A stretch of 64,000 nucleotides of DNA from Bradyrhizobium sp. CCGB01 (lineage in GTDB: Bacteria; Pseudomonadota; Alphaproteobacteria; Rhizobiales; Xanthobacteraceae). A program made the translations under genes and the position numbers. Within the stretch, counting starts at the first letter, position 1. Each line of letters begins with the position of its first letter. The DNA lies in contig NZ_JANADK010000001.1 of the NCBI RefSeq assembly GCF_024199795.1, positions 744,001-808,000 of the forward strand, given 5' to 3'. This document shows, piece by piece, positions 1 through 64,000 of this stretch. The notes beneath the pieces are model-generated. The model ran no database searches. It was not told the DNA's origin and worked only from the letters and a program-made list of their open reading frames with translations.

Positions 1-417
1 ACGTCCGAGCACACCGTCGAACTTGGTCGCGTCCAGCGGCTCGCCGATCACGCCGGTGGAGGCCAGGAAGATTTCGCCCTCGCTGCAGCCGACCGCCTTG
101 GCCGCGATCTTCGCGGTCAGCGCGGTGGAGGCACGCCCGGTCTTGCCGGTGAAGGCATTGGCGTTGCCGGAATTCACCACCAGTGCGCGCGCCTTGCCGC
201 CCTTCAACTTGGCGCGGCACCATTCCACCGGCGCGGACGGGCATTTCGACTTGGTGAAGACGCCCGCGACCGCGGTGCCCTTATCCATCACCGCCAGCAG
301 CACGTCGGTGCGGTTCTTGTAGCGGATGCCGGCTTCGGCCGTCGCGAGACGGACGCCCGCGATCACGGGCATGTCGGGAACGGTTTTGGGGGCGAGCGGG
401 GAGACGGAGGAGGACAT
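1..417 (-). CDS. argJ: Glutamate N-acetyltransferase/amino-acid acetyltransferase ArgJ, N-terminal part
   Basis: This is the first 139 codons of a bifunctional ornithine acetyltransferase of arginine biosynthesis, which recycles the acetyl group from N-acetylornithine to glutamate. The gene runs off the left edge. The reading frame gives conserved family segments, including [17 protein letters not shown] and [10 protein letters not shown] stretches; the usual autocatalytic cleavage Thr would lie beyond the edge. The start is the ATG at 415-417, with GGAG-type sequence nearby absent or weak. It is followed at 520 by the parvulin gene on the same strand, which is transcribed toward argJ, so the two may be one operon. 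Confidence 0.88.
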
Positions 418-519
418 CGCGGGGCGCCTTGGTGAGGTCTGGATATGCAGATGGCCGGGCATTTGCCCGGCCATTGCGACGTTAGATACTATTGGCGTCC
501 GTGAAGTGACAGCGAATTC

Positions 520-1446
520 TTACTTCTTCGCAGGGGGCGCCATCTTGCTGTCGGCCGGCTTGGCGTCGGTCTTGGCCGCGTCGGCCGGCTTGGCATCCGC
601 CGCCGGCTGGTCCAGCCGCTCGACCTTGGCCTCCGCGCGCAGCTTGGCGACGTAGTCGGCCTGGGCCTTGCGGGTGACGTACTGCTCGATCTGCGCCTTG
701 ACCTGCTCGAAGTCCGGCGCCTTGCGGTTGCGCTTTTCCTCGACCTTGATGATGTGCCAGCCGAACTGCGACTTCACGGGGTCGGAGATCTTGCCCGGCT
801 CCAGCGCGAAGGCGACCGCCGAGAATTCCGGCACCATCTGTTCCTTGGTGAAGAAGCCGAGGTCGCCGCCATCGGCCGAGCCCGGATCCTTGGACTTCTT
901 CTTGGCGAGCTCGGCGAAATCGGCGCCCTTGTCGAGCTCGGCCTTCACCGCCTTGGCCTCATCCTCGGTCTCGACCAGGATGTGGCGGGCGCGGACCTCC
1001 TGCTCGCCGGTGATCTGCTTGGAGGCCTCCTCATAGACCTTCTTCATGGCGTCGGGGGTGGTGGCGGCCTTGCCCTCGCCCGCGAGCAGGCTGTCCATCA
1101 GCAGGCGGTTGCGGGCGAACGCCAGGCGCTTCTTGAACTCCTCGCTGTCGGCGACCTTCTTGTCCTCGGCGGCCTTGCCGACGATCTTCATGTCGATCAG
1201 GAACGACAGGACGTTCTCGTCCTTGGTCGCCGGGTCCATCTGGGCGAGGCTCGGTCCGAGTTCCTCCTCGGCCATGGCGACGTCGCTCTTCCTGATTTCC
1301 GCGCCATTGACCTTCGCCAGCACCGGATCGTCAGCGGCCCGGAGCGGGCCCGCAAACGCCAGGGTCAGCGCCAGAGCGAGGCTGCCAGCCAGGGCGGACG
1401 CATAGCGGAAACGCTGGCCGGTGATTACCGGGAACGAGGTGGTCAT
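520..1446 (-). CDS. Exported parvulin-type peptidyl-prolyl cis-trans isomerase
   Basis: A 309-residue foldase that should act in the periplasm on proteins exported by Sec. It has an N-terminal signal peptide (residues about 1-35), a SurA/PrsA-like N-terminal region, and a parvulin rotamase domain around residues 150-255 that begins with the typical VRARHILV segment and ends with FGWHIIKVE. The tail is rich in Ala, Lys, Asp and Pro. The start at 1446 is chosen because AAGGA lies six bases upstream and it leaves a clean signal peptide; a longer frame reaches 1494. It sits between argJ and a divergent secA, an arrangement that fits a role in handling secreted proteins. Confidence 0.9.
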   Translation of the reverse strand: MTTSFPVITGQRFRYASALAGSLALALTLAFAGPLRAADDPVLAKVNGAEIRKSDVAMAEEELGPSLAQMDPATKDENVLSFLIDMKIVGKAAEDKKVADSEEFKKRLAFARNRLLMDSLLAGEGKAATTPDAMKKVYEEASKQITGEQEVRARHILVETEDEAKAVKAELDKGADFAELAKKKSKDPGSADGGDLGFFTKEQMVPEFSAVAFALEPGKISDPVKSQFGWHIIKVEEKRNRKAPDFEQVKAQIEQYVTRKAQADYVAKLRAEAKVERLDQPAADAKPADAAKTDAKPADSKMAPPAKK

Positions 1447-1799
1447 GGAAAATCCTTTTGTTGAAGCAGGGGGCTGCTCGAGCGGGGCGGACACTCGCCC
1501 AATTCAGGGGGGCTTGGCAACGCGAAAAGTCTGTCAAAATGATGAATTAGCCGCAATGCGCCCGCCGTTGACAAGGCCCTGACCGGGCCATATCTCTGCC
1601 CGGTCGCGACCATGGCGATGGCGTTTATTTTGCTGCGTTTTTGGCCGTTGAACCCAGACTTGCCCAATTCCCACCCATATGGCGGATGACCCCCGCAGTC
1701 CGGGCTCTGGCGCCATCAGGCGTCACGGTGAGTTGATAGGCAGGCGGGTGACAACTTCTTGGCTGCACCGCGGTTAAATCGCGAACACAGGAACTAGGC
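1447..1799. promoter_or_regulatory. Divergent spacer between the parvulin gene and secA
   Basis: This 353-base gap must hold the promoters for the foldase gene (leftward) and secA (rightward). Several short frames cross it on the minus strand, but none has recognisable protein features. I see no convincing sigma-70 pair, riboswitch or repeat. Confidence 0.4.
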
Positions 1800-4640
<2,841 letters not shown>

Positions 4641-4688
4641 CGCTTAGCTACGCGGTCGAGGCGCAACGTCGGTGTTTCACGCTCCAAT

Positions 4689-4977
4689 GTCGTCGCCCGG
4701 TTTAACCGGGCGACCCGGTACGCCGCGGCCCCTCGGCTCAATCACAACTGTCTCTGGAATGCTGGATCGCCCGATCAAATCGGGCGATGACAGGCGAATG
4801 TGTGGTGCGCAACTGCCACCACACCGTCGTCCCTGCGAACGCAGGGACCCGTACCGCGCAATCTATCGACGACGCGCAGTCGTCGTACCGCGCGAGACAG
4901 CGCAACTACCAATCTTTGAAACAACCACGGCCTGTGGTTATGGATCCCGGATCTGCGCTTCGCTTGTCCGGGACGAC
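4689..4977. repeat. Two palindromic intergenic repeat elements downstream of secA
   Basis: The 366-base gap after secA has no gene. It carries a GTCGCCCGG...CCGGGCGA element (about 4689-4795, related to one at 43047-43217) and an element starting CGTCGTCCCTGCGAACGCAG at 4825 whose copies recur at 16.4, 24.9 and 30.4 kb. Both can fold into hairpins. They are typical dispersed chromosomal palindromes. Confidence 0.7.
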
Positions 4978-5006
4978 GTGCTGAGAGGGCCGCGCGAAGC
5001 CGCCAC

Positions 5007-5465
5007 TCAATTCGAGCTGTCGATCAGGCTCTCCAAGAGCCGCTTCAATTCGCTCGTCGACTTGTCGCCGTAGCTCTCCAGGATGTGCTCCTCCTGGTCC
5101 ACCGCGAGCGAGTTGAGCTTCTTGCACAGCACCTTGCCGCGGTCGGAGATGAACATCAGCACCTTGCGGCGGTCGTTCGGGTCCTGCACGCGATAGACCA
5201 GCGTGTCGGAGACCATGCGGTCGATCATCTTGGTCAGCGTCGGATGGTTGAGCAGCACGGCGTCCGCGAGTTCGCCCATCGAATGGCCGCTGCCATCGGA
5301 GAGAACCTTGAGGATGCGCCATTGCTCGACGGGCACGCCCTCCTTGCTCAACCGTAGTTCGAGCTGCCGGTTGATCTCCCGGTTTGCTTGCGCGAGCAGG
5401 TAGGCGAGGTGTTCGGTGATCGGAGAGTTCGGTTTTGCCACGGCTAAGACTTCGTCTTGACCCAA
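5007..5465 (-). CDS. MarR family transcriptional regulator
   Basis: A 152-residue winged-helix regulator. The sequence runs through a dimerisation helix, a helix-turn-helix around residues 55-85 (MGELADAVLLNHPTLTKMID) and a wing containing DPNDRRKV, the conserved D-x-R-x motif of MarR proteins. It is divergent from the AmiC-like/amidase/ABC cluster across an AT-rich spacer that contains a palindrome at 5516-5527, so it most likely represses that cluster and itself and responds to an amide or its product. The ligand is unknown. Confidence 0.88.
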   Translation of the reverse strand: MGQDEVLAVAKPNSPITEHLAYLLAQANREINRQLELRLSKEGVPVEQWRILKVLSDGSGHSMGELADAVLLNHPTLTKMIDRMVSDTLVYRVQDPNDRRKVLMFISDRGKVLCKKLNSLAVDQEEHILESYGDKSTSELKRLLESLIDSSN

Positions 5466-5515
5466 ATGAGTGAATGTCTTGCAATCAATGCTGCATCTAT
5501 ATGCACTTCAATTGT

Positions 5516-5527
5516 TGAATATTCAAT
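5516..5527. promoter_or_regulatory. Candidate MarR operator, palindrome TTGAATATTCAA
   Basis: A perfect 12-base palindrome lies in the AT-rich spacer between the divergent MarR and AmiC-like genes. Close to it (5531-5540) is the decamer TTTCAAAATA, which recurs in front of the amidase at 6840-6849. Position and symmetry fit a repressor site; no binding is shown. Confidence 0.45.
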
Positions 5528-5619
5528 ATTTTCAAAATAGGATATTGCCCAACAAAAGGGCGGATGCCGCGGTCGCCCGAAGAATGTGCTTTCAAGTCTG
5601 GTGCCAGACAGGAGTAGGC

Positions 5620-6810
5620 GTGCGCACGACGGTGAACTTCCCGGCTCACGGCGGCCCGGCGTTGCCGCCGTTCATGCTGCTCAGGAATCTGTCGTCATCG
5701 GCGGCTGATGCCGATGGAGCGTTGTCGCCGGGCGATCACGCCTTCCTGAGGCGGCGCGGCGCCAACAAGCTGCGCATCGGCGGATTCATCTGCTGCACCG
5801 GATCGCCGGGGGTCTGGGGCCCCTGCGCGACGAACAGCGCGCAGCTCGCGGTCGCCGAGATCAACAAGCGGGGCGGCATCCTTGGCCGCGAGATCGAGCT
5901 TTCGATCTACGACGCCGGCGGACCGCTCGACGAGGTCCTGAACCGCGCCGAGCAGGCGATCGCTTTCGACGAGCTCGATCTCATCGTCGGGCTGCACACC
6001 AGCGCGATCCGCGTCGGCTTGCGCGACGTCACCACGCGCCACCGCATTCCCTACATCTACACGCCCGTCTACGAGGGCGGCGAGCGCACGCCCGGCGTGA
6101 TGGCGATCGGCGAGACGCCGCGCTGGCAGAGCCGGCCGTCGATCCACTGGCTTGCCGACGTCAAGAAGGCGTCGCGCTGGTACCTGATCGGCAGCGACTA
6201 TGTCTGGCCCTGGCAATCGCACCGCGCCGTGAAGAACTACATCAGGGAAACCGGCGGCCATGTCGTCGGCGAAGAGTTCGTTCCCCTCGGCGAGGACAAT
6301 CACGAGCCGCATCTGGCGCGCATCCGTGCCGCGAGGCCCGACGTCGTGCTGATCTCGCTGATCGGCACCGACAGCATCACCTTCAACCGTGCTTTCGGTG
6401 AATGCGGCCTCGGCGCCACGACGTTGCGGCTGGCCGGCGCCATGGACGAGACCGTGCTGCTCGGCATTGGCGCCGACAACAGCGAGAACATGTTCTGCGC
6501 GTCCGGCTATTTCTCCTGGATCGGCTCGCGGGCCAATGACGACTTCCAGATCCGCTATCGCGCGATGTTCGGGCCGAACGCCCCGCCGATCGGCTCACTC
6601 GGCCAGTCCAGCTATGAAGGCCTGCGTTTCCTCGAAGCCGTGGCGAAAAAGGCCGGTTCGCTGGCGATGGCGCCGATGCTCGCGGCGGGCCGCAACATCG
6701 TTTACGGCGGCGCGCGCGGCCCGGTCGTCGTTCGCAACGGTCACGCCCGGATGCAGATGTATCTCGCCGAGGCCGACGGCCTCGACTTCAAGCTGATCAA
6801 GCCGGTCTGA
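5620..6810 (+). CDS. AmiC-like amide-binding protein, probably cytoplasmic
   Basis: A 396-residue periplasmic-binding-protein-fold protein of the AmiC/FmdD/UrtA type, with the family segments NSAQLAVAEINKRGGILGR and YVWPWQSHRAVK. The GTG at 5620 is chosen because AGGAG sits five bases upstream; a longer frame begins at 5470. Neither start gives a signal peptide, unlike the binding protein at 9428, so this protein should remain in the cytoplasm. In Pseudomonas, AmiC is a cytoplasmic amide sensor that controls the amidase operon through AmiR; no AmiR (ANTAR) gene is seen here. It is first in the amidase/ABC cluster. It could instead be a binding protein with an unrecognised export signal. Confidence 0.75.
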   Translation: MRTTVNFPAHGGPALPPFMLLRNLSSSAADADGALSPGDHAFLRRRGANKLRIGGFICCTGSPGVWGPCATNSAQLAVAEINKRGGILGREIELSIYDAGGPLDEVLNRAEQAIAFDELDLIVGLHTSAIRVGLRDVTTRHRIPYIYTPVYEGGERTPGVMAIGETPRWQSRPSIHWLADVKKASRWYLIGSDYVWPWQSHRAVKNYIRETGGHVVGEEFVPLGEDNHEPHLARIRAARPDVVLISLIGTDSITFNRAFGECGLGATTLRLAGAMDETVLLGIGADNSENMFCASGYFSWIGSRANDDFQIRYRAMFGPNAPPIGSLGQSSYEGLRFLEAVAKKAGSLAMAPMLAAGRNIVYGGARGPVVVRNGHARMQMYLAEADGLDFKLIKPV

Positions 6811-6839
6811 GCTTGCCGCGGCAATCCGGACAGGCCGCA

Positions 6840-6859
6840 TTTCAAAATAATACTTGAAA
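6840..6859. promoter_or_regulatory. Inverted repeat TTTCAA-N8-TTGAAA upstream of the amidase
   Basis: This inverted repeat lies in the AT-rich 152-base gap between the AmiC-like gene and the amidase. Its left half belongs to the decamer TTTCAAAATA also present at 5531-5540, in front of the first gene of the cluster. It suggests a second promoter under the same regulator. Confidence 0.4.
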
Positions 6860-6962
6860 AGGAAAATATTTCCGTTTTGAATGTTTCGACAGGGTCGCCG
6901 CGCGCGTCGCGCGAGTCGCGGCGGCGCGCAGCGACCGTTCAAAGAAACTTCAGGAGAGCGCC

Positions 6963-8477
6963 GTGACAGTTGTCCTTCCCACGCCAGCCCAGCTTCGCAG
7001 TGTCGCCGAGCAGTGCGGCCTTTCGCTCACCGACGACGACGTCGCCTCGTTCCGTGGCCTGATGCAGGGCTCGATCGAAGCCTACAATCTCGTCGGCGCG
7101 ATGCCGGATGAAGTGCCGGTGGTCAAATATCCGCGCACGCCGGGCTATCAGCCGTCGGCGGAGGAAAACCCCCGCAACGCCTGGTACCGCAAATCGACCG
7201 TGAAGGGCGCCGCCAGCGGCAAGCTCAAGGGCAAGACCGTCGCGCTGAAAGACAACATCATGCTGGCCGGCGTTCCCATGATGAACGGCTCGACGACGCT
7301 CGAAGGCTACGTTCCCGATTTCGACGCCACCATCGTCACGCGCATGCTGGACGCCGGTGCCGAGATCAAGGGCAAGGTGCATTGCGAATCCTTCTGCATG
7401 TCGGGCGGCAGCCACACCAATGCGGCGGGTGCCGTCCATAATCCCTACAAGATGGGCTATTCGGCCGGAGGTTCGTCCTCGGGCAGCGGCGTCGTCGTTG
7501 CGCTCGGCGAGGTCGACATGGCGATTGGCGGCGACCAGGGCGGCTCGATCCGTATGCCGTCCTCGTTCTGCGGCACCTACGGCATGAAGCCGACCTGGGG
7601 CCTCGTGCCCTACACCGGCATCATGCCGATCGAGATCTTCGTCGATCACACCGGCCCGATGACCGCGACCGTCGCCGACAACGCATTGCTGCTCGAAGTG
7701 CTCGCCGGCGACGACGGCTACGATCCGCGCATCAAGGCGCCGAAGGTCGAGGAGTACACCAAGGCGCTCGGCCAGGGCGTGAAGGGCATGAAGATCGGCA
7801 TCCTCAAGGAAGGTTTTGAGCAGCCGACCGCGGAGGCCGCTGTCAATGAGAGCGTCCGCGAGGCCGCCAAGCGCTTCAAGGATTTGGGTGCGACGGTCGA
7901 GACCGTCTCGATCCCGATGCATCTCGTCGGTCCCGCGATCTGGACCCCGATCGGCACGGAGGGCATGACCCAGACCATGATGTACGGCGACGGCTACGGC
8001 CTGTCCCGTGCCGATCTCTACTCGACCTCGCTGATGGATTTCCACCGCGGCTGGCGCCGGCAGGCGGACTCGCTGTCCGAGACGACAAAGCTGTTCCTGA
8101 TGCTCGGCACCTACATCAACAACACTTTCGGTCCCCGCTATTACGGCAAGGCGCTCAACATCTCGCGACGCCTGACCGCGGCCTATGACAAGGCGTTCGG
8201 CGACTACGACCTGCTGCTGCTGCCGACCACGCCGATGAAGGCAACCAAGCTGCCGGAGCCCACCGCCAGCCGCGAGGACTATGTCGCCCGCGCGCTGGAG
8301 ATGATCTCCAACACCGCGCCGTTCGACATCACCCATCATCCCGCGATGTCGCTGCCCTGCGGCATGGTCGACGGCCTGCCGGTCGGCCTGATGCTGGTCG
8401 GCCGCATGTTCGAGGAATCCACCATCTACCGCGCCGCGCATGCCTTCGAGCAGATCGGCGACTGGAAGAAGATGTGA
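6963..8477 (+). CDS. Amidase of the amidase-signature family
   Basis: A 504-residue hydrolase of the Ser-cisSer-Lys amidase-signature family. The catalytic lysine is in VALKDN (K96), the Gly/Ser-rich signature is at about 166-175 (GGSSSG, cis-Ser S171), and the nucleophile is in GGDQGGSIR (S195). The protein resembles the amidases that follow nitrile hydratase, which hydrolyse simple amides to acid and ammonia. The GTG start has AGGAG seven bases upstream. With an amide-type importer directly downstream, the pathway is probably uptake of a short amide or urea-like compound as a nitrogen source. Confidence 0.9.
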   Translation: MTVVLPTPAQLRSVAEQCGLSLTDDDVASFRGLMQGSIEAYNLVGAMPDEVPVVKYPRTPGYQPSAEENPRNAWYRKSTVKGAASGKLKGKTVALKDNIMLAGVPMMNGSTTLEGYVPDFDATIVTRMLDAGAEIKGKVHCESFCMSGGSHTNAAGAVHNPYKMGYSAGGSSSGSGVVVALGEVDMAIGGDQGGSIRMPSSFCGTYGMKPTWGLVPYTGIMPIEIFVDHTGPMTATVADNALLLEVLAGDDGYDPRIKAPKVEEYTKALGQGVKGMKIGILKEGFEQPTAEAAVNESVREAAKRFKDLGATVETVSIPMHLVGPAIWTPIGTEGMTQTMMYGDGYGLSRADLYSTSLMDFHRGWRRQADSLSETTKLFLMLGTYINNTFGPRYYGKALNISRRLTAAYDKAFGDYDLLLLPTTPMKATKLPEPTASREDYVARALEMISNTAPFDITHHPAMSLPCGMVDGLPVGLMLVGRMFEESTIYRAAHAFEQIGDWKKM

Positions 8478-8521
8478 GCGAGGCATTGATGCAGACGGAC
8501 GGGACGCGTCAGAACTGGAAT

Positions 8522-8564
8522 CCAGAGCCCTGTTCCGATCCCGTCGGAACGGGAAAGGCTCTGG
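8522..8564 (+). promoter_or_regulatory. Stem-loop in front of the LivH-type permease gene
   Basis: CCAGAGCC (8522-8529) pairs with GGCTCTGG (8557-8564), and GTTCCG (8532-8537) with CGGAAC (8545-8550). The right arm includes the only AAAGG-like ribosome-binding sequence before the permease ATG at 8568, so folding could limit its translation. The flank GACGCGTCAGAAC resembles a piece of the repeat at 19748-19812, so this may also be a decayed repeat. Confidence 0.5.
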
Positions 8565-8567
8565 CGC

Positions 8568-9425
8568 ATGGCTAACGCGTTCGTCGCGGCGTTCGAGATC
8601 CTGAGCTTTGGCGCGATCATCGTCCTGATCGTGCTGGGGCTCGGGATCATCGCCAGCATGATGGGCATCTTCAACTTCGCGCAAGGCGAGTTCGTCCTGC
8701 TCGGGGCCTACATCACCTATCTCGCCTACGCCAAGGGCCTGCCGATCTGGGCCGGCATGCTCGCGGCGCCGGTCGTGGTCGGGGCGCTCGGCTTCGTGCT
8801 GGAGGCGCTGATCATCCGCCGCTTCTACGCCGCGCCGATCGTGGCGATGCTCGGCACCTACGCGCTCGGGCTGATCATCCGCGAGGCCGTGCGCGGGCTG
8901 ATCGGCGGCTTCTATCTCACCGTGCCCGAGCCGATTGGCGGCTCGATCGACATCGGTACGATCCATATCTCGGCCTGGCGCTTCACCATCATCGTCATCA
9001 CGCTGCTGGTGATGGCGGGCTGCTATCTCCTGCTGTCGCGCACGAGCTTTGGCCTGCGCATGCGCGCCACGCTGGAGAACCCGTCGCTGGCGCGTGCCTC
9101 AGGCATTTCGACGCCCTTGATGTACGGCGCCACGTTTGCCTTTGGGTCAGCGCTCGCCGGCCTTGCCGGTGCGCTGATCGTGCCGGTGTTCAGCCTCTAC
9201 GCCGATCTCGGCCTGCGCTTCCTGATCCAGGGCTTCGTCGCGGTGATGGTTGGCGGCGTCGGCTCCTTCATCGGACCGGTCGCGGGCGCCGGCGTCATCG
9301 GCACGCTCAGCGCCGCGCTGCCATGGGTGATGGCGCCCGTCGTCGCCGACGTCCTCGTCTTCGTGCTCGCCATTGTCTTCATCAAATTTCGGCCACAGGG
9401 CCTCATCGCTGGAAAAGGGGTTTAG
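8568..9425 (+). CDS. ABC transporter permease, LivH/UrtB type
   Basis: A 285-residue inner-membrane permease with about eight hydrophobic segments. The family signature MMGIFNFAQGEFVLLGAY near residue 30 and the cytoplasmic coupling segment GLRMRATLENPSLARASGI near residue 165 are clear. It should pair with the LivM-type permease at 10652 and the two ATPases downstream to import an amide, urea-like compound or amino acid. The next gene begins two bases after the stop. Confidence 0.9.
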   Translation: MANAFVAAFEILSFGAIIVLIVLGLGIIASMMGIFNFAQGEFVLLGAYITYLAYAKGLPIWAGMLAAPVVVGALGFVLEALIIRRFYAAPIVAMLGTYALGLIIREAVRGLIGGFYLTVPEPIGGSIDIGTIHISAWRFTIIVITLLVMAGCYLLLSRTSFGLRMRATLENPSLARASGISTPLMYGATFAFGSALAGLAGALIVPVFSLYADLGLRFLIQGFVAVMVGGVGSFIGPVAGAGVIGTLSAALPWVMAPVVADVLVFVLAIVFIKFRPQGLIAGKGV

Positions 9426-9427
9426 TC

Positions 9428-10645
9428 ATGTTCGATCGTACTCAACTTTCACGTCGCCGCTTCCTGTCCAACCTTGCGTTCACCACCGGTGCGGTCGCGA
9501 CCGGCGTCGGCAGCTGGGTGATCCCGGCGCCGTGGGCCAATGCGGCGGAAGGCCCGATCAAGGTCGGCATCGCCACCGACCTGACCGGCCCGATCGCCTA
9601 TGCCGGCAATGCCGACGCCAACGTCGCAAAGATGGTGATCAAGGAGATCAACGCGGCGGGCGGCCTGCTCGGCCGCCCGCTCGAGCTCTTCATCGAGGAC
9701 ACCGCCTCCAATGAATCCGTCGCCGTCGGCAACGTCCGCAAACTGATCCAGCGCGACAAGGTCGACATGGTGCTTGGCGGCATCACCTCGTCGATGCGCA
9801 ACGCGATCAAGGACCCGATCGTGGCACGCGGCAAGACGCTCTACATCTATCCGCAGCTCTACGAGGGCAAGGAGTGCACACCCTATCTGTTCTGCACCGG
9901 GCCGACCCCGGCGCAGCAGTGCGACGAGTTCATCCCCTGGCTGATCAAGAACGGCGGCAAGAAGTTCGCGCTGCCCAGCGCCAACTATGTCTGGCCGCAC
10001 ACGCTCAACGTCTATGCCCGCAAGGTGATCGAGGCGAACGGCGGCGAGGTCGTGTTCGAGGAATATTACCCGCTCGACCAGGTCGATTTCTCCGCGACCG
10101 TCAACCGCATCGTCTCCAACAAGGTCGACGTCGTCTTCAACACCGTCATCCCGCCGGGCGTCGGTCCGTTCTTCAAGCAGCTCTATGAAGCCGGCTTCCT
10201 CAAGAACGGCGGGCGTCTGGCTTGCGTCTACTATGACGAGAACACGCTCAACATCAATCAGGCCGCCGAGATCGAAGGGCTCGCAAGCTGTCTCGATTAC
10301 TTCAAGGTGCTGACCAAGGAGAACCCGTTCGACGCGAAGATCCAGGCGGCCTACGAGAAGGACTTTCCGGGCAACTTCCTGTTCGCCGCGGGCAGCGCTG
10401 CCACCGGCACCTATCGCGGCCTCAAGCTGTGGGAGGCCGCCGTCAAGGAAGCCGGCAAGATCGACCGCGAGTCCGTCGCCGCCGCGCTTGATCACGCCAA
10501 GATCGCCGAAGGCCCGGGCGGACCGGCCGAGATGGTGCCGGGCAAGCGGCACTGCAAGATGAAGATGTACACCGCGGTCGCCAAGGGCGGGAACTACGAG
10601 ATCGTCGCGCGCAGCGAGGGTCTGGTCGATCCCAAGGAATGCTGA
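9428..10645 (+). CDS. ABC transporter substrate-binding protein, Tat-exported
   Basis: A 405-residue periplasmic binding protein of the urea/amide type. The N-terminus carries a twin-arginine signal (SRRRFLSN) followed by a hydrophobic stretch and an ANA cleavage site near residue 39. The mature part begins PIKVGIATDLTGPIAYAG and has the family segments INAAGGLLGRPLEL and NYVWPHTLNVYARK. The use of Tat instead of Sec suggests folding before export. It supplies ligand to the permeases on both sides. Confidence 0.92.
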   Translation: MFDRTQLSRRRFLSNLAFTTGAVATGVGSWVIPAPWANAAEGPIKVGIATDLTGPIAYAGNADANVAKMVIKEINAAGGLLGRPLELFIEDTASNESVAVGNVRKLIQRDKVDMVLGGITSSMRNAIKDPIVARGKTLYIYPQLYEGKECTPYLFCTGPTPAQQCDEFIPWLIKNGGKKFALPSANYVWPHTLNVYARKVIEANGGEVVFEEYYPLDQVDFSATVNRIVSNKVDVVFNTVIPPGVGPFFKQLYEAGFLKNGGRLACVYYDENTLNINQAAEIEGLASCLDYFKVLTKENPFDAKIQAAYEKDFPGNFLFAAGSAATGTYRGLKLWEAAVKEAGKIDRESVAAALDHAKIAEGPGGPAEMVPGKRHCKMKMYTAVAKGGNYEIVARSEGLVDPKEC

Positions 10646-10651
10646 GGCGGA

Positions 10652-11746
10652 ATGCCGAAGTCGATGAGTGTGGTAAGAGAAGCCATCGCAGGCGACGAAG
10701 CGGACGATGCGATGGTTGAACGCGTGGCAGCGGGACAGGCCAAGAAGCAAGTCAAGGCAGGACGAAAAGTCCTGCCGATCGTGGAGGGCGTCGTGCTCGT
10801 CGCGGCGCTGCTCGCGCCGCTGGTGCTGCAGGACTATCTTACGGTGTTCGCGACCCGCGTGATCATCCTCGCGCTGTTCGCGCTGTCGTTCGATCTGGTC
10901 TGGGGCTATGCCGGCATCATGAGCTTCGGTCAGGCCCTGTTCTTCGGTTCGGCCGGCTATGGTGTCGCGCTGCTCGCGCGCGATTTGAACATCACCAACA
11001 TCCTGCTGGTGCTTCCCGCCGGGACGCTGATCGGCCTGACCTTCGCGCTGCTGCTCGGCGGCTTCCTGCTGCTCGGGCGGCATCCCTCCAGCGTGATCTT
11101 CGTGTCGCTGGGCACGCTCACCGGCTCCTACGCGGCCGATCGCCTCGCGCGCGGCTGGTACTATCTCGGCGGCCAGAACGGCATTCCCTCGATCGCGCCG
11201 ATGTCGATCGGTGGCTACGAGTTCACGGAAGGGCCGGCCTTCTACTATCTCGTGCTCGGCATCCTTGTCGTGGTCTACCTGCTCTGCCGCTTCCTGGTGC
11301 GTTCGCAGTTCGGGCTGGCGCTCGCGGGCCTGCGCGAGAACGAGCAGCGCATCGCCTTCTTCGGCTACAAGGCGCAGCATCTAAAGGCGATCATCTTCGC
11401 GATCGGCGGCGCCATCGCAGGCCTAGCCGGCAGCCTCTATGCCTTCCACGAAGGGTTCGTCTGGCCCAATATGGTCGGCGTCGTGGTCTCGACCCAGGTC
11501 GTGCTCTATGTGCTGTTCGGCGGTTCCGGCACGCTGATCGGCGCCGTCATCGGCACTGTGATCGTCGAGGGCGTCAGCTTCTGGCTGTCGGACAATTATC
11601 GCGACATCTGGCCGATCATTCTGGGCTTGCTGCTGTTGCTCGTGATCCTGTTCCGTCCGCTCGGCCTGATCAGTTTTGTGCTCGGCGAACGCGAGCGGGT
11701 CGGCAGCTTCGGCGCGAAAGCCAGGGAGAAGCGTGATGCTCCTTGA
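10652..11746 (+). CDS. ABC transporter permease, LivM/UrtC type
   Basis: A 364-residue permease. The first 45 residues are hydrophilic; then come about nine hydrophobic segments with the LivM signature SFDLVWGYAGIMSFGQALFF and the loop ALAGLRENEQRIAFFGY. It starts six bases after the binding-protein stop and overlaps the next ATPase gene by 11 bases, indicating translational coupling in one operon. Confidence 0.9.
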   Translation: MPKSMSVVREAIAGDEADDAMVERVAAGQAKKQVKAGRKVLPIVEGVVLVAALLAPLVLQDYLTVFATRVIILALFALSFDLVWGYAGIMSFGQALFFGSAGYGVALLARDLNITNILLVLPAGTLIGLTFALLLGGFLLLGRHPSSVIFVSLGTLTGSYAADRLARGWYYLGGQNGIPSIAPMSIGGYEFTEGPAFYYLVLGILVVVYLLCRFLVRSQFGLALAGLRENEQRIAFFGYKAQHLKAIIFAIGGAIAGLAGSLYAFHEGFVWPNMVGVVVSTQVVLYVLFGGSGTLIGAVIGTVIVEGVSFWLSDNYRDIWPIILGLLLLLVILFRPLGLISFVLGERERVGSFGAKAREKRDAP

Positions 11747-12467
11747 AGCCGCCGGCATCAAGAAGGTCTTCGGCAAGCTCACCGCGCTCGACGGCGCCGC
11801 GCTCACCGTCGGCGAGAACGAGTTTCACGGCCTGATCGGCCCGAACGGCTCGGGCAAGAGCACGCTGATGAAGTGCATCGCCGGTGCCGAAGTGCCGACG
11901 CAGGGCAAGGTCTCCTTCGTCAACACCGACATCACCGCATTCACGCCGACCGAACGCGCCCGCGCCGGCATGAGCCTGAAATTCCAGATCACGTCAGTGC
12001 TGCCGTCGCTGACGCTCTACGACAACATCCTGCTCGCACTGCAGGCGCAGTCCTCGCTGTTCGACCTCGTCTTCTCGCGCACGCGCGGTGCGCTGCACGA
12101 CCAGGTCATGACCATGCTGACGCAGTTCCGCCTCGCCGATCGCGCCTTCGACGCGGCGGCCGCCCTGTCGCACGGCCAGCAGCAATGGCTGGAGATCGCG
12201 ATGGCGCTGGCGGGCAAGCCGAAGCTGCTGTTGCTGGACGAGCCGACCGGCGGCATGAGCCTGGAGGAACGCCGCGTCACCGGCGAATTGCTCCAGCCGA
12301 TCAAGAAACATTGCTCGCTCGTCATCGTCGAGCACGATCTCGATTTCATCCGCGACATCTGCGATCGCCTCACCGTGCTCGACCAGGGCAAGGTGCTGGC
12401 ATCGGGCACTGTGTCCGAGATCCAGGCCAATAAAGCCGTCCAGGAGATTTATCTGCGCCGTGCCTGA
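11736..12467 (+). CDS. ABC transporter ATP-binding protein, LivG/UrtD type
   Basis: A 243-residue cytoplasmic ATPase. The Walker A is GPNGSGKST near residue 35, the Q-loop follows in MSLKFQITSV, the signature is replaced by ALSHGQQQWLEIAMAL (SHGQQ, the LivG/UrtD form), and Walker B is LLLLDEPTGGM. The ATG at 11736 is chosen because it gives the usual LivG start and lies inside the end of the LivM gene; a longer in-frame start at 11676 is unlikely. It pairs with the next ATPase. Confidence 0.9.
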   Translation: MLLEAAGIKKVFGKLTALDGAALTVGENEFHGLIGPNGSGKSTLMKCIAGAEVPTQGKVSFVNTDITAFTPTERARAGMSLKFQITSVLPSLTLYDNILLALQAQSSLFDLVFSRTRGALHDQVMTMLTQFRLADRAFDAAAALSHGQQQWLEIAMALAGKPKLLLLDEPTGGMSLEERRVTGELLQPIKKHCSLVIVEHDLDFIRDICDRLTVLDQGKVLASGTVSEIQANKAVQEIYLRRA

Positions 12468-13155
12468 ATTTTTGGACATCAAGCATCTCGACGCCGGCTA
12501 CGGCCGCAGCCAGGTCCTGTTCGACGTCACCCTCGGCATTCCCTGGCGCGGCGGCGTCGCCGTGCTCGGCCGCAACGGCGCCGGCAAGACCACGCTGATG
12601 AAGACCATCGTCGGCGAATTGCCGGCGTGGAAGGGTGAGGTCGCCTTCGACGGCCGCGACATCAGCCGCCGCGCGACCCAGGAGCGCGTGCGCGCCGGCA
12701 TCGGCTACGTCCCGCAGGAGCATTCGGTGTTCGCGCGCCTGTCGGTGCGCGACAATCTCGCGGTCGGCTCGCTCGCGAGCAAGAAGGCCGACGCGGTCGA
12801 CCAGGTGCTGACCATCTTCCCGAAACTCGGTCAGCGTCTCGACCAGCCCGCCGGCACGCTCTCCGGCGGCGAGCGCAAGATGCTCGCGATCGGCCGCGCC
12901 ATGCTGGGCGATCCAAAGCTGTTGCTGCTGGATGAGCCGACCGAAGGGGTCTGGATCGGCGTGATCGAGGAGATCACCGAGCGCCTGATCGAGCTCGCTA
13001 AGACAATCGCGGTCATCATCGTCGAGCAGCATCTCGACCTCGCCCTGCGCGTCGCCGACTACGCCTACGTGCTGGACCGCGGAAGGGTTGCGTTGCAGGG
13101 GGAGGCGGGGGAGGTCAGGCGCAATCCGGAGCTGATGCGGTATCTGGCGCCGTAG
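12460..13155 (+). CDS. ABC transporter ATP-binding protein, LivF/UrtE type
   Basis: A 231-residue ATPase that starts at a GTG overlapping the previous gene by eight bases. It has Walker A GRNGAGKTT near residue 31, the signature TLSGGERKMLAIGRAM and Walker B LLLLDEPTEG. After the Walker B glutamate it reads GVWIGVIEEI, where most LivF/UrtE proteins have a GIQP- or GLAP-like turn. It is the last gene of the amide-transport operon; a palindromic repeat follows. Confidence 0.9.
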   Translation: MPEFLDIKHLDAGYGRSQVLFDVTLGIPWRGGVAVLGRNGAGKTTLMKTIVGELPAWKGEVAFDGRDISRRATQERVRAGIGYVPQEHSVFARLSVRDNLAVGSLASKKADAVDQVLTIFPKLGQRLDQPAGTLSGGERKMLAIGRAMLGDPKLLLLDEPTEGVWIGVIEEITERLIELAKTIAVIIVEQHLDLALRVADYAYVLDRGRVALQGEAGEVRRNPELMRYLAP

Positions 13156-13194
13156 GGGCTCGCTTCGAAGCGCAGCGCTCTCAGCTTAACTGCC

Positions 13195-13273
13195 GTAGCC
13201 CGCATGAGCGAAGCGACATGCGGGGAGCCTCTCGCGACATTCCCGGATGTCGCTTCGCTCATCCGGGCTACGA
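13195..13273. repeat. Palindromic repeat, GTAGCCCG...CGGGCTAC family
   Basis: Two inverted copies of a GTAGCCCGNATGAGCGAAGC unit face each other between two convergent genes. The same unit occurs at 16584-16668 and 44296-44375, and a relative at 15176-15265. It can form a long hairpin and may end both transcripts. Confidence 0.75.
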
Positions 13274-13281
13274 CGGCTCGC

Positions 13282-14853
13282 CTACTTCACCGCTCCAAAC
13301 CGGCTGTCGAACGAGTTCGACTGCACCACCGGCGCGGCTCCCATGATCTGCGTCGCTTCACTCGCACCATCGTTCACCGACGGCTTCAGCGCCGGGCGTG
13401 TCGCGGCGAGACGCGTATCGGGCTTCGCCGGCTCGACGGGCTTGGCGGCCACGGTCGCGGCCGGCTTCGGCGCATCCTTTGCCGCATCCTTGGACTTGTC
13501 GTGTCCGGGCACGAACCGCGTCACTGCGGCCTTCAGCCGGGACGCCGCGGTGGGCGGCGTCGTGGTCGTGGCGGCCGGGGCCACGGATGCGGTGGCCTGC
13601 GGCGGCGGAGGCGTGGTCGCCGTGGTGTCGGCGGTGCCCATGCCCATCTTGCGGCCGAGATTGGAGAAGAAGCCGCCGCTCGATTTTTCGGCAGGCTGAG
13701 CTGCGGCGACGCGGGTGTTGGCGGCGGGCGCGCTGACGGCGACGACCGGCTCCTGGCTCGCGGAAGCAGTGGCGGCCGCGTCGAGATTCGGCTTGGGCGG
13801 ATTGACGTGGCCGGGGATCGTGCCCGGCGCCTTCGCCATCGCCAGCATTTCCAGGGTCGAGCCTTCGGCATTCTCGGACAGGCCGGTCGAGCCCTCCGGA
13901 ATCTTGGAGGCGAAGATCTTGTTCATGCCGCCGTCGATGCCGGTGTTCATGCGCGCCATCGGCGTGCCCTTGGCGACAAGCTTGTTGTACTCGGCCTGGT
14001 CGCGCTGGTCCTTCTCGCGCACGGCGCTGGCGATATCCTCGGGGATCACATAGGCCGGGCACTTCGCCGAGGCATCGAACACCAGATCGCGCTTGGCGTC
14101 GGCCGGCTTCGCCGCGTCGAACACGTATTTGCGCTCGCAGAAATCGACCTTCGGCTCCTGCCGCGTCACCTCGAAATGATCATAGCCTTCCTTGATCATC
14201 TTCCAGAACGGCATGTTCGGATTGTTCCGGTGCTTGGCCATGTTCACCGGCGTCATCTTGAACGGATAGGCCTGGAGCTGGAACGCCTTCTGGCCGCCGA
14301 AGAAGGACTCGCGGCCGAGCGAATAGATCTCCGCGATCTGCTCGTCCGTCATCGCGTAGCAGCCGCGAGAGGAGCAATCGCCATGCACCATCAGCTGCGA
14401 GCCGGTACGGCCCAGCGCCTTGTCGAAGGCGTTCGGATAGCCCGTGTTGAACGAGAGATAATAGGCCGACTGCGGATTCATCTGGCCAGGATTGATCGAG
14501 TAGAATCCCTCCGGCGCCTGGCGGTCGCCTTCGCGCACCTTCGGTCCGAGATCGCCCGACCAGCGGCAGATCGGATAGGTCTTGAGCAGCGCGAACTGGC
14601 CGTTGCGGGTCTGCTTCCAGACCTCGAGCTCGGCCTCCTGCTTGAACAGGCGGACCAGGATCGGCGATTGCAGGTCCATGTTCTTCTCGACCATCGCGGA
14701 GAGAAGCTTTGCCGGCACCGGCTGGTTGGCCTTGGCGTTGGCCGCGAGCGAAACCTGGTCGGTGTCGCAACCGGCCAGCACAATGCTGGCGGCGAGCGCA
14801 ACCGAAGCCAAGAGCGCGCGAGCAAGCGAACGAGAAATCAAGATGGACCCCAC
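13282..14853 (-). CDS. L,D-transpeptidase (YkuD domain) lipoprotein
   Basis: A 523-residue cell-wall enzyme of the YafK-like L,D-transpeptidase group, which makes or cuts cross-links involving the third peptide residue or attaches proteins to peptidoglycan. A lipoprotein signal ends in the lipobox LAGC (C29). The catalytic motif HGDCSSRGCYAMT gives H157 and nucleophile C165. The C-terminal 200 residues are Ala/Pro/Thr-rich and probably flexible. The start is a GTG at 14851-14853. It is convergent with the ABC operon. Confidence 0.88.
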   Translation of the reverse strand: MGSILISRSLARALLASVALAASIVLAGCDTDQVSLAANAKANQPVPAKLLSAMVEKNMDLQSPILVRLFKQEAELEVWKQTRNGQFALLKTYPICRWSGDLGPKVREGDRQAPEGFYSINPGQMNPQSAYYLSFNTGYPNAFDKALGRTGSQLMVHGDCSSRGCYAMTDEQIAEIYSLGRESFFGGQKAFQLQAYPFKMTPVNMAKHRNNPNMPFWKMIKEGYDHFEVTRQEPKVDFCERKYVFDAAKPADAKRDLVFDASAKCPAYVIPEDIASAVREKDQRDQAEYNKLVAKGTPMARMNTGIDGGMNKIFASKIPEGSTGLSENAEGSTLEMLAMAKAPGTIPGHVNPPKPNLDAAATASASQEPVVAVSAPAANTRVAAAQPAEKSSGGFFSNLGRKMGMGTADTTATTPPPPQATASVAPAATTTTPPTAASRLKAAVTRFVPGHDKSKDAAKDAPKPAATVAAKPVEPAKPDTRLAATRPALKPSVNDGASEATQIMGAAPVVQSNSFDSRFGAVK

Positions 14854-15283
14854 ACCGTGCCGGGCAGAGAGCGCGAACCCCAGTTCTTTAGAGCATGATT
14901 CGACCGGAGATCCGGACCCGCCGTGACGGGCTTTTTCAAACCACGCTCCAGCGCTTATGCCCTGAAGCCATTGATTAAAATTCTAACCTCTGGGTCAGGT
15001 GGTCGCAACCCGAGCGGGGATCACGAGCCCGTTGGCCCAGCGGCATGGTCAACGAAGACTAAATGGACGCGACTTTGGGCCTTACTTGGGCCTTCCGGCC
15101 CAAACGGAACAGAGATCGCCGATTTGGGCAAAAAAAGGGTTAACGGGGGGTTACCGGAGGAGCCTGGGAAGTCTCGTAGGGTGGGCAAAGGCGCGAAGCG
15201 CCGTGCCCACCAGCGAAGTAGTACGGTCGGGAATGGTGGGCACGCTTCGCTTTGCCCACCCTACGGCACCTGAAATGCCCGAA
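14854..15283. repeat. Gene-free spacer with a palindromic repeat at 15176-15265
   Basis: No plausible gene fills these 430 bases. The right part holds inverted copies of GTAGGGTGGGCAAAG around a short centre, a relative of the GTAGCCCG family. The left part should hold the promoter of the L,D-transpeptidase gene; no motif stands out. Confidence 0.6.
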
Positions 15284-16246
15284 TCAGCCCAGTTTCCGGC
15301 CGATATCGAGGAATTTCTGCCGGCGCTGCTTGCGGATGGCGTCGCCGTCCAGGCCGCGTAGCTCGTCAAAGGCCTTGGCGATAGCATCGCCGGTGGTGGC
15401 GATCATGGCGGCGGGGTCGCGGTGGGCGCCGCCGACCGGCTCCTTCAGGATGCTGTCGATCACCCCGAAGCGCAGCATGTCCTGGGCGGTGATCTTCATG
15501 TTGTTGGCGGCTTCCTGCGCCTTGGAGCCGTCGCGCCAGAGGATGGAGGAGGCGGCTTCCGGCGAGATCACGCTGTAGATCGCGTGCTCCAGCATCAAGA
15601 CCTTGTTGGCGGTGGTGATGGCGATGGCGCCTCCCGACATGCCCTCGCCGGTGATGATGGCGACGTTGGGCACGGTCAGCGCCATGCAGGCATCGGTCGA
15701 GCGCGCGATCGCCTCGGCCTGGCCGCGCTCTTCGGCGCCGATGCCGGGATAGGCGCCGGCGGAATCGGCGAGCGACAGCACGGGCAGGCCGAACCGCTCG
15801 GCCATCTCCATCAGCCGCACGCATTTGCGATAGCCTTCGGGCCGCGCCATGCCGAAATTATGCCGGATGCGGCTCTCGGTGGAATCACCCTTTTCCTGGC
15901 CCATGACGCAGATCGGCTCGCCGCGGAAGCGGCCGAAGCCGGCGACCAGCGCCTCGTCCTCGCCGAACTTGCGGTCGCCGGCGAGCGGGGTGAATTCGGT
16001 GATCAGGCCCTTGATGAAGTCGTTGAAATGCGGCCGCTGCGGATGCCGCGCGACCAGCGTCTTCTGCCACGGCGTCAGGTTCAGATAGAGGTCGGCCAGC
16101 GCCTGCGCCGCCTTGTCCTCGATCCGCCCGATCTCATCAGCGATGTCGGTGCCGTTGGCCGCAAGCGTCCGCAGCTCGTCGACCTTGGAGTCGAGCTCGG
16201 CGACGGGCTTTTCGAAGTCGAGATAGCTGCGCATCTGATCTGGCAT
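15284..16246 (-). CDS. accA: Acetyl-CoA carboxylase carboxyltransferase subunit alpha
   Basis: A 320-residue subunit that, with AccD, transfers the carboxyl group from biotin to acetyl-CoA to make malonyl-CoA, the first step of fatty acid synthesis. The start ATG at 16246 gives the standard N-terminus MRSYLDFEKPVAELDSKV (after MPDQ). The crotonase-fold segments SLADSAGAYPGIGAEERGQA and GEGMSGGAIAITTANKVLML are typical. A longer frame upstream to 16354 lacks family support. Length is normal. Confidence 0.96.
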   Translation of the reverse strand: MPDQMRSYLDFEKPVAELDSKVDELRTLAANGTDIADEIGRIEDKAAQALADLYLNLTPWQKTLVARHPQRPHFNDFIKGLITEFTPLAGDRKFGEDEALVAGFGRFRGEPICVMGQEKGDSTESRIRHNFGMARPEGYRKCVRLMEMAERFGLPVLSLADSAGAYPGIGAEERGQAEAIARSTDACMALTVPNVAIITGEGMSGGAIAITTANKVLMLEHAIYSVISPEAASSILWRDGSKAQEAANNMKITAQDMLRFGVIDSILKEPVGGAHRDPAAMIATTGDAIAKAFDELRGLDGDAIRKQRRQKFLDIGRKLG

Positions 16247-16422
16247 CAACTCAGTATAGGGAGGACGGGACGGGGCGTCGAAGCGGATTTGAGCTCGAGG
16301 AAAGAAGTGTAGCTTCTTCAATGAGTTGGCCTGTGCGCTCCCGAGAGCGGCCAAATCGATCGTGAGGCCACGGCTCTTTCTGCGGAGATGTGGCCGAAGT
16401 CAAGGCGGTTTCGTTCTCCATT

Positions 16423-16668
16423 GTCGTCCCCGCGAACGCGGGGACCCATAACCACAGGGAGAAGTTTGGCGAGGACCGGCAGTGAAGTGGTCTTCCCGCG
16501 GTACTAACACCGCCCGTCACAGAGAGATCACGCGGTATGGGTCCCTGCTTTCACAGGGACGACAGTCATTTCTCCGCCAGCTTGTAGCCCGGATGAGCGA
16601 AGCGATATCCGGGGCTAGGTCGAGCCTCGGGCACCATCCCGGATGTCGCTTCGCTCATCCGGGCTACG
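16423..16668. repeat. Two palindromic repeats between accA and xerD
   Basis: The 429-base gap has a pair of GTCGTCCC...GGGACGAC hairpins facing each other (about 16423-16565) followed by a GTAGCCCGGATGAGCG inverted pair (16584-16668). Both families recur elsewhere in the window. No gene is seen in the gap. Confidence 0.75.
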
Positions 16669-16675
16669 GGAGCAA

Positions 16676-17635
16676 CTATGTCTCCGCCAGCGGGTGCAGG
16701 TCGCGCACCAGGCTCTTCAGGCGCTCCTCGACCACATGGGTGTAGATCTGCGTCGTCGAGATATCGGTGTGGCCGAGCAGGGTCTGCACGATACGCAAGT
16801 CGGCGCCGTTGTGCAGGAGGTGGCTGGCAAAGGCGTGCCGCAGCACGTGCGGGGAGACCAGCCGGGCCTGCAGCCCCGAGGCGACCGCGAGCTCCTTGAG
16901 GTCGCGGGCAAAATGCTGCCGCGTCAGATGCCCGCTCTCGCCGGACGACGGGAATAGCCATTTCGAAGCGGCGAGGCTGTCCTTTTTCTTCTCCGTCTTC
17001 GCCGCTTCCGTGGCCGCGAGATAATCGGCCATCGCCTGCCGTGAGGCCTCGTTGAGCGGCACCAGGCGTTCCTTGTTGCCCTTGCCGCGCACCACGATCA
17101 TGCGGGCATCGCGTTTGGCCGCCGAGCGCGGCAGCGCCACCAGCTCGGAGACGCGCAGCCCGGTGGCGTAGAGCACCTCGAGCAGGCAATAGAGTCGCAA
17201 GGCGCGCAGCCGCCTCGACGGCGAGGCATCCTCCGCCTCGCTCAATTCTTTGGCGCGGCGGAGCATGCGGTCGACATCCGCGATCGTCAGCACCTTCGGC
17301 AAGCCGCGGCCGCGCTTGGGGCCGGACAGGATCGCGGCGGGATCCTCGGTGCGGATGCGCTCGTTCAGGAGGAAGCGGTAGAGATGCCGCATCGCCGACA
17401 GCCGCCGCGCGACGCTGGTGGATTTGAAGCCGCGCGTGTCGAGATCGGCGAGGTAGTCGCGTAACGTCTGCGTTTCCGCGTCCGCAAAAGTATGGCCGAC
17501 GCGGCCCAAAAATTCCGAGAAATCGGTGAGGTCGCGGCGGTAGGCGTCGAGCGTATTGGCGCCGGCGCCCTGTTCCGCCGCGAGCATGTCGAGGAACAGG
17601 CCGGTGAGCTTGGCATCTGAGGGCTGTATGCGCAT
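16676..17635 (-). CDS. xerD: Tyrosine recombinase XerD
   Basis: A 319-residue site-specific recombinase that resolves chromosome dimers at dif together with XerC. All catalytic residues can be placed: R161, K185, H263, R266, H289 and nucleophile Y298, with the motifs HVLRHAFASHLL and LGHTDISTTQIYTHV. The N-terminal SAM-like DNA-binding domain covers residues 1-105. It is next to a conserved small membrane-protein gene on the same strand, and the divergent aroK; nothing suggests a mobile-element integrase. Confidence 0.94.
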   Translation of the reverse strand: MRIQPSDAKLTGLFLDMLAAEQGAGANTLDAYRRDLTDFSEFLGRVGHTFADAETQTLRDYLADLDTRGFKSTSVARRLSAMRHLYRFLLNERIRTEDPAAILSGPKRGRGLPKVLTIADVDRMLRRAKELSEAEDASPSRRLRALRLYCLLEVLYATGLRVSELVALPRSAAKRDARMIVVRGKGNKERLVPLNEASRQAMADYLAATEAAKTEKKKDSLAASKWLFPSSGESGHLTRQHFARDLKELAVASGLQARLVSPHVLRHAFASHLLHNGADLRIVQTLLGHTDISTTQIYTHVVEERLKSLVRDLHPLAET

Positions 17636-17652
17636 GCCCTGGAAGCTAGCTC

Positions 17653-17799
17653 CTATTTCTTGAGAAATTTATCCGGCGGGATCGTCACCGTCATTTCTCG
17701 CGACTTCGGGCTCACGAAGTTCGCCAGCGCGAAGACCACGCCATAGACGATGCCGGCGATCACGGCGACAACCGTCAGGAAGCGGAACAGGCTGGGCAT
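17653..17799 (-). CDS. Small single-span membrane protein
   Basis: A 48-residue protein, basic and hydrophobic, with one membrane helix (about residues 5-28) followed by NFVSPKSREMTVTIPPDKFL. The ATG at 17799 is the natural start; the longer frame upstream is out of character because it overlaps the aroK leader. It lies 17 bases upstream of xerD on the same strand and could be co-transcribed. I recall similar short proteins next to aroK/xerD in related bacteria, but have no function to offer. Confidence 0.75.
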   Translation of the reverse strand: MPSLFRFLTVVAVIAGIVYGVVFALANFVSPKSREMTVTIPPDKFLKK

Positions 17800-17956
17800 C
17801 GGCAAGATCTCGGAGAGGGTCCAGACGGGCAAATTAACCAATGAAATCATCCAACATGTTCGCCGTTTCGTGGCAAGAGTCCTCTGGCGAGGCCCCCTGC
17901 GGGGTCGTATAGGTGGCGAAAGCATGCCGCCTTTGGCGGCGGATCGAGCGAGACCC

Positions 17957-18580
17957 ATGTCCGACGCCGTGTTGCCGATTCCCGGTTCGCCTGAGGCCGA
18001 CATCCTGTCGGCGCTCGGGGCGCGCTCGATCGTGCTCGTCGGCATGATGGGGGTGGGCAAATCCACCATCGGCCGCCGCATGGCCGCCCGGCTCAAGCTG
18101 CCATTCGTGGACGCCGACACCGAGATCGAGGCGGCGGCCACCATGACCATACCGGAGATTTTCGAGCGTCACGGCGAGCCGCATTTCCGCGACGGCGAGG
18201 CGCGGGTGATCGCGCGTCTCCTGGACGGCGGCCCGATCGTGCTTGCGACCGGCGGCGGCGCCTTCATGCGCGAGGAGACGCGGACCCGCATCGCGGCGAA
18301 GGCGGTCTCGATCTGGCTCAAGGCGGACCACGACGTCATCATGCGCCGCGTCCGCCGCCGTGCCGACCGCCCGCTGCTCCAGACCGCCGATCCCGAAGGA
18401 ACCGTGACGCGCCTGCTCACCGAGCGCGAGCCGGTCTACAGCCATGCCGACCTCACCATCGCCTCGCGTGACGTGCCGCACGACAAGATCGTCGAGGAAT
18501 GCATCGAGACGCTGCGCGCCCATCTCTGCGGCGAACAGGCCGTCCAACCACCTGCCGACGTTGCGAGTGCCGTACGATGA
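17957..18580 (+). CDS. aroK: Shikimate kinase
   Basis: A 207-residue kinase that phosphorylates shikimate at O3 in aromatic amino acid synthesis. The P-loop GMMGVGKS is at residues 29-36, followed by the shikimate-binding DADTEIE segment, the GGGAFM segment and the lid RRRADRPLL. The ATG at 17957 is chosen because it keeps a short N-terminal lead before the P-loop; an in-frame start at 17750 would overlap the small membrane-protein gene. Its stop overlaps the aroB start (ATGA), so the two are translationally coupled. Confidence 0.93.
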   Translation: MSDAVLPIPGSPEADILSALGARSIVLVGMMGVGKSTIGRRMAARLKLPFVDADTEIEAAATMTIPEIFERHGEPHFRDGEARVIARLLDGGPIVLATGGGAFMREETRTRIAAKAVSIWLKADHDVIMRRVRRRADRPLLQTADPEGTVTRLLTEREPVYSHADLTIASRDVPHDKIVEECIETLRAHLCGEQAVQPPADVASAVR

Positions 18581-19725
18581 CTGCGCCCCTGAAACATTCC
18601 GATCCCCTCAATGTCGACGTCGCGCTCGGCGATCGCGCCTATGACATCGTCATCGGCCGCGGCGTGCTGGCTTCGCTCGGCGCGCGGGTCGCGGCTTTAC
18701 GTCCCGGCGTGCGCACGGCCATCGTCACCGACCGCACCGTCGCGAAACACTGGCTCGAGCCGACTGAAGCATCGCTCGCGGCGAGCGGCATTCCGACCTC
18801 GCGCATCGTGGTCGAGGAAGGCGAGATCTCCAAAACCTATGCCGGCCTGGAAAAGGTCAGCGAAGCCCTGATCGCCGCGAAGATCGAGCGTAATGATCTG
18901 GTCATCGCGCTTGGCGGCGGCGTCGTCGGCGATCTCGCCGGTTTTGCGGCGGCGATCCTGCGCCGCGGCGTCGATTTCGTGCAGGTGCCGACCTCGCTGC
19001 TGGCGCAGGTCGATTCCAGCGTCGGCGGCAAGACCGGCATCAACTCGCCGCAGGGCAAGAACCTGCTCGGCGCCTTCCACCAGCCGCTGCTCGTCATCGC
19101 CGACACCGCCGTGCTCGACACGCTGTCGCCGCGGCAATTCCGCGCCGGCTACGCCGAGGTCGCCAAATACGGCGTGCTCGGCGACGAGGCTTTCTTCACC
19201 TGGCTGGAGAAGAACCATTCAGACATCTTCAAGGGTGGCTCCGCCCGCGAGCATGCGATCGCGACCTCCTGCCGCGCCAAGGCCGGAATCGTCTCACGCG
19301 ACGAGCGTGAGACCGGCGAGCGCGCGTTGCTCAATCTCGGCCACACCTTCGGTCACGCGCTGGAAGCGGCGACCGGCTTCTCCGATCGCCTGTTCCACGG
19401 CGAGGGCGTTGCGATCGGCATGACCCTGGCCGCGCAGTTCTCGGCCAGGCTCGGCATGATCGGCGAGGCCGATGCGGCGCGCGTCGAGCGGCACCTGATC
19501 GAGGCGGGCTTGCCCACCCGCTTGCAGGACATCGCGGGTTTTGCCCAGGAAGGGCTTGCCGATGCCGACGCGCTGATGGCGCTGATGGCGCAGGACAAGA
19601 AGGTCGTGCGCGGCAAGCTGACCTTCATCCTGCTGGAGGCAGTCGGGCGCGCCGTCATCGCAAAGGATGTCGAGCCGGCGCCGGTGCGCGATTTCCTGAA
19701 GGACAAGCTCGCGCAGAAAGCGTGA
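18577..19725 (+). CDS. aroB: 3-Dehydroquinate synthase
   Basis: A 382-residue NAD- and zinc-dependent enzyme that converts DAHP to 3-dehydroquinate, the second step of the shikimate pathway. Visible family segments are GGGVVGDLAGFAAAILRRG, VPTSLLAQVDSSVGGKTGIN and the zinc-site region NLGHTFGHALE with HGEGVAIGM. The ATG at 18577 overlaps the aroK stop by four bases. Confidence 0.96.
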   Translation: MTAPLKHSDPLNVDVALGDRAYDIVIGRGVLASLGARVAALRPGVRTAIVTDRTVAKHWLEPTEASLAASGIPTSRIVVEEGEISKTYAGLEKVSEALIAAKIERNDLVIALGGGVVGDLAGFAAAILRRGVDFVQVPTSLLAQVDSSVGGKTGINSPQGKNLLGAFHQPLLVIADTAVLDTLSPRQFRAGYAEVAKYGVLGDEAFFTWLEKNHSDIFKGGSAREHAIATSCRAKAGIVSRDERETGERALLNLGHTFGHALEAATGFSDRLFHGEGVAIGMTLAAQFSARLGMIGEADAARVERHLIEAGLPTRLQDIAGFAQEGLADADALMALMAQDKKVVRGKLTFILLEAVGRAVIAKDVEPAPVRDFLKDKLAQKA

Positions 19726-19747
19726 TGCGCGGCTGAAAGGCGCGAAA

Positions 19748-19812
19748 GCGTTTTCAAGCGCAGTGGGTACCGGTTCGCGTCAGGAAAACGCGTCAGAACG
19801 AGAAACCAGAGT
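19748..19812. repeat. Short palindrome GCGTTTTC...GAAAACGC
   Basis: The 92-base gap between aroB and the next gene contains GCGTTTTC (19748-19755) and GAAAACGC (19784-19791), followed by ACGCGTCAGAAC, which is also found near 8510. It resembles a dispersed Bradyrhizobium-type repeat. Confidence 0.5.
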
Positions 19813-19817
19813 GGTGC

Positions 19818-21122
19818 ATGGACTGGCTCGGCTTCACCATCGTCATTATCTGTCTGCTCGTCTCGGGCTTCTTCGCCGCGAGCGAGACCGCGCTGACCGG
19901 CGCCTCGCGCGCCAGCATGCTGCGGCTGTCCAAGCAGGGTAACCACGACGCCGATGTGGTCTCGCAGCTGCTCGACATGCGCGAGCGCCTGATCGGCGCG
20001 CTGCTGCTCGGCAACAACATCGCCAATATCAGCGCATCCGCGCTCGCAACCTCCATCTTCACGGCCTGGTTCGGCGATGTCGGCGTGCTCTACGCCACTG
20101 GCGTGATGACGGCACTGGTCGTGATCTTCGCGGAGGTGCTGCCGAAGACCATCGCCATCAATGCGCCCGACCGCATGGCGCTGGCCGTCGCCCGCCCGAT
20201 GCGGCTGACGATGTATGTGCTGGGGCCGCTGCTGCGGATCGTGGAAGTCATCGTCCGTCTGTTGATGCGCCTGTTCGGCCTTGCCGGCGAGCACCAGGCA
20301 ATCCTGTCGCCGACCGAGCGCCTGCGCGGCGCGGTCGACCTGTTGCACCACGAGGGCAAGTTCGAGAAGCAAGACCGCGACATGCTCGGCGGTCTCCTGG
20401 ACCTGCGCGAGCTTCAGGTCTCCGACGTCATGATCCATCGCACCGAGATGATGATGATCAACGCCGACCTGCCGCCGGAAGAGCTGGTGCGCGAGGTGCT
20501 GGCGACCGAATACACCCGCATTCCGCTGTGGCGCGAGAAGCCGGAGAACATCATCGGCGTGCTCCACGCCAAGGATCTGCTGCGCGCGATCCGCGCCTCC
20601 GACGGCGACACCTCGCGCATCGACGTCTCCACCATCGCGCTGCCGCCCTGGTTCGTGCCGGAGATGCGGCCCGTGTCCGAGCAGCTCAAGGCGTTCCGCC
20701 GCCGCAAGACCCATTTCGCGCTCGTCGTCGACGAATACGGCGAAGTCGAAGGCCTTGTGACGCTGGAAGACATTCTGGAGGAGATCGTCGGCGACATCTC
20801 CGACGAGCACGACGTCGTGGTCGCGGGCGTGCGGGCCCAGCCGGACGGCTCGGTGGTGGTCGACGGCTCGGTGCCGATCCGCGACCTCAACCGGGCCATG
20901 GACTGGCACCTGCCCGATGAGGAGGCAACGACGGTCGCCGGCCTCGTCATTCACGAGGCGCGCTCGATCCCCGACCGCGGCCAGAGTTTCACGTTCCACG
21001 GCTTCCGCTTCCGCGTCCTCCGCCGCGAGCGCAACCGCATCACCGCGCTCCGTATTTCACCGGTGCCGCGCGAGGCGGAAATGGAAGAGGCCAAGCCAAG
21101 GCGGGCCGGGACGTCGTTTTAG
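19818..21122 (+). CDS. CorC/HlyC-type membrane protein (DUF21-CBS-transporter-associated domain)
   Basis: A 434-residue inner-membrane protein of the CNNM/CorB group linked to magnesium or cobalt efflux, often labelled hemolysin-like. It has an N-terminal DUF21 domain with four hydrophobic segments (residues 1-150, SGFFAASETALTGASRA), a CBS-domain pair (about 200-330, with VMIHRTEMMMI and VDEYGEVEGLVTLED) and a CorC/HlyC C-terminal domain. It could belong to the aroKB transcript, separated by a repeat. Confidence 0.88.
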   Translation: MDWLGFTIVIICLLVSGFFAASETALTGASRASMLRLSKQGNHDADVVSQLLDMRERLIGALLLGNNIANISASALATSIFTAWFGDVGVLYATGVMTALVVIFAEVLPKTIAINAPDRMALAVARPMRLTMYVLGPLLRIVEVIVRLLMRLFGLAGEHQAILSPTERLRGAVDLLHHEGKFEKQDRDMLGGLLDLRELQVSDVMIHRTEMMMINADLPPEELVREVLATEYTRIPLWREKPENIIGVLHAKDLLRAIRASDGDTSRIDVSTIALPPWFVPEMRPVSEQLKAFRRRKTHFALVVDEYGEVEGLVTLEDILEEIVGDISDEHDVVVAGVRAQPDGSVVVDGSVPIRDLNRAMDWHLPDEEATTVAGLVIHEARSIPDRGQSFTFHGFRFRVLRRERNRITALRISPVPREAEMEEAKPRRAGTSF

Positions 21123-21123
21123 A

Positions 21124-21240
21124 CCCTCATGGTGAGGAGGCGCGTCAGCGCCGTCTCGAACCATGCAGGCCCCCGCTGCGGCATCTTGGCCTCTATCCTT
21201 CGAGACGCGCGCTAGAGCGCGCTCCTCAGGATGAGGGGAG
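21124..21240. repeat. Palindromic repeat of the CTCATCCTGAGGAGC family
   Basis: Inverted GGTGAGGAGGCGCG and GCGCTCCTCAGGATGAGG ends enclose a TCTCGAA...TTCGAGA core. Related elements lie at 35791-35960 and 44768-44887. It sits between convergent genes. Confidence 0.7.
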
Positions 21241-21267
21241 AAAGCGCCGTCGGCGCGCCAACGTGGC

Positions 21268-21543
21268 TTACGTTCCGCCCTCACCCGGCGCCTGCGCGTG
21301 GATCGCGAGCGCATGCACGCTGCCGGAGAGTTCCATGGCCAGCGCCGAATTTATCATGCGGTGGCGATCGACCCGGCTCTTCCCTTTGAAGGCCGCAGAT
21401 ACGATATAAACGCGGAAGTGCGTCTCGCCGCTGGGCCGGTGGCCGGCGTGGCCCTCATGCAAATGTGACTCGTCGACGACCTCGAGGCTTTCGGGCGTGA
21501 AAGCTTCCTGCAACTTGTTGCTGATAGTGTCTTTCATAACCAT
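21268..21543 (-). CDS. BolA family protein
   Basis: A 91-residue BolA-type protein, a partner of monothiol glutaredoxins in iron-sulfur and iron homeostasis. The fold-defining segments SLEVVDESHLHEGHAGH and HFRVYIVSAAFKGKSRVDRH are present, with the conserved His residues that can bind a cluster. The start may be ATG 21543 or 21537; the longer frame to 21720 is not family-like. It is divergent from the J-domain gene. Confidence 0.9.
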   Translation of the reverse strand: MVMKDTISNKLQEAFTPESLEVVDESHLHEGHAGHRPSGETHFRVYIVSAAFKGKSRVDRHRMINSALAMELSGSVHALAIHAQAPGEGGT

Positions 21544-21701
21544 GAGTGCCATTAAAGCGTGCCATCGTGCCCCGTCAATTGCATAGGCCGCCCATGGGCG
21601 GACGTGCTTCAAGGACGCCGAAGTGAAACTTCGGCTACCTGTGTCAGCTAATTGCAATGTCAAGACTTGAAGGTTTTTGCATTGCGTAGTCAAAGTCAGC
21701 C

Positions 21702-22334
21702 ATGCCGATCGATTCATCAAAGTTCTTCGACTCCATCCGCGTCAAGCCGCGGGGCAAGCAGCCGGAAGTGAAGCCGCGCGACGCCGTGGTCGGCTGCGAA
21801 TGGGCCGGATGCCAGAACAAGGGCGCACACCGCGCGCCCAAGGGTCGCGACAACCAGCGCGAATACTGGCACTTCTGCCTCGACCACGTGCGCGAGTACA
21901 ACCAGAACTACAATTTCTTTTCCGGCATGAATGCTGACGCGGTTGCGCGCTACCAGAAGGATGCGCTGACCGGCCATCGTCCGACCTGGAAGATGGGCGC
22001 CAATGGCGGCAAGAAGGGTGCGGAAGCCGAGATCGACATGGCCTCCGATCCGTTCAGCATGTTCAGCGAGATCAATGGCCGCGCGAGCTGGCGGAAGGGC
22101 CCGGACGCCCAGCCCAAGGCCGAGACGCGCAAGGTGATGAACGCCGAGCGCAAGGCGCTCCAGGTCATGGGCCTCGGCCCCGATTCCACGCTCGCCGACG
22201 TCAAGACCAAGTACAAGGCACTGGTGAAGCAGCACCACCCCGACGCCAATGGCGGCGACCGCTCGACCGAAGATCGCCTGATCGAGATCATCAAGGCGTA
22301 TAACTATCTGAAGACGGTGGTGCGGGAGGCGTAA
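21702..22334 (+). CDS. J-domain protein, DnaJ-like
   Basis: A 210-residue protein with a C-terminal J-domain (about residues 150-207) that contains the HPD tripeptide in KQHHPDANGG, needed to stimulate DnaK. The N-terminal part has CEWAGCQNKGAHRAP and a downstream Cys/His, possibly a small metal site. It is common in alphaproteobacteria next to bolA. The client is unknown. Confidence 0.88.
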   Translation: MPIDSSKFFDSIRVKPRGKQPEVKPRDAVVGCEWAGCQNKGAHRAPKGRDNQREYWHFCLDHVREYNQNYNFFSGMNADAVARYQKDALTGHRPTWKMGANGGKKGAEAEIDMASDPFSMFSEINGRASWRKGPDAQPKAETRKVMNAERKALQVMGLGPDSTLADVKTKYKALVKQHHPDANGGDRSTEDRLIEIIKAYNYLKTVVREA

Positions 22335-22348
22335 GCCTCGCTGTCCTC

Positions 22349-22504
22349 TTCCTTCTCCCCTTGCGGGAGAAGGTGGCGCGAAGCGCCGGATGAGGGGTTG
22401 CCTCGGCGAATTCATCGCAAGCGATTTGCGCGCGGATAGAAACCCCTCACCCGTCTCGCCGCTGCGCGGCGAGCCACCCTCTCCCACAAGGGGAGAGGGG
22501 AAGA
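22349..22504. repeat. About 155-bp inverted-repeat element with CTTCTCCCC...GGGGAGAGG ends
   Basis: Terminal inverted repeats CTTCTCCCCTTGCGGGAGA and CTCTCCCACAAGGGGAGAGG enclose internal smaller hairpins. A second copy of similar size is at 34324-34493. The compact form with ends that pair suggests a non-autonomous element, but no target duplication could be confirmed. Confidence 0.7.
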
Positions 22505-22529
22505 GCTCCGCTCCATCCGTACTACTTCA

Positions 22530-23624
22530 TCACGCCTCCGGCATTGCGCCCACATAGGACGAGCTCGGACGGATCAACCGCCCCGTCCGCTGCTGCTCAC
22601 ACGCATGCGCGGTCCATCCGGCTGCGCGCGCCACCGCGAAGATCGGCGTGAAGGCCTGCCGTGGAATCGCCAGCGCATCGAGCAGGATCGCGGTGAAGAA
22701 CTCGACATTCGTCTCCAGGGGGCGGTCCGGGTTCTTCTTGCGCAGCGCGCTGCGGATATAGGCCTCGACCTCGCCGGCGAACGGCAGATCGGTGCCGTTG
22801 GACGCCAGCGCCTCGACGGCGGTCTTGAGCACGTCGGCGCGCGGATCGCGGACGCGATAGACGCGGTGACCAAAACCCATCATCCGCTCGCCGCGTGCGA
22901 GCGCGGCATCCACCCAGGGCTGGATGCGCTCGCGCGAGCCGATCGCATCGAGCATCTCCAGCACCGGCTCAGGCGCGCCGCCATGCAGCGGACCCGTGAG
23001 CGCGCAATAGCCCGCGGTGACTGCGGCAAACAGGTCGGCTTGCGTCGATGCCACCACGCGCGCGGTGAAAGTCGAGGCGTTCATGCCGTGGTCGCTGGCG
23101 GTGACGAGATAGGCATCTAACGCGGTGACCTCGCGCGCTGCGGGCGCGCGCCCAAGCAGCATGCGCAGCGTATCGGCGGCATGGCTGACATTGGGATCCG
23201 GCGCGATGGGATCGAGCCCTTTCGCGCGCCGGACCAGCGCGCCCGCGATCACCGGAAACGCGCCGACGATGGTCGCCTCGTGCGCGAGACCGTGCTCGGC
23301 GCGAAGCCCCGCGACCGCCGCACGAAACCCGTCGATGATGCCCATGCCGCGAGTTGCCGGCAAAAGCTCCGGCAGCCGCGCGAAGGCACGTTCGCGCCCC
23401 GCACCCAGACTCGCGCGCACATTGGCTTCGGTGAGGTTGGTCTTGCTGGCGCCGTTCCAGAGCCGGGCGGTGACGCCCTCGAAGCTCGATTTGGCGGCGA
23501 GGCGCCCGACATGCTCGCCGGCAATGATCAGTTCACCGCGCTCGCCGTCGACATGGCTCAGCACGGTCTCGGCCGCGGGAACGCCGTCCAGCCCGATCTG
23601 GCTTTTGGTGAGGTGGATGTTCAT
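22530..23624 (-). CDS. Citrate synthase family protein
   Basis: A 364-residue protein of the citrate synthase fold, shorter than the approximately 430-residue main enzyme. Two catalytic-type histidines are visible in GPLHGG (H214) and GFGHRV (H253), and DHGMNAST (H179) is also present. The position of the catalytic aspartate reads NVEFF (E308), Glu instead of Asp. The ATG at 23624 has GGAGA seven bases upstream; a longer frame reaches 23702. It could be a 2-methylcitrate or other acyl-CoA synthase, or a variant. It is divergent from a citrate synthase fused to a helix-turn-helix. Confidence 0.85.
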   Translation of the reverse strand: MNIHLTKSQIGLDGVPAAETVLSHVDGERGELIIAGEHVGRLAAKSSFEGVTARLWNGASKTNLTEANVRASLGAGRERAFARLPELLPATRGMGIIDGFRAAVAGLRAEHGLAHEATIVGAFPVIAGALVRRAKGLDPIAPDPNVSHAADTLRMLLGRAPAAREVTALDAYLVTASDHGMNASTFTARVVASTQADLFAAVTAGYCALTGPLHGGAPEPVLEMLDAIGSRERIQPWVDAALARGERMMGFGHRVYRVRDPRADVLKTAVEALASNGTDLPFAGEVEAYIRSALRKKNPDRPLETNVEFFTAILLDALAIPRQAFTPIFAVARAAGWTAHACEQQRTGRLIRPSSSYVGAMPEA

Positions 23625-23672
23625 GGCCCAATCTCCTTTGCACTGCACCAGGGAAAGGTCGGGCCTCTCGAC

Positions 23673-23702
23673 AGATTGATCAATCTTGATTACATAAATC
23701 AA
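23673..23702. promoter_or_regulatory. Palindromes in the divergent citrate-synthase spacer
   Basis: AGATTGATCAATCT (23673-23686) is a perfect 14-base palindrome, followed directly by TTGAT (23686-23690), seven bases and ATCAA (23698-23702). Both share the half-site TTGAT. The second repeat ends two bases before the ATG of the helix-turn-helix protein, which is the natural candidate for binding here. The seven-base spacing does not fit an FNR/FixK box (four bases). Confidence 0.55.
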
Positions 23703-23703
23703 T

Positions 23704-24924
23704 ATGAAAAATTCTCCGGAGCTCTACCTGTCTGCCCGGGAAGCCGCCGCCGAGCTCGCGATCTCGCCGGCGACCCTCTACGCCTATGTCAGCCGTGGCC
23801 TGATCCGCTCCGAGCCGACCCCGGATTCGCGGAAAAACCGCTACCGTGCCGAGGACGTCCGCGCCCTGAAGGAGCGCCGCGTGCCGTCGCCGGAGCCGCG
23901 CGGCCTTCGCAGCTTCGACGCCGACCTGCCGGTGATGGATACGGAAATCTCGACCATCACCGAGGAGGGCGCGATCTATCGCGGCGTCAACTGCGTCGAC
24001 CTCGCCGAGAACGACACGCTGGAGCACACCGCGACGCTGCTGTGGGACGTCTCCGACGTCGACCCGTTCGACCAGGACAATCAGCCCCAGATTTCCGAGG
24101 AGATGCGCGCGATCGCAGAAGCCGCGCGCCGCGCGGCGCCGATCGATCGTGCCATCGCAGTGCTGGCGCTCGCGACCAGTGCCGACGCGCGTGCCTTCAC
24201 CCGTGCGCCCGATGGCCGCGCGATGGTCGGCGGCCGCATTGTCCGCCTCCTGGTCGCGACCATGCTCAATGCCGAGCCGTCGTCCGAGCCGCTGCATCAG
24301 CAGATCGCGAAGGCCTGGGCGCCCGACAACAAGCATGCGCCCGACCTCATTCGCCGCGCGCTGGTGCTGCTCGCCGATCACGAATTGAATGCCTCGACCT
24401 TCACCGCGCGCTGCGCGGCCTCGACCGGTCTCAACCTCTATGATTCCGTCATCGCCGGCCTCGCCGCACTGAAAGGCCCGAAGCATGGCGGCGCCGGCGT
24501 GCTGGCCTCGCAACTCGTCAAGACGCTGATCGATCGCGACGTCGCCCCGATGGTCCGCGAGCGCGTCGCGCTCGGCGAACGCTTTGCCGGTTTCGGCCAC
24601 GGCGTCTACAAGCGCGGCGATCCCCGCGCCCAATCGCTCTTGAACGCCCTGTCGCGCGCCGGCGCGCCGCGCAAGTTCACGCGAGAGGTGCCGGAGCGGA
24701 TCATTGAAGCGACCGGCGAGCTCGTCAACATCGACTATGCGCTCGCCGTGCTCGTGCACGCGCTCAGGTTACCGGCCGGCAGCGAGCTCGCCCTGTTCGC
24801 CATGGCCCGCAGCGTCGGCTGGATTGCGCACGCCAGCGAGCAATTGCAGTTCGGGAAGTTGATCCGGCCGCGGGCAAGGTATGTGGGGCCGGCGCCGGGG
24901 AGGCGGGCAGGGGGCGCAGGTTAG
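23704..24924 (+). CDS. Helix-turn-helix/citrate synthase fusion protein
   Basis: A 406-residue protein with an N-terminal MerR-like helix-turn-helix (about residues 7-57, LYLSAREAAAELAISPATLY) joined to a citrate synthase domain (about 70-395). The catalytic-type residues H226, H261 (KHGGAG), H299 (GFGHGV) and D344 (VNIDYA) are present. The fusion could be an enzyme that senses its own flux and regulates the divergent citrate synthase gene from the palindromes at 23673-23702, which overlap its own leader. The C-terminus is Gly/Arg-rich. Confidence 0.85.
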   Translation: MKNSPELYLSAREAAAELAISPATLYAYVSRGLIRSEPTPDSRKNRYRAEDVRALKERRVPSPEPRGLRSFDADLPVMDTEISTITEEGAIYRGVNCVDLAENDTLEHTATLLWDVSDVDPFDQDNQPQISEEMRAIAEAARRAAPIDRAIAVLALATSADARAFTRAPDGRAMVGGRIVRLLVATMLNAEPSSEPLHQQIAKAWAPDNKHAPDLIRRALVLLADHELNASTFTARCAASTGLNLYDSVIAGLAALKGPKHGGAGVLASQLVKTLIDRDVAPMVRERVALGERFAGFGHGVYKRGDPRAQSLLNALSRAGAPRKFTREVPERIIEATGELVNIDYALAVLVHALRLPAGSELALFAMARSVGWIAHASEQLQFGKLIRPRARYVGPAPGRRAGGAG

Positions 24925-24950
24925 AAGGTCTAAGCGCGCGCCGTTCTCCG

Positions 24951-25081
24951 TTGTCGTCCCTGCGAACGCAGGGACCCATACCGCGTGATTTATCGATCAC
25001 GGTCGGTAAGAGTCCCGACTAGCGGTTCTTCGCCAAACGACTTCCTGGGGTTATGGGTCCCTGCTTTCGCAGGGACGACAC
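24951..25081. repeat. Palindromic repeat, GTCGTCCCTGCGAACGCAG family
   Basis: Two inverted units (GTCGTCCCTGCG...CCCATA at the left, TATGGGTCCCTGCTTTCGCAG at the right) fill most of the 173-base gap between the citrate synthase fusion and the dedA-type gene. The arrangement matches that at 16423-16565. Confidence 0.75.
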
Positions 25082-25097
25082 CTAGGGTGCGGCGCCA

Positions 25098-25760
25098 TCA
25101 AGCCTGCGGCTTCTCTGTCGCGACACCAGCACCATTCCGCCGGCGATAGATCCACACCGCCAAGCCCACCACGATCGCCACCGCCACCACCGTCAAGATC
25201 CAGATGTGCTTGAACGGATGCTGCCCGTGGTGCGGAAGTCCGAAATATTGGTGAAGGGCCGACACCGCCAGCACGCCGGGCAGCACATGCGCCGGCGCCC
25301 ACATCAGGATCGCCGGGATGTTCACCGCGTAGAACTTCGCCGGCACCATGCCGAGCGCACCGGCGGTCACCGGCACGAAGGCCCGGATCGGCGGCACGAA
25401 ACGGGCGAAGAACACGGCCCAGGTGCCGAAACGGTTGAAGAAGCTTTCGCTCTCGGCGACCACGCGGGGATAATTGGTCAGCGGCCAGGTGTTGAGGATC
25501 TCGCGCTGGCGCCGGTGCCCGATCCAATAGGCCGAGCCGTCACCGAGCACCGCGCCGACCGCGGCGGCCAGCAGCACCCATTGCAGTTTCAGGTCGCCGC
25601 CCGGAATCAGCGCGCTCAGCGCCAGGATGATGGTCGAGCCGGGGATCACCGACCCCACCACCGGAACGGCTTCGAGCAGCGCCGCCAGGAACAGGGTCAG
25701 GTAGGCCAGCCAAGCATGGGCCGAGACGAAGGAGATGAGGGGGTCGAGGAAGGACGTCAC
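25098..25760 (-). CDS. DedA family (SNARE-associated) membrane protein
   Basis: A 220-residue inner-membrane protein of the DedA/VTT family, thought to move or flip lipid carriers such as undecaprenyl phosphate. It shows the family pattern: a re-entrant region with VIPGSTIILALSAL, a GDGSAYWIGHRRQRE segment near residue 75, and FFARFVPPIRAFVPVTAGALGM near residue 118. The start is a GTG at 25758-25760. No operon partner is near. Confidence 0.88.
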   Translation of the reverse strand: MTSFLDPLISFVSAHAWLAYLTLFLAALLEAVPVVGSVIPGSTIILALSALIPGGDLKLQWVLLAAAVGAVLGDGSAYWIGHRRQREILNTWPLTNYPRVVAESESFFNRFGTWAVFFARFVPPIRAFVPVTAGALGMVPAKFYAVNIPAILMWAPAHVLPGVLAVSALHQYFGLPHHGQHPFKHIWILTVVAVAIVVGLAVWIYRRRNGAGVATEKPQA

Positions 25761-25923
25761 GTCGTCTCTGTGGAGGGCTGGGGCTTTCAGGTTCAGACCC
25801 TACATAAGCAAGGAGCGGCAAAAGTGCCATTCGCGTGGGCAGGCCATGCATCCCGCCCGAAATTCGGGCGTAATTCGCAAGGCAGCCCTCCAAAAACTGC
25901 GTTCCTTGCCTATCTAAATGAAA

Positions 25924-25972
25924 AGACAACGGAACTTTGATTGGAGGGCGGGCTTCTGCCCGCACGTTGTCT
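25924..25972 (+). promoter_or_regulatory. Nested stem-loop upstream of cobS
   Basis: AGACAACG (25924-25931) pairs with CGTTGTCT (25965-25972), and inside it GCGGGC (25948-25953) pairs with GCCCGC (25958-25963). It lies about 80 bases before the cobS start. No cobalamin riboswitch core was recognised. It could be a leader structure or a small repeat. Confidence 0.4.
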
Positions 25973-26054
25973 CTGATAGGTTGATTTTCAGCACCCAGCC
26001 GCAGCCAACGTGCGAATAACCGGTTTCGGGACCGCCCGGGACCTCGGAGGATTG

Positions 26055-27053
26055 ATGACGACCGCCGCCATGTCCAAAGTTGAGGAAGTTTCCGGTATGC
26101 CCGACATGAAGGTGTCGGTGCGCCAGGTGTTCGGGATCGACAGTGATCTCGAAGTCCCGGCCTATTCCGAAGTCGATCCTCATGTGCCCGAAGTCGATTC
26201 CGACTACCGTTTCGACCGCGCCACCACGCTCGCCATTCTCGCCGGCTTTGCCCGCAATCGCCGCGTGATGGTGACCGGCTATCACGGCACCGGTAAGTCC
26301 ACCCATATCGAGCAGGTCGCCGCCCGCCTGAATTGGCCCTGCGTGCGCGTCAACCTCGACAGCCACATCAGCCGTATCGACCTCGTCGGCAAGGACTCGA
26401 TCGTGGTCCGCGACGGCAAGCAGGTCACCGAATTCCGCGACGGCATTTTGCCCTGGGCGCTCCAGAACAACGTCGCCCTGGTGTTCGACGAATACGACGC
26501 CGGCCGCCCCGACGTGATGTTCGTGATCCAGCGCGTGCTGGAGGTCTCGGGACGCCTGACGCTGCTCGACCAGAACAAGGTGATCAAGCCGCACCCCGCG
26601 TTCCGCCTGTTCTCGACCGCCAACACGGTCGGCCTCGGCGACACCTCGGGCCTCTATCACGGCACCCAGCAGATCAACCAGGGCCAGATGGACCGCTGGT
26701 CGATCGTCACCACGCTGAACTATCTCAGCCATGACGAGGAAGTGGAGATCGTGCTGGCCAAGGCCAAGCACTATCGCACCCAGGAGGGCCGCGACATCGT
26801 CAACAAGATGGTTCGCCTCGCCGATCTCACCCGCAACGCCTTCGCCAACGGCGATCTGTCGACGGTGATGAGCCCGCGCACGGTGATCACCTGGGCGGAA
26901 AACTCCGACATCTTCGGCGATATCGGATTTGCCTTCCGCGTCACCTTCCTCAACAAGTGCGACGAGCTCGAGCGTCCCCTGGTCGCAGAGTTCTACCAGC
27001 GCTGCTTCAATGCGGAGCTGCCGGAATCGGCGATCAACGTGGCGCTCAGCTAG
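26055..27053 (+). CDS. cobS: Aerobic cobaltochelatase subunit CobS
   Basis: A 332-residue AAA+ ATPase that, with CobT and CobN, inserts cobalt into hydrogenobyrinic acid a,c-diamide in aerobic cobalamin synthesis. Walker A is GYHGTGKST around residues 75-83, Walker B is [13 protein letters not shown] near residue 155, and a sensor segment [11 protein letters not shown] follows. The ATG at 26055 is chosen for GGAGG four bases upstream; an upstream in-frame start at 26010 lacks one. A GNAT gene lies between it and cobT. Confidence 0.96.
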
Positions 27054-27056
27054 GCC

Positions 27057-27467
27057 ATGGCCACCATCACCGTCGAGCGCACCATTGGGACCACCAAGAA
27101 GGCTGTGCTCGCCGGGCTCGGCGCCTATAACGACGAGCAGTTTGGGAAGCAGAAGGCCAAGAGCATCGCGGTCTCCTTGAAGGACGGCCGCAAGATCGTC
27201 GGCGGCATCGTCGGGCATCTCTGGGCGACGGTTCTGTTCATCCAGTATTTCTGGATCGATCAGAAGCAGCGCGGCAGGGGTTTGGGCACGAAGCTGATCG
27301 CGGCGATCGAGGACGAGGCAAGACGGCAGGGCGCGGTCCAGGCCCATGTCGACACGATGAGTTTCCAGGCGCCGGGCTTCTATCGTTCCTGCGGGTACGA
27401 GGAGTTCGGCAGCCTCAAGGGCTATCCCGGCGGCGTGACGCGCCATTCGTTTACGAAGTCGCTATGA
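27057..27467 (+). CDS. GNAT family N-acetyltransferase
   Basis: A 136-residue acetyltransferase with the acetyl-CoA-binding segment [11 protein letters not shown] near residue 80 and the C-terminal [11 protein letters not shown] motif typical of GNAT enzymes. It starts three bases after cobS and overlaps cobT by ATGA, so it is translated with the cobaltochelatase subunits. The substrate is unknown. Confidence 0.88.
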
Positions 27468-29371
27468 GCACATCATCATCCAACTCCAAATTCCGTAACA
27501 CCAAGGAAGCGCCGACCGAGCCGTTCAAGCGCTCGGTGGCTTCCTGCCTGAAGGCGATCGCCAAGTCGCCCGAGCTCGAGGTCAGCTTCGCTGCCGAGCG
27601 TCCCGGGCTCGCGCCGGGCAAGGCGCGGCTGCCCGAGCCCGCGCGAAAGATGACCAAGCGCGATGCCGCGATCGTGCGTGGCCATGCCGATTCCATCGCG
27701 CTCAAGATCGCCTGTCACGATGCCAAGCTGCATCGCAAGCTGATGCCCGGCAATCCGCAGGCGCGCGGCGTGTTCGAGGCGGTCGAGCAGGCGAGGGTCG
27801 AGGCGATCGGCGCGCGCCGCATGGCCGGCGTTGCCAAGAACCTCACCGCGATGCTCGACGATCATTTCCACCGCGGCAAGTTCGACGAGATCACCGACCG
27901 TGCCGATGCGCCGCTGGCGGATGCGCTGGCGATGCTGGTGCGCGAGCGCCTGACCGGCATGGCGCCGCCCACGGCGGCGAAGAAGATGGTCGATCTCTGG
28001 CGGCCCATTCTCGAGGACAAGATCGGCAAGCGGCTCGACCGGCTCGACGGGCTGGTCGAGGACCAGACCAGGTTCGGCGACGCCGTGCATGATCTGCTGA
28101 CCGCGCTCGAGCTCGGCGACGAGCGCAGCGCCGACAGCGAAGATAATGACGACGACGAGGAGAACCGCGACGGCGACAACGACCAGTCCGGCGCCGAAGG
28201 CTCGCCCGATTCCGACGCCGCGCAGGAGATGAGCGCCGACCAGGCGCAGGCCTCGAGCGAGGAGATGAGCGAGAGCGCGATGGAAAGCGCGCAGGCCTCG
28301 ACCTCCGACACGTTCGACGACGGCGAACTTGGCGACGACGAGACGCCGGGCGAGGCGACGCGGCCGAATTCGCGCGGCGCCAACGAGCCGCGCGGGCCGG
28401 AATATCATGCCTTCGCGCCGAAATTCGACGAGGTGATCGCGGCCGAAGACCTCTGCGACCATGACGAGCTGGAGCGCCTGCGCGCCTATCTCGACAAGCA
28501 GCTCGCGCATCTCCAAGGCATCGTCGCCCGCCTCGCCAACCGGCTGCAGCGCCGGCTGATGGCGCAGCAGAACCGCGCCTGGGACTTCGACCTCGAAGAG
28601 GGCATCCTCGATCCGGCGCGGCTGTCGCGCGTGGTGACCGATCCCTATCACCCGCTGTCCTTCATGCACGAGAAGGAGGCGACGTTCCGCGACACCGTGG
28701 TGACGCTGCTGCTCGACAATTCCGGCTCGATGCGCGGCCGTCCGATCACGGTTGCGGCGACCTGCGCCGACATTCTTGCGCGCACGCTGGAGCGTTGCGG
28801 CGTCAAGGTCGAGATTTTGGGCTTCACCACGCGCGCCTGGAAGGGCGGGCAATCGCGCGAGGCGTGGCTTGCCGCCGGCAAGCCGGCCAATCCCGGCCGC
28901 CTCAACGATCTCCGCCACATCATCTACAAGTCGGCCGACGCCCCCTGGCGCCGTGCGCGAAAGAATCTCGGCCTGATGATGCGCGAGGGGCTCCTGAAGG
29001 AGAACATCGACGGAGAGGCGCTGGACTGGGCGCACAAGCGCCTGCTCGGCCGGCCCGAGCAGCGCAAGATCCTGATGATGATCTCGGACGGTGCGCCGGT
29101 CGACGATTCCACGCTGTCGGTCAATCCCGGCAACTATCTCGAGCGGCATCTGCGCCACATCATCGAGGAGATCGAGACCCGCTCGCCGGTCGAGCTGATC
29201 GCGATCGGCATCGGCCATGACGTGACGCGCTACTATCGCCGCGCCGTGACGATCGTGGACGCCGAAGAGCTCGGCGGTGCCATCACCGAAAAGCTCGCCG
29301 AGCTGTTCAGCGAGACCAACACAGCGCCCACGCAGCAGGCCGGTCGCCCGCGACGCAAATTGCATTCGTGA
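27464..29371 (+). CDS. cobT: Aerobic cobaltochelatase subunit CobT
   Basis: A 635-residue partner of CobS. It has an N-terminal helical region (1-210), a strongly acidic linker (about 218-300) and a C-terminal von Willebrand A domain whose metal site is DNSGS (D418, S420, S422). The protein is of usual length. The start overlaps the GNAT stop and the end overlaps the next gene by four bases (GTGA), so the cobS-GNAT-cobT-esterase set is likely one transcript. The cobN gene is not in the window. Confidence 0.96.
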
Positions 29372-30438
29372 GCACGCATCAATCCCGCCGCAGCTTCATT
29401 AGCCACGCAGCGGCGGGATTTTCCACTCTCGCAATCTCGCGCCTCGCGCAGGCGCAGCCGACGACCGAGCCGCCGCCGCGCCCCGCGCAGATCGAGCACG
29501 CCGTCACCGAGCCGGTCGGCATCGAGGTGAACGCGCGGTCGATTCCCAATTTCGAGCCGCGCGACCGCTCGCGGGTGCGCTTCGGCTCGCTGCAATATCG
29601 CAGCGGCCTCGTGCTGACCTCGCCCTATCGCGGCTTCGGCGGCCTGTCCGGCATCCGGCTCGACGCCAAGGGCGAGCGCTTCCTTGCGATCTCCGACCAG
29701 GGCGGCTGGTTCACCGGCCGCATCCGCTATTCCGGCGGCAGGATGACCGCGCTCGACGATGTCGAGGCCTCGCCGATGCTGAACGCGGAGGGTCGGCCGA
29801 TCACGGAGAAGCGGCTCTGGTACGACACCGAGTCGCTCGCGCGCGACGGCAATGTCGTCTATGTCGGGCTCGAACGCGTCAACCAGATCATGCGCTTCGA
29901 TTTTTCCAAGGGCGGCACGCGCGCCCGCGGCGATGTGCTGCCGACGCCGCCCGCGATGCGGAAATTGCCCTACAATAAGGGGCTCGAAGCGATGGTAGCG
30001 GTCCCGAAGGGCCAGCCGCTCGCTGGCACGCTGATCGCGTTCTCCGAGCGCGGGCTGGACGCCGACGGCAATCTGGTCGCCTTCCTGATCGGTGGCCCTG
30101 CGCCCGGACAGTTCAGCGTGCGCCGCACCGACAAGTTCGACATCTCGGATGCGACGCTGCTGCCGTCGGGCGAGCTTCTGATCCTCGAACGCAAATTTTC
30201 CTGGTTCACCGGCATCAACATCCGTATCCGCGCGATCCCGTTGAAGTCGATCGTGCCGAACGCGCTGGTCGACGGCCCCGCGCTCTTCAACGCCGATCTC
30301 GGCCACGAGGTCGATAACATGGAAGGCATCGACGCCCACGTCACCCCCGAGGGCGAGACCGTCCTGACCATGGTGTCGGACGACAATTTCTCGATGCTCC
30401 AGCGCACCTTGTTGTTGCAGTTCACGCTGGTGGAGTAG
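29368..30438 (+). CDS. Tat-exported phytase-like esterase domain protein
   Basis: A 356-residue protein with a twin-arginine signal ([11 protein letters not shown]) and a cleavage site near AQA at residue 29. The mature part has the beta-propeller-type segments [36 protein letters not shown] and [17 protein letters not shown] typical of the esterase-like activity of phytase family. It is probably periplasmic and metal-dependent. The GTG start overlaps cobT by four bases. The substrate is not known; the link to cobalamin genes may be only positional. Confidence 0.8.
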
Positions 30439-30447
30439 CTCTCCGCT

Positions 30448-30473
30448 GTCGTCCCTGCGTAAGCAGGGACGAC
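30448..30473 (+). repeat. Perfect hairpin GTCGTCCCTGC-GTAA-GCAGGGACGAC
   Basis: An 11-base stem with a four-base loop lies ten bases after the esterase stop. It is a short copy of the GTCGTCCC repeat family and has no U-run, but could shape the end of the cob transcript. Confidence 0.7.
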
Positions 30474-30626
30474 GGCTGAAATTGCCGCGCGATCCCGTGA
30501 TCAAATGACGCGTGTAATGCATGGGTGGCGCCACGGCCATGCCGTCCGCGCAACTGGCAATCCGCTCGTCGCCCACTACACTTCATGCAATTGCTTCCAC
30601 CCCTCTCATCATCCGGAACTCCCCGC

Positions 30627-31739
<1,113 letters not shown>

Positions 31740-31765
31740 GGGCGCGGGCATCGCGCCACACTCTC

Positions 31766-31883
31766 GTCATTGCGAGGAGCTCGCGACAAAATTGCGCAGC
31801 AATTTTGCGCTGATGCGACGAAGCAATCCAGAAACCCTCCGCGGAAAGACTCTGCATTGCCTCGCTTAACCCTCGCAATGACG
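31766..31883. repeat. 118-bp element with perfect terminal repeats CGTCATTGCGAGG
   Basis: The ends CGTCATTGCGAGG and CCTCGCAATGACG are exact inverted copies of 13 bases. Inside are TTGCGCAGCAATTTTGCG and GCGACGAAGCAATCCAG. It occupies much of the 302-base gap between the oxidoreductase and the next gene. The size and ends fit a small non-autonomous repeat element. Confidence 0.7.
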
Positions 31884-32041
31884 GTGGGGAGACACGCGCG
31901 CCACACGCCCAGGTCGCCGTACGGCGCGCCTTTCAGCCCCTCACCATCCCGCGACCTCACATCTCCGTAAAGGTCCTCACCTTCCACGCCCCGCGAAACT
32001 GGCCTAACCTCCCTGGACCCAACTCCTCGCGGAGGCCCGCC

Positions 32042-32449
32042 ATGCGGTTTGGTGTTCGCAAGACTGCCCACGTGTTCGAGCGCGTGGGCCTCGCCATGGC
32101 AGGTGCGGCGTGCGGGCTGTTCGTCGGCGCCTATGTGGGATCGGCGATCGCCCCGCTCACCACGCAAGGCTTCCTGCTCCTGATGATGCTGCTCGGCTTC
32201 GTCGGCTTCTATCTCGGCATCGACACGCCGCAGCTGCCCTTCGACGACGCGCACAGCACCATCGACGCCGCGGAATTCCTGAGCGCCGCCGGCACGCTCT
32301 GCGCCACGCTCACCGCGCTCGCCTCCGTCGCCGTCATCGTGCTGCGCCTCGATCCGCATCTGGGTTGGACCTGGCTCGCTTTGTTCGGCTGGGTCGCCGG
32401 TGTCGCGATGCAGATCGTCGCCGGGACGAAAGCGCGGATGCGGAGGTAG
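32042..32449 (+). CDS. Hypothetical membrane protein, four hydrophobic segments
   Basis: A 135-residue protein I do not recognise. The first 15 residues are basic; hydrophobic segments follow at about 17-38, 42-60, 78-102 and 108-126. A short acidic loop (FDDAHSTIDAAEF) lies between the second and third. The stop is followed by a small palindromic repeat. Codon use is like the neighbours. Confidence 0.7.
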   Translation: MRFGVRKTAHVFERVGLAMAGAACGLFVGAYVGSAIAPLTTQGFLLLMMLLGFVGFYLGIDTPQLPFDDAHSTIDAAEFLSAAGTLCATLTALASVAVIVLRLDPHLGWTWLALFGWVAGVAMQIVAGTKARMRR

Positions 32450-32458
32450 GGCGCGCTT

Positions 32459-32491
32459 ACCCTCCCCCTCCAGGGGAGGGCAAGCGCGCAG
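32459..32491. repeat. Small palindrome CCCTCCCCCTCCAGGGGAGGG, first of a flanking pair
   Basis: A copy with the same following sequence (AAGCGCGC) is at 32888-32919. The two flank the PilZ gene, one at each end, and may serve as processing or termination hairpins. Confidence 0.6.
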
Positions 32492-32497
32492 CTCGCC

Positions 32498-32743
32498 CTA
32501 GAACACCACGCCCACGCGCGAGCCGCGCTTCCAGGCGATGCGGCAGCGCTTCTTGGTGTTGACGTGCAGCAGCTCGAAGCGATCAGGAATGGTCACCTGC
32601 CCGCCGAGATCGACGCAGGCCCCGCCGGGCGAGTAGTCGATCAGCGTGCAGGGGATCACCGGCGCGCGCGGGTCGGTGATGATCTTGGCCTGGCGGGACA
32701 CCAGTCCGGAAGGTTTGACGCGGGCATGTCGGCGCGGATGCAT
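32498..32743 (-). CDS. PilZ domain protein
   Basis: An 81-residue stand-alone PilZ domain, a candidate cyclic-di-GMP receptor. It has the arginine-rich start (MHPRRHARVKPSG) and the DYSPGGACVDL motif corresponding to the family's D/N-x-S-x-x-G. The first motif lacks the perfect RxxxR spacing, so binding should be tested. The ATG at 32743 has GGAG seven bases upstream; a GTG two codons earlier would be too close. It is flanked by palindromes. Confidence 0.75.
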   Translation of the reverse strand: MHPRRHARVKPSGLVSRQAKIITDPRAPVIPCTLIDYSPGGACVDLGGQVTIPDRFELLHVNTKKRCRIAWKRGSRVGVVF

Positions 32744-32887
32744 TGGCACTCTCCTCCAATTTCCGCGAACGGCGCGGGTGGCAGGCTCCGATGATGCGGA
32801 GGGAGTTGATGCGATCCAGCTAAGGCGCGGCGGAGAATTTTAATGAAAAGTAGCGGCGAATGGAGAAAGCGGCGGTAGCGGGCTCCC

Positions 32888-32919
32888 ACCCTCCCCTCCA
32901 GGGGAGGGTAAGCGCGCTC
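32888..32919. repeat. Small palindrome CCCTCCCCTCCAGGGGAGGG, second of the pair
   Basis: It lies between the PilZ gene and the stop codon of the DUF2235 gene, which overlaps its last bases. It matches the element at 32459-32491. Confidence 0.6.
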
Positions 32920-34249
32920 AGACTGCCTCCGTCTCCTCCACCACCCCCACCCCCGGCCCCACCGGCATCGGCACGGTCACATAATCCTTCGGCAGGTTCA
33001 CCGGCCGGTAGCCCGGCTCCACCGCCATCCGCTTGATCACGCTCTCATGCACATGCGCGCCTTCGGGAATCACGCGCGGCTCGCAATCGGGGATGTAGAA
33101 GCCGAGCACGACGGTCCTGTCCGGCCATTCCTTGTACTTCGCGCTCTTCGGTACGTATTCCAGCACGCGCCAGAGCGCCGTCATCGAATTGTGCAGCTCG
33201 CCGGTCTTGCCGGTGTAGGCGGGCGCGACGTACTTGAAAGGGCTGTTCTTGCGCTGCACGCCCCAGGCGAGCTGGTTCACGGTGCGCGGGTTGAAGTTCA
33301 GCCCGGCCTTTTCCGCCTCCTCGATCATCCAGATCAGCGGATATTTCGATTCGCCGCTCTCGGCCTCCGGATAGCCGCCGCCGACGTCGCAATGCACGCC
33401 GGCGAACCACACCTGCAGAATGTCCTGCGGCTCCTTCTTCTCGTCGGGCACGTAGCGGTTGCGCCAATATTCCTGCGGCTCCTCGTACTCCTTGAGGCGG
33501 AACATGCAGCGCCGCTCGTCGATCGCGATCGCCTGCCGGAAGATCTTGACGCTCGGATTGCGCAGCGTGAAGGCGAGCTCCTCCAGGCTGAACACGAAGA
33601 AGAAATTGTCGCGCCGCGGCACGATCACGCTCGCCACCGTGTCCCAGACGCCGATGAAGTGGATGGTCGGCCAGCGCGTCGAGGTGATGCGCGCGAATTG
33701 GGCTGCGAGGTCGAATTCGTCCTTCGGCAGCGGCCCCTGATCGTCGAAGTCGACGTCCTTGAGATCCTCGATGTCGTTGCCGCGCCCGGTGCCGGAATAT
33801 TGCTTGTAGGCGACGAGGCCACTGCCTGCGAGGTTCGCCTGCTCCGGCGAGATCAAGCCGATTTTGTGGATCAGCCCCGCCAGCACGCGAACCGTGTAGG
33901 CACCGCGCGAAAAACCGAACAGATAGATCTTGTCGCCCGGCGAATAATGCTCGACCAGGAAGCAATAGGCCGAGAGCACGTTGTCATCGAGCCCGTAGCC
34001 GGTGGCGAGCCCCAGCACCAGATTGACGTTGGCCTTGAGCCGGTGCCACGTGGTCGGCTCCGTCACCGTGCCGACGCCGGGATCGTAAAACACCATCTGC
34101 CGCGGCTGCGTCTTGTCGGTCTTGCGCAGGCAACGATAGAGCTTCAGGACGTTGGAGATGTTCTCCGAGATCTCGTTGCCGGTGCCGTCACAGCAGATGA
34201 CGAGGTTTTTCGGCTCGGCTTTGTGGTCGGTTTTGGCTTCGTGCCCCAC
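32918..34249 (-). CDS. DUF2235 alpha/beta-hydrolase-like protein
   Basis: A 443-residue member of DUF2235, a family that includes phospholipase-type T6SS effectors (Tle1-like) as well as stand-alone proteins. The N-terminal motif NLVICCDGTGNE (residues 15-26) and the GFSRGAY nucleophile elbow (residues 112-118) are clear, so hydrolase activity is plausible. No signal peptide or T6SS genes are near. The start is a GTG at 34247-34249. A truncated copy of its 5' end and leader occurs at 38030-38265. Confidence 0.85.
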   Translation of the reverse strand: MGHEAKTDHKAEPKNLVICCDGTGNEISENISNVLKLYRCLRKTDKTQPRQMVFYDPGVGTVTEPTTWHRLKANVNLVLGLATGYGLDDNVLSAYCFLVEHYSPGDKIYLFGFSRGAYTVRVLAGLIHKIGLISPEQANLAGSGLVAYKQYSGTGRGNDIEDLKDVDFDDQGPLPKDEFDLAAQFARITSTRWPTIHFIGVWDTVASVIVPRRDNFFFVFSLEELAFTLRNPSVKIFRQAIAIDERRCMFRLKEYEEPQEYWRNRYVPDEKKEPQDILQVWFAGVHCDVGGGYPEAESGESKYPLIWMIEEAEKAGLNFNPRTVNQLAWGVQRKNSPFKYVAPAYTGKTGELHNSMTALWRVLEYVPKSAKYKEWPDRTVVLGFYIPDCEPRVIPEGAHVHESVIKRMAVEPGYRPVNLPKDYVTVPMPVGPGVGVVEETEAV

Positions 34250-34323
34250 GGTATGCCCCTCACGGTGATGCTACCGGGGCGAGTATAGCGGAAAAGCGCG
34301 ACGGGGAAGAGACGGTGGGGGTG

Positions 34324-34493
34324 CTTCCCCTCTCCCCTTGTGGGAGAGGGGGGATCAATCGCGCTCCGCGCGATTGAGACGGGTGAGGGGGCTCTCTCCA
34401 CGCGTGAATCTCTCGCGTGAGAATTCCGGGAAACAACCCCTCATCCGCCTTGCCTTCGGCAAGGCACCTTCTCCCACAAGGGGAGAAGGGAAG
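34324..34493. repeat. About 170-bp inverted-repeat element, second copy of the 22349 type
   Basis: Ends CTCTCCCCTTGTGGGAGAG and CTTCTCCCACAAGGGGAGAAG pair with each other; internal hairpins differ from the copy at 22349-22504. It occupies the gap between the DUF2235 leader and a small basic protein gene. Confidence 0.7.
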
Positions 34494-34520
34494 GCAGCGC
34501 GCGCCGCTTCTATCCGCCCC

Positions 34521-34655
34521 CTACTTCTTCTTTCCCTGACCGATCTCCGGCTGCCAGTTGGCCTCCTTGCGGCTCGGGGCCGCGGCGATCGCCTTGGCCT
34601 TGTCCTTCTTCGGTTTCTTGATCTCGCGGTTGCTGCGTTGCTGTCCCTTGGCCAT
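34521..34655 (-). CDS. Small basic protein, 44 residues
   Basis: A short, lysine-rich protein (MAKGQQRSNREIKKPKKDK at its start, then AIAAAPSRKEANWQPEIGQG and three lysines). It has a strong ribosome-binding site (GAGGAGA seven bases before the ATG), which supports translation. Its base composition suggests binding to nucleic acid, but no fold is visible. I know of similar short proteins in related bacteria only in general terms. Confidence 0.7.
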   Translation of the reverse strand: MAKGQQRSNREIKKPKKDKAKAIAAAPSRKEANWQPEIGQGKKK

Positions 34656-34680
34656 GTCGCTCTCCTCTGATGTCCTGAGT

Positions 34681-35022
34681 TCATCGGGCTCGTCCGACCA
34701 TCGCGCGTGCGGCTCCGGCCGGAACGGGCAAGCGTACGAGAAGCAGAAGAAACGGCGGAACGATCATCGGCGGCGCGATCCGCCGGAGCAAAACCGGGGC
34801 GTGATTCGCGCCTGCCTGTGCGTGGCGGGAGCGCGCGCAGCCCTCGGTCACCGGTCGATGCCGCAACTCCAAGCGGTGACGCGATCGAGCGTACGCCTGC
34901 ACCGCGCCGATGGCGAGGGCTAAAACGAGGCGCACGAGCGTGGCCGGCGCGCCAGGCCCGACGAGCGCGAAGCCCGGTTCATCCGCCTGCGCGGGTCGCA
35001 TCCGCGGTTCCATTTGCTGCAT
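34681..35022 (-). CDS. Weak hypothetical ORF
   Basis: A 113-residue frame with two short hydrophobic patches (around residues 29-46 and 85-102). It has no recognised domain, and a comparable frame exists on the other strand, so it may not be a gene. The 431-base gap between the small basic protein and the coiled-coil gene otherwise shows nothing. Confidence 0.25.
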   Translation of the reverse strand: MQQMEPRMRPAQADEPGFALVGPGAPATLVRLVLALAIGAVQAYARSRHRLELRHRPVTEGCARSRHAQAGANHAPVLLRRIAPPMIVPPFLLLLVRLPVPAGAARAMVGRAR

Positions 35023-35086
35023 CGGCTGTGGACATTAACCACTTGTTAACCATGCCGTCGCCTAATGAGGACGATTGGGGGTCACC

Positions 35087-35776
35087 ATGTCGGCCCATCT
35101 GACGCGAACGAAGCTGATGCCTGCTTCGGCCGAACCAGCCATTGCTTCGGCTGCGAGGCTGGCTGTTCGCGCCAGGGCCGTCCTACAGGCCAAATCGGCC
35201 GTCCTACGGAGCCATGCCATGTTCGGAAAGGACGACTTAGTGGACAATCTCAGTCGCGATCTCGATCGTGCGCGCGGACGACGCGATGCTCTTGCATCCG
35301 AAGCTGCGACCCTGACGGCTCAGATCGCCGAAATCGAAACCCGCCTTTCGGAAGAGAAGACCAGGCGGGAGCGCGAACGCGTCCTCGGCGAAATCGAAGC
35401 CATAAAGACCCGAATCAAGCAGGCCGGAAGCGCGTTTACACCCGTCGTCGATGGTCTCTGCAAGGCGATCCAGCATGCTTCGGCCGTCGTGCCCGAGGCC
35501 CGCGAGCTCAACAGCTTCCTGGTGTCGGTGGCGGCCGAGATCGACAACGTCATCGATCCCCTGTTGCGCGAGCTGGATCAGCGCGCGGATGCGGTGCGAG
35601 CCGGCCACGCTGCACCTGAAATCCAGGCTTCGGCGGATGAGGGGGCCTTCGTACCGGCCGTGGAACTGCCGAAGGACACCAACGATCGCCTGCTCCGTTT
35701 CCCGGCCTGGCTGTCTCGCGACAAGGAGCCGGAAAAGAAGGAACCGGCGGAGAGCCCGCGCAGCACGGCTGCGTGA
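35087..35776 (+). CDS. Hypothetical coiled-coil protein
   Basis: A 229-residue protein with no domain I recognise. Residues about 50-115 form a likely coiled coil (alternating charged and hydrophobic residues around DLDRARGRRDALASEAATLT), followed by a helical region and an acidic, lysine-rich tail. Starts at 35087 (GGGGG upstream) and 35219 (GGAG upstream) are both possible; the later one would drop a basic N-terminus. It stands alone between repeats. Confidence 0.6.
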   Translation: MSAHLTRTKLMPASAEPAIASAARLAVRARAVLQAKSAVLRSHAMFGKDDLVDNLSRDLDRARGRRDALASEAATLTAQIAEIETRLSEEKTRRERERVLGEIEAIKTRIKQAGSAFTPVVDGLCKAIQHASAVVPEARELNSFLVSVAAEIDNVIDPLLRELDQRADAVRAGHAAPEIQASADEGAFVPAVELPKDTNDRLLRFPAWLSRDKEPEKKEPAESPRSTAA

Positions 35777-35790
35777 ATCAGCGGCGCGCT

Positions 35791-35960
35791 GCGCTCCTCA
35801 AGAAGGTCGCCTGCGGCCATCCTTCGAGACGCCCGCCTAACGGCGGGCCCTCAGGATGAGGGCGGAGTGCTTAGCAGCAATTTCTACAGGCAAAGATGCC
35901 GCCTAGCCTCATCCTGAGGAGACCGCAAAGCGGTCGTCTCGAAGGACGAGGCGCTCGCTC
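35791..35960. repeat. Palindromic repeats of the CTCATCCTGAGGAG family
   Basis: Two inverted units (TCCTTCGAGACGC...CTCAGGATGAGG and CCTCATCCTGAGGAG...CTCGAAGGACGAG) flank a short unique centre at about 35860-35895. It fills most of the 266-base gap between the coiled-coil gene and ftsZ2, which are convergent, and may terminate both. Confidence 0.75.
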
Positions 35961-36042
35961 AGGCTCCCGCCATGACGTCATATGCGATAGCCCTACCCGC
36001 AAGCGGGAGAGAGGGCGCACCGCGTGCCCTCTCGCGATCCGC

Positions 36043-37302
36043 TCAGTTGGCGGCGCGGCGCAGGAAGGCCGGGATATCGAGCAGGCTTTCGTCGGCCACG
36101 TTGCGCGGAGCCGAGCGGCCGTAGGGATCGAGCGGCTGGGCAGCAGCCTGGCGCGCATAGTCCGGATTCGGCCTTGCCGGTTGGCCTGCGGGCCCGCCGG
36201 CCGCCGGGCGAAGCGGCGGGCTGTCCACCTGCGGAAGCGGCGCACTGCGCTCGATGCGATCGGCGATGCGGCGGCTGTCGTTGCGCAGCTTGCCGGCGAG
36301 CTGCGTGAGCGAGGTTTCCGCCACTGGCGTCTGCAGCGCCGGGTCGACATTGTCGATGCCGGTCGCCACCACCGAGACGCGGACGATGCCTTCGAGGCTT
36401 TCGTCGAACGACGCGCCGACGATGATGTTGGCGTCCGGGTCGGCCTCGTCGCGAATGCGGGTGGCGGCTTCGTCGACCTCGAACAGCATGAGATCCCGGC
36501 CGCCGGTGATGGAGATGATGAGGCCGCTGGCACGCTTGATCGAGGGGTTCTCGATCAGCGGATTGGAAATTGCGGCCACGGCGGCTGCGAGCACGCGTTT
36601 CTCGCCGGACGCCTCGCCCCGTCCCATCATGGCCTTGCCCTTCTCGCGCATCACGGAGAGCACGTCGGCAAAATCGAGGTTGATCAGGCCTTCCTTGACG
36701 ATGAGGTCGCTGATGCAGGCGACGCCCGAATAAAGCACCTGGTCGGCAAGGGCAAAGGCATCGGCGAACGTGGTCTTGTTGCTGGCGACCCGGAACAGGT
36801 TCTGGTTCGGGATGATCAGAAGCGTGTCGACCGTCTTCAGCAGCTCCTCGATGCCGGCTTCGGCAAAGCGCATGCGGCGCTGGCCCTCGAAGTAGAACGG
36901 CTTGGTGACCACGCCGATCGTGAGGATGCCGAGCTCCCGCGCGGTCCTGGCGATGATGGGGGCGGCCCCGGTGCCGGTGCCGCCGCCCATGCCGGCCGTC
37001 ACGAACACCATGTGCGCGCCGACCAGATGTTCGCGGATCGTGTCGATCGCCTCCTCGGCCGCGGCGCGTCCCAGTTCGGGTTGCGAGCCGGCGCCGAGGC
37101 CTGCGGTCACCTGGGTGCCCAGCTGGATGAGGCGCGGCGCCTTCGACATCGCAAGCGCCTGCGCGTCGGTGTTGGCGACGACGAAGTCGACCCCTTCCAG
37201 CCCGGCCGTGATCATGTTGTTGACGGCATTGCCGCCGGCGCCGCCGACCCCGAACACGACGATGCGCGCCTTCATCTCGCGAATATCTGTAGTGCCAGTC
37301 AT
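36043..37302 (-). CDS. Second FtsZ (short-linker paralogue)
   Basis: A 419-residue tubulin-like GTPase. The GTP-binding signature GGGTGTG is at residues 106-112 and the T7 synergy loop NLDFADV keeps its aspartate, so GTPase activity is likely. The C-terminal peptide [11 protein letters not shown] matches the conserved FtsZ tail that binds FtsA and other partners. The main alphaproteobacterial FtsZ has a linker of over 200 residues; here it is only about 85, and no division genes (ftsQ, ftsA) are near. The ATG at 37302 has GAGGA six bases upstream. It follows the helix-turn-helix/coiled-coil gene by 50 bases. Confidence 0.88.
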
Positions 37303-37352
37303 TCTGTCCTCGCGGTTGCTCCGGCGCGCCGGGATAGAGAAAGGTTCGAGCG

Positions 37353-37901
37353 CTACCTGCTGGCAGCGCGGTCTGCTTGCACGATGGAAGCGGCCAGACG
37401 CCCCAATCGATGCGCCGCCTGTCCCGCGACCGAGCCGCCGGCCTGCCGGCCGGTCCGCAGCGCCGCCACTTCGTCTTCCAGCCGTGCCGCCCATGCATTG
37501 GCGGCCTTGGTCTCGGCGGCCGCCTGCAGCAGTTCGGCGGCGAGGCGATCGGCGCGCTCGTGCTCGCGCTCGAAAACCGCCCGATAGCCGGCTGCAACAG
37601 CTTCGAGCCGCGCGATCTCCGCCTTGAATGCCTCGATCTTGATGGCCTCGATCTCAGCCATGGAGGCATCGATCTCGACCGGCTCGATCCCAGCGATGGG
37701 GGCATCCACCTGGCCTGCCTGGCGGCGACGCCGCGGGCGGGGCGTGTAGCGGAGTTCGGAGAGATCAACGCTCACCAGGGCCTTGCCGTCATCCGAACGC
37801 GAGCGCGGCCAGCCGCGTCGCCTGGCCAACGAACGCGCGGCCTCGCGCGAGATATCGAGGCGGGTACTGAGATCGGCATACGTCAACAACGCAACGCACA
37901 T
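37353..37901 (-). CDS. Helix-turn-helix/coiled-coil protein upstream of ftsZ2
   Basis: A 182-residue protein. Residues about 6-40 ([23 protein letters not shown]) fit a DNA-binding helix-turn-helix, a basic patch RPRRRRQ follows, and residues 85-165 form a probable coiled coil. This general layout recalls KfrA-type plasmid proteins, but similarity is structural only. The ATG at 37901 has AGGAGA eight bases upstream. It is probably co-transcribed with the second FtsZ. Confidence 0.7.
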
Positions 37902-38029
37902 CGGCGCTTCTCCTGGAGCGAACCGGGAAGGCATTTCGGGCTAATGGTGGCTGGACGATGAGTCGAAGCTAGGCTGCGTTGGTTAACGGACGGTTAACGT
38001 GCGAGGGGTGTTGTTTACGGGTGGCGGCA

Positions 38030-38265
38030 CCGTGCTGGCCCCGGGGTCGCTGGACGCCATCTGCCGCGCGGGATACGTCCTGTCCGTCTTGCGCAGGCAG
38101 CGATGGAGCTTCGGGACGTTGGAGATGTTCTCAGAGATCTCGTTGCAAGTGCCGTCACAGCAGATGACGAGGTTTTCGGTGAGGATTTGTGGTCGGTGGT
38201 GCGCTCGTGCTCCACAGATCAGCCCCATCCCGGTAATGCTATCGGGGCCAGCATGGCGGAAAATG
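38030..38265 (-). pseudogene. Truncated DUF2235 gene copy
   Basis: This segment matches the 5' end and the leader of the DUF2235 gene at 32918-34249, including NLVICCDGT, NEISENISNV and LRKTD. The similarity extends upstream of the start codon (GTAATGCTATCGGGGCCAG against GTGATGCTACCGGGGCGAG). The copy has changes such as G to C in CDGTCNE and ends after about 70 codons, so it is a remnant. It lies against the left edge of the defence island. Confidence 0.8.
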
Positions 38266-38279
38266 CAAGAATGAGCCAA

Positions 38280-41200
38280 TTACCCGAGAACGTCGCGCAC
38301 ACTAACAGCGCTTTCGACACGAACAATTACGTCAGAGAGCGTCTCGTTGAGACCCGCCGCCGGCATAAGCTTGGCAAGTCCCTGATACTCACGGTGGATC
38401 GCGATTCGATTTGGGCGACGTGAACGCATCTGTCGTAGTGCCACTTTTTCAGGACTATCAAGCCCCTCCCTTACTGCCGTTCCTAGGGTGGCTAAGTTTA
38501 TCGGAACGACTAGCTCGGTTGGGAACAGGGCCGTGTAGAGTTGGGCTAATATGCCGTGAAGGTAGGAAAGCTCAGGCACTATACGTAATACGAACTCACG
38601 AGCACGCTCGCACTTTCCGATCTTGGCGATTGGCGTTCCTGCGATTTTCTCTAGTGTTGCTAGAGTCTCACCATTCATCCATGCGGGGAGCATTAGCTCA
38701 AAGACCGAGAGGGCAAAAATGCCTCTGTCATCGTCATTTTTGAGGCGCTTGTAGGGGGCTCCAAACATTCCCTCAAGGCTCTCGGGTCGCATCAACTGCG
38801 GAATTGAGCTGGGGTTATTCCGTAGCCACGTGAACAGCCATGTTCTCCAAGCTGCGGTCGTTTGAGGCAATGCCCTCGCGATTGCGCTGGCGATTAGGTG
38901 ATGGACTAGGCCCGTCAAAAGTCGAGCCGGTATGCCAGAAGCAGCAGCAATCTCATCGATCCAAGTATTTGTGATGTCGGGATCGGCATTGCGCAAGCGG
39001 ATCGCGGCCTCTGTACGACTCTTAATCCATTGCGTGTCATGGCTGCGCCGCGCACGAAATGCCGCGAATGAGCGTGCGATGAGATGCGACGCTGGCTCAT
39101 CGGGATCGGGCCCGGATCCCTTCGGCAGACGACCAAGGAAGTATTTTGCCGAAGCGGATATTGGCTCGCTCGCCGCATGTACTTGATCCAAGAGCGCAGC
39201 GAAAGGATCATCGATCTGTAAGCACTGATCGCTCTGAGAGAAGATGGCTTGCAAATCCGACCAATGACTATGAATCTGATTCGTCTTGCTTTGAAAGTCC
39301 ACGACCTTGCTGGGAACTATCAAGACCAGCCCCTGAGAGGCTTCTCCAGCCCGACCCGCTCTACCCGCAGCATTCAGAAGTTCATGCGCATCCAACTGCT
39401 CAAGTCGATTGGCATCTGGGTCAAATCGACTGTCGCCGGCAATTATCACCACCTCACTTGGCAGGTTCATTCCCTGAGCGAGCGTTGATGTTGCAACCAA
39501 CGCGCTAATTCCATCCGCGCGACGAAATAGCTCCTCATGCAAGTGTCGTTCGGGCGGAATGAGAAGCCCGTGATGGCATGCGCTCGCATCGAGAAGTGTC
39601 TCGTTTTGCGATACACGTATATAAAGGTGCTCCGCACCTCCTGCCTCTTCCTCCGCAGCTTGATAGAGCGACCGCTCCGTCTCCGTAAGGCGAATTGCCT
39701 TATCTCCTGCTGCTTCATTAACTGCATTGCAGGTGCTTTTGCAAAGGGGAATTGTCTGTGCAAAAATTAGTGTCTTAAGCCCCGTGGCGCTTGTTGCAGC
39801 GCCAATAGCCGCGCTGACTTGGTTCCCGTTGGGGGTAAGATACCAACCTCCATCATGGCGATTGCCGGTGGATAAATTCACTTCTTCCCGGAGAAGCGGG
39901 AGCAACGCGTAGTCATTGCGCGCCTTGGATACCCACGTTTGACGCAGACAGAAAAAGCCGAATGGTAGCGCCTTGAGGTTTCGCTTGAGTGCGGCGGGTA
40001 CGCTCTTGTTTTTTACGCTTCTTCTCGTCTCTGCGAGCTTTGCACGAAGGTCATTCAACGCTTCTGATGCGTAAACCACGCACCCGCGCACTTGGCGAGT
40101 GGGCTTCCACTTTATGTCTAACGCTAAACAGGAACGGCCCGTGATTTCATGCAGCCAATCCGCGATTTCGTGCGTATTCTTCATCATCGCTGACAGAAGC
40201 AGAATGTCGGCCGTATCCGCAATCGCACTCAGATTGAGAAAACAGAGCATCGCATCAATGCTCCGACGGCTCGTGTCGATGTTGCGCGGATGAAGTAGAT
40301 GGCATTCGTCGAAAACGATGAGGCCAACATCTTCGAAAACATCCCGACTGAAGCTGAGCATTGCAAGACATCGTTCCGGAGTCAGGACGCTGATGCTCGG
40401 AAGTGGCTCGACAATGCCCGGTGAGAAGATCAATTCTTCCACCAATTCGCGCTGAACTTGAGCTTGGGGGAAGGTCTTGCTCAGCGCTGTAGCCGTCTGG
40501 TCCACCAGTGCGAGTGTTGGTACCAAGAAGATTACTTTTACACCGCGCAAGAGTGACGCCGCTATCTTGAGCTCGGCCAGCTTCGACTTCCCTCCGCCGG
40601 TAGGAAAGCTGACCACCGCCGATATGCCCGTTTCTAGATAGCCTTGGGCTATAGCTTCACGATGGTTGCGCCAAACATATGGTCGCTGTTTCGCCATTTG
40701 CTTCGTTAGATCCTCCCACCGGGACGAGAGGATTCCATCCGGCGGAGGAACAGCCACGAGCGCTGAGGCAGGAAAGTCCCGCGCGACGGCCTGCAGTAGC
40801 TTGGCGAGATGGTGAGGCCCGGGGAAAATGTTGTAGGAGGCCTCGCCGTCGGGAGAGCCAATTCCTTCGATGCGTTCTTTTGAAAGAGAGATTGCGTTCT
40901 CGAATATCTGAGAGGCGCTTGCTCCGAGCAAATCCGTTGACTCGCCGAGCATCTCTCCAGCGAGTGCGTACACACCTCTCAAAATCATGAGGTAAAGAGC
41001 ATTAGTCCCTACTGTGCCGGCGTCGGCGGAACCAACTGCTGCGACGGATGGTATCGGTCGGTTGATAATTGAGCTTAGACGTCCGGTTGCTAGATCAGAA
41101 ATGGAGTTTAGAAGCCGCGCTTCGATGAGACTTGCATTTTCCGCAGGTCGAATGCGCTTGGCGATCTCGGCAGCATCTGTGCTTGCCTCAGCAACCAAGA

Positions 41201-41582
41201 ACAACAGTGCGGCGGAGACATCAGGAGAGATGGAATCAAGCGAAAGATAGCTGGGCCGAGGGCTTTCGACGGAGCCGACTAGCTCTGCTAGCATACAGGC
41301 ATGATGGGCCGATCCAGCTACGAAGGCAGCGGCCGAACGATCCTCTCGCAAAGGGGAGACAGCGACAAAAGCTTCCTCCGCAGAGGCGAGCCGCTTCATG
41401 TAAAGAACAGAGTCGCGGACGCTCTCGGGCAGTTGTTGCCCCGTGCCAGCTTGGCGGATTTGAATGCGAGCAGCAACGATCTCGGCATATACCTCAGTGA
41501 ATGTCTGAGGGAGACGCGCAAGGTCGAGCCCTTCCAGGGGAGGGGCTTGCGCGATTACCGCTACTGTATCCGGATCAAACAC
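38280..41582 (-). CDS. Ski2/Hel308-like SF2 helicase, HamB-like
   Basis: A 1,100-residue helicase. Motif I is PTGGGKS (327-333), motif II DECH (425-428), motif III SAMMKN (464-469), motif V ATSTLAQGMNLP (697-708) and motif VI NAAGRAGRAG (737-746), all of Ski2/Hel308 style. About 320 residues precede the helicase core and 350 follow. The GTG start at 41582 has AGGA seven bases upstream. The nuclease-like gene ends ten bases before it. Base composition is clearly lower in GC than the neighbours, so it is probably acquired. The gene pair fits Hachiman, where HamB senses damaged or foreign DNA. Other helicase-nuclease defence pairs cannot be excluded. Confidence 0.78.
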   Translation of the reverse strand: MFDPDTVAVIAQAPPLEGLDLARLPQTFTEVYAEIVAARIQIRQAGTGQQLPESVRDSVLYMKRLASAEEAFVAVSPLREDRSAAAFVAGSAHHACMLAELVGSVESPRPSYLSLDSISPDVSAALLFLVAEASTDAAEIAKRIRPAENASLIEARLLNSISDLATGRLSSIINRPIPSVAAVGSADAGTVGTNALYLMILRGVYALAGEMLGESTDLLGASASQIFENAISLSKERIEGIGSPDGEASYNIFPGPHHLAKLLQAVARDFPASALVAVPPPDGILSSRWEDLTKQMAKQRPYVWRNHREAIAQGYLETGISAVVSFPTGGGKSKLAELKIAASLLRGVKVIFLVPTLALVDQTATALSKTFPQAQVQRELVEELIFSPGIVEPLPSISVLTPERCLAMLSFSRDVFEDVGLIVFDECHLLHPRNIDTSRRSIDAMLCFLNLSAIADTADILLLSAMMKNTHEIADWLHEITGRSCLALDIKWKPTRQVRGCVVYASEALNDLRAKLAETRRSVKNKSVPAALKRNLKALPFGFFCLRQTWVSKARNDYALLPLLREEVNLSTGNRHDGGWYLTPNGNQVSAAIGAATSATGLKTLIFAQTIPLCKSTCNAVNEAAGDKAIRLTETERSLYQAAEEEAGGAEHLYIRVSQNETLLDASACHHGLLIPPERHLHEELFRRADGISALVATSTLAQGMNLPSEVVIIAGDSRFDPDANRLEQLDAHELLNAAGRAGRAGEASQGLVLIVPSKVVDFQSKTNQIHSHWSDLQAIFSQSDQCLQIDDPFAALLDQVHAASEPISASAKYFLGRLPKGSGPDPDEPASHLIARSFAAFRARRSHDTQWIKSRTEAAIRLRNADPDITNTWIDEIAAASGIPARLLTGLVHHLIASAIARALPQTTAAWRTWLFTWLRNNPSSIPQLMRPESLEGMFGAPYKRLKNDDDRGIFALSVFELMLPAWMNGETLATLEKIAGTPIAKIGKCERAREFVLRIVPELSYLHGILAQLYTALFPTELVVPINLATLGTAVREGLDSPEKVALRQMRSRRPNRIAIHREYQGLAKLMPAAGLNETLSDVIVRVESAVSVRDVLG

Positions 41583-41592
41583 TCTCCAATTC

Positions 41593-42369
41593 CTACGAGC
41601 TTAAGAACGAAATGGTCTTGCCTGCTAACGCCTTCATCCAAGGCCGCAATTTCTCTACGTAAAAAATCTCACCGCGACGTCGCGTTACATCTCCTATGGC
41701 GATGTCATCATACCCTTTAAAGAGCTGCTTCCGCCCTTCATCCGATGTGAAGTCTTGGCTTCCGACAGTAATGCTGAGACGATAGTGGCGAACTTGCTTC
41801 CAGATGATGTTCTCGATCGCTTTGTCGGGGTCAACATCTGGCCTCGTACAAAGCAATGCACTTACGTCAGCCGTTAAAACATTCTCGCGATCACCAGATT
41901 CGAGAAGTTTAAATTCCGGCCATACCTCGCCGGTGATCGTTTGGCGTGGATTGCTCGTTGCCTTATCCTCGAAGATCACTGCTGTCGAAACACGGCCGGT
42001 AGTCTGATCGATTTCGAGCTGCAAGCCGTCGAATCCCTTGTGGGCGAGGATCATGTGCGGCGCCCTTGTGAGCGATGATGGGCTCGCCTGCGTAGCTACG
42101 AGCCATGACATCGTTTGAAATATCCAGCCATCGCGGTGCCATGTCTCTTTCCCCTCAGGCACCGTCAGTAGTTTGATCGCAGCTGCTTGCGCGGCTTTCG
42201 TGCTTGGTGGGGGAGAGTTATTTAGACCGGCAAGGATCTTGGCGACGTGGCGAGACTGACCAAGAGCAACACGAGCAATACGTTCGGCGAGCTCGGTTTC
42301 GTCCTGCACTGCCCAGGAACATCCTCGACAGAGGCTTCCATCAAGAAAATTCGTGAGCACAATTGTCAT
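41593..42369 (-). CDS. PD-(D/E)xK nuclease-like protein, HamA-like (DUF1837 type)
   Basis: A 258-residue protein with no signal peptide or membrane segment. The pattern HKGFDGLQL (D114) followed nineteen residues later by IFEDKAT (E134, K136) fits the D...ExK active site of a nuclease, as in HamA of the Hachiman system. The rest of the protein is helical and variable. No strong ribosome-binding site precedes the ATG at 42369. It is the first gene of the two-gene island and has the same low GC content. Assignment to DUF1837 is by motif layout and context only. Confidence 0.68.
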   Translation of the reverse strand: MTIVLTNFLDGSLCRGCSWAVQDETELAERIARVALGQSRHVAKILAGLNNSPPPSTKAAQAAAIKLLTVPEGKETWHRDGWIFQTMSWLVATQASPSSLTRAPHMILAHKGFDGLQLEIDQTTGRVSTAVIFEDKATSNPRQTITGEVWPEFKLLESGDRENVLTADVSALLCTRPDVDPDKAIENIIWKQVRHYRLSITVGSQDFTSDEGRKQLFKGYDDIAIGDVTRRRGEIFYVEKLRPWMKALAGKTISFLSS

Positions 42370-42480
42370 TCAAACGAGAGAATATCTTTGGATGCAAATG
42401 GTAGTTGCAGGCAACCTTATACTCGTTTCCCTCGTTGCTCGACCGAAAAGACAGGATATCCAAACGATCTTGTGCTCAAA

Positions 42481-42514
42481 AAACAAAAACGGCCGGATCT
42501 TCCGATCCGGCCGT
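42481..42514 (-). terminator. Rho-independent terminator of rpmB
   Basis: ACGGCCGGATC (42489-42499) pairs with GATCCGGCCGT (504-514 of the same kilobase) around a TTCC loop. On the minus strand the stem is followed by TTTTTGTTTTTT. It lies 73 bases after rpmB and just before the HamA-like gene, so it isolates the island from rpmB transcription. Confidence 0.9.
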
Positions 42515-42586
42515 CAACGCAAAACTTGACTGGCTAAGCCTACGCCACGCGACGCAACCTAGCCCCCGCGCGATTTCAAAATTGGA

Positions 42587-42892
42587 TTAGCTGGCCTTCT
42601 TGACCGGCGCGTCGCCGACCTTCTTCTGGATGGCTCGCTTCAGCTCGAGGGCGCGCGGCGACAGCAAGTCGGCCTTGGCCTTGAGCAGGAAGGCATCGAG
42701 GCCGCCATTGTGGTCGACGCTCTTGACCGCGTTGGTCGAGACGCGCAGGCGCACGTTGCGCTCCAGGGCTTCGCTCATGAACGTCACGTTGACGAGGTTC
42801 GGCAGGAAGCGGCGCTTGGTCTTGATGTTGGAGTGGCTGACCTTGTGGCCGACGAGGGGGCCCTTGGCCGTCAGTTCGCAGCGGCGAGACAT
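42587..42892 (-). CDS. rpmB: 50S ribosomal protein L28
   Basis: A 101-residue ribosomal protein, with [20 protein letters not shown] at its start, the [13 protein letters not shown] segment, and a Lys-rich end. It has no zinc-binding cysteine pair of the C+ type. The ATG is at 42892. It is divergent from the DUF3108 gene. Confidence 0.95.
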
Positions 42893-43046
42893 CTCTAAAA
42901 TCCTTGTCCTGTCCCCCAACGGGTTGCGGCCGCCATTCTGGGCGCCACGGGGGCTAATTCTCTGTCCTTGCAGGGAGCGGGCGGACGTATAGGGGGGAAG
43001 GGGCGGGTAGTCAAGGTTTTGGGCAGGTTTCTTGCCCCACGGCAGG

Positions 43047-43217
43047 TGTCATCGCCCGGCTCGCCGCCTTCGCCGAAGCTTCGGCGGCCGAGCGCCCCCG
43101 TGGGCCCGGCGTAGCCTTGGCGGAGCCGGGACCGGGCGATCCAGTACGCCGAGGCGCCTGCGATGACCAGAGGGGCCGCGGCGTACTGGATGCCCCGGTC
43201 AAGCCGGGGCATGACGG
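43047..43217. repeat. Palindromic repeat of the GTCATCGCCCGG...GGCGATCCAGTA family
   Basis: The 527-base gap between rpmB and the DUF3108 gene carries this inverted element, with GTCATCGCCCGG at the left, CCAGTACGCCG and GGCGTACTGG inside, and CCCCGG...CCGGGGCATGAC at the right. A relative is at 4689-4795. The rest of the gap should contain the two promoters; no gene is seen. Confidence 0.65.
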
Positions 43218-43419
43218 CGGAGGAGGCGGAGGGAGGTGCGCTCTCCTGACCCATCCCGATCACAAAAACGGCAATGATTAGCGCGCCTTACCATCACATA
43301 AAGGGCGTATTCGCACACGAATAGTCCGGTGGAGTTCCGCAAAGCTCACGCCCGGACTCATTGTTTGACCCAGTTTTTGGCTTAAGTAACAACCGTTCGC
43401 GCCCCGATTGGATTGTTTC

Positions 43420-44283
43420 GTGCTCACATCTTTTCGACATCTGCCCCGGCGGCACTCCGCCGGCCGGCTGGCCTTCGCGGCCCTTTGCGGGCTGGTCATG
43501 GCCTGGGGGGCGGATCCCGTGGCGGCGCAGGGCAAGCTCGAGGCGCAGTATGAGGCGACGCTGGCCGGCATTCCCGTCGGCAAGGGCGCCTGGAACATCG
43601 ACATCGGCGACGACGTGTTCGCGGCCGCGGCCTCAGGCGGCACCACGGGGCTGCTGAAATCGTTCGCGGGCGGGTCCGGCACCGGCGCCTCGCAGGGGCG
43701 CGTCGTCAACGGCGCGCTGGTCGCGACCGGCTACCAGGCCTCCACCACCACCTCGAAGAAGACCGAAGAGATCCGCATCACGCTCGACAAGGGCAATGTG
43801 AAGGAGTTCGGCATCGTGCCGGAGCCGCCGGTCGATGCCGACCGCATCGTCGTCACCGACGCGCATCGCCGCGGCGTCTGGGATCCGATGACGGCCTCGC
43901 TGCTGCGCGTGCCCGGCACAGGCGATCCCGTGACGCCGGATGCCTGCCACAACGCCGCCCCGGTGTTCGACGGCCGCATGCGCTACGACCTCAAGCTCGA
44001 TTTCAAGCGCATGGAGACGGTGAAGGCGGAGAAGGGGTACAAGGGCCCGGTCGTGGTCTGCTCGCTCTATTTCGTGCCTGTGGCCGGCTACATCCCCGAC
44101 CGCCCCGTGATCAAATACCTCGCCGCCCAGCGCAACATCGAGATCGCGTTCGCCCCCGTGGCCGGCACCCGCATCCTGGTTCCGTTCTGGCTGAAAGTGC
44201 CGACGCCCTTGGGGCCGGCGATGCTGGAAGCGACCAGCTTCATCACCTCCCCCCAGCCGCCGCGGGTCGCGAAGACGCAGTAA
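43420..44283 (+). CDS. DUF3108 domain exported protein
   Basis: A 287-residue protein with a signal peptide (basic start HLPRRHSAGR, hydrophobic AFAALCGLVMAW, cleavage near VAAQG) and a DUF3108 domain covering most of the mature chain (YEATLAGIPVGKGAWNIDI, and the end IPDRPVIKYLAAQRNIEIAF). It is likely periplasmic. The function of the family is not established. The GTG at 43420 gives the best signal peptide; a TTG at 43408 is also in frame. Its place beside rpmB is common in related bacteria. Confidence 0.82.
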   Translation: MLTSFRHLPRRHSAGRLAFAALCGLVMAWGADPVAAQGKLEAQYEATLAGIPVGKGAWNIDIGDDVFAAAASGGTTGLLKSFAGGSGTGASQGRVVNGALVATGYQASTTTSKKTEEIRITLDKGNVKEFGIVPEPPVDADRIVVTDAHRRGVWDPMTASLLRVPGTGDPVTPDACHNAAPVFDGRMRYDLKLDFKRMETVKAEKGYKGPVVVCSLYFVPVAGYIPDRPVIKYLAAQRNIEIAFAPVAGTRILVPFWLKVPTPLGPAMLEATSFITSPQPPRVAKTQ

Positions 44284-44295
44284 AGCCCTGCGGCC

Positions 44296-44375
44296 GTAGC
44301 CCGGATGAGCGAAGCGATATCCGGGACTGCGACCGCGAGAGAAGCCCCGCATGTCGCTTCGCTCATGAGGGCTAC
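44296..44375. repeat. Palindromic repeat, GTAGCCCGGATGAGCGAAG family
   Basis: Third copy of the family seen at 13195 and 16584, with the right half ending in GCTCATGAGGGCTAC. It follows the DUF3108 stop within 15 bases. Confidence 0.75.
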
Positions 44376-44767
44376 GACCCGCCTCAAAGGCCGAAAAATA
44401 AGTCAAGCAAATTCAATAACTTGCCTACTGTGCATGGGGTTGTTTTCACGAATATGAGTTTGGGGGTCGGGGACCGGGAATCCATTTGACTCCACCCCGA
44501 TTCTGATTCGACTCCGCGCCGTCCCCAATTTTAAGGAACCGGTCATCGAAACGCCGCTTGTGCGGCAGGGCAAAACTCCATCTAGTGCACAAATAATACG
44601 AGCCCCGCGACATGTTGCGTGAACGGAACGGGACTCAACGGGGAGTCAGCGATTCGGCCGCGATTCGTTCTAGAGTCGTTCCGAAGCTTAAGGCCAACGG
44701 GAAAAGCGTCGCAAAGTGAGACAGTTGCGCGAGGTTTGGGGGACGTGCTCCCACCCACTCGGTGTGC
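44376..44767. other. Gene-free, locally AT-richer spacer before the helicase
   Basis: No convincing gene is seen in these 392 bases, whose base composition is mixed and partly AT-rich (around 44400-44600). Short frames exist without family features. It should include the promoter of the helicase gene or part of a decayed insertion. Confidence 0.4.
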
Positions 44768-44887
44768 CCCTCACCCTGAGGAGGCCGCATCAGCGGCCGT
44801 CTCGAAGGGCGAGGGGCTTGGCTTGCTCGGCTGCACCAGCCGGGCCTTCATCCTTCGAGACGCGCTGACGCGCTCCTCAGGATGAGG
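44768..44887. repeat. Palindromic repeat of the CCTCATCCTGAGGAG family
   Basis: CTCACCCTGAGGAGG at the left and CTCCTCAGGATGAGG at the right are inverted, with TCTCGAAGG and CCTTCGAGA inside. It is the third copy of this family and lies 73 bases before the helicase start. Confidence 0.7.
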
Positions 44888-44960
44888 AGCAGATCCAGCC
44901 CCCGCAACGCCCCAGACAGCACTGACATTCGCCCAAATCGCCACTACCTAATCCCCAGAC

Positions 44961-47900
44961 ATGGCCTTCTCTTCCTCCCCCTTCGCTTCCGAGCGCGCGC
45001 CTGGCGCTGGCGTCACTGCGGTGCTCGGGCCGACCAACACCGGCAAGACCCATCTCGCCATCGAGCGGATGCTGGCGCATCCCTCGGGGATGATCGGGCT
45101 GCCGCTGCGGCTGCTCGCGCGCGAGGTCTACAACAAGATCGCCGCGCGGGTCGGCAGCGAAGCCGTCGCGCTCGTGACCGGCGAGGAGAAGATCAAGCCG
45201 AAATCGCCGCGCTACTGGGTCTCCACCGTCGAGGCGATGCCGCGCGACCTCGACGTCTCGTTCCTGGCCGTCGACGAGGTCCAGATCGCATCTGATCTGG
45301 AGCGCGGCCACGTCTTCACCGATCGCATCCTCAACCGCCGCGGCCGCGACGAGACGCTGCTCTTGGGCGCCGCCACGATGCGCCCGATCATCGAGCGGCT
45401 CTTGCCCGGCGTGTCCATGATCACGCGGCCGCGCCTGTCGCAGCTGGAATTTGCCGGCGATCGCAAGATCACGCGCCAGCCGCGCCGCACCGCCATCGTC
45501 GCCTTCTCCGCCGACGAGGTCTACGCCATCGCCGAGCTGATCCGCCGCCAGCATGGCGGCGCCGCCGTGGTGCTGGGATCGCTGTCGCCGCGCACACGGA
45601 ACGCGCAGGTCGAGATGTTCCAGAACGGCGATGTCGATTACCTCGTCGCCACCGACGCCGTCGGCATGGGCCTCAATCTCGACGTCGACCATGTCGCCTT
45701 TGCCTCCGACCGCAAGTTCGACGGCTACCAGTTCCGCCGCCTGACGCCGTCCGAGTTCGCGCAGATCGCCGGCCGCGCCGGCCGCGCCACGCGCAACGGC
45801 ACCTTCGGGACGACGGGCCGCTGCGCGCCGTTCGAGCCCGAGCTGGTCAACGCGCTCCAGAACCACACCTTCGACCCCGTGAAGATGCTGCAATGGCGCA
45901 ATTCGAAGCTGGATTTCTCCTCGCTCGGCGCGCTCCAGGTGTCCCTGAACCTCGCCCCCGGCCATGAGGCGCTGACGCGCGCGCCGATCGCCGAGGACAT
46001 GCGCGTGCTCGACCACGCCGCCCGCGACGTCGAGGTGCGCGACGTCGCGCATGGCAAGGCGGCGGTGGAGCGCCTCTGGGAGGCCTGCCAGGTCCCGGAT
46101 TACCGAAAGCTGTCGCCGGCCGCCCATGCCGAGCTCGTCACCACGCTCTACGGCTTCCTGATGCAGAAGGGATGCATTCCCGATGCCTGGTTTGCCGCCC
46201 AGGTCGACCAGGCCGACCGCATCGACGGCGACATCGACACGCTGTCGGCCCGGATCGCGCAGATCCGCACCTGGACCTTCGTCGCCAACCGCCCGGACTG
46301 GCTGAAAGACCCCGAACGCTGGCAGGGGATCGCGCGGGAGGTCGAAAATAAATTATCGGATGCGCTCCACGAACGCTTGACTGAGCGTTTCGTTGATCGC
46401 CGGACCAGTGTATTGATGCGCCGCCTGCGGGAGAACACGAGCTTGAATACGGAAATCGGCAAGACCGGCGAAGTCATCGTCGAAGGCCATGTCATCGGCC
46501 GCCTCGACGGCTTCACCTTTGCACCGGATGCGGCGGAAGCCGGCTCCGACGCGAAAGCCTTGCAGGCTGCAGCGCAAGCGGTGCTCGCCGGCGAGATCAA
46601 CGCGCGCGCCGAGAAACTGGGCAATGCGCCGGACGATCAGTTCGTGCTGACCTCGGAGGGCACCATCCGCTGGACCGGCGACGCCGTGGCGCGCCTGTCT
46701 GCCGCGGAGGACGCGCTGCATCCGCGCATCCGCATCATCTCGGACGAGCGCCTGACAGGTAGCCCCCGTGAGAAGGTGCAGGCCCGGCTCGAGCTCTGGC
46801 TCAAGACGCATATCGAGAGGCTGCTCGGGCCGATGTTCGAGCTGTCGAAGGCCGAGGACGTCACCGGCATTGCCCGCGGCATCGCCTATCAGCTCGTCGA
46901 GGCGCTGGGCGTGCTCGAGCGTCCGAAGATCGCCAACGAGCTGAAGGATCTCGACCAGCCCTCGCGCGCGGTCCTGCGCAAATACGGCGTCCGCTTCGGT
47001 GCCTATCACATCTATTTCCCCGGCCTGTTGAAGCCCGCCGGGCGTGCGCTGGCCGCGCTGCTGTGGGCGCTGAAGCAGGACAATGTCGATCTGTCGTCGC
47101 TGTCGGGCGCGCAGCATCTGGCCTCTTCGGGCCGCACCTCGTTCCCGGTCGACAAGCAGCTGCCGCGCGATGCCTATCGCGTGCTCGGCTACAAGCAGGC
47201 CGGCGAGCGCGCCGTGCGCGTCGATATTCTGGAGCGCCTGGCCGACCTGATCCGGCCGGCGCTGGCCTGGCGCGAGAACTCGCCCGGCGAGAAGCCTGCC
47301 GGCGCGTTCGATGGCCGCAGTTTTGTGGTGACGCAGGCGATGACCTCGCTCACCGGCTCGGCCGGCGAAGATTTTGCCTCGGTGCTGCGCGCGCTCGGCT
47401 ATCGCATGGACAAGCGTCCGCCGCTGCCGGTGAAGCCCGCGGCGCCTGCCGCTGCCGAGACGCCGGCTGCTGAAGTTTCTTCTGAGACGCCTGCGGCCGA
47501 GGAGGCCGCTGCCTCTGCAGAGACGGCCATCGAAGCCGCCGGCGAGCCTGTGACCGTCGAAGATGCGCCCGGCATGGAGCAGCACGACGAGGGAGCGCAG
47601 GAAGAGCCGGCGCTCGAAGCGTCTCCTGAAGCGCCCGTCACGCCGGAAGATGCCCCCGGCATCGCGCCGCCGGCGGAAGAGCCTGCTGCGCCCGTCGAGG
47701 CTGCCGAGGCCGCGCCCGCCGAGGCCGCCGCGACGGAAGCCGCCGCATCGCCCGATGCCGCCGCGCCCGAGACTGCCGCTGCGCCGGCCGAGCCCGAGCT
47801 CGTCGAGGTCTGGCGTCCCGGTGGCCGTCACGAGGACCGCAAGCCGCGCCACGAGCGTCATCGTCATCAGCGTCACCACGGCCAGCGCCCGCAGGCCGGT

Positions 47901-48329
47901 GCCGAAGCCGCCGCCGCGCCCGCGGAAGGCGAAGCAGCGCAGGCCGCCGATGGCGAGAAGCGCGGCGAGCGCCATCGTCATGGCGGCGGTCGCAGAGATG
48001 GTGGCAGAGACTTCCGCAAGCCGCGCGAAGGTGGCGAGGGCGGCGAGCGTCGCGACGACAGGAACCGCAGTTTTCAGGGCAAGGATCGCGACAACAAGGA
48101 TCGCGATCGCAACCGCGACAACAAGGGCAAGTTCGGCGGTGATCGCGACAAGGGCCGCGACAATCGTGGCCGCGACCGCGACAAGGGCCGTGACCGCCAG
48201 GGCGGGCCGTCGCTGCGTCCCTACGCATCGAGCGCGAACCCGCGCGAGCGTGATCGCCCCGCCGATCCGAACTCGCCCTTCGCTAAGCTCGCCGCGCTGA
48301 AAGAGCAGCTGTCCGGCCGCAAGGAGTGA
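44961..48329 (+). CDS. SUV3-like RNA helicase with long disordered tail
   Basis: A 1,122-residue DExH helicase close to the mitochondrial SUV3 family. Motif I is GPTNTGKT (23-30), motif II DEVQ (105-108) and motif VI QIAGRAGR (268-275). The helicase part and a C-terminal helical domain run to about residue 820. Then come about 125 residues of Ala/Glu/Pro and about 170 residues rich in Arg, Asp, Lys and Gly with repeated DRDNKDRDR- and DKGRD-type units, a likely RNA-binding tail. It probably works in RNA turnover. The S4 protein gene follows within five bases. Confidence 0.88.
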   Translation: MAFSSSPFASERAPGAGVTAVLGPTNTGKTHLAIERMLAHPSGMIGLPLRLLAREVYNKIAARVGSEAVALVTGEEKIKPKSPRYWVSTVEAMPRDLDVSFLAVDEVQIASDLERGHVFTDRILNRRGRDETLLLGAATMRPIIERLLPGVSMITRPRLSQLEFAGDRKITRQPRRTAIVAFSADEVYAIAELIRRQHGGAAVVLGSLSPRTRNAQVEMFQNGDVDYLVATDAVGMGLNLDVDHVAFASDRKFDGYQFRRLTPSEFAQIAGRAGRATRNGTFGTTGRCAPFEPELVNALQNHTFDPVKMLQWRNSKLDFSSLGALQVSLNLAPGHEALTRAPIAEDMRVLDHAARDVEVRDVAHGKAAVERLWEACQVPDYRKLSPAAHAELVTTLYGFLMQKGCIPDAWFAAQVDQADRIDGDIDTLSARIAQIRTWTFVANRPDWLKDPERWQGIAREVENKLSDALHERLTERFVDRRTSVLMRRLRENTSLNTEIGKTGEVIVEGHVIGRLDGFTFAPDAAEAGSDAKALQAAAQAVLAGEINARAEKLGNAPDDQFVLTSEGTIRWTGDAVARLSAAEDALHPRIRIISDERLTGSPREKVQARLELWLKTHIERLLGPMFELSKAEDVTGIARGIAYQLVEALGVLERPKIANELKDLDQPSRAVLRKYGVRFGAYHIYFPGLLKPAGRALAALLWALKQDNVDLSSLSGAQHLASSGRTSFPVDKQLPRDAYRVLGYKQAGERAVRVDILERLADLIRPALAWRENSPGEKPAGAFDGRSFVVTQAMTSLTGSAGEDFASVLRALGYRMDKRPPLPVKPAAPAAAETPAAEVSSETPAAEEAAASAETAIEAAGEPVTVEDAPGMEQHDEGAQEEPALEASPEAPVTPEDAPGIAPPAEEPAAPVEAAEAAPAEAAATEAAASPDAAAPETAAAPAEPELVEVWRPGGRHEDRKPRHERHRHQRHHGQRPQAGAEAAAAPAEGEAAQAADGEKRGERHRHGGGRRDGGRDFRKPREGGEGGERRDDRNRSFQGKDRDNKDRDRNRDNKGKFGGDRDKGRDNRGRDRDKGRDRQGGPSLRPYASSANPRERDRPADPNSPFAKLAALKEQLSGRKE

Positions 48330-48333
48330 TCCC

Positions 48334-48612
48334 ACGACCACCGAGCGGCAGCGCATCGACAAATGGCTCTGGCACGCGCGGGTGGTGAAGGCGCGTACCT
48401 CCGCGGCCGAGCTCGTCGTCACCGGCCACGTCCGCGTCAACGGTGAGCGCGAAAAGTCGCCGGGCCATGCGATCAAGATCGGTGACGTCATCACCATCGC
48501 GCTCGATCGCACCGTGCGGGTGCTGAAAGTCACCGCCTTCAACGAGCGCCGCGGCGACGCCGCCTCGGCCCGCGTGCTCTACGAGGAAATGAATGAAGCG
48601 AAGCGCAATTAA
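48334..48612 (+). CDS. S4 domain RNA-binding protein with a probable ACG start
   Basis: A 92-residue S4 protein, Hsp15-like, that binds RNA. The conserved S4 opening RIDKWLWHARVVKARTSAAEL is encoded only if translation begins at or near 48334. No ATG, GTG or TTG occurs in that frame before GTG 48382, which would cut off half of the domain's first helix. An AAGGAG site at 48321-48326 is seven bases before an ACG at 48334, so ACG (Thr codon) is the best start. An ATG that has mutated or a sequencing error is possible. It follows the helicase stop by four bases and is likely co-transcribed with it. Confidence 0.8.
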   Translation, partial: TTTERQRIDKWLWHARVVKARTSAAELVVTGHVRVNGEREKSPGHAIKIGDVITIALDRTVRVLKVTAFNERRGDAASARVLYEEMNEAKRN

Positions 48613-48744
48613 TTGCGCATTGAATTCATTTCTTGGTCGATCAAACACATAAAGCCGTCATGATCGGCCGTTCCCGACCTTGCGGCGCCGGGCCATCCGC
48701 GCTACGCAAGCCGCGACTTTTAAAAGAGCTTTTCGGAGCGTTGG

Positions 48745-49083
48745 ATGACTTACGTCGTCACTGAAAACTGCATCAAGTGCAAGTACACCGACTGCGTCGA
48801 GGTCTGCCCGGTCGACTGTTTCTACGAGGGCGACAACATGCTCGTCATCCATCCTGACGAATGCATCGACTGCGGCGTGTGCGAGCCGGAATGCCCCGCC
48901 GACGCCATCAAGCCGGACACGGAACCGGGCCTCGAAAAGTGGCTCCAGGTCAACGCTGACTACGCCAAGAGCTGGCCGAACATCACGCAGAAGAAAGAAT
49001 CACCCCCGGACGCGAAGGAATTCGACGGTCAGGAAGGCAAGTTCGAGAAATATTTTTCTCCGAACCCCGGCTCCGGTGACTAA
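48745..49083 (+). CDS. fdxA: Seven-iron ferredoxin FdxA
   Basis: A 112-residue ferredoxin with one 3Fe-4S and one 4Fe-4S cluster. Cysteines C9, C17 and C21 (followed by P) belong to the first site and the C40-x2-C43-x2-C46-x3-C50-P motif to the second; C25 is the extra ligand position seen in this family. A longer C-terminal tail follows. It is a separate gene after the S4 protein. Confidence 0.93.
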
Positions 49084-49152
49084 ATTCCGGCGCAAACTTA
49101 ACCCTAATACCTTCGTCAACGCCGAAAACCAGCCCTCAAGACCCCTAAATCA

Positions 49153-49187
49153 TTGATTTTTGCGGGAAATGTGCTATATTGGGCACA
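49153..49187 (+). promoter_or_regulatory. Candidate sigma-70 promoter of the CarD gene with inverted repeat
   Basis: TTGATT (49153-49158), a 16-base spacer and TATATT (49175-49180) resemble a housekeeping promoter. TGTGC (49170-49174), eight bases and GCACA (49183-49187) form an inverted repeat across the -10 element, which could be a repressor site. Confidence 0.5.
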
Positions 49188-49240
49188 TTAAGCTGAACCC
49201 AGTCAGCCCAGTTGGCCCCGTTGGGTTCCCGTGAAACCAA

Positions 49241-50221
49241 ATGTCGAAACAGGGGCGTGGCAGTTTCCGCGCGCAGGCTGTGTCACAGAAAACGCGTAAA
49301 AAGAGTACTTCAGCGAGGGCTTCCCATAAGGAGGCCAAAAAAGTCGCCGCGGCCAGCCGTAGCGCATCCAAGGGTCGGACCGCGACGAAGGCGCCGGCTG
49401 CAAAGTCCTCGAAGAACAAAAGAAGCGCAATGCCTAACAAGACTGCCAAACCGGCCGCGAAAGCGACCGTTGCCAAGCCTGCTGCTGCCAAGGCTCCTGC
49501 TGCCAAGCCCGCCGCGCCGAAGGCCCCTGTTGCTGCTGCTCCTGCCAAGGCTCCTGTGGTTGCCAAGCCGGCTGTGAAGGCCGCTGCGCCTGCGCCGAAG
49601 GTCGAGGAAAAGAAGGTCGTGACCCAGCGCCAGGGCTTCAAGGCCAACGAATTCGTCGTCTATCCCGCTCACGGCGTTGGCCAGATCCTGGCCATCGAGG
49701 AGCAGGAGATCGCCGGTGCGAAGCTCGAGCTGTTCGTCATCAACTTCATCAAGGACAAGATGACGCTGCGCGTGCCGACCGCCAAGGTCGCCAACGTCGG
49801 CATGCGCAAGCTGTCCGAGCCCGCGCTGGTGAAGAAGGCGCTGGAGACGCTGAAGGGCCGCGCCCGCGTCAAGCGCACCATGTGGTCGCGCCGCGCCCAG
49901 GAATACGAAGCAAAGATCAATTCGGGCGACATCGTCGCGATCGCGGAAGTCGTGCGCGATCTCTACCGCTCGGAATCGCAGCCGGAGCAGTCATACAGCG
50001 AACGCCAGCTCTATGAAGCGGCACTCGATCGTCTGTCCCGCGAGATCGCGGTCGTGCAGCACTCGACCGAGACCGAAGCGGTCAAGGAGATCGAGGCCCA
50101 GCTCGCCAAGAGCCCGCGCCGCACCAACGCCAAGGCGGAAGCCGCCGATGGCGAGGGCGAGACGGATGCCGACGGCGATACCGATGGCGACGACACCACC
50201 GTCGCCGACGAGGCCGCCTAA
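49241..50221 (+). CDS. CarD-like transcriptional regulator with histone-H1-like N-terminus
   Basis: A 326-residue protein. Residues about 134-290 form a CarD domain (NEFVVYPAHGVGQILAIE, MTLRVPTAKVANVGMRKL), which binds RNA polymerase beta and stabilises the open complex. The first 125 residues are rich in Lys, Ala and Pro with repeats such as KPAAAKAPAAK, like eukaryotic histone H1 tails and the N-terminus of Myxococcus CarD, except that here the tail is N-terminal. The C-terminus is acidic. Most CarD proteins are about 165 residues, so the extension is notable. A strong terminator follows. Confidence 0.9.
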   Translation: MSKQGRGSFRAQAVSQKTRKKSTSARASHKEAKKVAAASRSASKGRTATKAPAAKSSKNKRSAMPNKTAKPAAKATVAKPAAAKAPAAKPAAPKAPVAAAPAKAPVVAKPAVKAAAPAPKVEEKKVVTQRQGFKANEFVVYPAHGVGQILAIEEQEIAGAKLELFVINFIKDKMTLRVPTAKVANVGMRKLSEPALVKKALETLKGRARVKRTMWSRRAQEYEAKINSGDIVAIAEVVRDLYRSESQPEQSYSERQLYEAALDRLSREIAVVQHSTETEAVKEIEAQLAKSPRRTNAKAEAADGEGETDADGDTDGDDTTVADEAA

Positions 50222-50249
50222 GCGCCTCTCGCGTCGATCGCAACCAATC

Positions 50250-50278
50250 AAAAGCCCGGCCGAAAGGCCGGGCTTTTT
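50250..50278 (+). terminator. Rho-independent terminator after the CarD gene
   Basis: AAAAGCCCGGCC pairs with GGCCGGGCTTTT around GAAA, followed by TTG. It lies about 30 bases after the stop and may also act on the convergent LysR transcript. Confidence 0.9.
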
Positions 50279-50330
50279 GTTTGACGCGCGCGGCGGCGGT
50301 CGGCTTGTCGCGGAACCCCCGCGGGCCACG

Positions 50331-51542
50331 TCATATGGCGCGCGCAAGCTTTCCCGCTTTCCGGCCGAGCATTTCGAGGAAGGTCTGCTGCGCGGCCGTC
50401 AGCGGCTGGTCCCTCCGATACGTCAGGCCGATCGCGCGCGCGTTGGCGGGAAGCTCGACGGCGAGCGCCTTCAGTCCCTTCGCGAGGGTCTTCAGCTTCG
50501 CGGGCGAATAGGTCAGCAGGGCGACCACGTCGCTGTTCATGACCATCTGCTCGGCGAGCGCGAAGGTGACGATCTCGCAGGTCTGCGATGGCGGCACCAG
50601 TCCCTGTCCGATCAGGAGCTCCTCGAAATAGCGGCGCGTCGGCGTGCCGTGCGGGGCGACGACCCAGTTCTCGCCGACGAGATCCTTCAGCTTGCGGCGG
50701 CCTTTTGCCAGGCGGTGATCCGCGCGCGCGATCACGGCGAAGAATTCGTCGAAGAGATGCCGCTCTTCGAGCACGTCGTAAGGCGGCGGTTCGCGCAGCG
50801 GGCCGATGACGAAATCCAGCTCGCCCTGCCGCAGGCCATCGATCAAGGCGGCGTAACTGCCGGTGACGGCCTGGAGCCGGACGTGCCGGTGACGGCTCAG
50901 CATCTCGCCGAACACTTTAACCACGACGTCCTGCTCAGAGAACGGCAACAGGCCGACGGCGACGCGGCCCGTCACCTTGCCGGACAACGCCTCCAGCTGC
51001 TCCGGCAGCGTCATCACGTCCATCAGCAGCTTTGTGTGTAGGTCGGCCAGGATGACGGCGTCGCCGGTCGCCTTCATGCCCGCGCGCGTACGTTCGAACG
51101 GCGGCCGGCCTGTTGCCGCGGCGATTTTGGCGAGCGCACGGCTGATGTCGGGCTGTGACCGCTCGAGATATTCGGCGGCGGCCGACACGCTGCCGGTCTT
51201 CCTGATCGCGCCGACGGCGCTGAGCAATTCCCAGGCGAGGTGATGGCCGAGATCGACAATGCGGGCGCCGGAGGCCTTGAGCGCCTCCTGTGCGGCCTGG
51301 ATGCTCGACATCATGTGGCGGCAGCGCGCGATGACGATCTCGCCCTGCGAGGTCGGCTCCATGCCGGTCCAGCCGCGCGCGAACAGCTGCTGGTGCAGTC
51401 TGCCTTCGACCTCCGCGATCGAACGCGACAGGCTGCTCTGGCTCGCGTTCAGCTGTTCGCTCGCGCGCGCAAGGCTGGCGTAGCTCGCCACCGCGCTGAT
51501 GACGCGCACCTGCTTGATCGTGAGGAGGGGTGTCCGTTTCAT
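50331..51542 (-). CDS. LysR family regulator with two tandem helix-turn-helix domains
   Basis: A 403-residue regulator, about 100 residues longer than usual. A LysR-type winged helix lies at residues 8-66 (IKQVRVISAVASYASLARAS) and a second one at 102-160 (LLSAVGAIRKTGSVSAAAEYL). The LysR substrate-binding domain follows from about 190. It is divergent from the reductase/oxygenase operon and probably activates it in response to the substrate. The spacer contains a candidate site. Confidence 0.85.
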   Translation of the reverse strand: MKRTPLLTIKQVRVISAVASYASLARASEQLNASQSSLSRSIAEVEGRLHQQLFARGWTGMEPTSQGEIVIARCRHMMSSIQAAQEALKASGARIVDLGHHLAWELLSAVGAIRKTGSVSAAAEYLERSQPDISRALAKIAAATGRPPFERTRAGMKATGDAVILADLHTKLLMDVMTLPEQLEALSGKVTGRVAVGLLPFSEQDVVVKVFGEMLSRHRHVRLQAVTGSYAALIDGLRQGELDFVIGPLREPPPYDVLEERHLFDEFFAVIARADHRLAKGRRKLKDLVGENWVVAPHGTPTRRYFEELLIGQGLVPPSQTCEIVTFALAEQMVMNSDVVALLTYSPAKLKTLAKGLKALAVELPANARAIGLTYRRDQPLTAAQQTFLEMLGRKAGKLARAI

Positions 51543-51595
51543 GGATGCGTCGTGAAGGCCGGGGCGTCGCTACGCTCGGCATAATATTCACATTT

Positions 51596-51620
51596 TGCAA
51601 GGTCTATTTCAAAACCTGCA
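51596..51620. promoter_or_regulatory. Candidate LysR-type site in the divergent spacer
   Basis: TGCAAGGT (51596-51603) and ACCTGCA (51614-51620) form an imperfect inverted repeat ten bases apart, in the 159-base spacer between the LysR gene and the VanB-like gene. The position fits an activator site. Confidence 0.4.
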
Positions 51621-51701
51621 TAATGGCGCCCTGCACGATCCTGCTAGCTAGAGACCATAATCATCGCGACACCGGCGTACCGGCGTTGCGCGGGAGGTCT
51701 C

Positions 51702-52673
51702 ATGGCCGGCAAGGGTATCGATGCCGTCGTGCTGGCGCGACGCGCGCTGACCGGCCGCATCGCCGAGTTCTGCATCGGGCGCGCGGACGGCCGCCCTTTG
51801 CCGATGGCCGAATCCGGCAGCCATATCGAGCTGCATTTCGGCGGCGGTGAGCATCGTTTCGTCCGGCACTACTCCATCGTCGGTCCGCTCACGCTTCGCG
51901 ATGAGCCCGAGCCGTTCTGGCGCATCGCCGTGCAGCGGGAGAATCGCGCGCGCGGCTCCGCATACATTCACGACACTTTCCGCGCCGGCACGGCATTGAC
52001 GCTCTCTCGTCCGATCAACGCCTTCCGGCTGGCGCGCCATCAGGCGGGCACGCTGTTGGTCGCCGGCGGCATCGGCGTCACGCCCATGCTCGCGATGGCG
52101 CGTTCGCTGCGGCTGCGGAACGTCGACTTCTCGATGTTTTACGCCGGGCAGGATTGCTCCACGATGGCTTACGTCGACGAGCTGCAAGGCCTGTGCGGCG
52201 ATCGGTTGAGCCTTCATGAAAGCAACCGCGACGGCATTCCCGATCTCGTCAGGCTGCTGTCCGGCCAACCTGCCGAGACCGTCGTCTATGTCTGCGGCCC
52301 CGTAGCGATGATCGAGGCGCTGCGCGAAGCTGCCTCCGCCCTCGGCTGGCGCAAGGAGCGCGTCCGCTTCGAAGTGTTCAACGCCGCCCACAGGCCCGAT
52401 GACGGTGACTTCGAGGTGCGGCTATCCACCGGCCGCCGCGTCAAGGTCGGTGCCGGAACGACCATCCTCGACGCGCTCGAGCGTGCCGGCGTCGATACCT
52501 TGTCGAGCTGCCGGCGCGGCGAATGCGGTCTCTGCGTCACCGACGTCGCGGCTTGTGACGGCGAGCTCGACCATCGCGACCGCTATTTCAGCGACGAGGA
52601 GCACCGCGCGAACAGGCAGATCGCGATCTGCTGCTCGCGGATCACTGGCCGCGCGCTGGCGCTCAACGTCTAG
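51702..52673 (+). CDS. VanB-like oxidoreductase (PDR family)
   Basis: A 323-residue electron-transfer protein that passes electrons from NAD(P)H through flavin and a plant-type 2Fe-2S cluster to an oxygenase. The flavin and NAD segments include RHYSIVG, LVAGGIGVTPMLAMA and VYVCGPVAMIEAL; the C-terminal cluster ligands are in SCRRGECGLC (C-x4-C-x2-C). It sits next to a Rieske oxygenase, for which it should be the reductase. Confidence 0.9.
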   Translation: MAGKGIDAVVLARRALTGRIAEFCIGRADGRPLPMAESGSHIELHFGGGEHRFVRHYSIVGPLTLRDEPEPFWRIAVQRENRARGSAYIHDTFRAGTALTLSRPINAFRLARHQAGTLLVAGGIGVTPMLAMARSLRLRNVDFSMFYAGQDCSTMAYVDELQGLCGDRLSLHESNRDGIPDLVRLLSGQPAETVVYVCGPVAMIEALREAASALGWRKERVRFEVFNAAHRPDDGDFEVRLSTGRRVKVGAGTTILDALERAGVDTLSSCRRGECGLCVTDVAACDGELDHRDRYFSDEEHRANRQIAICCSRITGRALALNV

Positions 52674-52696
52674 CCCCCAAGGAAGGTTGAAAGCCG

Positions 52697-53803
52697 ATGG
52701 ATACGATCGACCTGTCCCGACCGACCGATGAGGCCGTCTTCGCCGCGATGGAGCCGCGAGAGCCCGGCGACTTCGCCAACCATGCCACGCCCCTGATCCG
52801 CAATTGCTGGTACGCCTGCGCGCGTGCGGGCGAGATCGGCCGCACGCCGCTGGCCCGAAAGCTGCTCGGCATTGACGTGGCATTGTTCCGGACCGCAGCC
52901 GGCGCGCCCGTCGCGATGCGCAATCGCTGCCCGCACCGGTCGTTTCCGCTCGCACGCGGCAAGCTGGTCGGCGATCGTCTGGTCTGCGGTTATCATGGCA
53001 TGGAGTTCGGACCCGACGGCGTCTGTGCGCACATGCCCGCGCTCACGCAGGCGCCTGCGACCGCGACCGTCCAGACCTACCCGATCGTGGATCGCGGTCC
53101 CCTGACCTGGATCTGGATGGGCGCGCCCGATCTCGCCGACGAGGCGTTGATCCCTGACACGTCGTGGCTCAGCGATCCCGCGTGGGGCACCGTGACCGGC
53201 AGCTTCCACATCAAGTCCGACTACGTGGCGATGCACGAAAACCTCATCGACCAGACCCACTTTCCGTTCCTGCATCCGGGCACGGTGGGCACGCCGGAAT
53301 ATGCGCGTTCGAAGCTCAGCGTCTCCACGGAGAATAACCAGGTCGTGATCCGCCGCGAATTGAAGGATGCGCCGCCGCCGGGCGTCTACGGCAAGCCGGC
53401 CGACATCATGCACAAGCGGGTCGACCGCGCGTCCGAGGCGCGCTTCGTCTCGCCGGCGCTGCACACCGCCTTTGCCAGCGTGCGCGATGGCGCGCCCGAT
53501 CCGGGGCAGCCCTCGCTCTATCGCTACAACATCACTCACGTCTTCACGCCGGAGACCAACAATTCGATCCACTACTGGTGGTTCAACTCGCGCGACTATC
53601 GCCCCGGCGACCCCGAGATCGACAAGTTCATGTTCGAGGCGCATTCGCAGGCCTATCACGAGGATGTCGAGGCGCTCGAATGGATCAACGAGGTGGTGCG
53701 AACCGATGGCGAAGCGCAGTTCGACCTGAGCTTTGCGCCCGACAAGCCGGGCCTGATGGCCCGCCGCATCATGTATCGCCTGTCGGCGAAGGAAGCGCGC
53801 TGA
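52697..53803 (+). CDS. Rieske non-haem iron oxygenase, VanA-like
   Basis: A 368-residue oxygenase component. The Rieske ligands are in CPHRSFPLARG and CGYHG (C-x-H and C-x2-H), and the mononuclear iron ligands are in DQTHFPFLH plus a later Asp. It resembles vanillate O-demethylase (VanA), but related enzymes demethylate many methoxy or methylamino compounds, so the substrate is not defined. It is preceded by its reductase. Confidence 0.9.
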   Translation: MDTIDLSRPTDEAVFAAMEPREPGDFANHATPLIRNCWYACARAGEIGRTPLARKLLGIDVALFRTAAGAPVAMRNRCPHRSFPLARGKLVGDRLVCGYHGMEFGPDGVCAHMPALTQAPATATVQTYPIVDRGPLTWIWMGAPDLADEALIPDTSWLSDPAWGTVTGSFHIKSDYVAMHENLIDQTHFPFLHPGTVGTPEYARSKLSVSTENNQVVIRRELKDAPPPGVYGKPADIMHKRVDRASEARFVSPALHTAFASVRDGAPDPGQPSLYRYNITHVFTPETNNSIHYWWFNSRDYRPGDPEIDKFMFEAHSQAYHEDVEALEWINEVVRTDGEAQFDLSFAPDKPGLMARRIMYRLSAKEAR

Positions 53804-53857
53804 GCGTAGCGCAGCCGCGTTCCGATGACAAAAAACAACACTGCAAGGGAGGGACAA

Positions 53858-55063
53858 GTGAGGAAGCAATTGAAGAAGAAACTGAAGAGGAAATTGAAGT
53901 CCTGGAGCATCGCTGCAATGGCGACTCTGGGAATGGCCGCGGCGGCTCATGCCGCGGATCCCGTCAAGATCGGCGTGATCATCCCGATGACCGGACCGTT
54001 CCAGTCGAACGGTAAGCAGATCGAAGCGGCGATCAAGGCCTACACCAAGGAGAAGGGCGACACCGTCGCTGGCCGCAAGATCGAGTTCATCCTCCGCGAC
54101 GATCGCGGCGCGCCTGACAACGCCAACAGGTTCGCCCAGGAGCTGATTGCGCAGGACCGCGTCGCGATCCTGACCGGGTTCGGCAACACGCCTGCCGCGC
54201 TCTCGGCCGCTGCGTTTGCCGCCAAGGCCAAGGTGCCGCAGGTGATCATGGTCGCCGCGACGTCGTCGATCGTCGAGAAGTCGCCCTATGTCGTGCGCAC
54301 CTCGCAATCGATCCCGCAGATCGCCAGCGTCATCGGCCAGTGGGCACCGAAATCGGGCCCGAAGACCTTTGTGAGCATCGTCTCCGAATACGGTCCGGGC
54401 CTCGATGCCGAAGAATGGTTCGCCAAGACCGTCGAGGCGCATGGCGGCCGCGTGATCGAAAAGCTCAAGGTCCCGCTCGCCAATCCCGACTTCGCGCCGT
54501 TCCTCCAGCGCGCGGCCGATGCCAAGCCGGAAGCTCTCTTCGTGTTCGTTCCGACCGGTGCTGGCGGCAACTTCATGAAGCAGTTCGTCGAGCGCGGCCT
54601 CGACAAGGCCGGGATGAAGCTGGTCGCGATGTCCGACCTCACCGACGACGATCTCCTCAACAACATGGGCGATGCCGCCCTCGGCGCCATCACCGGCGGC
54701 CCCTATTCGGCAAGCCACGATTCGCCCGAGAACAAGGCGTTCGTCGCGCAGTTCAAGGCCGCCAATCCCGGCATGCGCCCGAACGTCGTCGCTGTCGGTG
54801 CGTGGGACGCGCTCGAGCTCATCTATCGTGCCGTGGAGGCGACCAAGGGCGACACCAATGGTGACGCTCTCCTCGCCGCGATGAAAGGGCAGAGCTGGAA
54901 CAGCCCGCGCGGACCGATTTCGATCGATCCCGCAACGCGCGACATCATCCAGAACATCTACATGCGGAAGGTCGAGCGTCACGACGGCGAACTCTACAAC
55001 ATGGAGTTCGAGACCTTTCCGAACGTGAAAGACCCGGCGCATGGAGCGTCGGAATCGAAATGA
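53858..55063 (+). CDS. Branched-chain-type ABC substrate-binding protein
   Basis: A 401-residue periplasmic binding protein of the LivJ type. The GTG at 53858 is preceded by GGGAGG and opens an unusually basic n-region (KQLKKKLKRKLKS), followed by a hydrophobic core and an AHA cleavage site near residue 32. The mature chain starts PVKIGVIIPMTGPFQSNGK. No permease or ATPase genes are next to it, so it must work with transporter parts elsewhere. It probably binds the operon's substrate. Its stop overlaps the next start (ATGA). Confidence 0.86.
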   Translation: MRKQLKKKLKRKLKSWSIAAMATLGMAAAAHAADPVKIGVIIPMTGPFQSNGKQIEAAIKAYTKEKGDTVAGRKIEFILRDDRGAPDNANRFAQELIAQDRVAILTGFGNTPAALSAAAFAAKAKVPQVIMVAATSSIVEKSPYVVRTSQSIPQIASVIGQWAPKSGPKTFVSIVSEYGPGLDAEEWFAKTVEAHGGRVIEKLKVPLANPDFAPFLQRAADAKPEALFVFVPTGAGGNFMKQFVERGLDKAGMKLVAMSDLTDDDLLNNMGDAALGAITGGPYSASHDSPENKAFVAQFKAANPGMRPNVVAVGAWDALELIYRAVEATKGDTNGDALLAAMKGQSWNSPRGPISIDPATRDIIQNIYMRKVERHDGELYNMEFETFPNVKDPAHGASESK

Positions 55064-56196
55064 TCGACCGAGGTCCCATGACGAACGTCTCCCTGAACGC
55101 CCCGGTCCGCGCCGACACCGTCGGCAGCTTGCTCCGTCCGGACGGTCTCCATGCCGCGCGCCGACGTTTCGATCTCGGCGAGATCGATGCGGCTGCGCTG
55201 CATGAGATCGAGGATCAGGCGATCGCCGATGTCATCGCCTATCAGGAGGGGATCGGGCTCCCCGTCGTCACCGACGGGGAGTTCCGGCGCGAAAACTGGT
55301 GGATCGATTTCGTCCGCAAGCTCGAAGGCGTCGAGATCGTCGCTGGCGGCGGGACGGCGTTTGCAACCAATGAGGCGCCGCGATACGTGCCGAAATCGGT
55401 GCGGGTCTCGGGGCGGGTCGGCGCGGCCGGACCGATCCTGGTCGACGACTTCCGCTTCGTCCGGAAGAACGCCAGGGCCATCGCCAAGATCGCGGTGCCG
55501 TCGCCGACACGGCTGCACTTTCATGGCGGCCGCAAGTCGGTCTCGATCGAAGTCTATCCAGATATCGAGGCCTTCTTCGCCGATGTTGCAGCGGTCTACC
55601 GCCGCGAGATCGCCGCGCTGGAAGCGGCCGGCTGCCGCTACATCCAGATCGACGATCCCCTGCTCAGCTACTTTCTCGATCCCCATCTGCGGGCCGAAAT
55701 CGTCACCGACGGCGATGATCCCGATACGCGGCTGCGGCGCTACATCCGCCTGATCAACGACTGCATCGCGGAGCGCTCTGCGGCGACGACGATCGGCATC
55801 CATATCTGCCGCGGTAACGCGCGCAGCACCTGGCTGGCGGAGGGCACGTATGAAGGGCTCGCCGATACCTGCTTTGCGCTGCTCAACGTCGATCGCTTCC
55901 TGCTCGAATATGACGATGAACGAAGCGGCTCGTTCGCGCCGCTTCGTTTCATGCCGAAAAGCAAGCAGGTCGTGCTCGGCCTGGTTACGACCAAGCATGC
56001 CCGGCTCGAGGACAAGGATGCCCTGAAGCGGCGGCTGGATGAGGCCGCCAGGCTGATCGATCCGTCGTTCCTCGCGCTCAGTCCGCAATGCGGCTTCGCC
56101 AGCGTGGTCGAAGGCAATCTGATCACCGAAGCCGACCAGCGCGCCAAGCTGGCGTTGGTGGTGCAGACGGCAAGGGAGTATTGGGACGCGGCGTAA
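55060..56196 (+). CDS. MetE-like zinc methyltransferase (cobalamin-independent type)
   Basis: A 378-residue protein matching only the C-terminal catalytic half of MetE. The zinc ligands can be placed at H248 and C250 (IGIHICRGN), E283 (LLEYDDE) and C344 (LSPQCGF). The N-terminal folate-binding half is missing, as in YxjG-type and other core methyltransferases, so it may use a different methyl donor. In this operon it could take a methyl group from a demethylated or methylated substrate. It could also be a plain methionine synthase variant. Confidence 0.84.
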   Translation: MIDRGPMTNVSLNAPVRADTVGSLLRPDGLHAARRRFDLGEIDAAALHEIEDQAIADVIAYQEGIGLPVVTDGEFRRENWWIDFVRKLEGVEIVAGGGTAFATNEAPRYVPKSVRVSGRVGAAGPILVDDFRFVRKNARAIAKIAVPSPTRLHFHGGRKSVSIEVYPDIEAFFADVAAVYRREIAALEAAGCRYIQIDDPLLSYFLDPHLRAEIVTDGDDPDTRLRRYIRLINDCIAERSAATTIGIHICRGNARSTWLAEGTYEGLADTCFALLNVDRFLLEYDDERSGSFAPLRFMPKSKQVVLGLVTTKHARLEDKDALKRRLDEAARLIDPSFLALSPQCGFASVVEGNLITEADQRAKLALVVQTAREYWDAA

Positions 56197-56223
56197 GGGG
56201 GCGAATGAAGCGCGAGCAGGGGG

Positions 56224-56757
56224 CTACTTCACCGGCCGCTTCTCGAGCTTCCTGGCCAAGGTGCGCCGATGCATCCCCAGCCTCCGCGCCGCCTCCGAGA
56301 TGTTAAAGTCCGTCTCGATCAGCGTCTGGTGGATGCGCTCCCATTCCAGCGTCTTGATCGAGGTCGGGCGGGCATCGAGTGCGACCTCGGCGTTGCCTTC
56401 GGCCTTGTTGAAGGCGGCCTCGATGTCGTCGGTGTTCGACGGCTTTGCCAGGTAGTGACAGGCGCCCAGCTTGATCGCCTCGACGGCGGTGGAGATGCTG
56501 GCAAAGCCCGTCAGCACCACGATCAGCATCTCCGGATCGTGCGTGTGCAGCAGCTCGACGCAGGCGAGCCCGGAGGCGCCGCCGAGCTTGAGATCGACCA
56601 CGGCATGGCCGAAGGATCGCTCCTCCAGAACTTTGCGCACCTCTTCGATCGAAGCTGCGAGGACGACCTCGTAGCCGCGGCGCTCGAACGAGCGCTTCAG
56701 CGTGCGCGCGAAGCCGGCATCGTCCTCGACGACGATGAGCGAACGGTCAGGCGTCAA
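56224..56757 (-). CDS. regR: Response regulator RegR (ActR/PrrA type)
   Basis: A 177-residue redox response regulator. The phosphorylation site is D55, with T83 and K105 completing the receiver, and a Fis-type helix-turn-helix lies at about 137-172 (NISEAARRLGMHRRTLARKL), nearly invariant in the RegA/ActR/PrrA family. It controls respiratory and nitrogen-fixation genes in related bacteria. The only in-frame start that overlaps the regS end by 11 bases is TTG at 56757; it is unusual but plausible. Confidence 0.92.
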   Translation of the reverse strand: MTPDRSLIVVEDDAGFARTLKRSFERRGYEVVLAASIEEVRKVLEERSFGHAVVDLKLGGASGLACVELLHTHDPEMLIVVLTGFASISTAVEAIKLGACHYLAKPSNTDDIEAAFNKAEGNAEVALDARPTSIKTLEWERIHQTLIETDFNISEAARRLGMHRRTLARKLEKRPVK

Positions 56758-58126
56758 ATTGACCTCCGATCGCGAGCGTTGCGAGCGGCAGGGTGAGGCG
56801 GACGGTGGCGCCGCGCTTCCTGTGGTTCTCGGCGGTCACGGTGCCGCCGAGCTTGCGCACGACGTTCATCACCAGGAACAGGCCGAGCCCGCCGCCGGCG
56901 CGGCCCTTGCTCGAGTGATAGGGCTTCCCGAGCTGCGCCAGCATCTCCGGCGCAAAGCCCGGGCCGCGGTCGCTGATCGACAGCACGAGATTGTCGCCCT
57001 CGCGCTCGGCCAGCAGCTCGACCCATTCACGCGAGACCTCATAGGCATTGTCGAGCACGTTGAAGATCACCTGCTTCAGCGCGATGTCCGAGACGATGGC
57101 GACGTCCTCGCCGAAAGTATTGACGAAATAGAGCGTGCGCGCCGAGCGGGCGTCGCGCCACTCGTCCACCAGCGCGGTGACGAAGGCCGTCACCGTCGTC
57201 GGCGAGGAACCTTCGCCGCGCGCCTCGCCCGCCGACACCAGGATGCCCGTCACGATGGTCTTGCAGCGTTGCAGCGAGGTTTCCATCTCCGCGAGATCCT
57301 CGGCAAGCTCCTGGTCGGCGGCGAGATCGGGCATGCGGCGCCAGTCGCTGAGAATGACCGACAGCGAGGCGAGCGGCGTGCCGAGCTCATGCGCCGCGCC
57401 GGAGGCGAGCAGGCCCATGCGGACGATGTGGTCCTGCTCGGCCGCGTGCTGGCGCAAGGCCGCCAGATGCGCATCGCGCTCGCGCAAATTCCTGTTGATG
57501 CGGGTGACGAACACCACCAGCAGCACCGCGTTGAGAACGAAGCCCAGCAGCATGCCTGCCACGGTGAGGCTGTAGGTCTCGCTGATCGGGTTCGGCGGCA
57601 GGTCGAGCGGCCGGTACGCCAGGGTCAACCAGACGAAACTCGCACAGGTCAGCGCGACCAGCGACCAGGTCGAGCGACCATCGAGCAGCACCGCGCCGAG
57701 GGTGACCTGGAGCAGGAACAGCGAGGTGAAGGGATTGGTGGCGCCGCCGCTGAGGTAAAGCTGCGCGGTCAGCGCGGCGACGTCGAGCATCAAGGCGACC
57801 AGCAGCTCGTTGTTGGTGATCGCGGCGCGATGGCGCACCCAGACGAGGCTGGAGACGTTGAGCAGCACGAGCGCGCCGATCACCGCGCCCATCCGTTCCA
57901 ATGGCAGGGGAATACCCAGGCCAAAATGCACGCCGCCGATGGTCACGATCTGGCCGACCACCGCGGTCCAGCGCAGCTGGATCAGCAGCGCCATGTTCTT
58001 GCGGTTGGTCTCGTCGTCGGTCGGCGCAACGCCGATCAGCTCGCTGCGCACGTCCGCCTGCGATTGCAGCGTGACGGCGTCATGCGTCTTCCCGTCGTCA
58101 GGTCTGCTCGACGATCGTTCCAGCAT
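56747..58126 (-). CDS. regS: Redox sensor histidine kinase RegS (PrrB/RegB type)
   Basis: A 459-residue membrane kinase. About six hydrophobic segments (residues 50-210) include the quinone-binding motif GGATNPF (127-133). The phosphorylated histidine is H246 in AAHELGTPL, and the redox-active cysteine region has QRC (C288), as in RegB. The kinase core ends with DRGPGFAPEM and GGLGLFLV. It senses the redox state of the quinone pool and phosphorylates RegR. The start at 58126 overlaps the SURF1 gene by 29 bases. Confidence 0.93.
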   Translation of the reverse strand: MLERSSSRPDDGKTHDAVTLQSQADVRSELIGVAPTDDETNRKNMALLIQLRWTAVVGQIVTIGGVHFGLGIPLPLERMGAVIGALVLLNVSSLVWVRHRAAITNNELLVALMLDVAALTAQLYLSGGATNPFTSLFLLQVTLGAVLLDGRSTWSLVALTCASFVWLTLAYRPLDLPPNPISETYSLTVAGMLLGFVLNAVLLVVFVTRINRNLRERDAHLAALRQHAAEQDHIVRMGLLASGAAHELGTPLASLSVILSDWRRMPDLAADQELAEDLAEMETSLQRCKTIVTGILVSAGEARGEGSSPTTVTAFVTALVDEWRDARSARTLYFVNTFGEDVAIVSDIALKQVIFNVLDNAYEVSREWVELLAEREGDNLVLSISDRGPGFAPEMLAQLGKPYHSSKGRAGGGLGLFLVMNVVRKLGGTVTAENHRKRGATVRLTLPLATLAIGGQFDA

Positions 58127-58946
58127 CTGATCCCGTCCTGCGGGTGACAGCGTCCGAGCCGCCGTCCGGTTCGTGGACGAAGCGCTTGCGGCGGAACAGC
58201 CCGCCGCCGAATGTGACGAAAAGTTTACCCGCCAGCATGAACGCCAGGGCAAACCACGTCAGCGCGTAGATCAGGTGGTTATTGGGAAAGGCGACCACGG
58301 TCAATCCGCCGATTGGACCGGGGCCGGATTGTGATCCGGCGTCGGCATCGACGAAGAAGGGCGCGACGTTTTCGAGACCGCGTGCCGCCGCAATCGCGGC
58401 GACATCCCGCGAATACCAGCGGTTGTGCTGGGGCACGTTATTCCGGAGGAATCCGCCCTTCGGCTCGCTCATGCGGAGCAGGCCCGTGATCTCGACCTGG
58501 CCGTCCGGATTGCCGTTCTGGCGCGTCGATGCGTCGCGCCGCTCGGTCGGCACGAAGCCGCGATTGACCAGGACCTGTGTGCCGTCGCGGCGCTGAAGCG
58601 GCGTCAGCACCCAATAGCCCGGGCCTTCCTCGGTGACGGCTTGGACCAGCGTCTCGCGGTCATGCAGGAAGCGGCCGGCGACGCTGACGTGCCTGTATTC
58701 GTCGTTCGCGGCGGTGACCGCGGGCCACGCCGCAGGCGAGGCGAGCGGCTGGGCCGGGGCATGGACGCGCTGCTCGACGCGGTCGATCAGCGCCAGCTTC
58801 CAGGCGCGGCGCTCGACCTGCCAGACGCCGAGCGCGATCAGAAGTGAAAAGGCCGTGAGCGAGAGGACCGTGAGCCACAGGGACGGGCGCGCAGCCTTGT
58901 GGCGCGCGCCCGTTGCCTTGCTCGTCACGGTCCCGGGTTCGCTCAC
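58098..58946 (-). CDS. SURF1 family oxidase assembly protein
   Basis: A 282-residue protein of the SURF1 family, needed for heme insertion into haem-copper oxidases. Membrane segments lie near the N-terminus (about 23-43) and C-terminus (about 235-255), with the QVERRAWK and NNHLIYALTWFALA motifs typical of the family. The GTG start at 58946 overlaps the cyoD stop. Paracoccus has separate SURF1 proteins for the quinol and cytochrome c oxidases; this one sits with the quinol oxidase. Confidence 0.9.
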   Translation of the reverse strand: MSEPGTVTSKATGARHKAARPSLWLTVLSLTAFSLLIALGVWQVERRAWKLALIDRVEQRVHAPAQPLASPAAWPAVTAANDEYRHVSVAGRFLHDRETLVQAVTEEGPGYWVLTPLQRRDGTQVLVNRGFVPTERRDASTRQNGNPDGQVEITGLLRMSEPKGGFLRNNVPQHNRWYSRDVAAIAAARGLENVAPFFVDADAGSQSGPGPIGGLTVVAFPNNHLIYALTWFALAFMLAGKLFVTFGGGLFRRKRFVHEPDGGSDAVTRRTGSDAGTIVEQT

Positions 58947-59323
58947 TTCATTCCGCTCATCTGGTGGATCGGCATCATGTTGCTGTTGAGGTGGTTCATC
59001 ACCCACAGCGAACCGGACAGCGCGATCACCACCATGACGATGGTGAAGATCAGCGCCATCATGCTCCAGCCGTTCTCGGACGTCGTGTTCATGTGCAGGA
59101 AGTAGACCATGTGCACGACGATCTGAACGACCGCGAAGGCCATGATGACCAGCGCGGTGATCTGCTTGCTCGGCAGCGCGCCGCTCATCACCAGCCAGAA
59201 TGGGATTGCGGTGAGCACGACCGAGAGCACGAAGCCGAGCATGTAGGTCGAGAACGAGCCGTGGGCGTGGCTGTCGCCGTGGTGATGATCGCCCGCGTGG
59301 GCGGCGTGGGTATCGGTGTTCAT
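58943..59323 (-). CDS. cyoD: Cytochrome o ubiquinol oxidase subunit IV
   Basis: A 126-residue subunit with three membrane helices, a His-rich N-terminus (HAAHAGDHHHGDSHAHG) and the typical VVQIVVHMVYFLHM segment. It supports assembly and copper binding of the oxidase. Start ATG 59323 overlaps the cyoC stop (ATGA) and its stop overlaps the SURF1 start (GTGA). Confidence 0.93.
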   Translation of the reverse strand: MNTDTHAAHAGDHHHGDSHAHGSFSTYMLGFVLSVVLTAIPFWLVMSGALPSKQITALVIMAFAVVQIVVHMVYFLHMNTTSENGWSMMALIFTIVMVVIALSGSLWVMNHLNSNMMPIHQMSGMK

Positions 59324-59949
59324 CGCAGAACTCCCAGGAGATAGACGAATGTGAAGACGCCGATCCAGACCACGTCCAGGAAGTGCCAGAACATCGACAG
59401 GCACATCAGGCGGCGGCGGTTGGCCTCGATCAGGCCGAACTTTTGGACCTGCACCATCAGCGTCACCAGCCAGATGATGCCACAGGAGACGTGCAGGCCG
59501 TGGGTGCCGACCAGGGTGAAGAAGGAGGACAGGAAGGCGCTGCGCTGGGGCGTCGCGCCTTCGTGGATCATGTGGGCGAACTCGGTGAGCTCGATGCCGA
59601 TGAAGGCGAGGCCGAACAGGCCGGTGATCGCCAGCCACATCTGCGTCTGCGCGACCTTGTTCTGCTGCATCGTCAGCATGGCAAAACCATAGGTGATCGA
59701 CGACAGCAGCAGCATCGACGTGTTCACCGCGACGAGGTCGAGGTCGAACAGGTCCTTCGGCGCGGGCCCGGCGGCGTAATTGGCACCGAGCACGCCGAAG
59801 GTGGCGAACAGCATCGCGAAGATGAGGCAATCGCTCATCAGGTAGATCCAGAAGCCGAGCGAGGTGCTGTAGCCTTCCGGATGCGGGTGTTCATCGGCGA
59901 GATAGAAGACCGGCTCGCCGGTCTGCGAGGGATTGACAGAGACGGTCAT
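59320..59949 (-). CDS. cyoC: Cytochrome o ubiquinol oxidase subunit III
   Basis: A 209-residue subunit with five membrane helices. The segments GFWIYLMSDCLIFAMLFATF and THGLHVSCGIIWL are characteristic of CyoC. Its start directly follows the cyoB stop with no gap, and its end overlaps cyoD. Confidence 0.94.
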   Translation of the reverse strand: MTVSVNPSQTGEPVFYLADEHPHPEGYSTSLGFWIYLMSDCLIFAMLFATFGVLGANYAAGPAPKDLFDLDLVAVNTSMLLLSSITYGFAMLTMQQNKVAQTQMWLAITGLFGLAFIGIELTEFAHMIHEGATPQRSAFLSSFFTLVGTHGLHVSCGIIWLVTLMVQVQKFGLIEANRRRLMCLSMFWHFLDVVWIGVFTFVYLLGVLR

Positions 59950-61947
59950 TTACTTGGCTCCGGCGAGCAGTTTGGTGCGCGCGTCCTCGGTCCGGATGAC
60001 GTCCTCAGCCGGAATGTCGAAGTCGCGGTGATAGTTGAAGGTGTGACCGATCCCGACGACGAGCATCGCGATAAAGCTCACGGCGGCCAGCCACCAGATG
60101 TACCAGATCAGGCCGAATCCCATCGCGGTGGCGAGGCCGGCGAGGATGACGCCGGTGCCGGTGCTGCTGGGCATGTGGATCGGCTTGAACCCGGTGAGCG
60201 GACGCTGGTAGCCGCGCTTCTTCATGTCCCACCACGCGTCATTGTCGTGAACGACGGGGGTGAAGGCGAAGTTGTAGTCCGGCGGAGGCGATGAGGTCGC
60301 CCATTCCAGCGTACGTGCATCCCAGGGATCGCCGGTGACGTCCTTGAGTTGCTCGCGCTTGAGCAGGCTGACCGCGAACTGCATCAGCATGGACAGGATG
60401 CCGAGGAAGACGAGGAAGGCACCGATCGCGGCGATGACGAACCAGATCTGAAGCGAAGGGTCGTCGAACACGCGCAGGCGGCGGGTCACGCCCATCAGGC
60501 CGAGCACGTAGAGCGGCATGAAAGCGAGGTAGAAGCCGACGACCCAGAACCAGAACGACAGCTTGCCCCAGAACACATCGAGCTTGAAGCCGAACGCCTT
60601 CGGGAACCAGTAGTTGATGCCGGCGAAGGCGCCGAACACCACGCCGCCAATGATGACGTTGTGGAAGTGCGCGATCAGGAACAGGCTGTTGTGCAGCACG
60701 AAGTCGGCCGGCGGCACCGCGAGCAGCACGCCGGTCATGCCGCCGAGCACGAAGGTCAGCATGAAGGCGACCGTCCACATCATCGGCAGCTCGTAGCGGA
60801 TCCGGCCGCGATACATCGTGAACAGCCAGTTGAACATCTTCGCGCCCGTCGGGATCGAGATGATCATCGTGGTGATGCCGAAGAACGAGTTGACGCTGGC
60901 GCCCGAGCCCATCGTGAAGAAGTGGTGCAGCCAGACCAGGTACGACAGGATGGTGATGACGACCGTGGCGTAGACCATCGAGGTGTAGCCGAACAGCCGC
61001 TTGCCGGAGAAGGTCGAGGTGACTTCCGAGAAGATGCCGAACGCCGGGAGAACCAGGATGTAGACCTCGGGATGACCCCAGATCCAGATCAGGTTCACGT
61101 ACATCATCGGGCTGCCCCCGAAATCGTTCGTGAAGAAGTTGGTGCCGACGTAGCGGTCGAGCGAGAGCAGCGCGAGCACGACGGTCAGGACGGGGAAGGA
61201 GGCGACGATCAGGATGTTGGTGCAGAGCGAGGTCCAGGTGAACACCGGCATCTTCATCATGGTCATGCCGGGGCAGCGCAGCTTGACAATGGTACAGATC
61301 AGATTGATGCCGGATAACGTCGTTCCGACGCCTGCGACCTGCAGCGCCCAGATGTAATAGTCGACGCCGACGTCGGGACTGTAGCCGATGTTCGACAGCG
61401 GCGGATAAGCCAGCCAGCCGGTGCGGGCGAATTCGCCGATGAACAGCGAGGCCATCACCAGCACGGCGCCGCCGACCGTCATCCAGAAGCTGAAATTGTT
61501 CAGGAACGGGAACGACACGTCGCGGGCGCCGATCTGCAGCGGCACGACATAGTTCATCAGGCCCGTGACCAGCGGCATCGCCACGAAGAAGATCATGATC
61601 ACGCCGTGGGCGGTGAAGACCTGGTCGTAGTGATGGGCGTTGAGATAGCCTTCGGAGCCGTTGAAGGCCAGCATCTGCTGGCCGCGCATCATCAGCGCGT
61701 CGGCAAAGCCCCGCAGCAGCATCACGATGCCGAGGATCATGTACATGATGCCGATGCGCTTGTGGTCCACGGTGGTGAACCATTCGCGCCAGAGGTAGCC
61801 CCACAGGCGGAAATAGGTGAGGCCGGCGAGCAGCGTGGCGCCGCCGAGCGCGACCACCGCGAAGGTGCCGACGACGATTGGCTCGTGCAGTGGCAGCGAC
61901 TCGAGGCCGAGCCGGCCGAAGATGAGCTTGAGAAGATCAGGAGACAT
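59950..61947 (-). CDS. cyoB: Cytochrome o ubiquinol oxidase subunit I
   Basis: A 665-residue catalytic subunit that reduces oxygen with quinol and pumps protons. Low-spin and binuclear heme/copper ligands are visible in [19 protein letters not shown] (with the cross-linked Tyr), WLHHFFTMG and AHFHNV. The quinol-site Arg and Asp of the [10 protein letters not shown] segment match E. coli CyoB. The ATG at 61947 gives the standard start; upstream extension is out of family. Confidence 0.97.
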
Positions 61948-61958
61948 GCGCGTTCTCT

Positions 61959-63119
61959 TTAGGAGTCTGACTTCGGACGCTGTCCGAGGAAGAAGGACGA
62001 GGACTTCAGCGGCGTGAAGATCGGCCGCTTCAGGCCGGCGCCGAGCAGCGGCGCGGTGTCGGTCGGTGCCGTGATCGAGGCAGTGGTCCTGCCCTGCGGT
62101 GCATCGGGCGTGCAGGTGCCGGCGACGAAGGTCGGCTCCGGCCCGAGCACGGTGCCGCGGCGGGCGTACTTGTCGTAGGCCAGCGGCAGCGTGTTGTTCA
62201 GGCCTTCGTGGCCATTGCCGCCCTTGGCGTCGATTGCCATCATCTCGCTCTGGCACATCTTGCCGGTCTCGACGCACATGTTGAGGATCAGGCGGTAGAG
62301 ATCGGAATCGACCGTGCCCCAGCGGCGCACCGGCTCGTTCTGGCTCGGCTTCTCGAGCTGGAGATATTCGGCGCGGCCGAGCGAGCCCCCAGCAGATTTG
62401 GCCTGTGCGATCCAGGCGTCAAAGCCCTTGTCGTCGAGGCCGTGGAAGTTGAAGTGCATGCCGGAGAAGCCGGCGCCGCTATAGTTCGCCGAGAAGCCCT
62501 TGTAGATACCGGCGTGGTTGATCACGGCGTGCAGCGACGTCTCCATGCCCGGCATCGCGTAGATCTGTCCGGCGAGTGCGGGGATGTAGAACGAGTTCAT
62601 CACCGAGGAGGCGGTGATGTGGAAGTTGATCGGGCGATCAACCGGCGCGGCGAGCTCGTTGACGGTGGCGATGCCGTAATCCGGATAGATGAAGAGCCAC
62701 TTCCAGTCGAGCGCGACGACATCGACCACGAGCGGAGCCTTGGACTGGTCCAGGGCGCGGTCGGCATGGATGCGGCCGATGTTGCGATAGGGGTCGAGCA
62801 GATGCGTGCCCATCCAGGTCAGCGCGCCCAGGCAAATGATGATCAGCAGCGGGGCCGACCAGATCACCAGCTCGAGCTTGGTCGAGTGATCCCATTCCGG
62901 CTCGTAGCGGGCCGAGGTGTTGGACTGGCGGTAGCGCCAGGCGAACAGCACCGTCAGCGCCATCACGGGGACGACGATCAGGAGCATCAGAACGGTGGAG
63001 ATGATGACGAGGTCGCGCTGCTGGGCAGCGATGTCGCCGGCTGGCGCCAGCACGATGTAGTTGCATCCACTGAGCGCAGCTGCCAGAGGTAGCAGCGCCA
63101 GGATCTTGAGACGGGACAC
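61959..63119 (-). CDS. cyoA: Cytochrome o ubiquinol oxidase subunit II
   Basis: A 386-residue lipoprotein subunit with a signal ending in the lipobox LSGC, two membrane helices and a periplasmic cupredoxin domain without the CuA cysteine pair, which fits a quinol oxidase rather than cytochrome c oxidase. Family segments are [18 protein letters not shown] and [22 protein letters not shown] at 63119 is chosen because it gives a clean lipoprotein signal and avoids a TTG (63206) inside the palindrome at 63187-63209. Confidence 0.94.
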
Positions 63120-63186
63120 GGGCCGAGCCTTATGAGAATGAGTTTCCTTTGCGGGGCCAACGGGTAGCTGCGGCGCAGCAATCCGG

Positions 63187-63209
63187 ACATTGGACAATTT
63201 GTCCAATGT
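63187..63209. promoter_or_regulatory. Perfect 23-bp palindrome between cyoA and the MFS gene
   Basis: ACATTGGACAA, a central T and TTGTCCAATGT form an exact palindrome. It lies about 68 bases before cyoA and about 93 bases before the divergent MFS gene. Its length and symmetry suggest the operator of a dimeric repressor acting on one or both. The regulator is not identified. Confidence 0.6.
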
Positions 63210-63301
63210 TGCAGTGCGGAATGTTGGGTCAGACAGAACCAGATTGCCCGGCTTCCCGCCGGGCGGTCGGCTTTGGTTTTCAGGACGTTAAGGGCGCACG
63301 A

Positions 63302-64000
63302 ATGGCGACGGCACAGACCCCCGCAATGGCAGACCTCCACTCGGGCGAGCACGGCCACGACCAGGCCAGTCCCGGCGAGATCGCCATCGGCGTCATCATC
63401 GGCCGCACCTCGGAATTCTTCGACTTCTTCGTGTTCGCGATCGCCTCGGTGATCGTGTTCCCGCGCCTGGTGTTCCCGTTCACGAGCGAACTGACCGGCA
63501 CTCTCTATTCATTCATGGTCTTCGCGCTGGCCTTCATGGCCCGGCCGATCGGCACCGTCATTTTCATGACGGTCGACCGCGCATACGGCAAGACGGCGAA
63601 GCTGATCTCGGCGCTGTTCCTGCTCGGCACCGCCACCGTCGCGCTGGCGTTCCTGCCCGGCTATCACGAGATCGGCGTTGCCGCGATCTGGCTGCTGGCG
63701 CTGGCGCGGATCGCGCAGGGCCTGGCCTGGGGCGGCGCCTGGGATGGCATGGCTTCGCTGCTGGCGCTGAATGCGCCGCCGTCCAAGCGCGGCTGGTACG
63801 CGATGGTGCCGCAGCTCGGCGCCCCGCTGGGCCTGATCGTGGCGAGCGCGCTGTTCGCCTATTTCGCCGGCAATCTCTCGGCCGACGACTTCTTCGACTG
63901 GGGCTGGCGCTATCCGTTCTTCGTCGCGTTTGCCATCAACGTCGTGGCGCTGTTCGCGCGCCTGCGCATGGTGACGACCGAGGAATATGCCTCGCTGTTC
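63302..64000 (+). CDS. MFS transporter, N-terminal part
   Basis: The first 233 codons of a major facilitator transporter of the metabolite:proton symporter type. It starts with a hydrophilic lead (with HSGEHGHD), then membrane helices including SEFFDFFVFAIASVIVF and the loop region VDRAYGKTAKL between helices two and three (variant of the G-x3-D-R motif), followed by QGLAWGGAWDG. It is divergent from cyoA and continues beyond the right edge. The substrate is unknown. Confidence 0.9.
   Translation, partial: MATAQTPAMADLHSGEHGHDQASPGEIAIGVIIGRTSEFFDFFVFAIASVIVFPRLVFPFTSELTGTLYSFMVFALAFMARPIGTVIFMTVDRAYGKTAKLISALFLLGTATVALAFLPGYHEIGVAAIWLLALARIAQGLAWGGAWDGMASLLALNAPPSKRGWYAMVPQLGAPLGLIVASALFAYFAGNLSADDFFDWGWRYPFFVAFAINVVALFARLRMVTTEEYASLF

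Follow-up and report, generated by a model that had tools for sequence, protein, structure and literature searches.

Two adjacent genes on the reverse strand of the stretch of Bradyrhizobium sp. CCGB01 DNA analysed here (64,000 nucleotides, hereafter the window, from a genome that is a single contig of 9.3 Mb) probably constitute a sequence-divergent Hachiman (HamA-HamB) system. The case for Hachiman consists of the predicted HamA and HamB folds, the gene order, the D...ExK and helicase motifs, and a patchy distribution. Because the small protein has no HamA profile match at threshold, we regard the pair as a divergent Hachiman variant rather than a plain member. A Hachiman-like reading had been predicted earlier from the sequence; the HamA profile match that it implied was not found, whereas HamB profiles matched the helicase in part, and HamA and HamB were the top structural matches of the two proteins. 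The point that goes beyond that prediction is a separate, sequence-divergent Hachiman lineage. A distant HamAB pair of the same architecture, at about 11-18% identity, would show which parts of the nuclease, of the helicase and of their contact are essential, and could serve as a natural experiment on whether the sensing of DNA integrity is shared by the whole class or peculiar to the E. coli complex; in rhizobia, the pair is furthermore a conserved defence candidate that lends itself to testing.

The locus and its borders

Two open reading frames, 258 and 1100 codons long, lie on one strand, 10 bases apart, with coordinates that agree with the original prediction (Table 1). Their setting between a DUF2235 remnant and the rpmB terminator is likewise borne out, by a PF09994 match on one side and an intrinsic-terminator match on the other, and the space from the rpmB hairpin to the PF09994 remnant contains no third gene. 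The description of the pair as lying between core genes holds for rpmB, but on its opposite side the pair adjoins a broken gene, within which 53 residues (38019-38177) match, at 74% identity, a 445-aa relative in Bradyrhizobium japonicum SZCCT0153. Short N-terminal PF09994 pieces are also present near rpmB in three relatives without the pair (L141, 604-720; L146, 609-689; L148, 2474-2602); thus, the insertion of the pair is not required for the PF09994 gene to decay. An FtsZ-family gene (PF00091, PF12327) is located near the pair, at positions 36043-37494 (-) of the window.

The GC content of the pair is, as predicted, lower than that of its neighbours (0.543 for 38280-42369 vs. 0.651 for the remainder of the window). 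In 1-kb windows, it ranges from 0.52 to 0.58 over the pair, compared with 0.615-0.723 in the flanking windows listed, and the lowest-GC stretch of 4,090 bases (sampled every 200 bases) begins near 38400.

Table 1 Features of the candidate Hachiman locus and its borders (positions in the window).
Feature	Position	Strand	Evidence
PF09994 (DUF2235/Tle1-like) remnant, downstream border, outside the system	37983..38279	-	PF09994, 28 bits
HamB-like Ski2/Hel308-type SF2 helicase gene (predicted sensor)	38280..41582	-	ORF, 1100 aa, GTG start
Walker B DECH, residues 425-428	40299..40310	-	Conservation in 67 sequences
Walker A PTGGGKS, residues 327-333	40584..40604	-	Conservation in 67 sequences
N-terminal, mostly helical region, residues 1-270	40773..41582	-	Model secondary structure and HamB alignment
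10-base intergenic gap of the pair	41583..41592	-	ORF coordinates
HamA-like PD-(D/E)XK nuclease gene (predicted effector)	41593..42369	-	ORF, 258 aa
E134-D135-K136 codons (ExK)	41962..41970	-	Conservation in 44 and 39 sequences
D114 codon, first residue of D...ExK	42028..42030	-	Invariant in 44 and 39 sequences
Terminator-like hairpin 3' of rpmB, upstream border of the pair	42488-42515	-	Intrinsic-terminator match
rpmB, upstream side of the pair	42587-42919	-	

Predicted folds and sequence relationships

The predicted structure of the small protein has a HamA fold with a D...ExK active site. HamA is the top structural match of the model, with a wide gap to the next fold, and the match takes up nearly the whole 258-aa length, at 11% identity in the structural alignment. 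AbpA (8zue_A) is absent among the 50 Foldseek matches listed for this protein and present in the VIA list. At E <= 1, 638 homologues of the small protein were identified (120 among the matches listed), the best-scoring one being from Bradyrhizobium (94%), and 43 were aligned with the query (44 sequences in total). In this alignment, D114 and E134 never vary and K136 is at least 90% conserved; in a second, more diverse alignment of 39 sequences (in which the first part of one row, L009, sits in the wrong frame and is unreliable), none of the three residues varies, so that the D...ExK reading of the original prediction stands. The catalytic motif is D...FEDK, with CEEK and similar variants in distant members, and hence the canonical glycine is not kept: Phe precedes the catalytic Glu, unlike in the canonical HamA motif, given as D-GEXK in the part of PMC12799240 consulted. 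The core is preceded by an HRDGW stretch (residues 78-82; R79, D80 and G81 invariant in the 39 sequences), which has no equivalent in the canonical motif.

Assignment to ordinary Hachiman by profile was rejected at threshold. Neither PADLOC (at E <= 1) nor Pfam or NCBIfam has a model that the small protein matches, HamA included in each case, and no HamA (DUF1837/PF08878) match at threshold was found in the query, the 43 homologues or the 39 diverse relatives. Because the PADLOC and Pfam HamA profiles miss this family, Hachiman counts that require a HamA match would be too low. Below threshold, PF08878 matches 6 of the 39 diverse relatives, the most of any Pfam family (best E = 0.01; best score 16.1 bits, under the 25-bit cut-off). 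When ten relatives were scanned singly, PF08878 was matched in three, in all cases under the same cut-off (0.01, 108-147 on 81-118; 0.026, 24-190 on 4-161; 0.17, 26-163 on 6-136), and was absent from four plasmid relatives and three others. The PADLOC HamA1 models reach 0.0032 and 0.0096 among the 39 relatives, with two members each, which is no better than the unrelated Cas5_IIIh (0.0036) and BrxC (0.0053), with one member each; a Cas4d model is matched by 4 of the 44 homologues (best 7.1e-4).

When 80 sequences of the small family were compared by hhalign with 11 HamA of one group, the probability was 13% (E = 0.0021, a single-comparison value), with KGFDG and EDK set on the HamA D and ExK. 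Comparison with nine HamA of a second group, the partners of the HamB that score best by BLAST with this helicase, yielded nothing (probability 0.1%); the two HamA groups detect each other at 95.7%. Among solved structures, the single query retrieved by sequence three matches with E of 0.19 or worse, and the family profile retrieved none.

The larger protein conforms to the Ski2/Hel308-like helicase that had been predicted, with motifs invariant in 67 sequences, HamB matches in PADLOC and HamB as the first Foldseek match. In these 67 sequences, P327, T328, G329, G331 and K332 of Walker A are invariant and S333 is conserved in at least 90%; in Walker B, D425, E426 and H428 are invariant and C427 reaches the same level. 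The PADLOC HamB models match the helicase partially (best 3.1e-33, 112.7 bits; best stretches within residues 259-801), and this comparison thus favours HamB for the helicase but not HamA for the small protein. In hhalign, 69 helicase sequences are linked to eight long HamB (one of them a 557-aa piece) with a probability of 100 over query residues 220-1074, and residues 1-295 alone give no profile-profile signal with HamB.

The structure comparison agrees with the original prediction for both proteins, with HamB 8vxa_A ranking first in Foldseek for the helicase model (E = 4.8e-27); by Z, the helicase is equally close to Hel308 (25.6) and HamB (25.4). The alignment with 8vxa includes 905 residues across 12-1100 and, because only 828 residues are available from residue 273 on, at least 77 HamB-aligned residues lie N-terminal of that position. 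The Hel308 alignments begin at residue 270-282, and four Brr2 alignments begin at residue 1 but cover just 572-604 residues. By structural alignment, the helicase appears to have the N-terminal alpha-helical (NAH) domain of HamB, and in the model, residues 1-270 are likely to be the counterpart of the NAH domain that holds HamA. The C-terminal OB-like barrel was not found. The part of PMC12278908 consulted places this barrel in the C-terminal part of HamB, whereas the alignment stops at residue 1064-1067 of the 1139-1174-residue HamB chain, beyond which the helicase model has no equivalent of E. coli HamB, and no strands of at least three residues occur in the model beyond residue 764. The claim that the helicase is unusually long for a HamB did not survive, E. 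coli HamB of known structure having 1174 residues.

In a tree of 46 helicase cores, the 27 family members form a single clade (100/99) outside the HamB groups sampled, with a stem of 2.75 changes per column. Seven long HamB form a second clade (95/83), and nine short HamB together with two partners of N-terminally extended HamA form a third (100/100). The order among the three clades is not settled (87/61); several branches are long, and the single outgroup, HelY from a Curtobacterium genome, is far off. Matches to PF08878 were also observed in long open frames of 542 and 488 aa at two loci (L131, of the same genus, and L130), which could represent HamA fusions of the AbpA type or of another kind.

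Tentatively, and with somewhat less than even confidence, we propose that the family is a third deep Hachiman lineage, found in Proteobacteria, a few Acidobacteria, one Curtobacterium and one Planctomycetaceae bin. Such a lineage would combine a barrel-less helicase with an effector that has been rebuilt, with a helix led by HRDGW and with FEDK where the canonical protein has GExK, might use another DNA signal or another nuclease restraint than the E. coli system, and would be unseen by the PADLOC and Pfam HamA profiles. A sub-case of the Hachiman reading, which would remove the novelty, is that the pair belongs to a subtype named elsewhere and missed by the profiles used. The order of the genes, the folds predicted for their products and the pattern of the active site are the same as in Hachiman, and the subtype definitions compared were those of PADLOC-DB 2.0.0 alone; however, three control HamA-HamB pairs reach 373, 382 and 481 bits with HamA profiles and 1659, 1825 and 1361 bits with HamB profiles, whereas the small protein scores nothing and the helicase 113 bits, and the helicases group in a single, long-stemmed clade apart from the HamB groups sampled. 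We consider a previously named subtype unlikely.

Lower still is the probability we assign to convergence, whereby a Ski2/Hel308-type helicase and an unrelated PD-(D/E)XK nuclease would have been joined independently. PD-(D/E)XK folds are common, and the missing HamA match at threshold, the low identity of the HamA structural match, the missing hhalign link to one of the two HamA groups and the separate, long-stemmed helicase clade all speak for such an origin. We find this improbable beside a divergent Hachiman system, which is the reading followed below.

Comparison with known systems and proposed mode of action

Like Hachiman HamAB of E. coli ECOR31 (8vx9/8vxa/8vxy), the pair consists of two genes in the order nuclease-helicase and has D-ExK and DExH motifs; in the models, the nuclease fold extends over nearly the full length, and the alignment of the helicase core reaches into the N-terminal region. 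Unlike in HamAB, the small protein lacks a HamA profile match, and identity to the E. coli proteins in structural alignment is just 11% for the nuclease and 17-18% for the helicase. AbpA, as described in the part of PMC12278908 consulted, has an N-terminal Cap4-like nuclease and an inactive HamA part, whereas the small protein carries no N-terminal fusion and keeps D-ExK; with the HamA match filling nearly all 258 aa, identity with AbpAB (8zue) was rejected. HamMAB, a nuclease-protease Hachiman according to the corresponding part of PMC12799240, shares the HamA-HamB core but differs in that 258 aa leave no space for a fused protease, and neither a Pfam domain nor a third gene is present here. 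The helicase matches PDC-M23B of the PADLOC candidate PDC-M23 (2.9e-29), a model that is also matched by all three control HamB proteins; the small protein gives no PADLOC match at E <= 1.

Literature searches yielded no paper under 'PDC-M23', nor the nature of PDC-M23A, and none under 'Hachiman-like'; the match found for Hachiman with Bradyrhizobium concerns a Tenacibaculum species. Among the papers listed for Hachiman, HamA/HamB, AbpAB and DUF1837, the pair is described in no title or abstract opening, and a mention in body text is possible.

According to the part of PMC12278908 consulted, Hachiman relies on its helicase to detect DNA damage; once activated by the helicase, the nuclease rids the cell of its DNA. 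By homology, we infer that the present two proteins form a complex, that they sense DNA damage and become activated, and that they defend against phages. The nuclease and the helicase would form a complex in which the N-terminal helical domain of the helicase holds the nuclease. The helicase would load on abnormal DNA, for example, 3' single-stranded ends arising from phage replication or DNA damage, and, once loaded, would hydrolyse ATP and shift its N-terminal domain, freeing or activating the nuclease. The nuclease would then cut DNA without sequence specificity and end the infection, probably with loss of the cell.

Conservation, distribution and mobility

In agreement with the predicted Hachiman-like gene order and context, 79 of the 80 genome loci compared (the 80 best of 91, near-copies included) have the helicase adjoining the small gene in the same order, the exception (L089) stopping at a contig edge, and the distribution is patchy. 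One unbroken match per gene was found in 76 of the 85 loci examined (L006-L090), and not in the other 9. An 8-base overlap of the two genes, in place of the 10-base gap here, is seen at 63 of the 72 loci where this could be measured. By record title, most loci belong to Alpha-, Beta- or Gammaproteobacteria, the remainder including a few Acidobacteria, one Planctomycetaceae bin and one Curtobacterium.

Counting the own genome, 5 of the 197 relatives' genomes encode the small protein, and hence the pair is not core. The rpmB site was found in 92 of 98 genus genomes; among the 30 such loci examined (two ending at contig edges), the pair is within 1.5 kb of rpmB in the own locus and in none of the other 29, and the proposed comparison of gene content at this site thus came out in favour of an accessory pair. 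Outside those 30, B. japonicum SZCCT0153 has a decayed copy beside rpmB, with the 445-aa PF09994-type relative about 2 kb beyond it. In this copy (L006, 7869-11059), the small-protein match stops at residue 228, and the helicase matches cover just residues 82-256, 253-431 and 628-1099.

Where the flanks were long enough for comparison (71 loci), the system has the lower GC content at 60 loci (median difference 0.025). Matches were found in 11 of 72,556 plasmid records and at one locus in viral contigs; the small protein was found in none of 50,697 phage records. For a subset of loci, 255 neighbouring ORFs were defined by a greedy longest-ORF rule and the nearest 130 scanned. Among the matches listed, which come from the commonest 25 of 225 PADLOC and of 132 Pfam families, MkoA was found three times and PtuA, LmuA, Old, GajA, AriA and DpdJ twice each (the ATPase models overlap one another), along with six phage integrase matches, all without a control set. 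A role of the pair in DNA repair or genome maintenance instead of defence is the least probable alternative: Hel308-like helicases function in repair, and by Z this one is as near to Hel308 as to HamB, but the pair is not core, occurs on plasmids, mostly has a GC content below that of its flanks and, as far as counts without a control set can tell, has defence-model and integrase matches among its neighbours.

A Shewanella plasmid (L170) carries the small gene at a distance of about 3 kb from genes predicted to be qnrVC1 and dfrA15.
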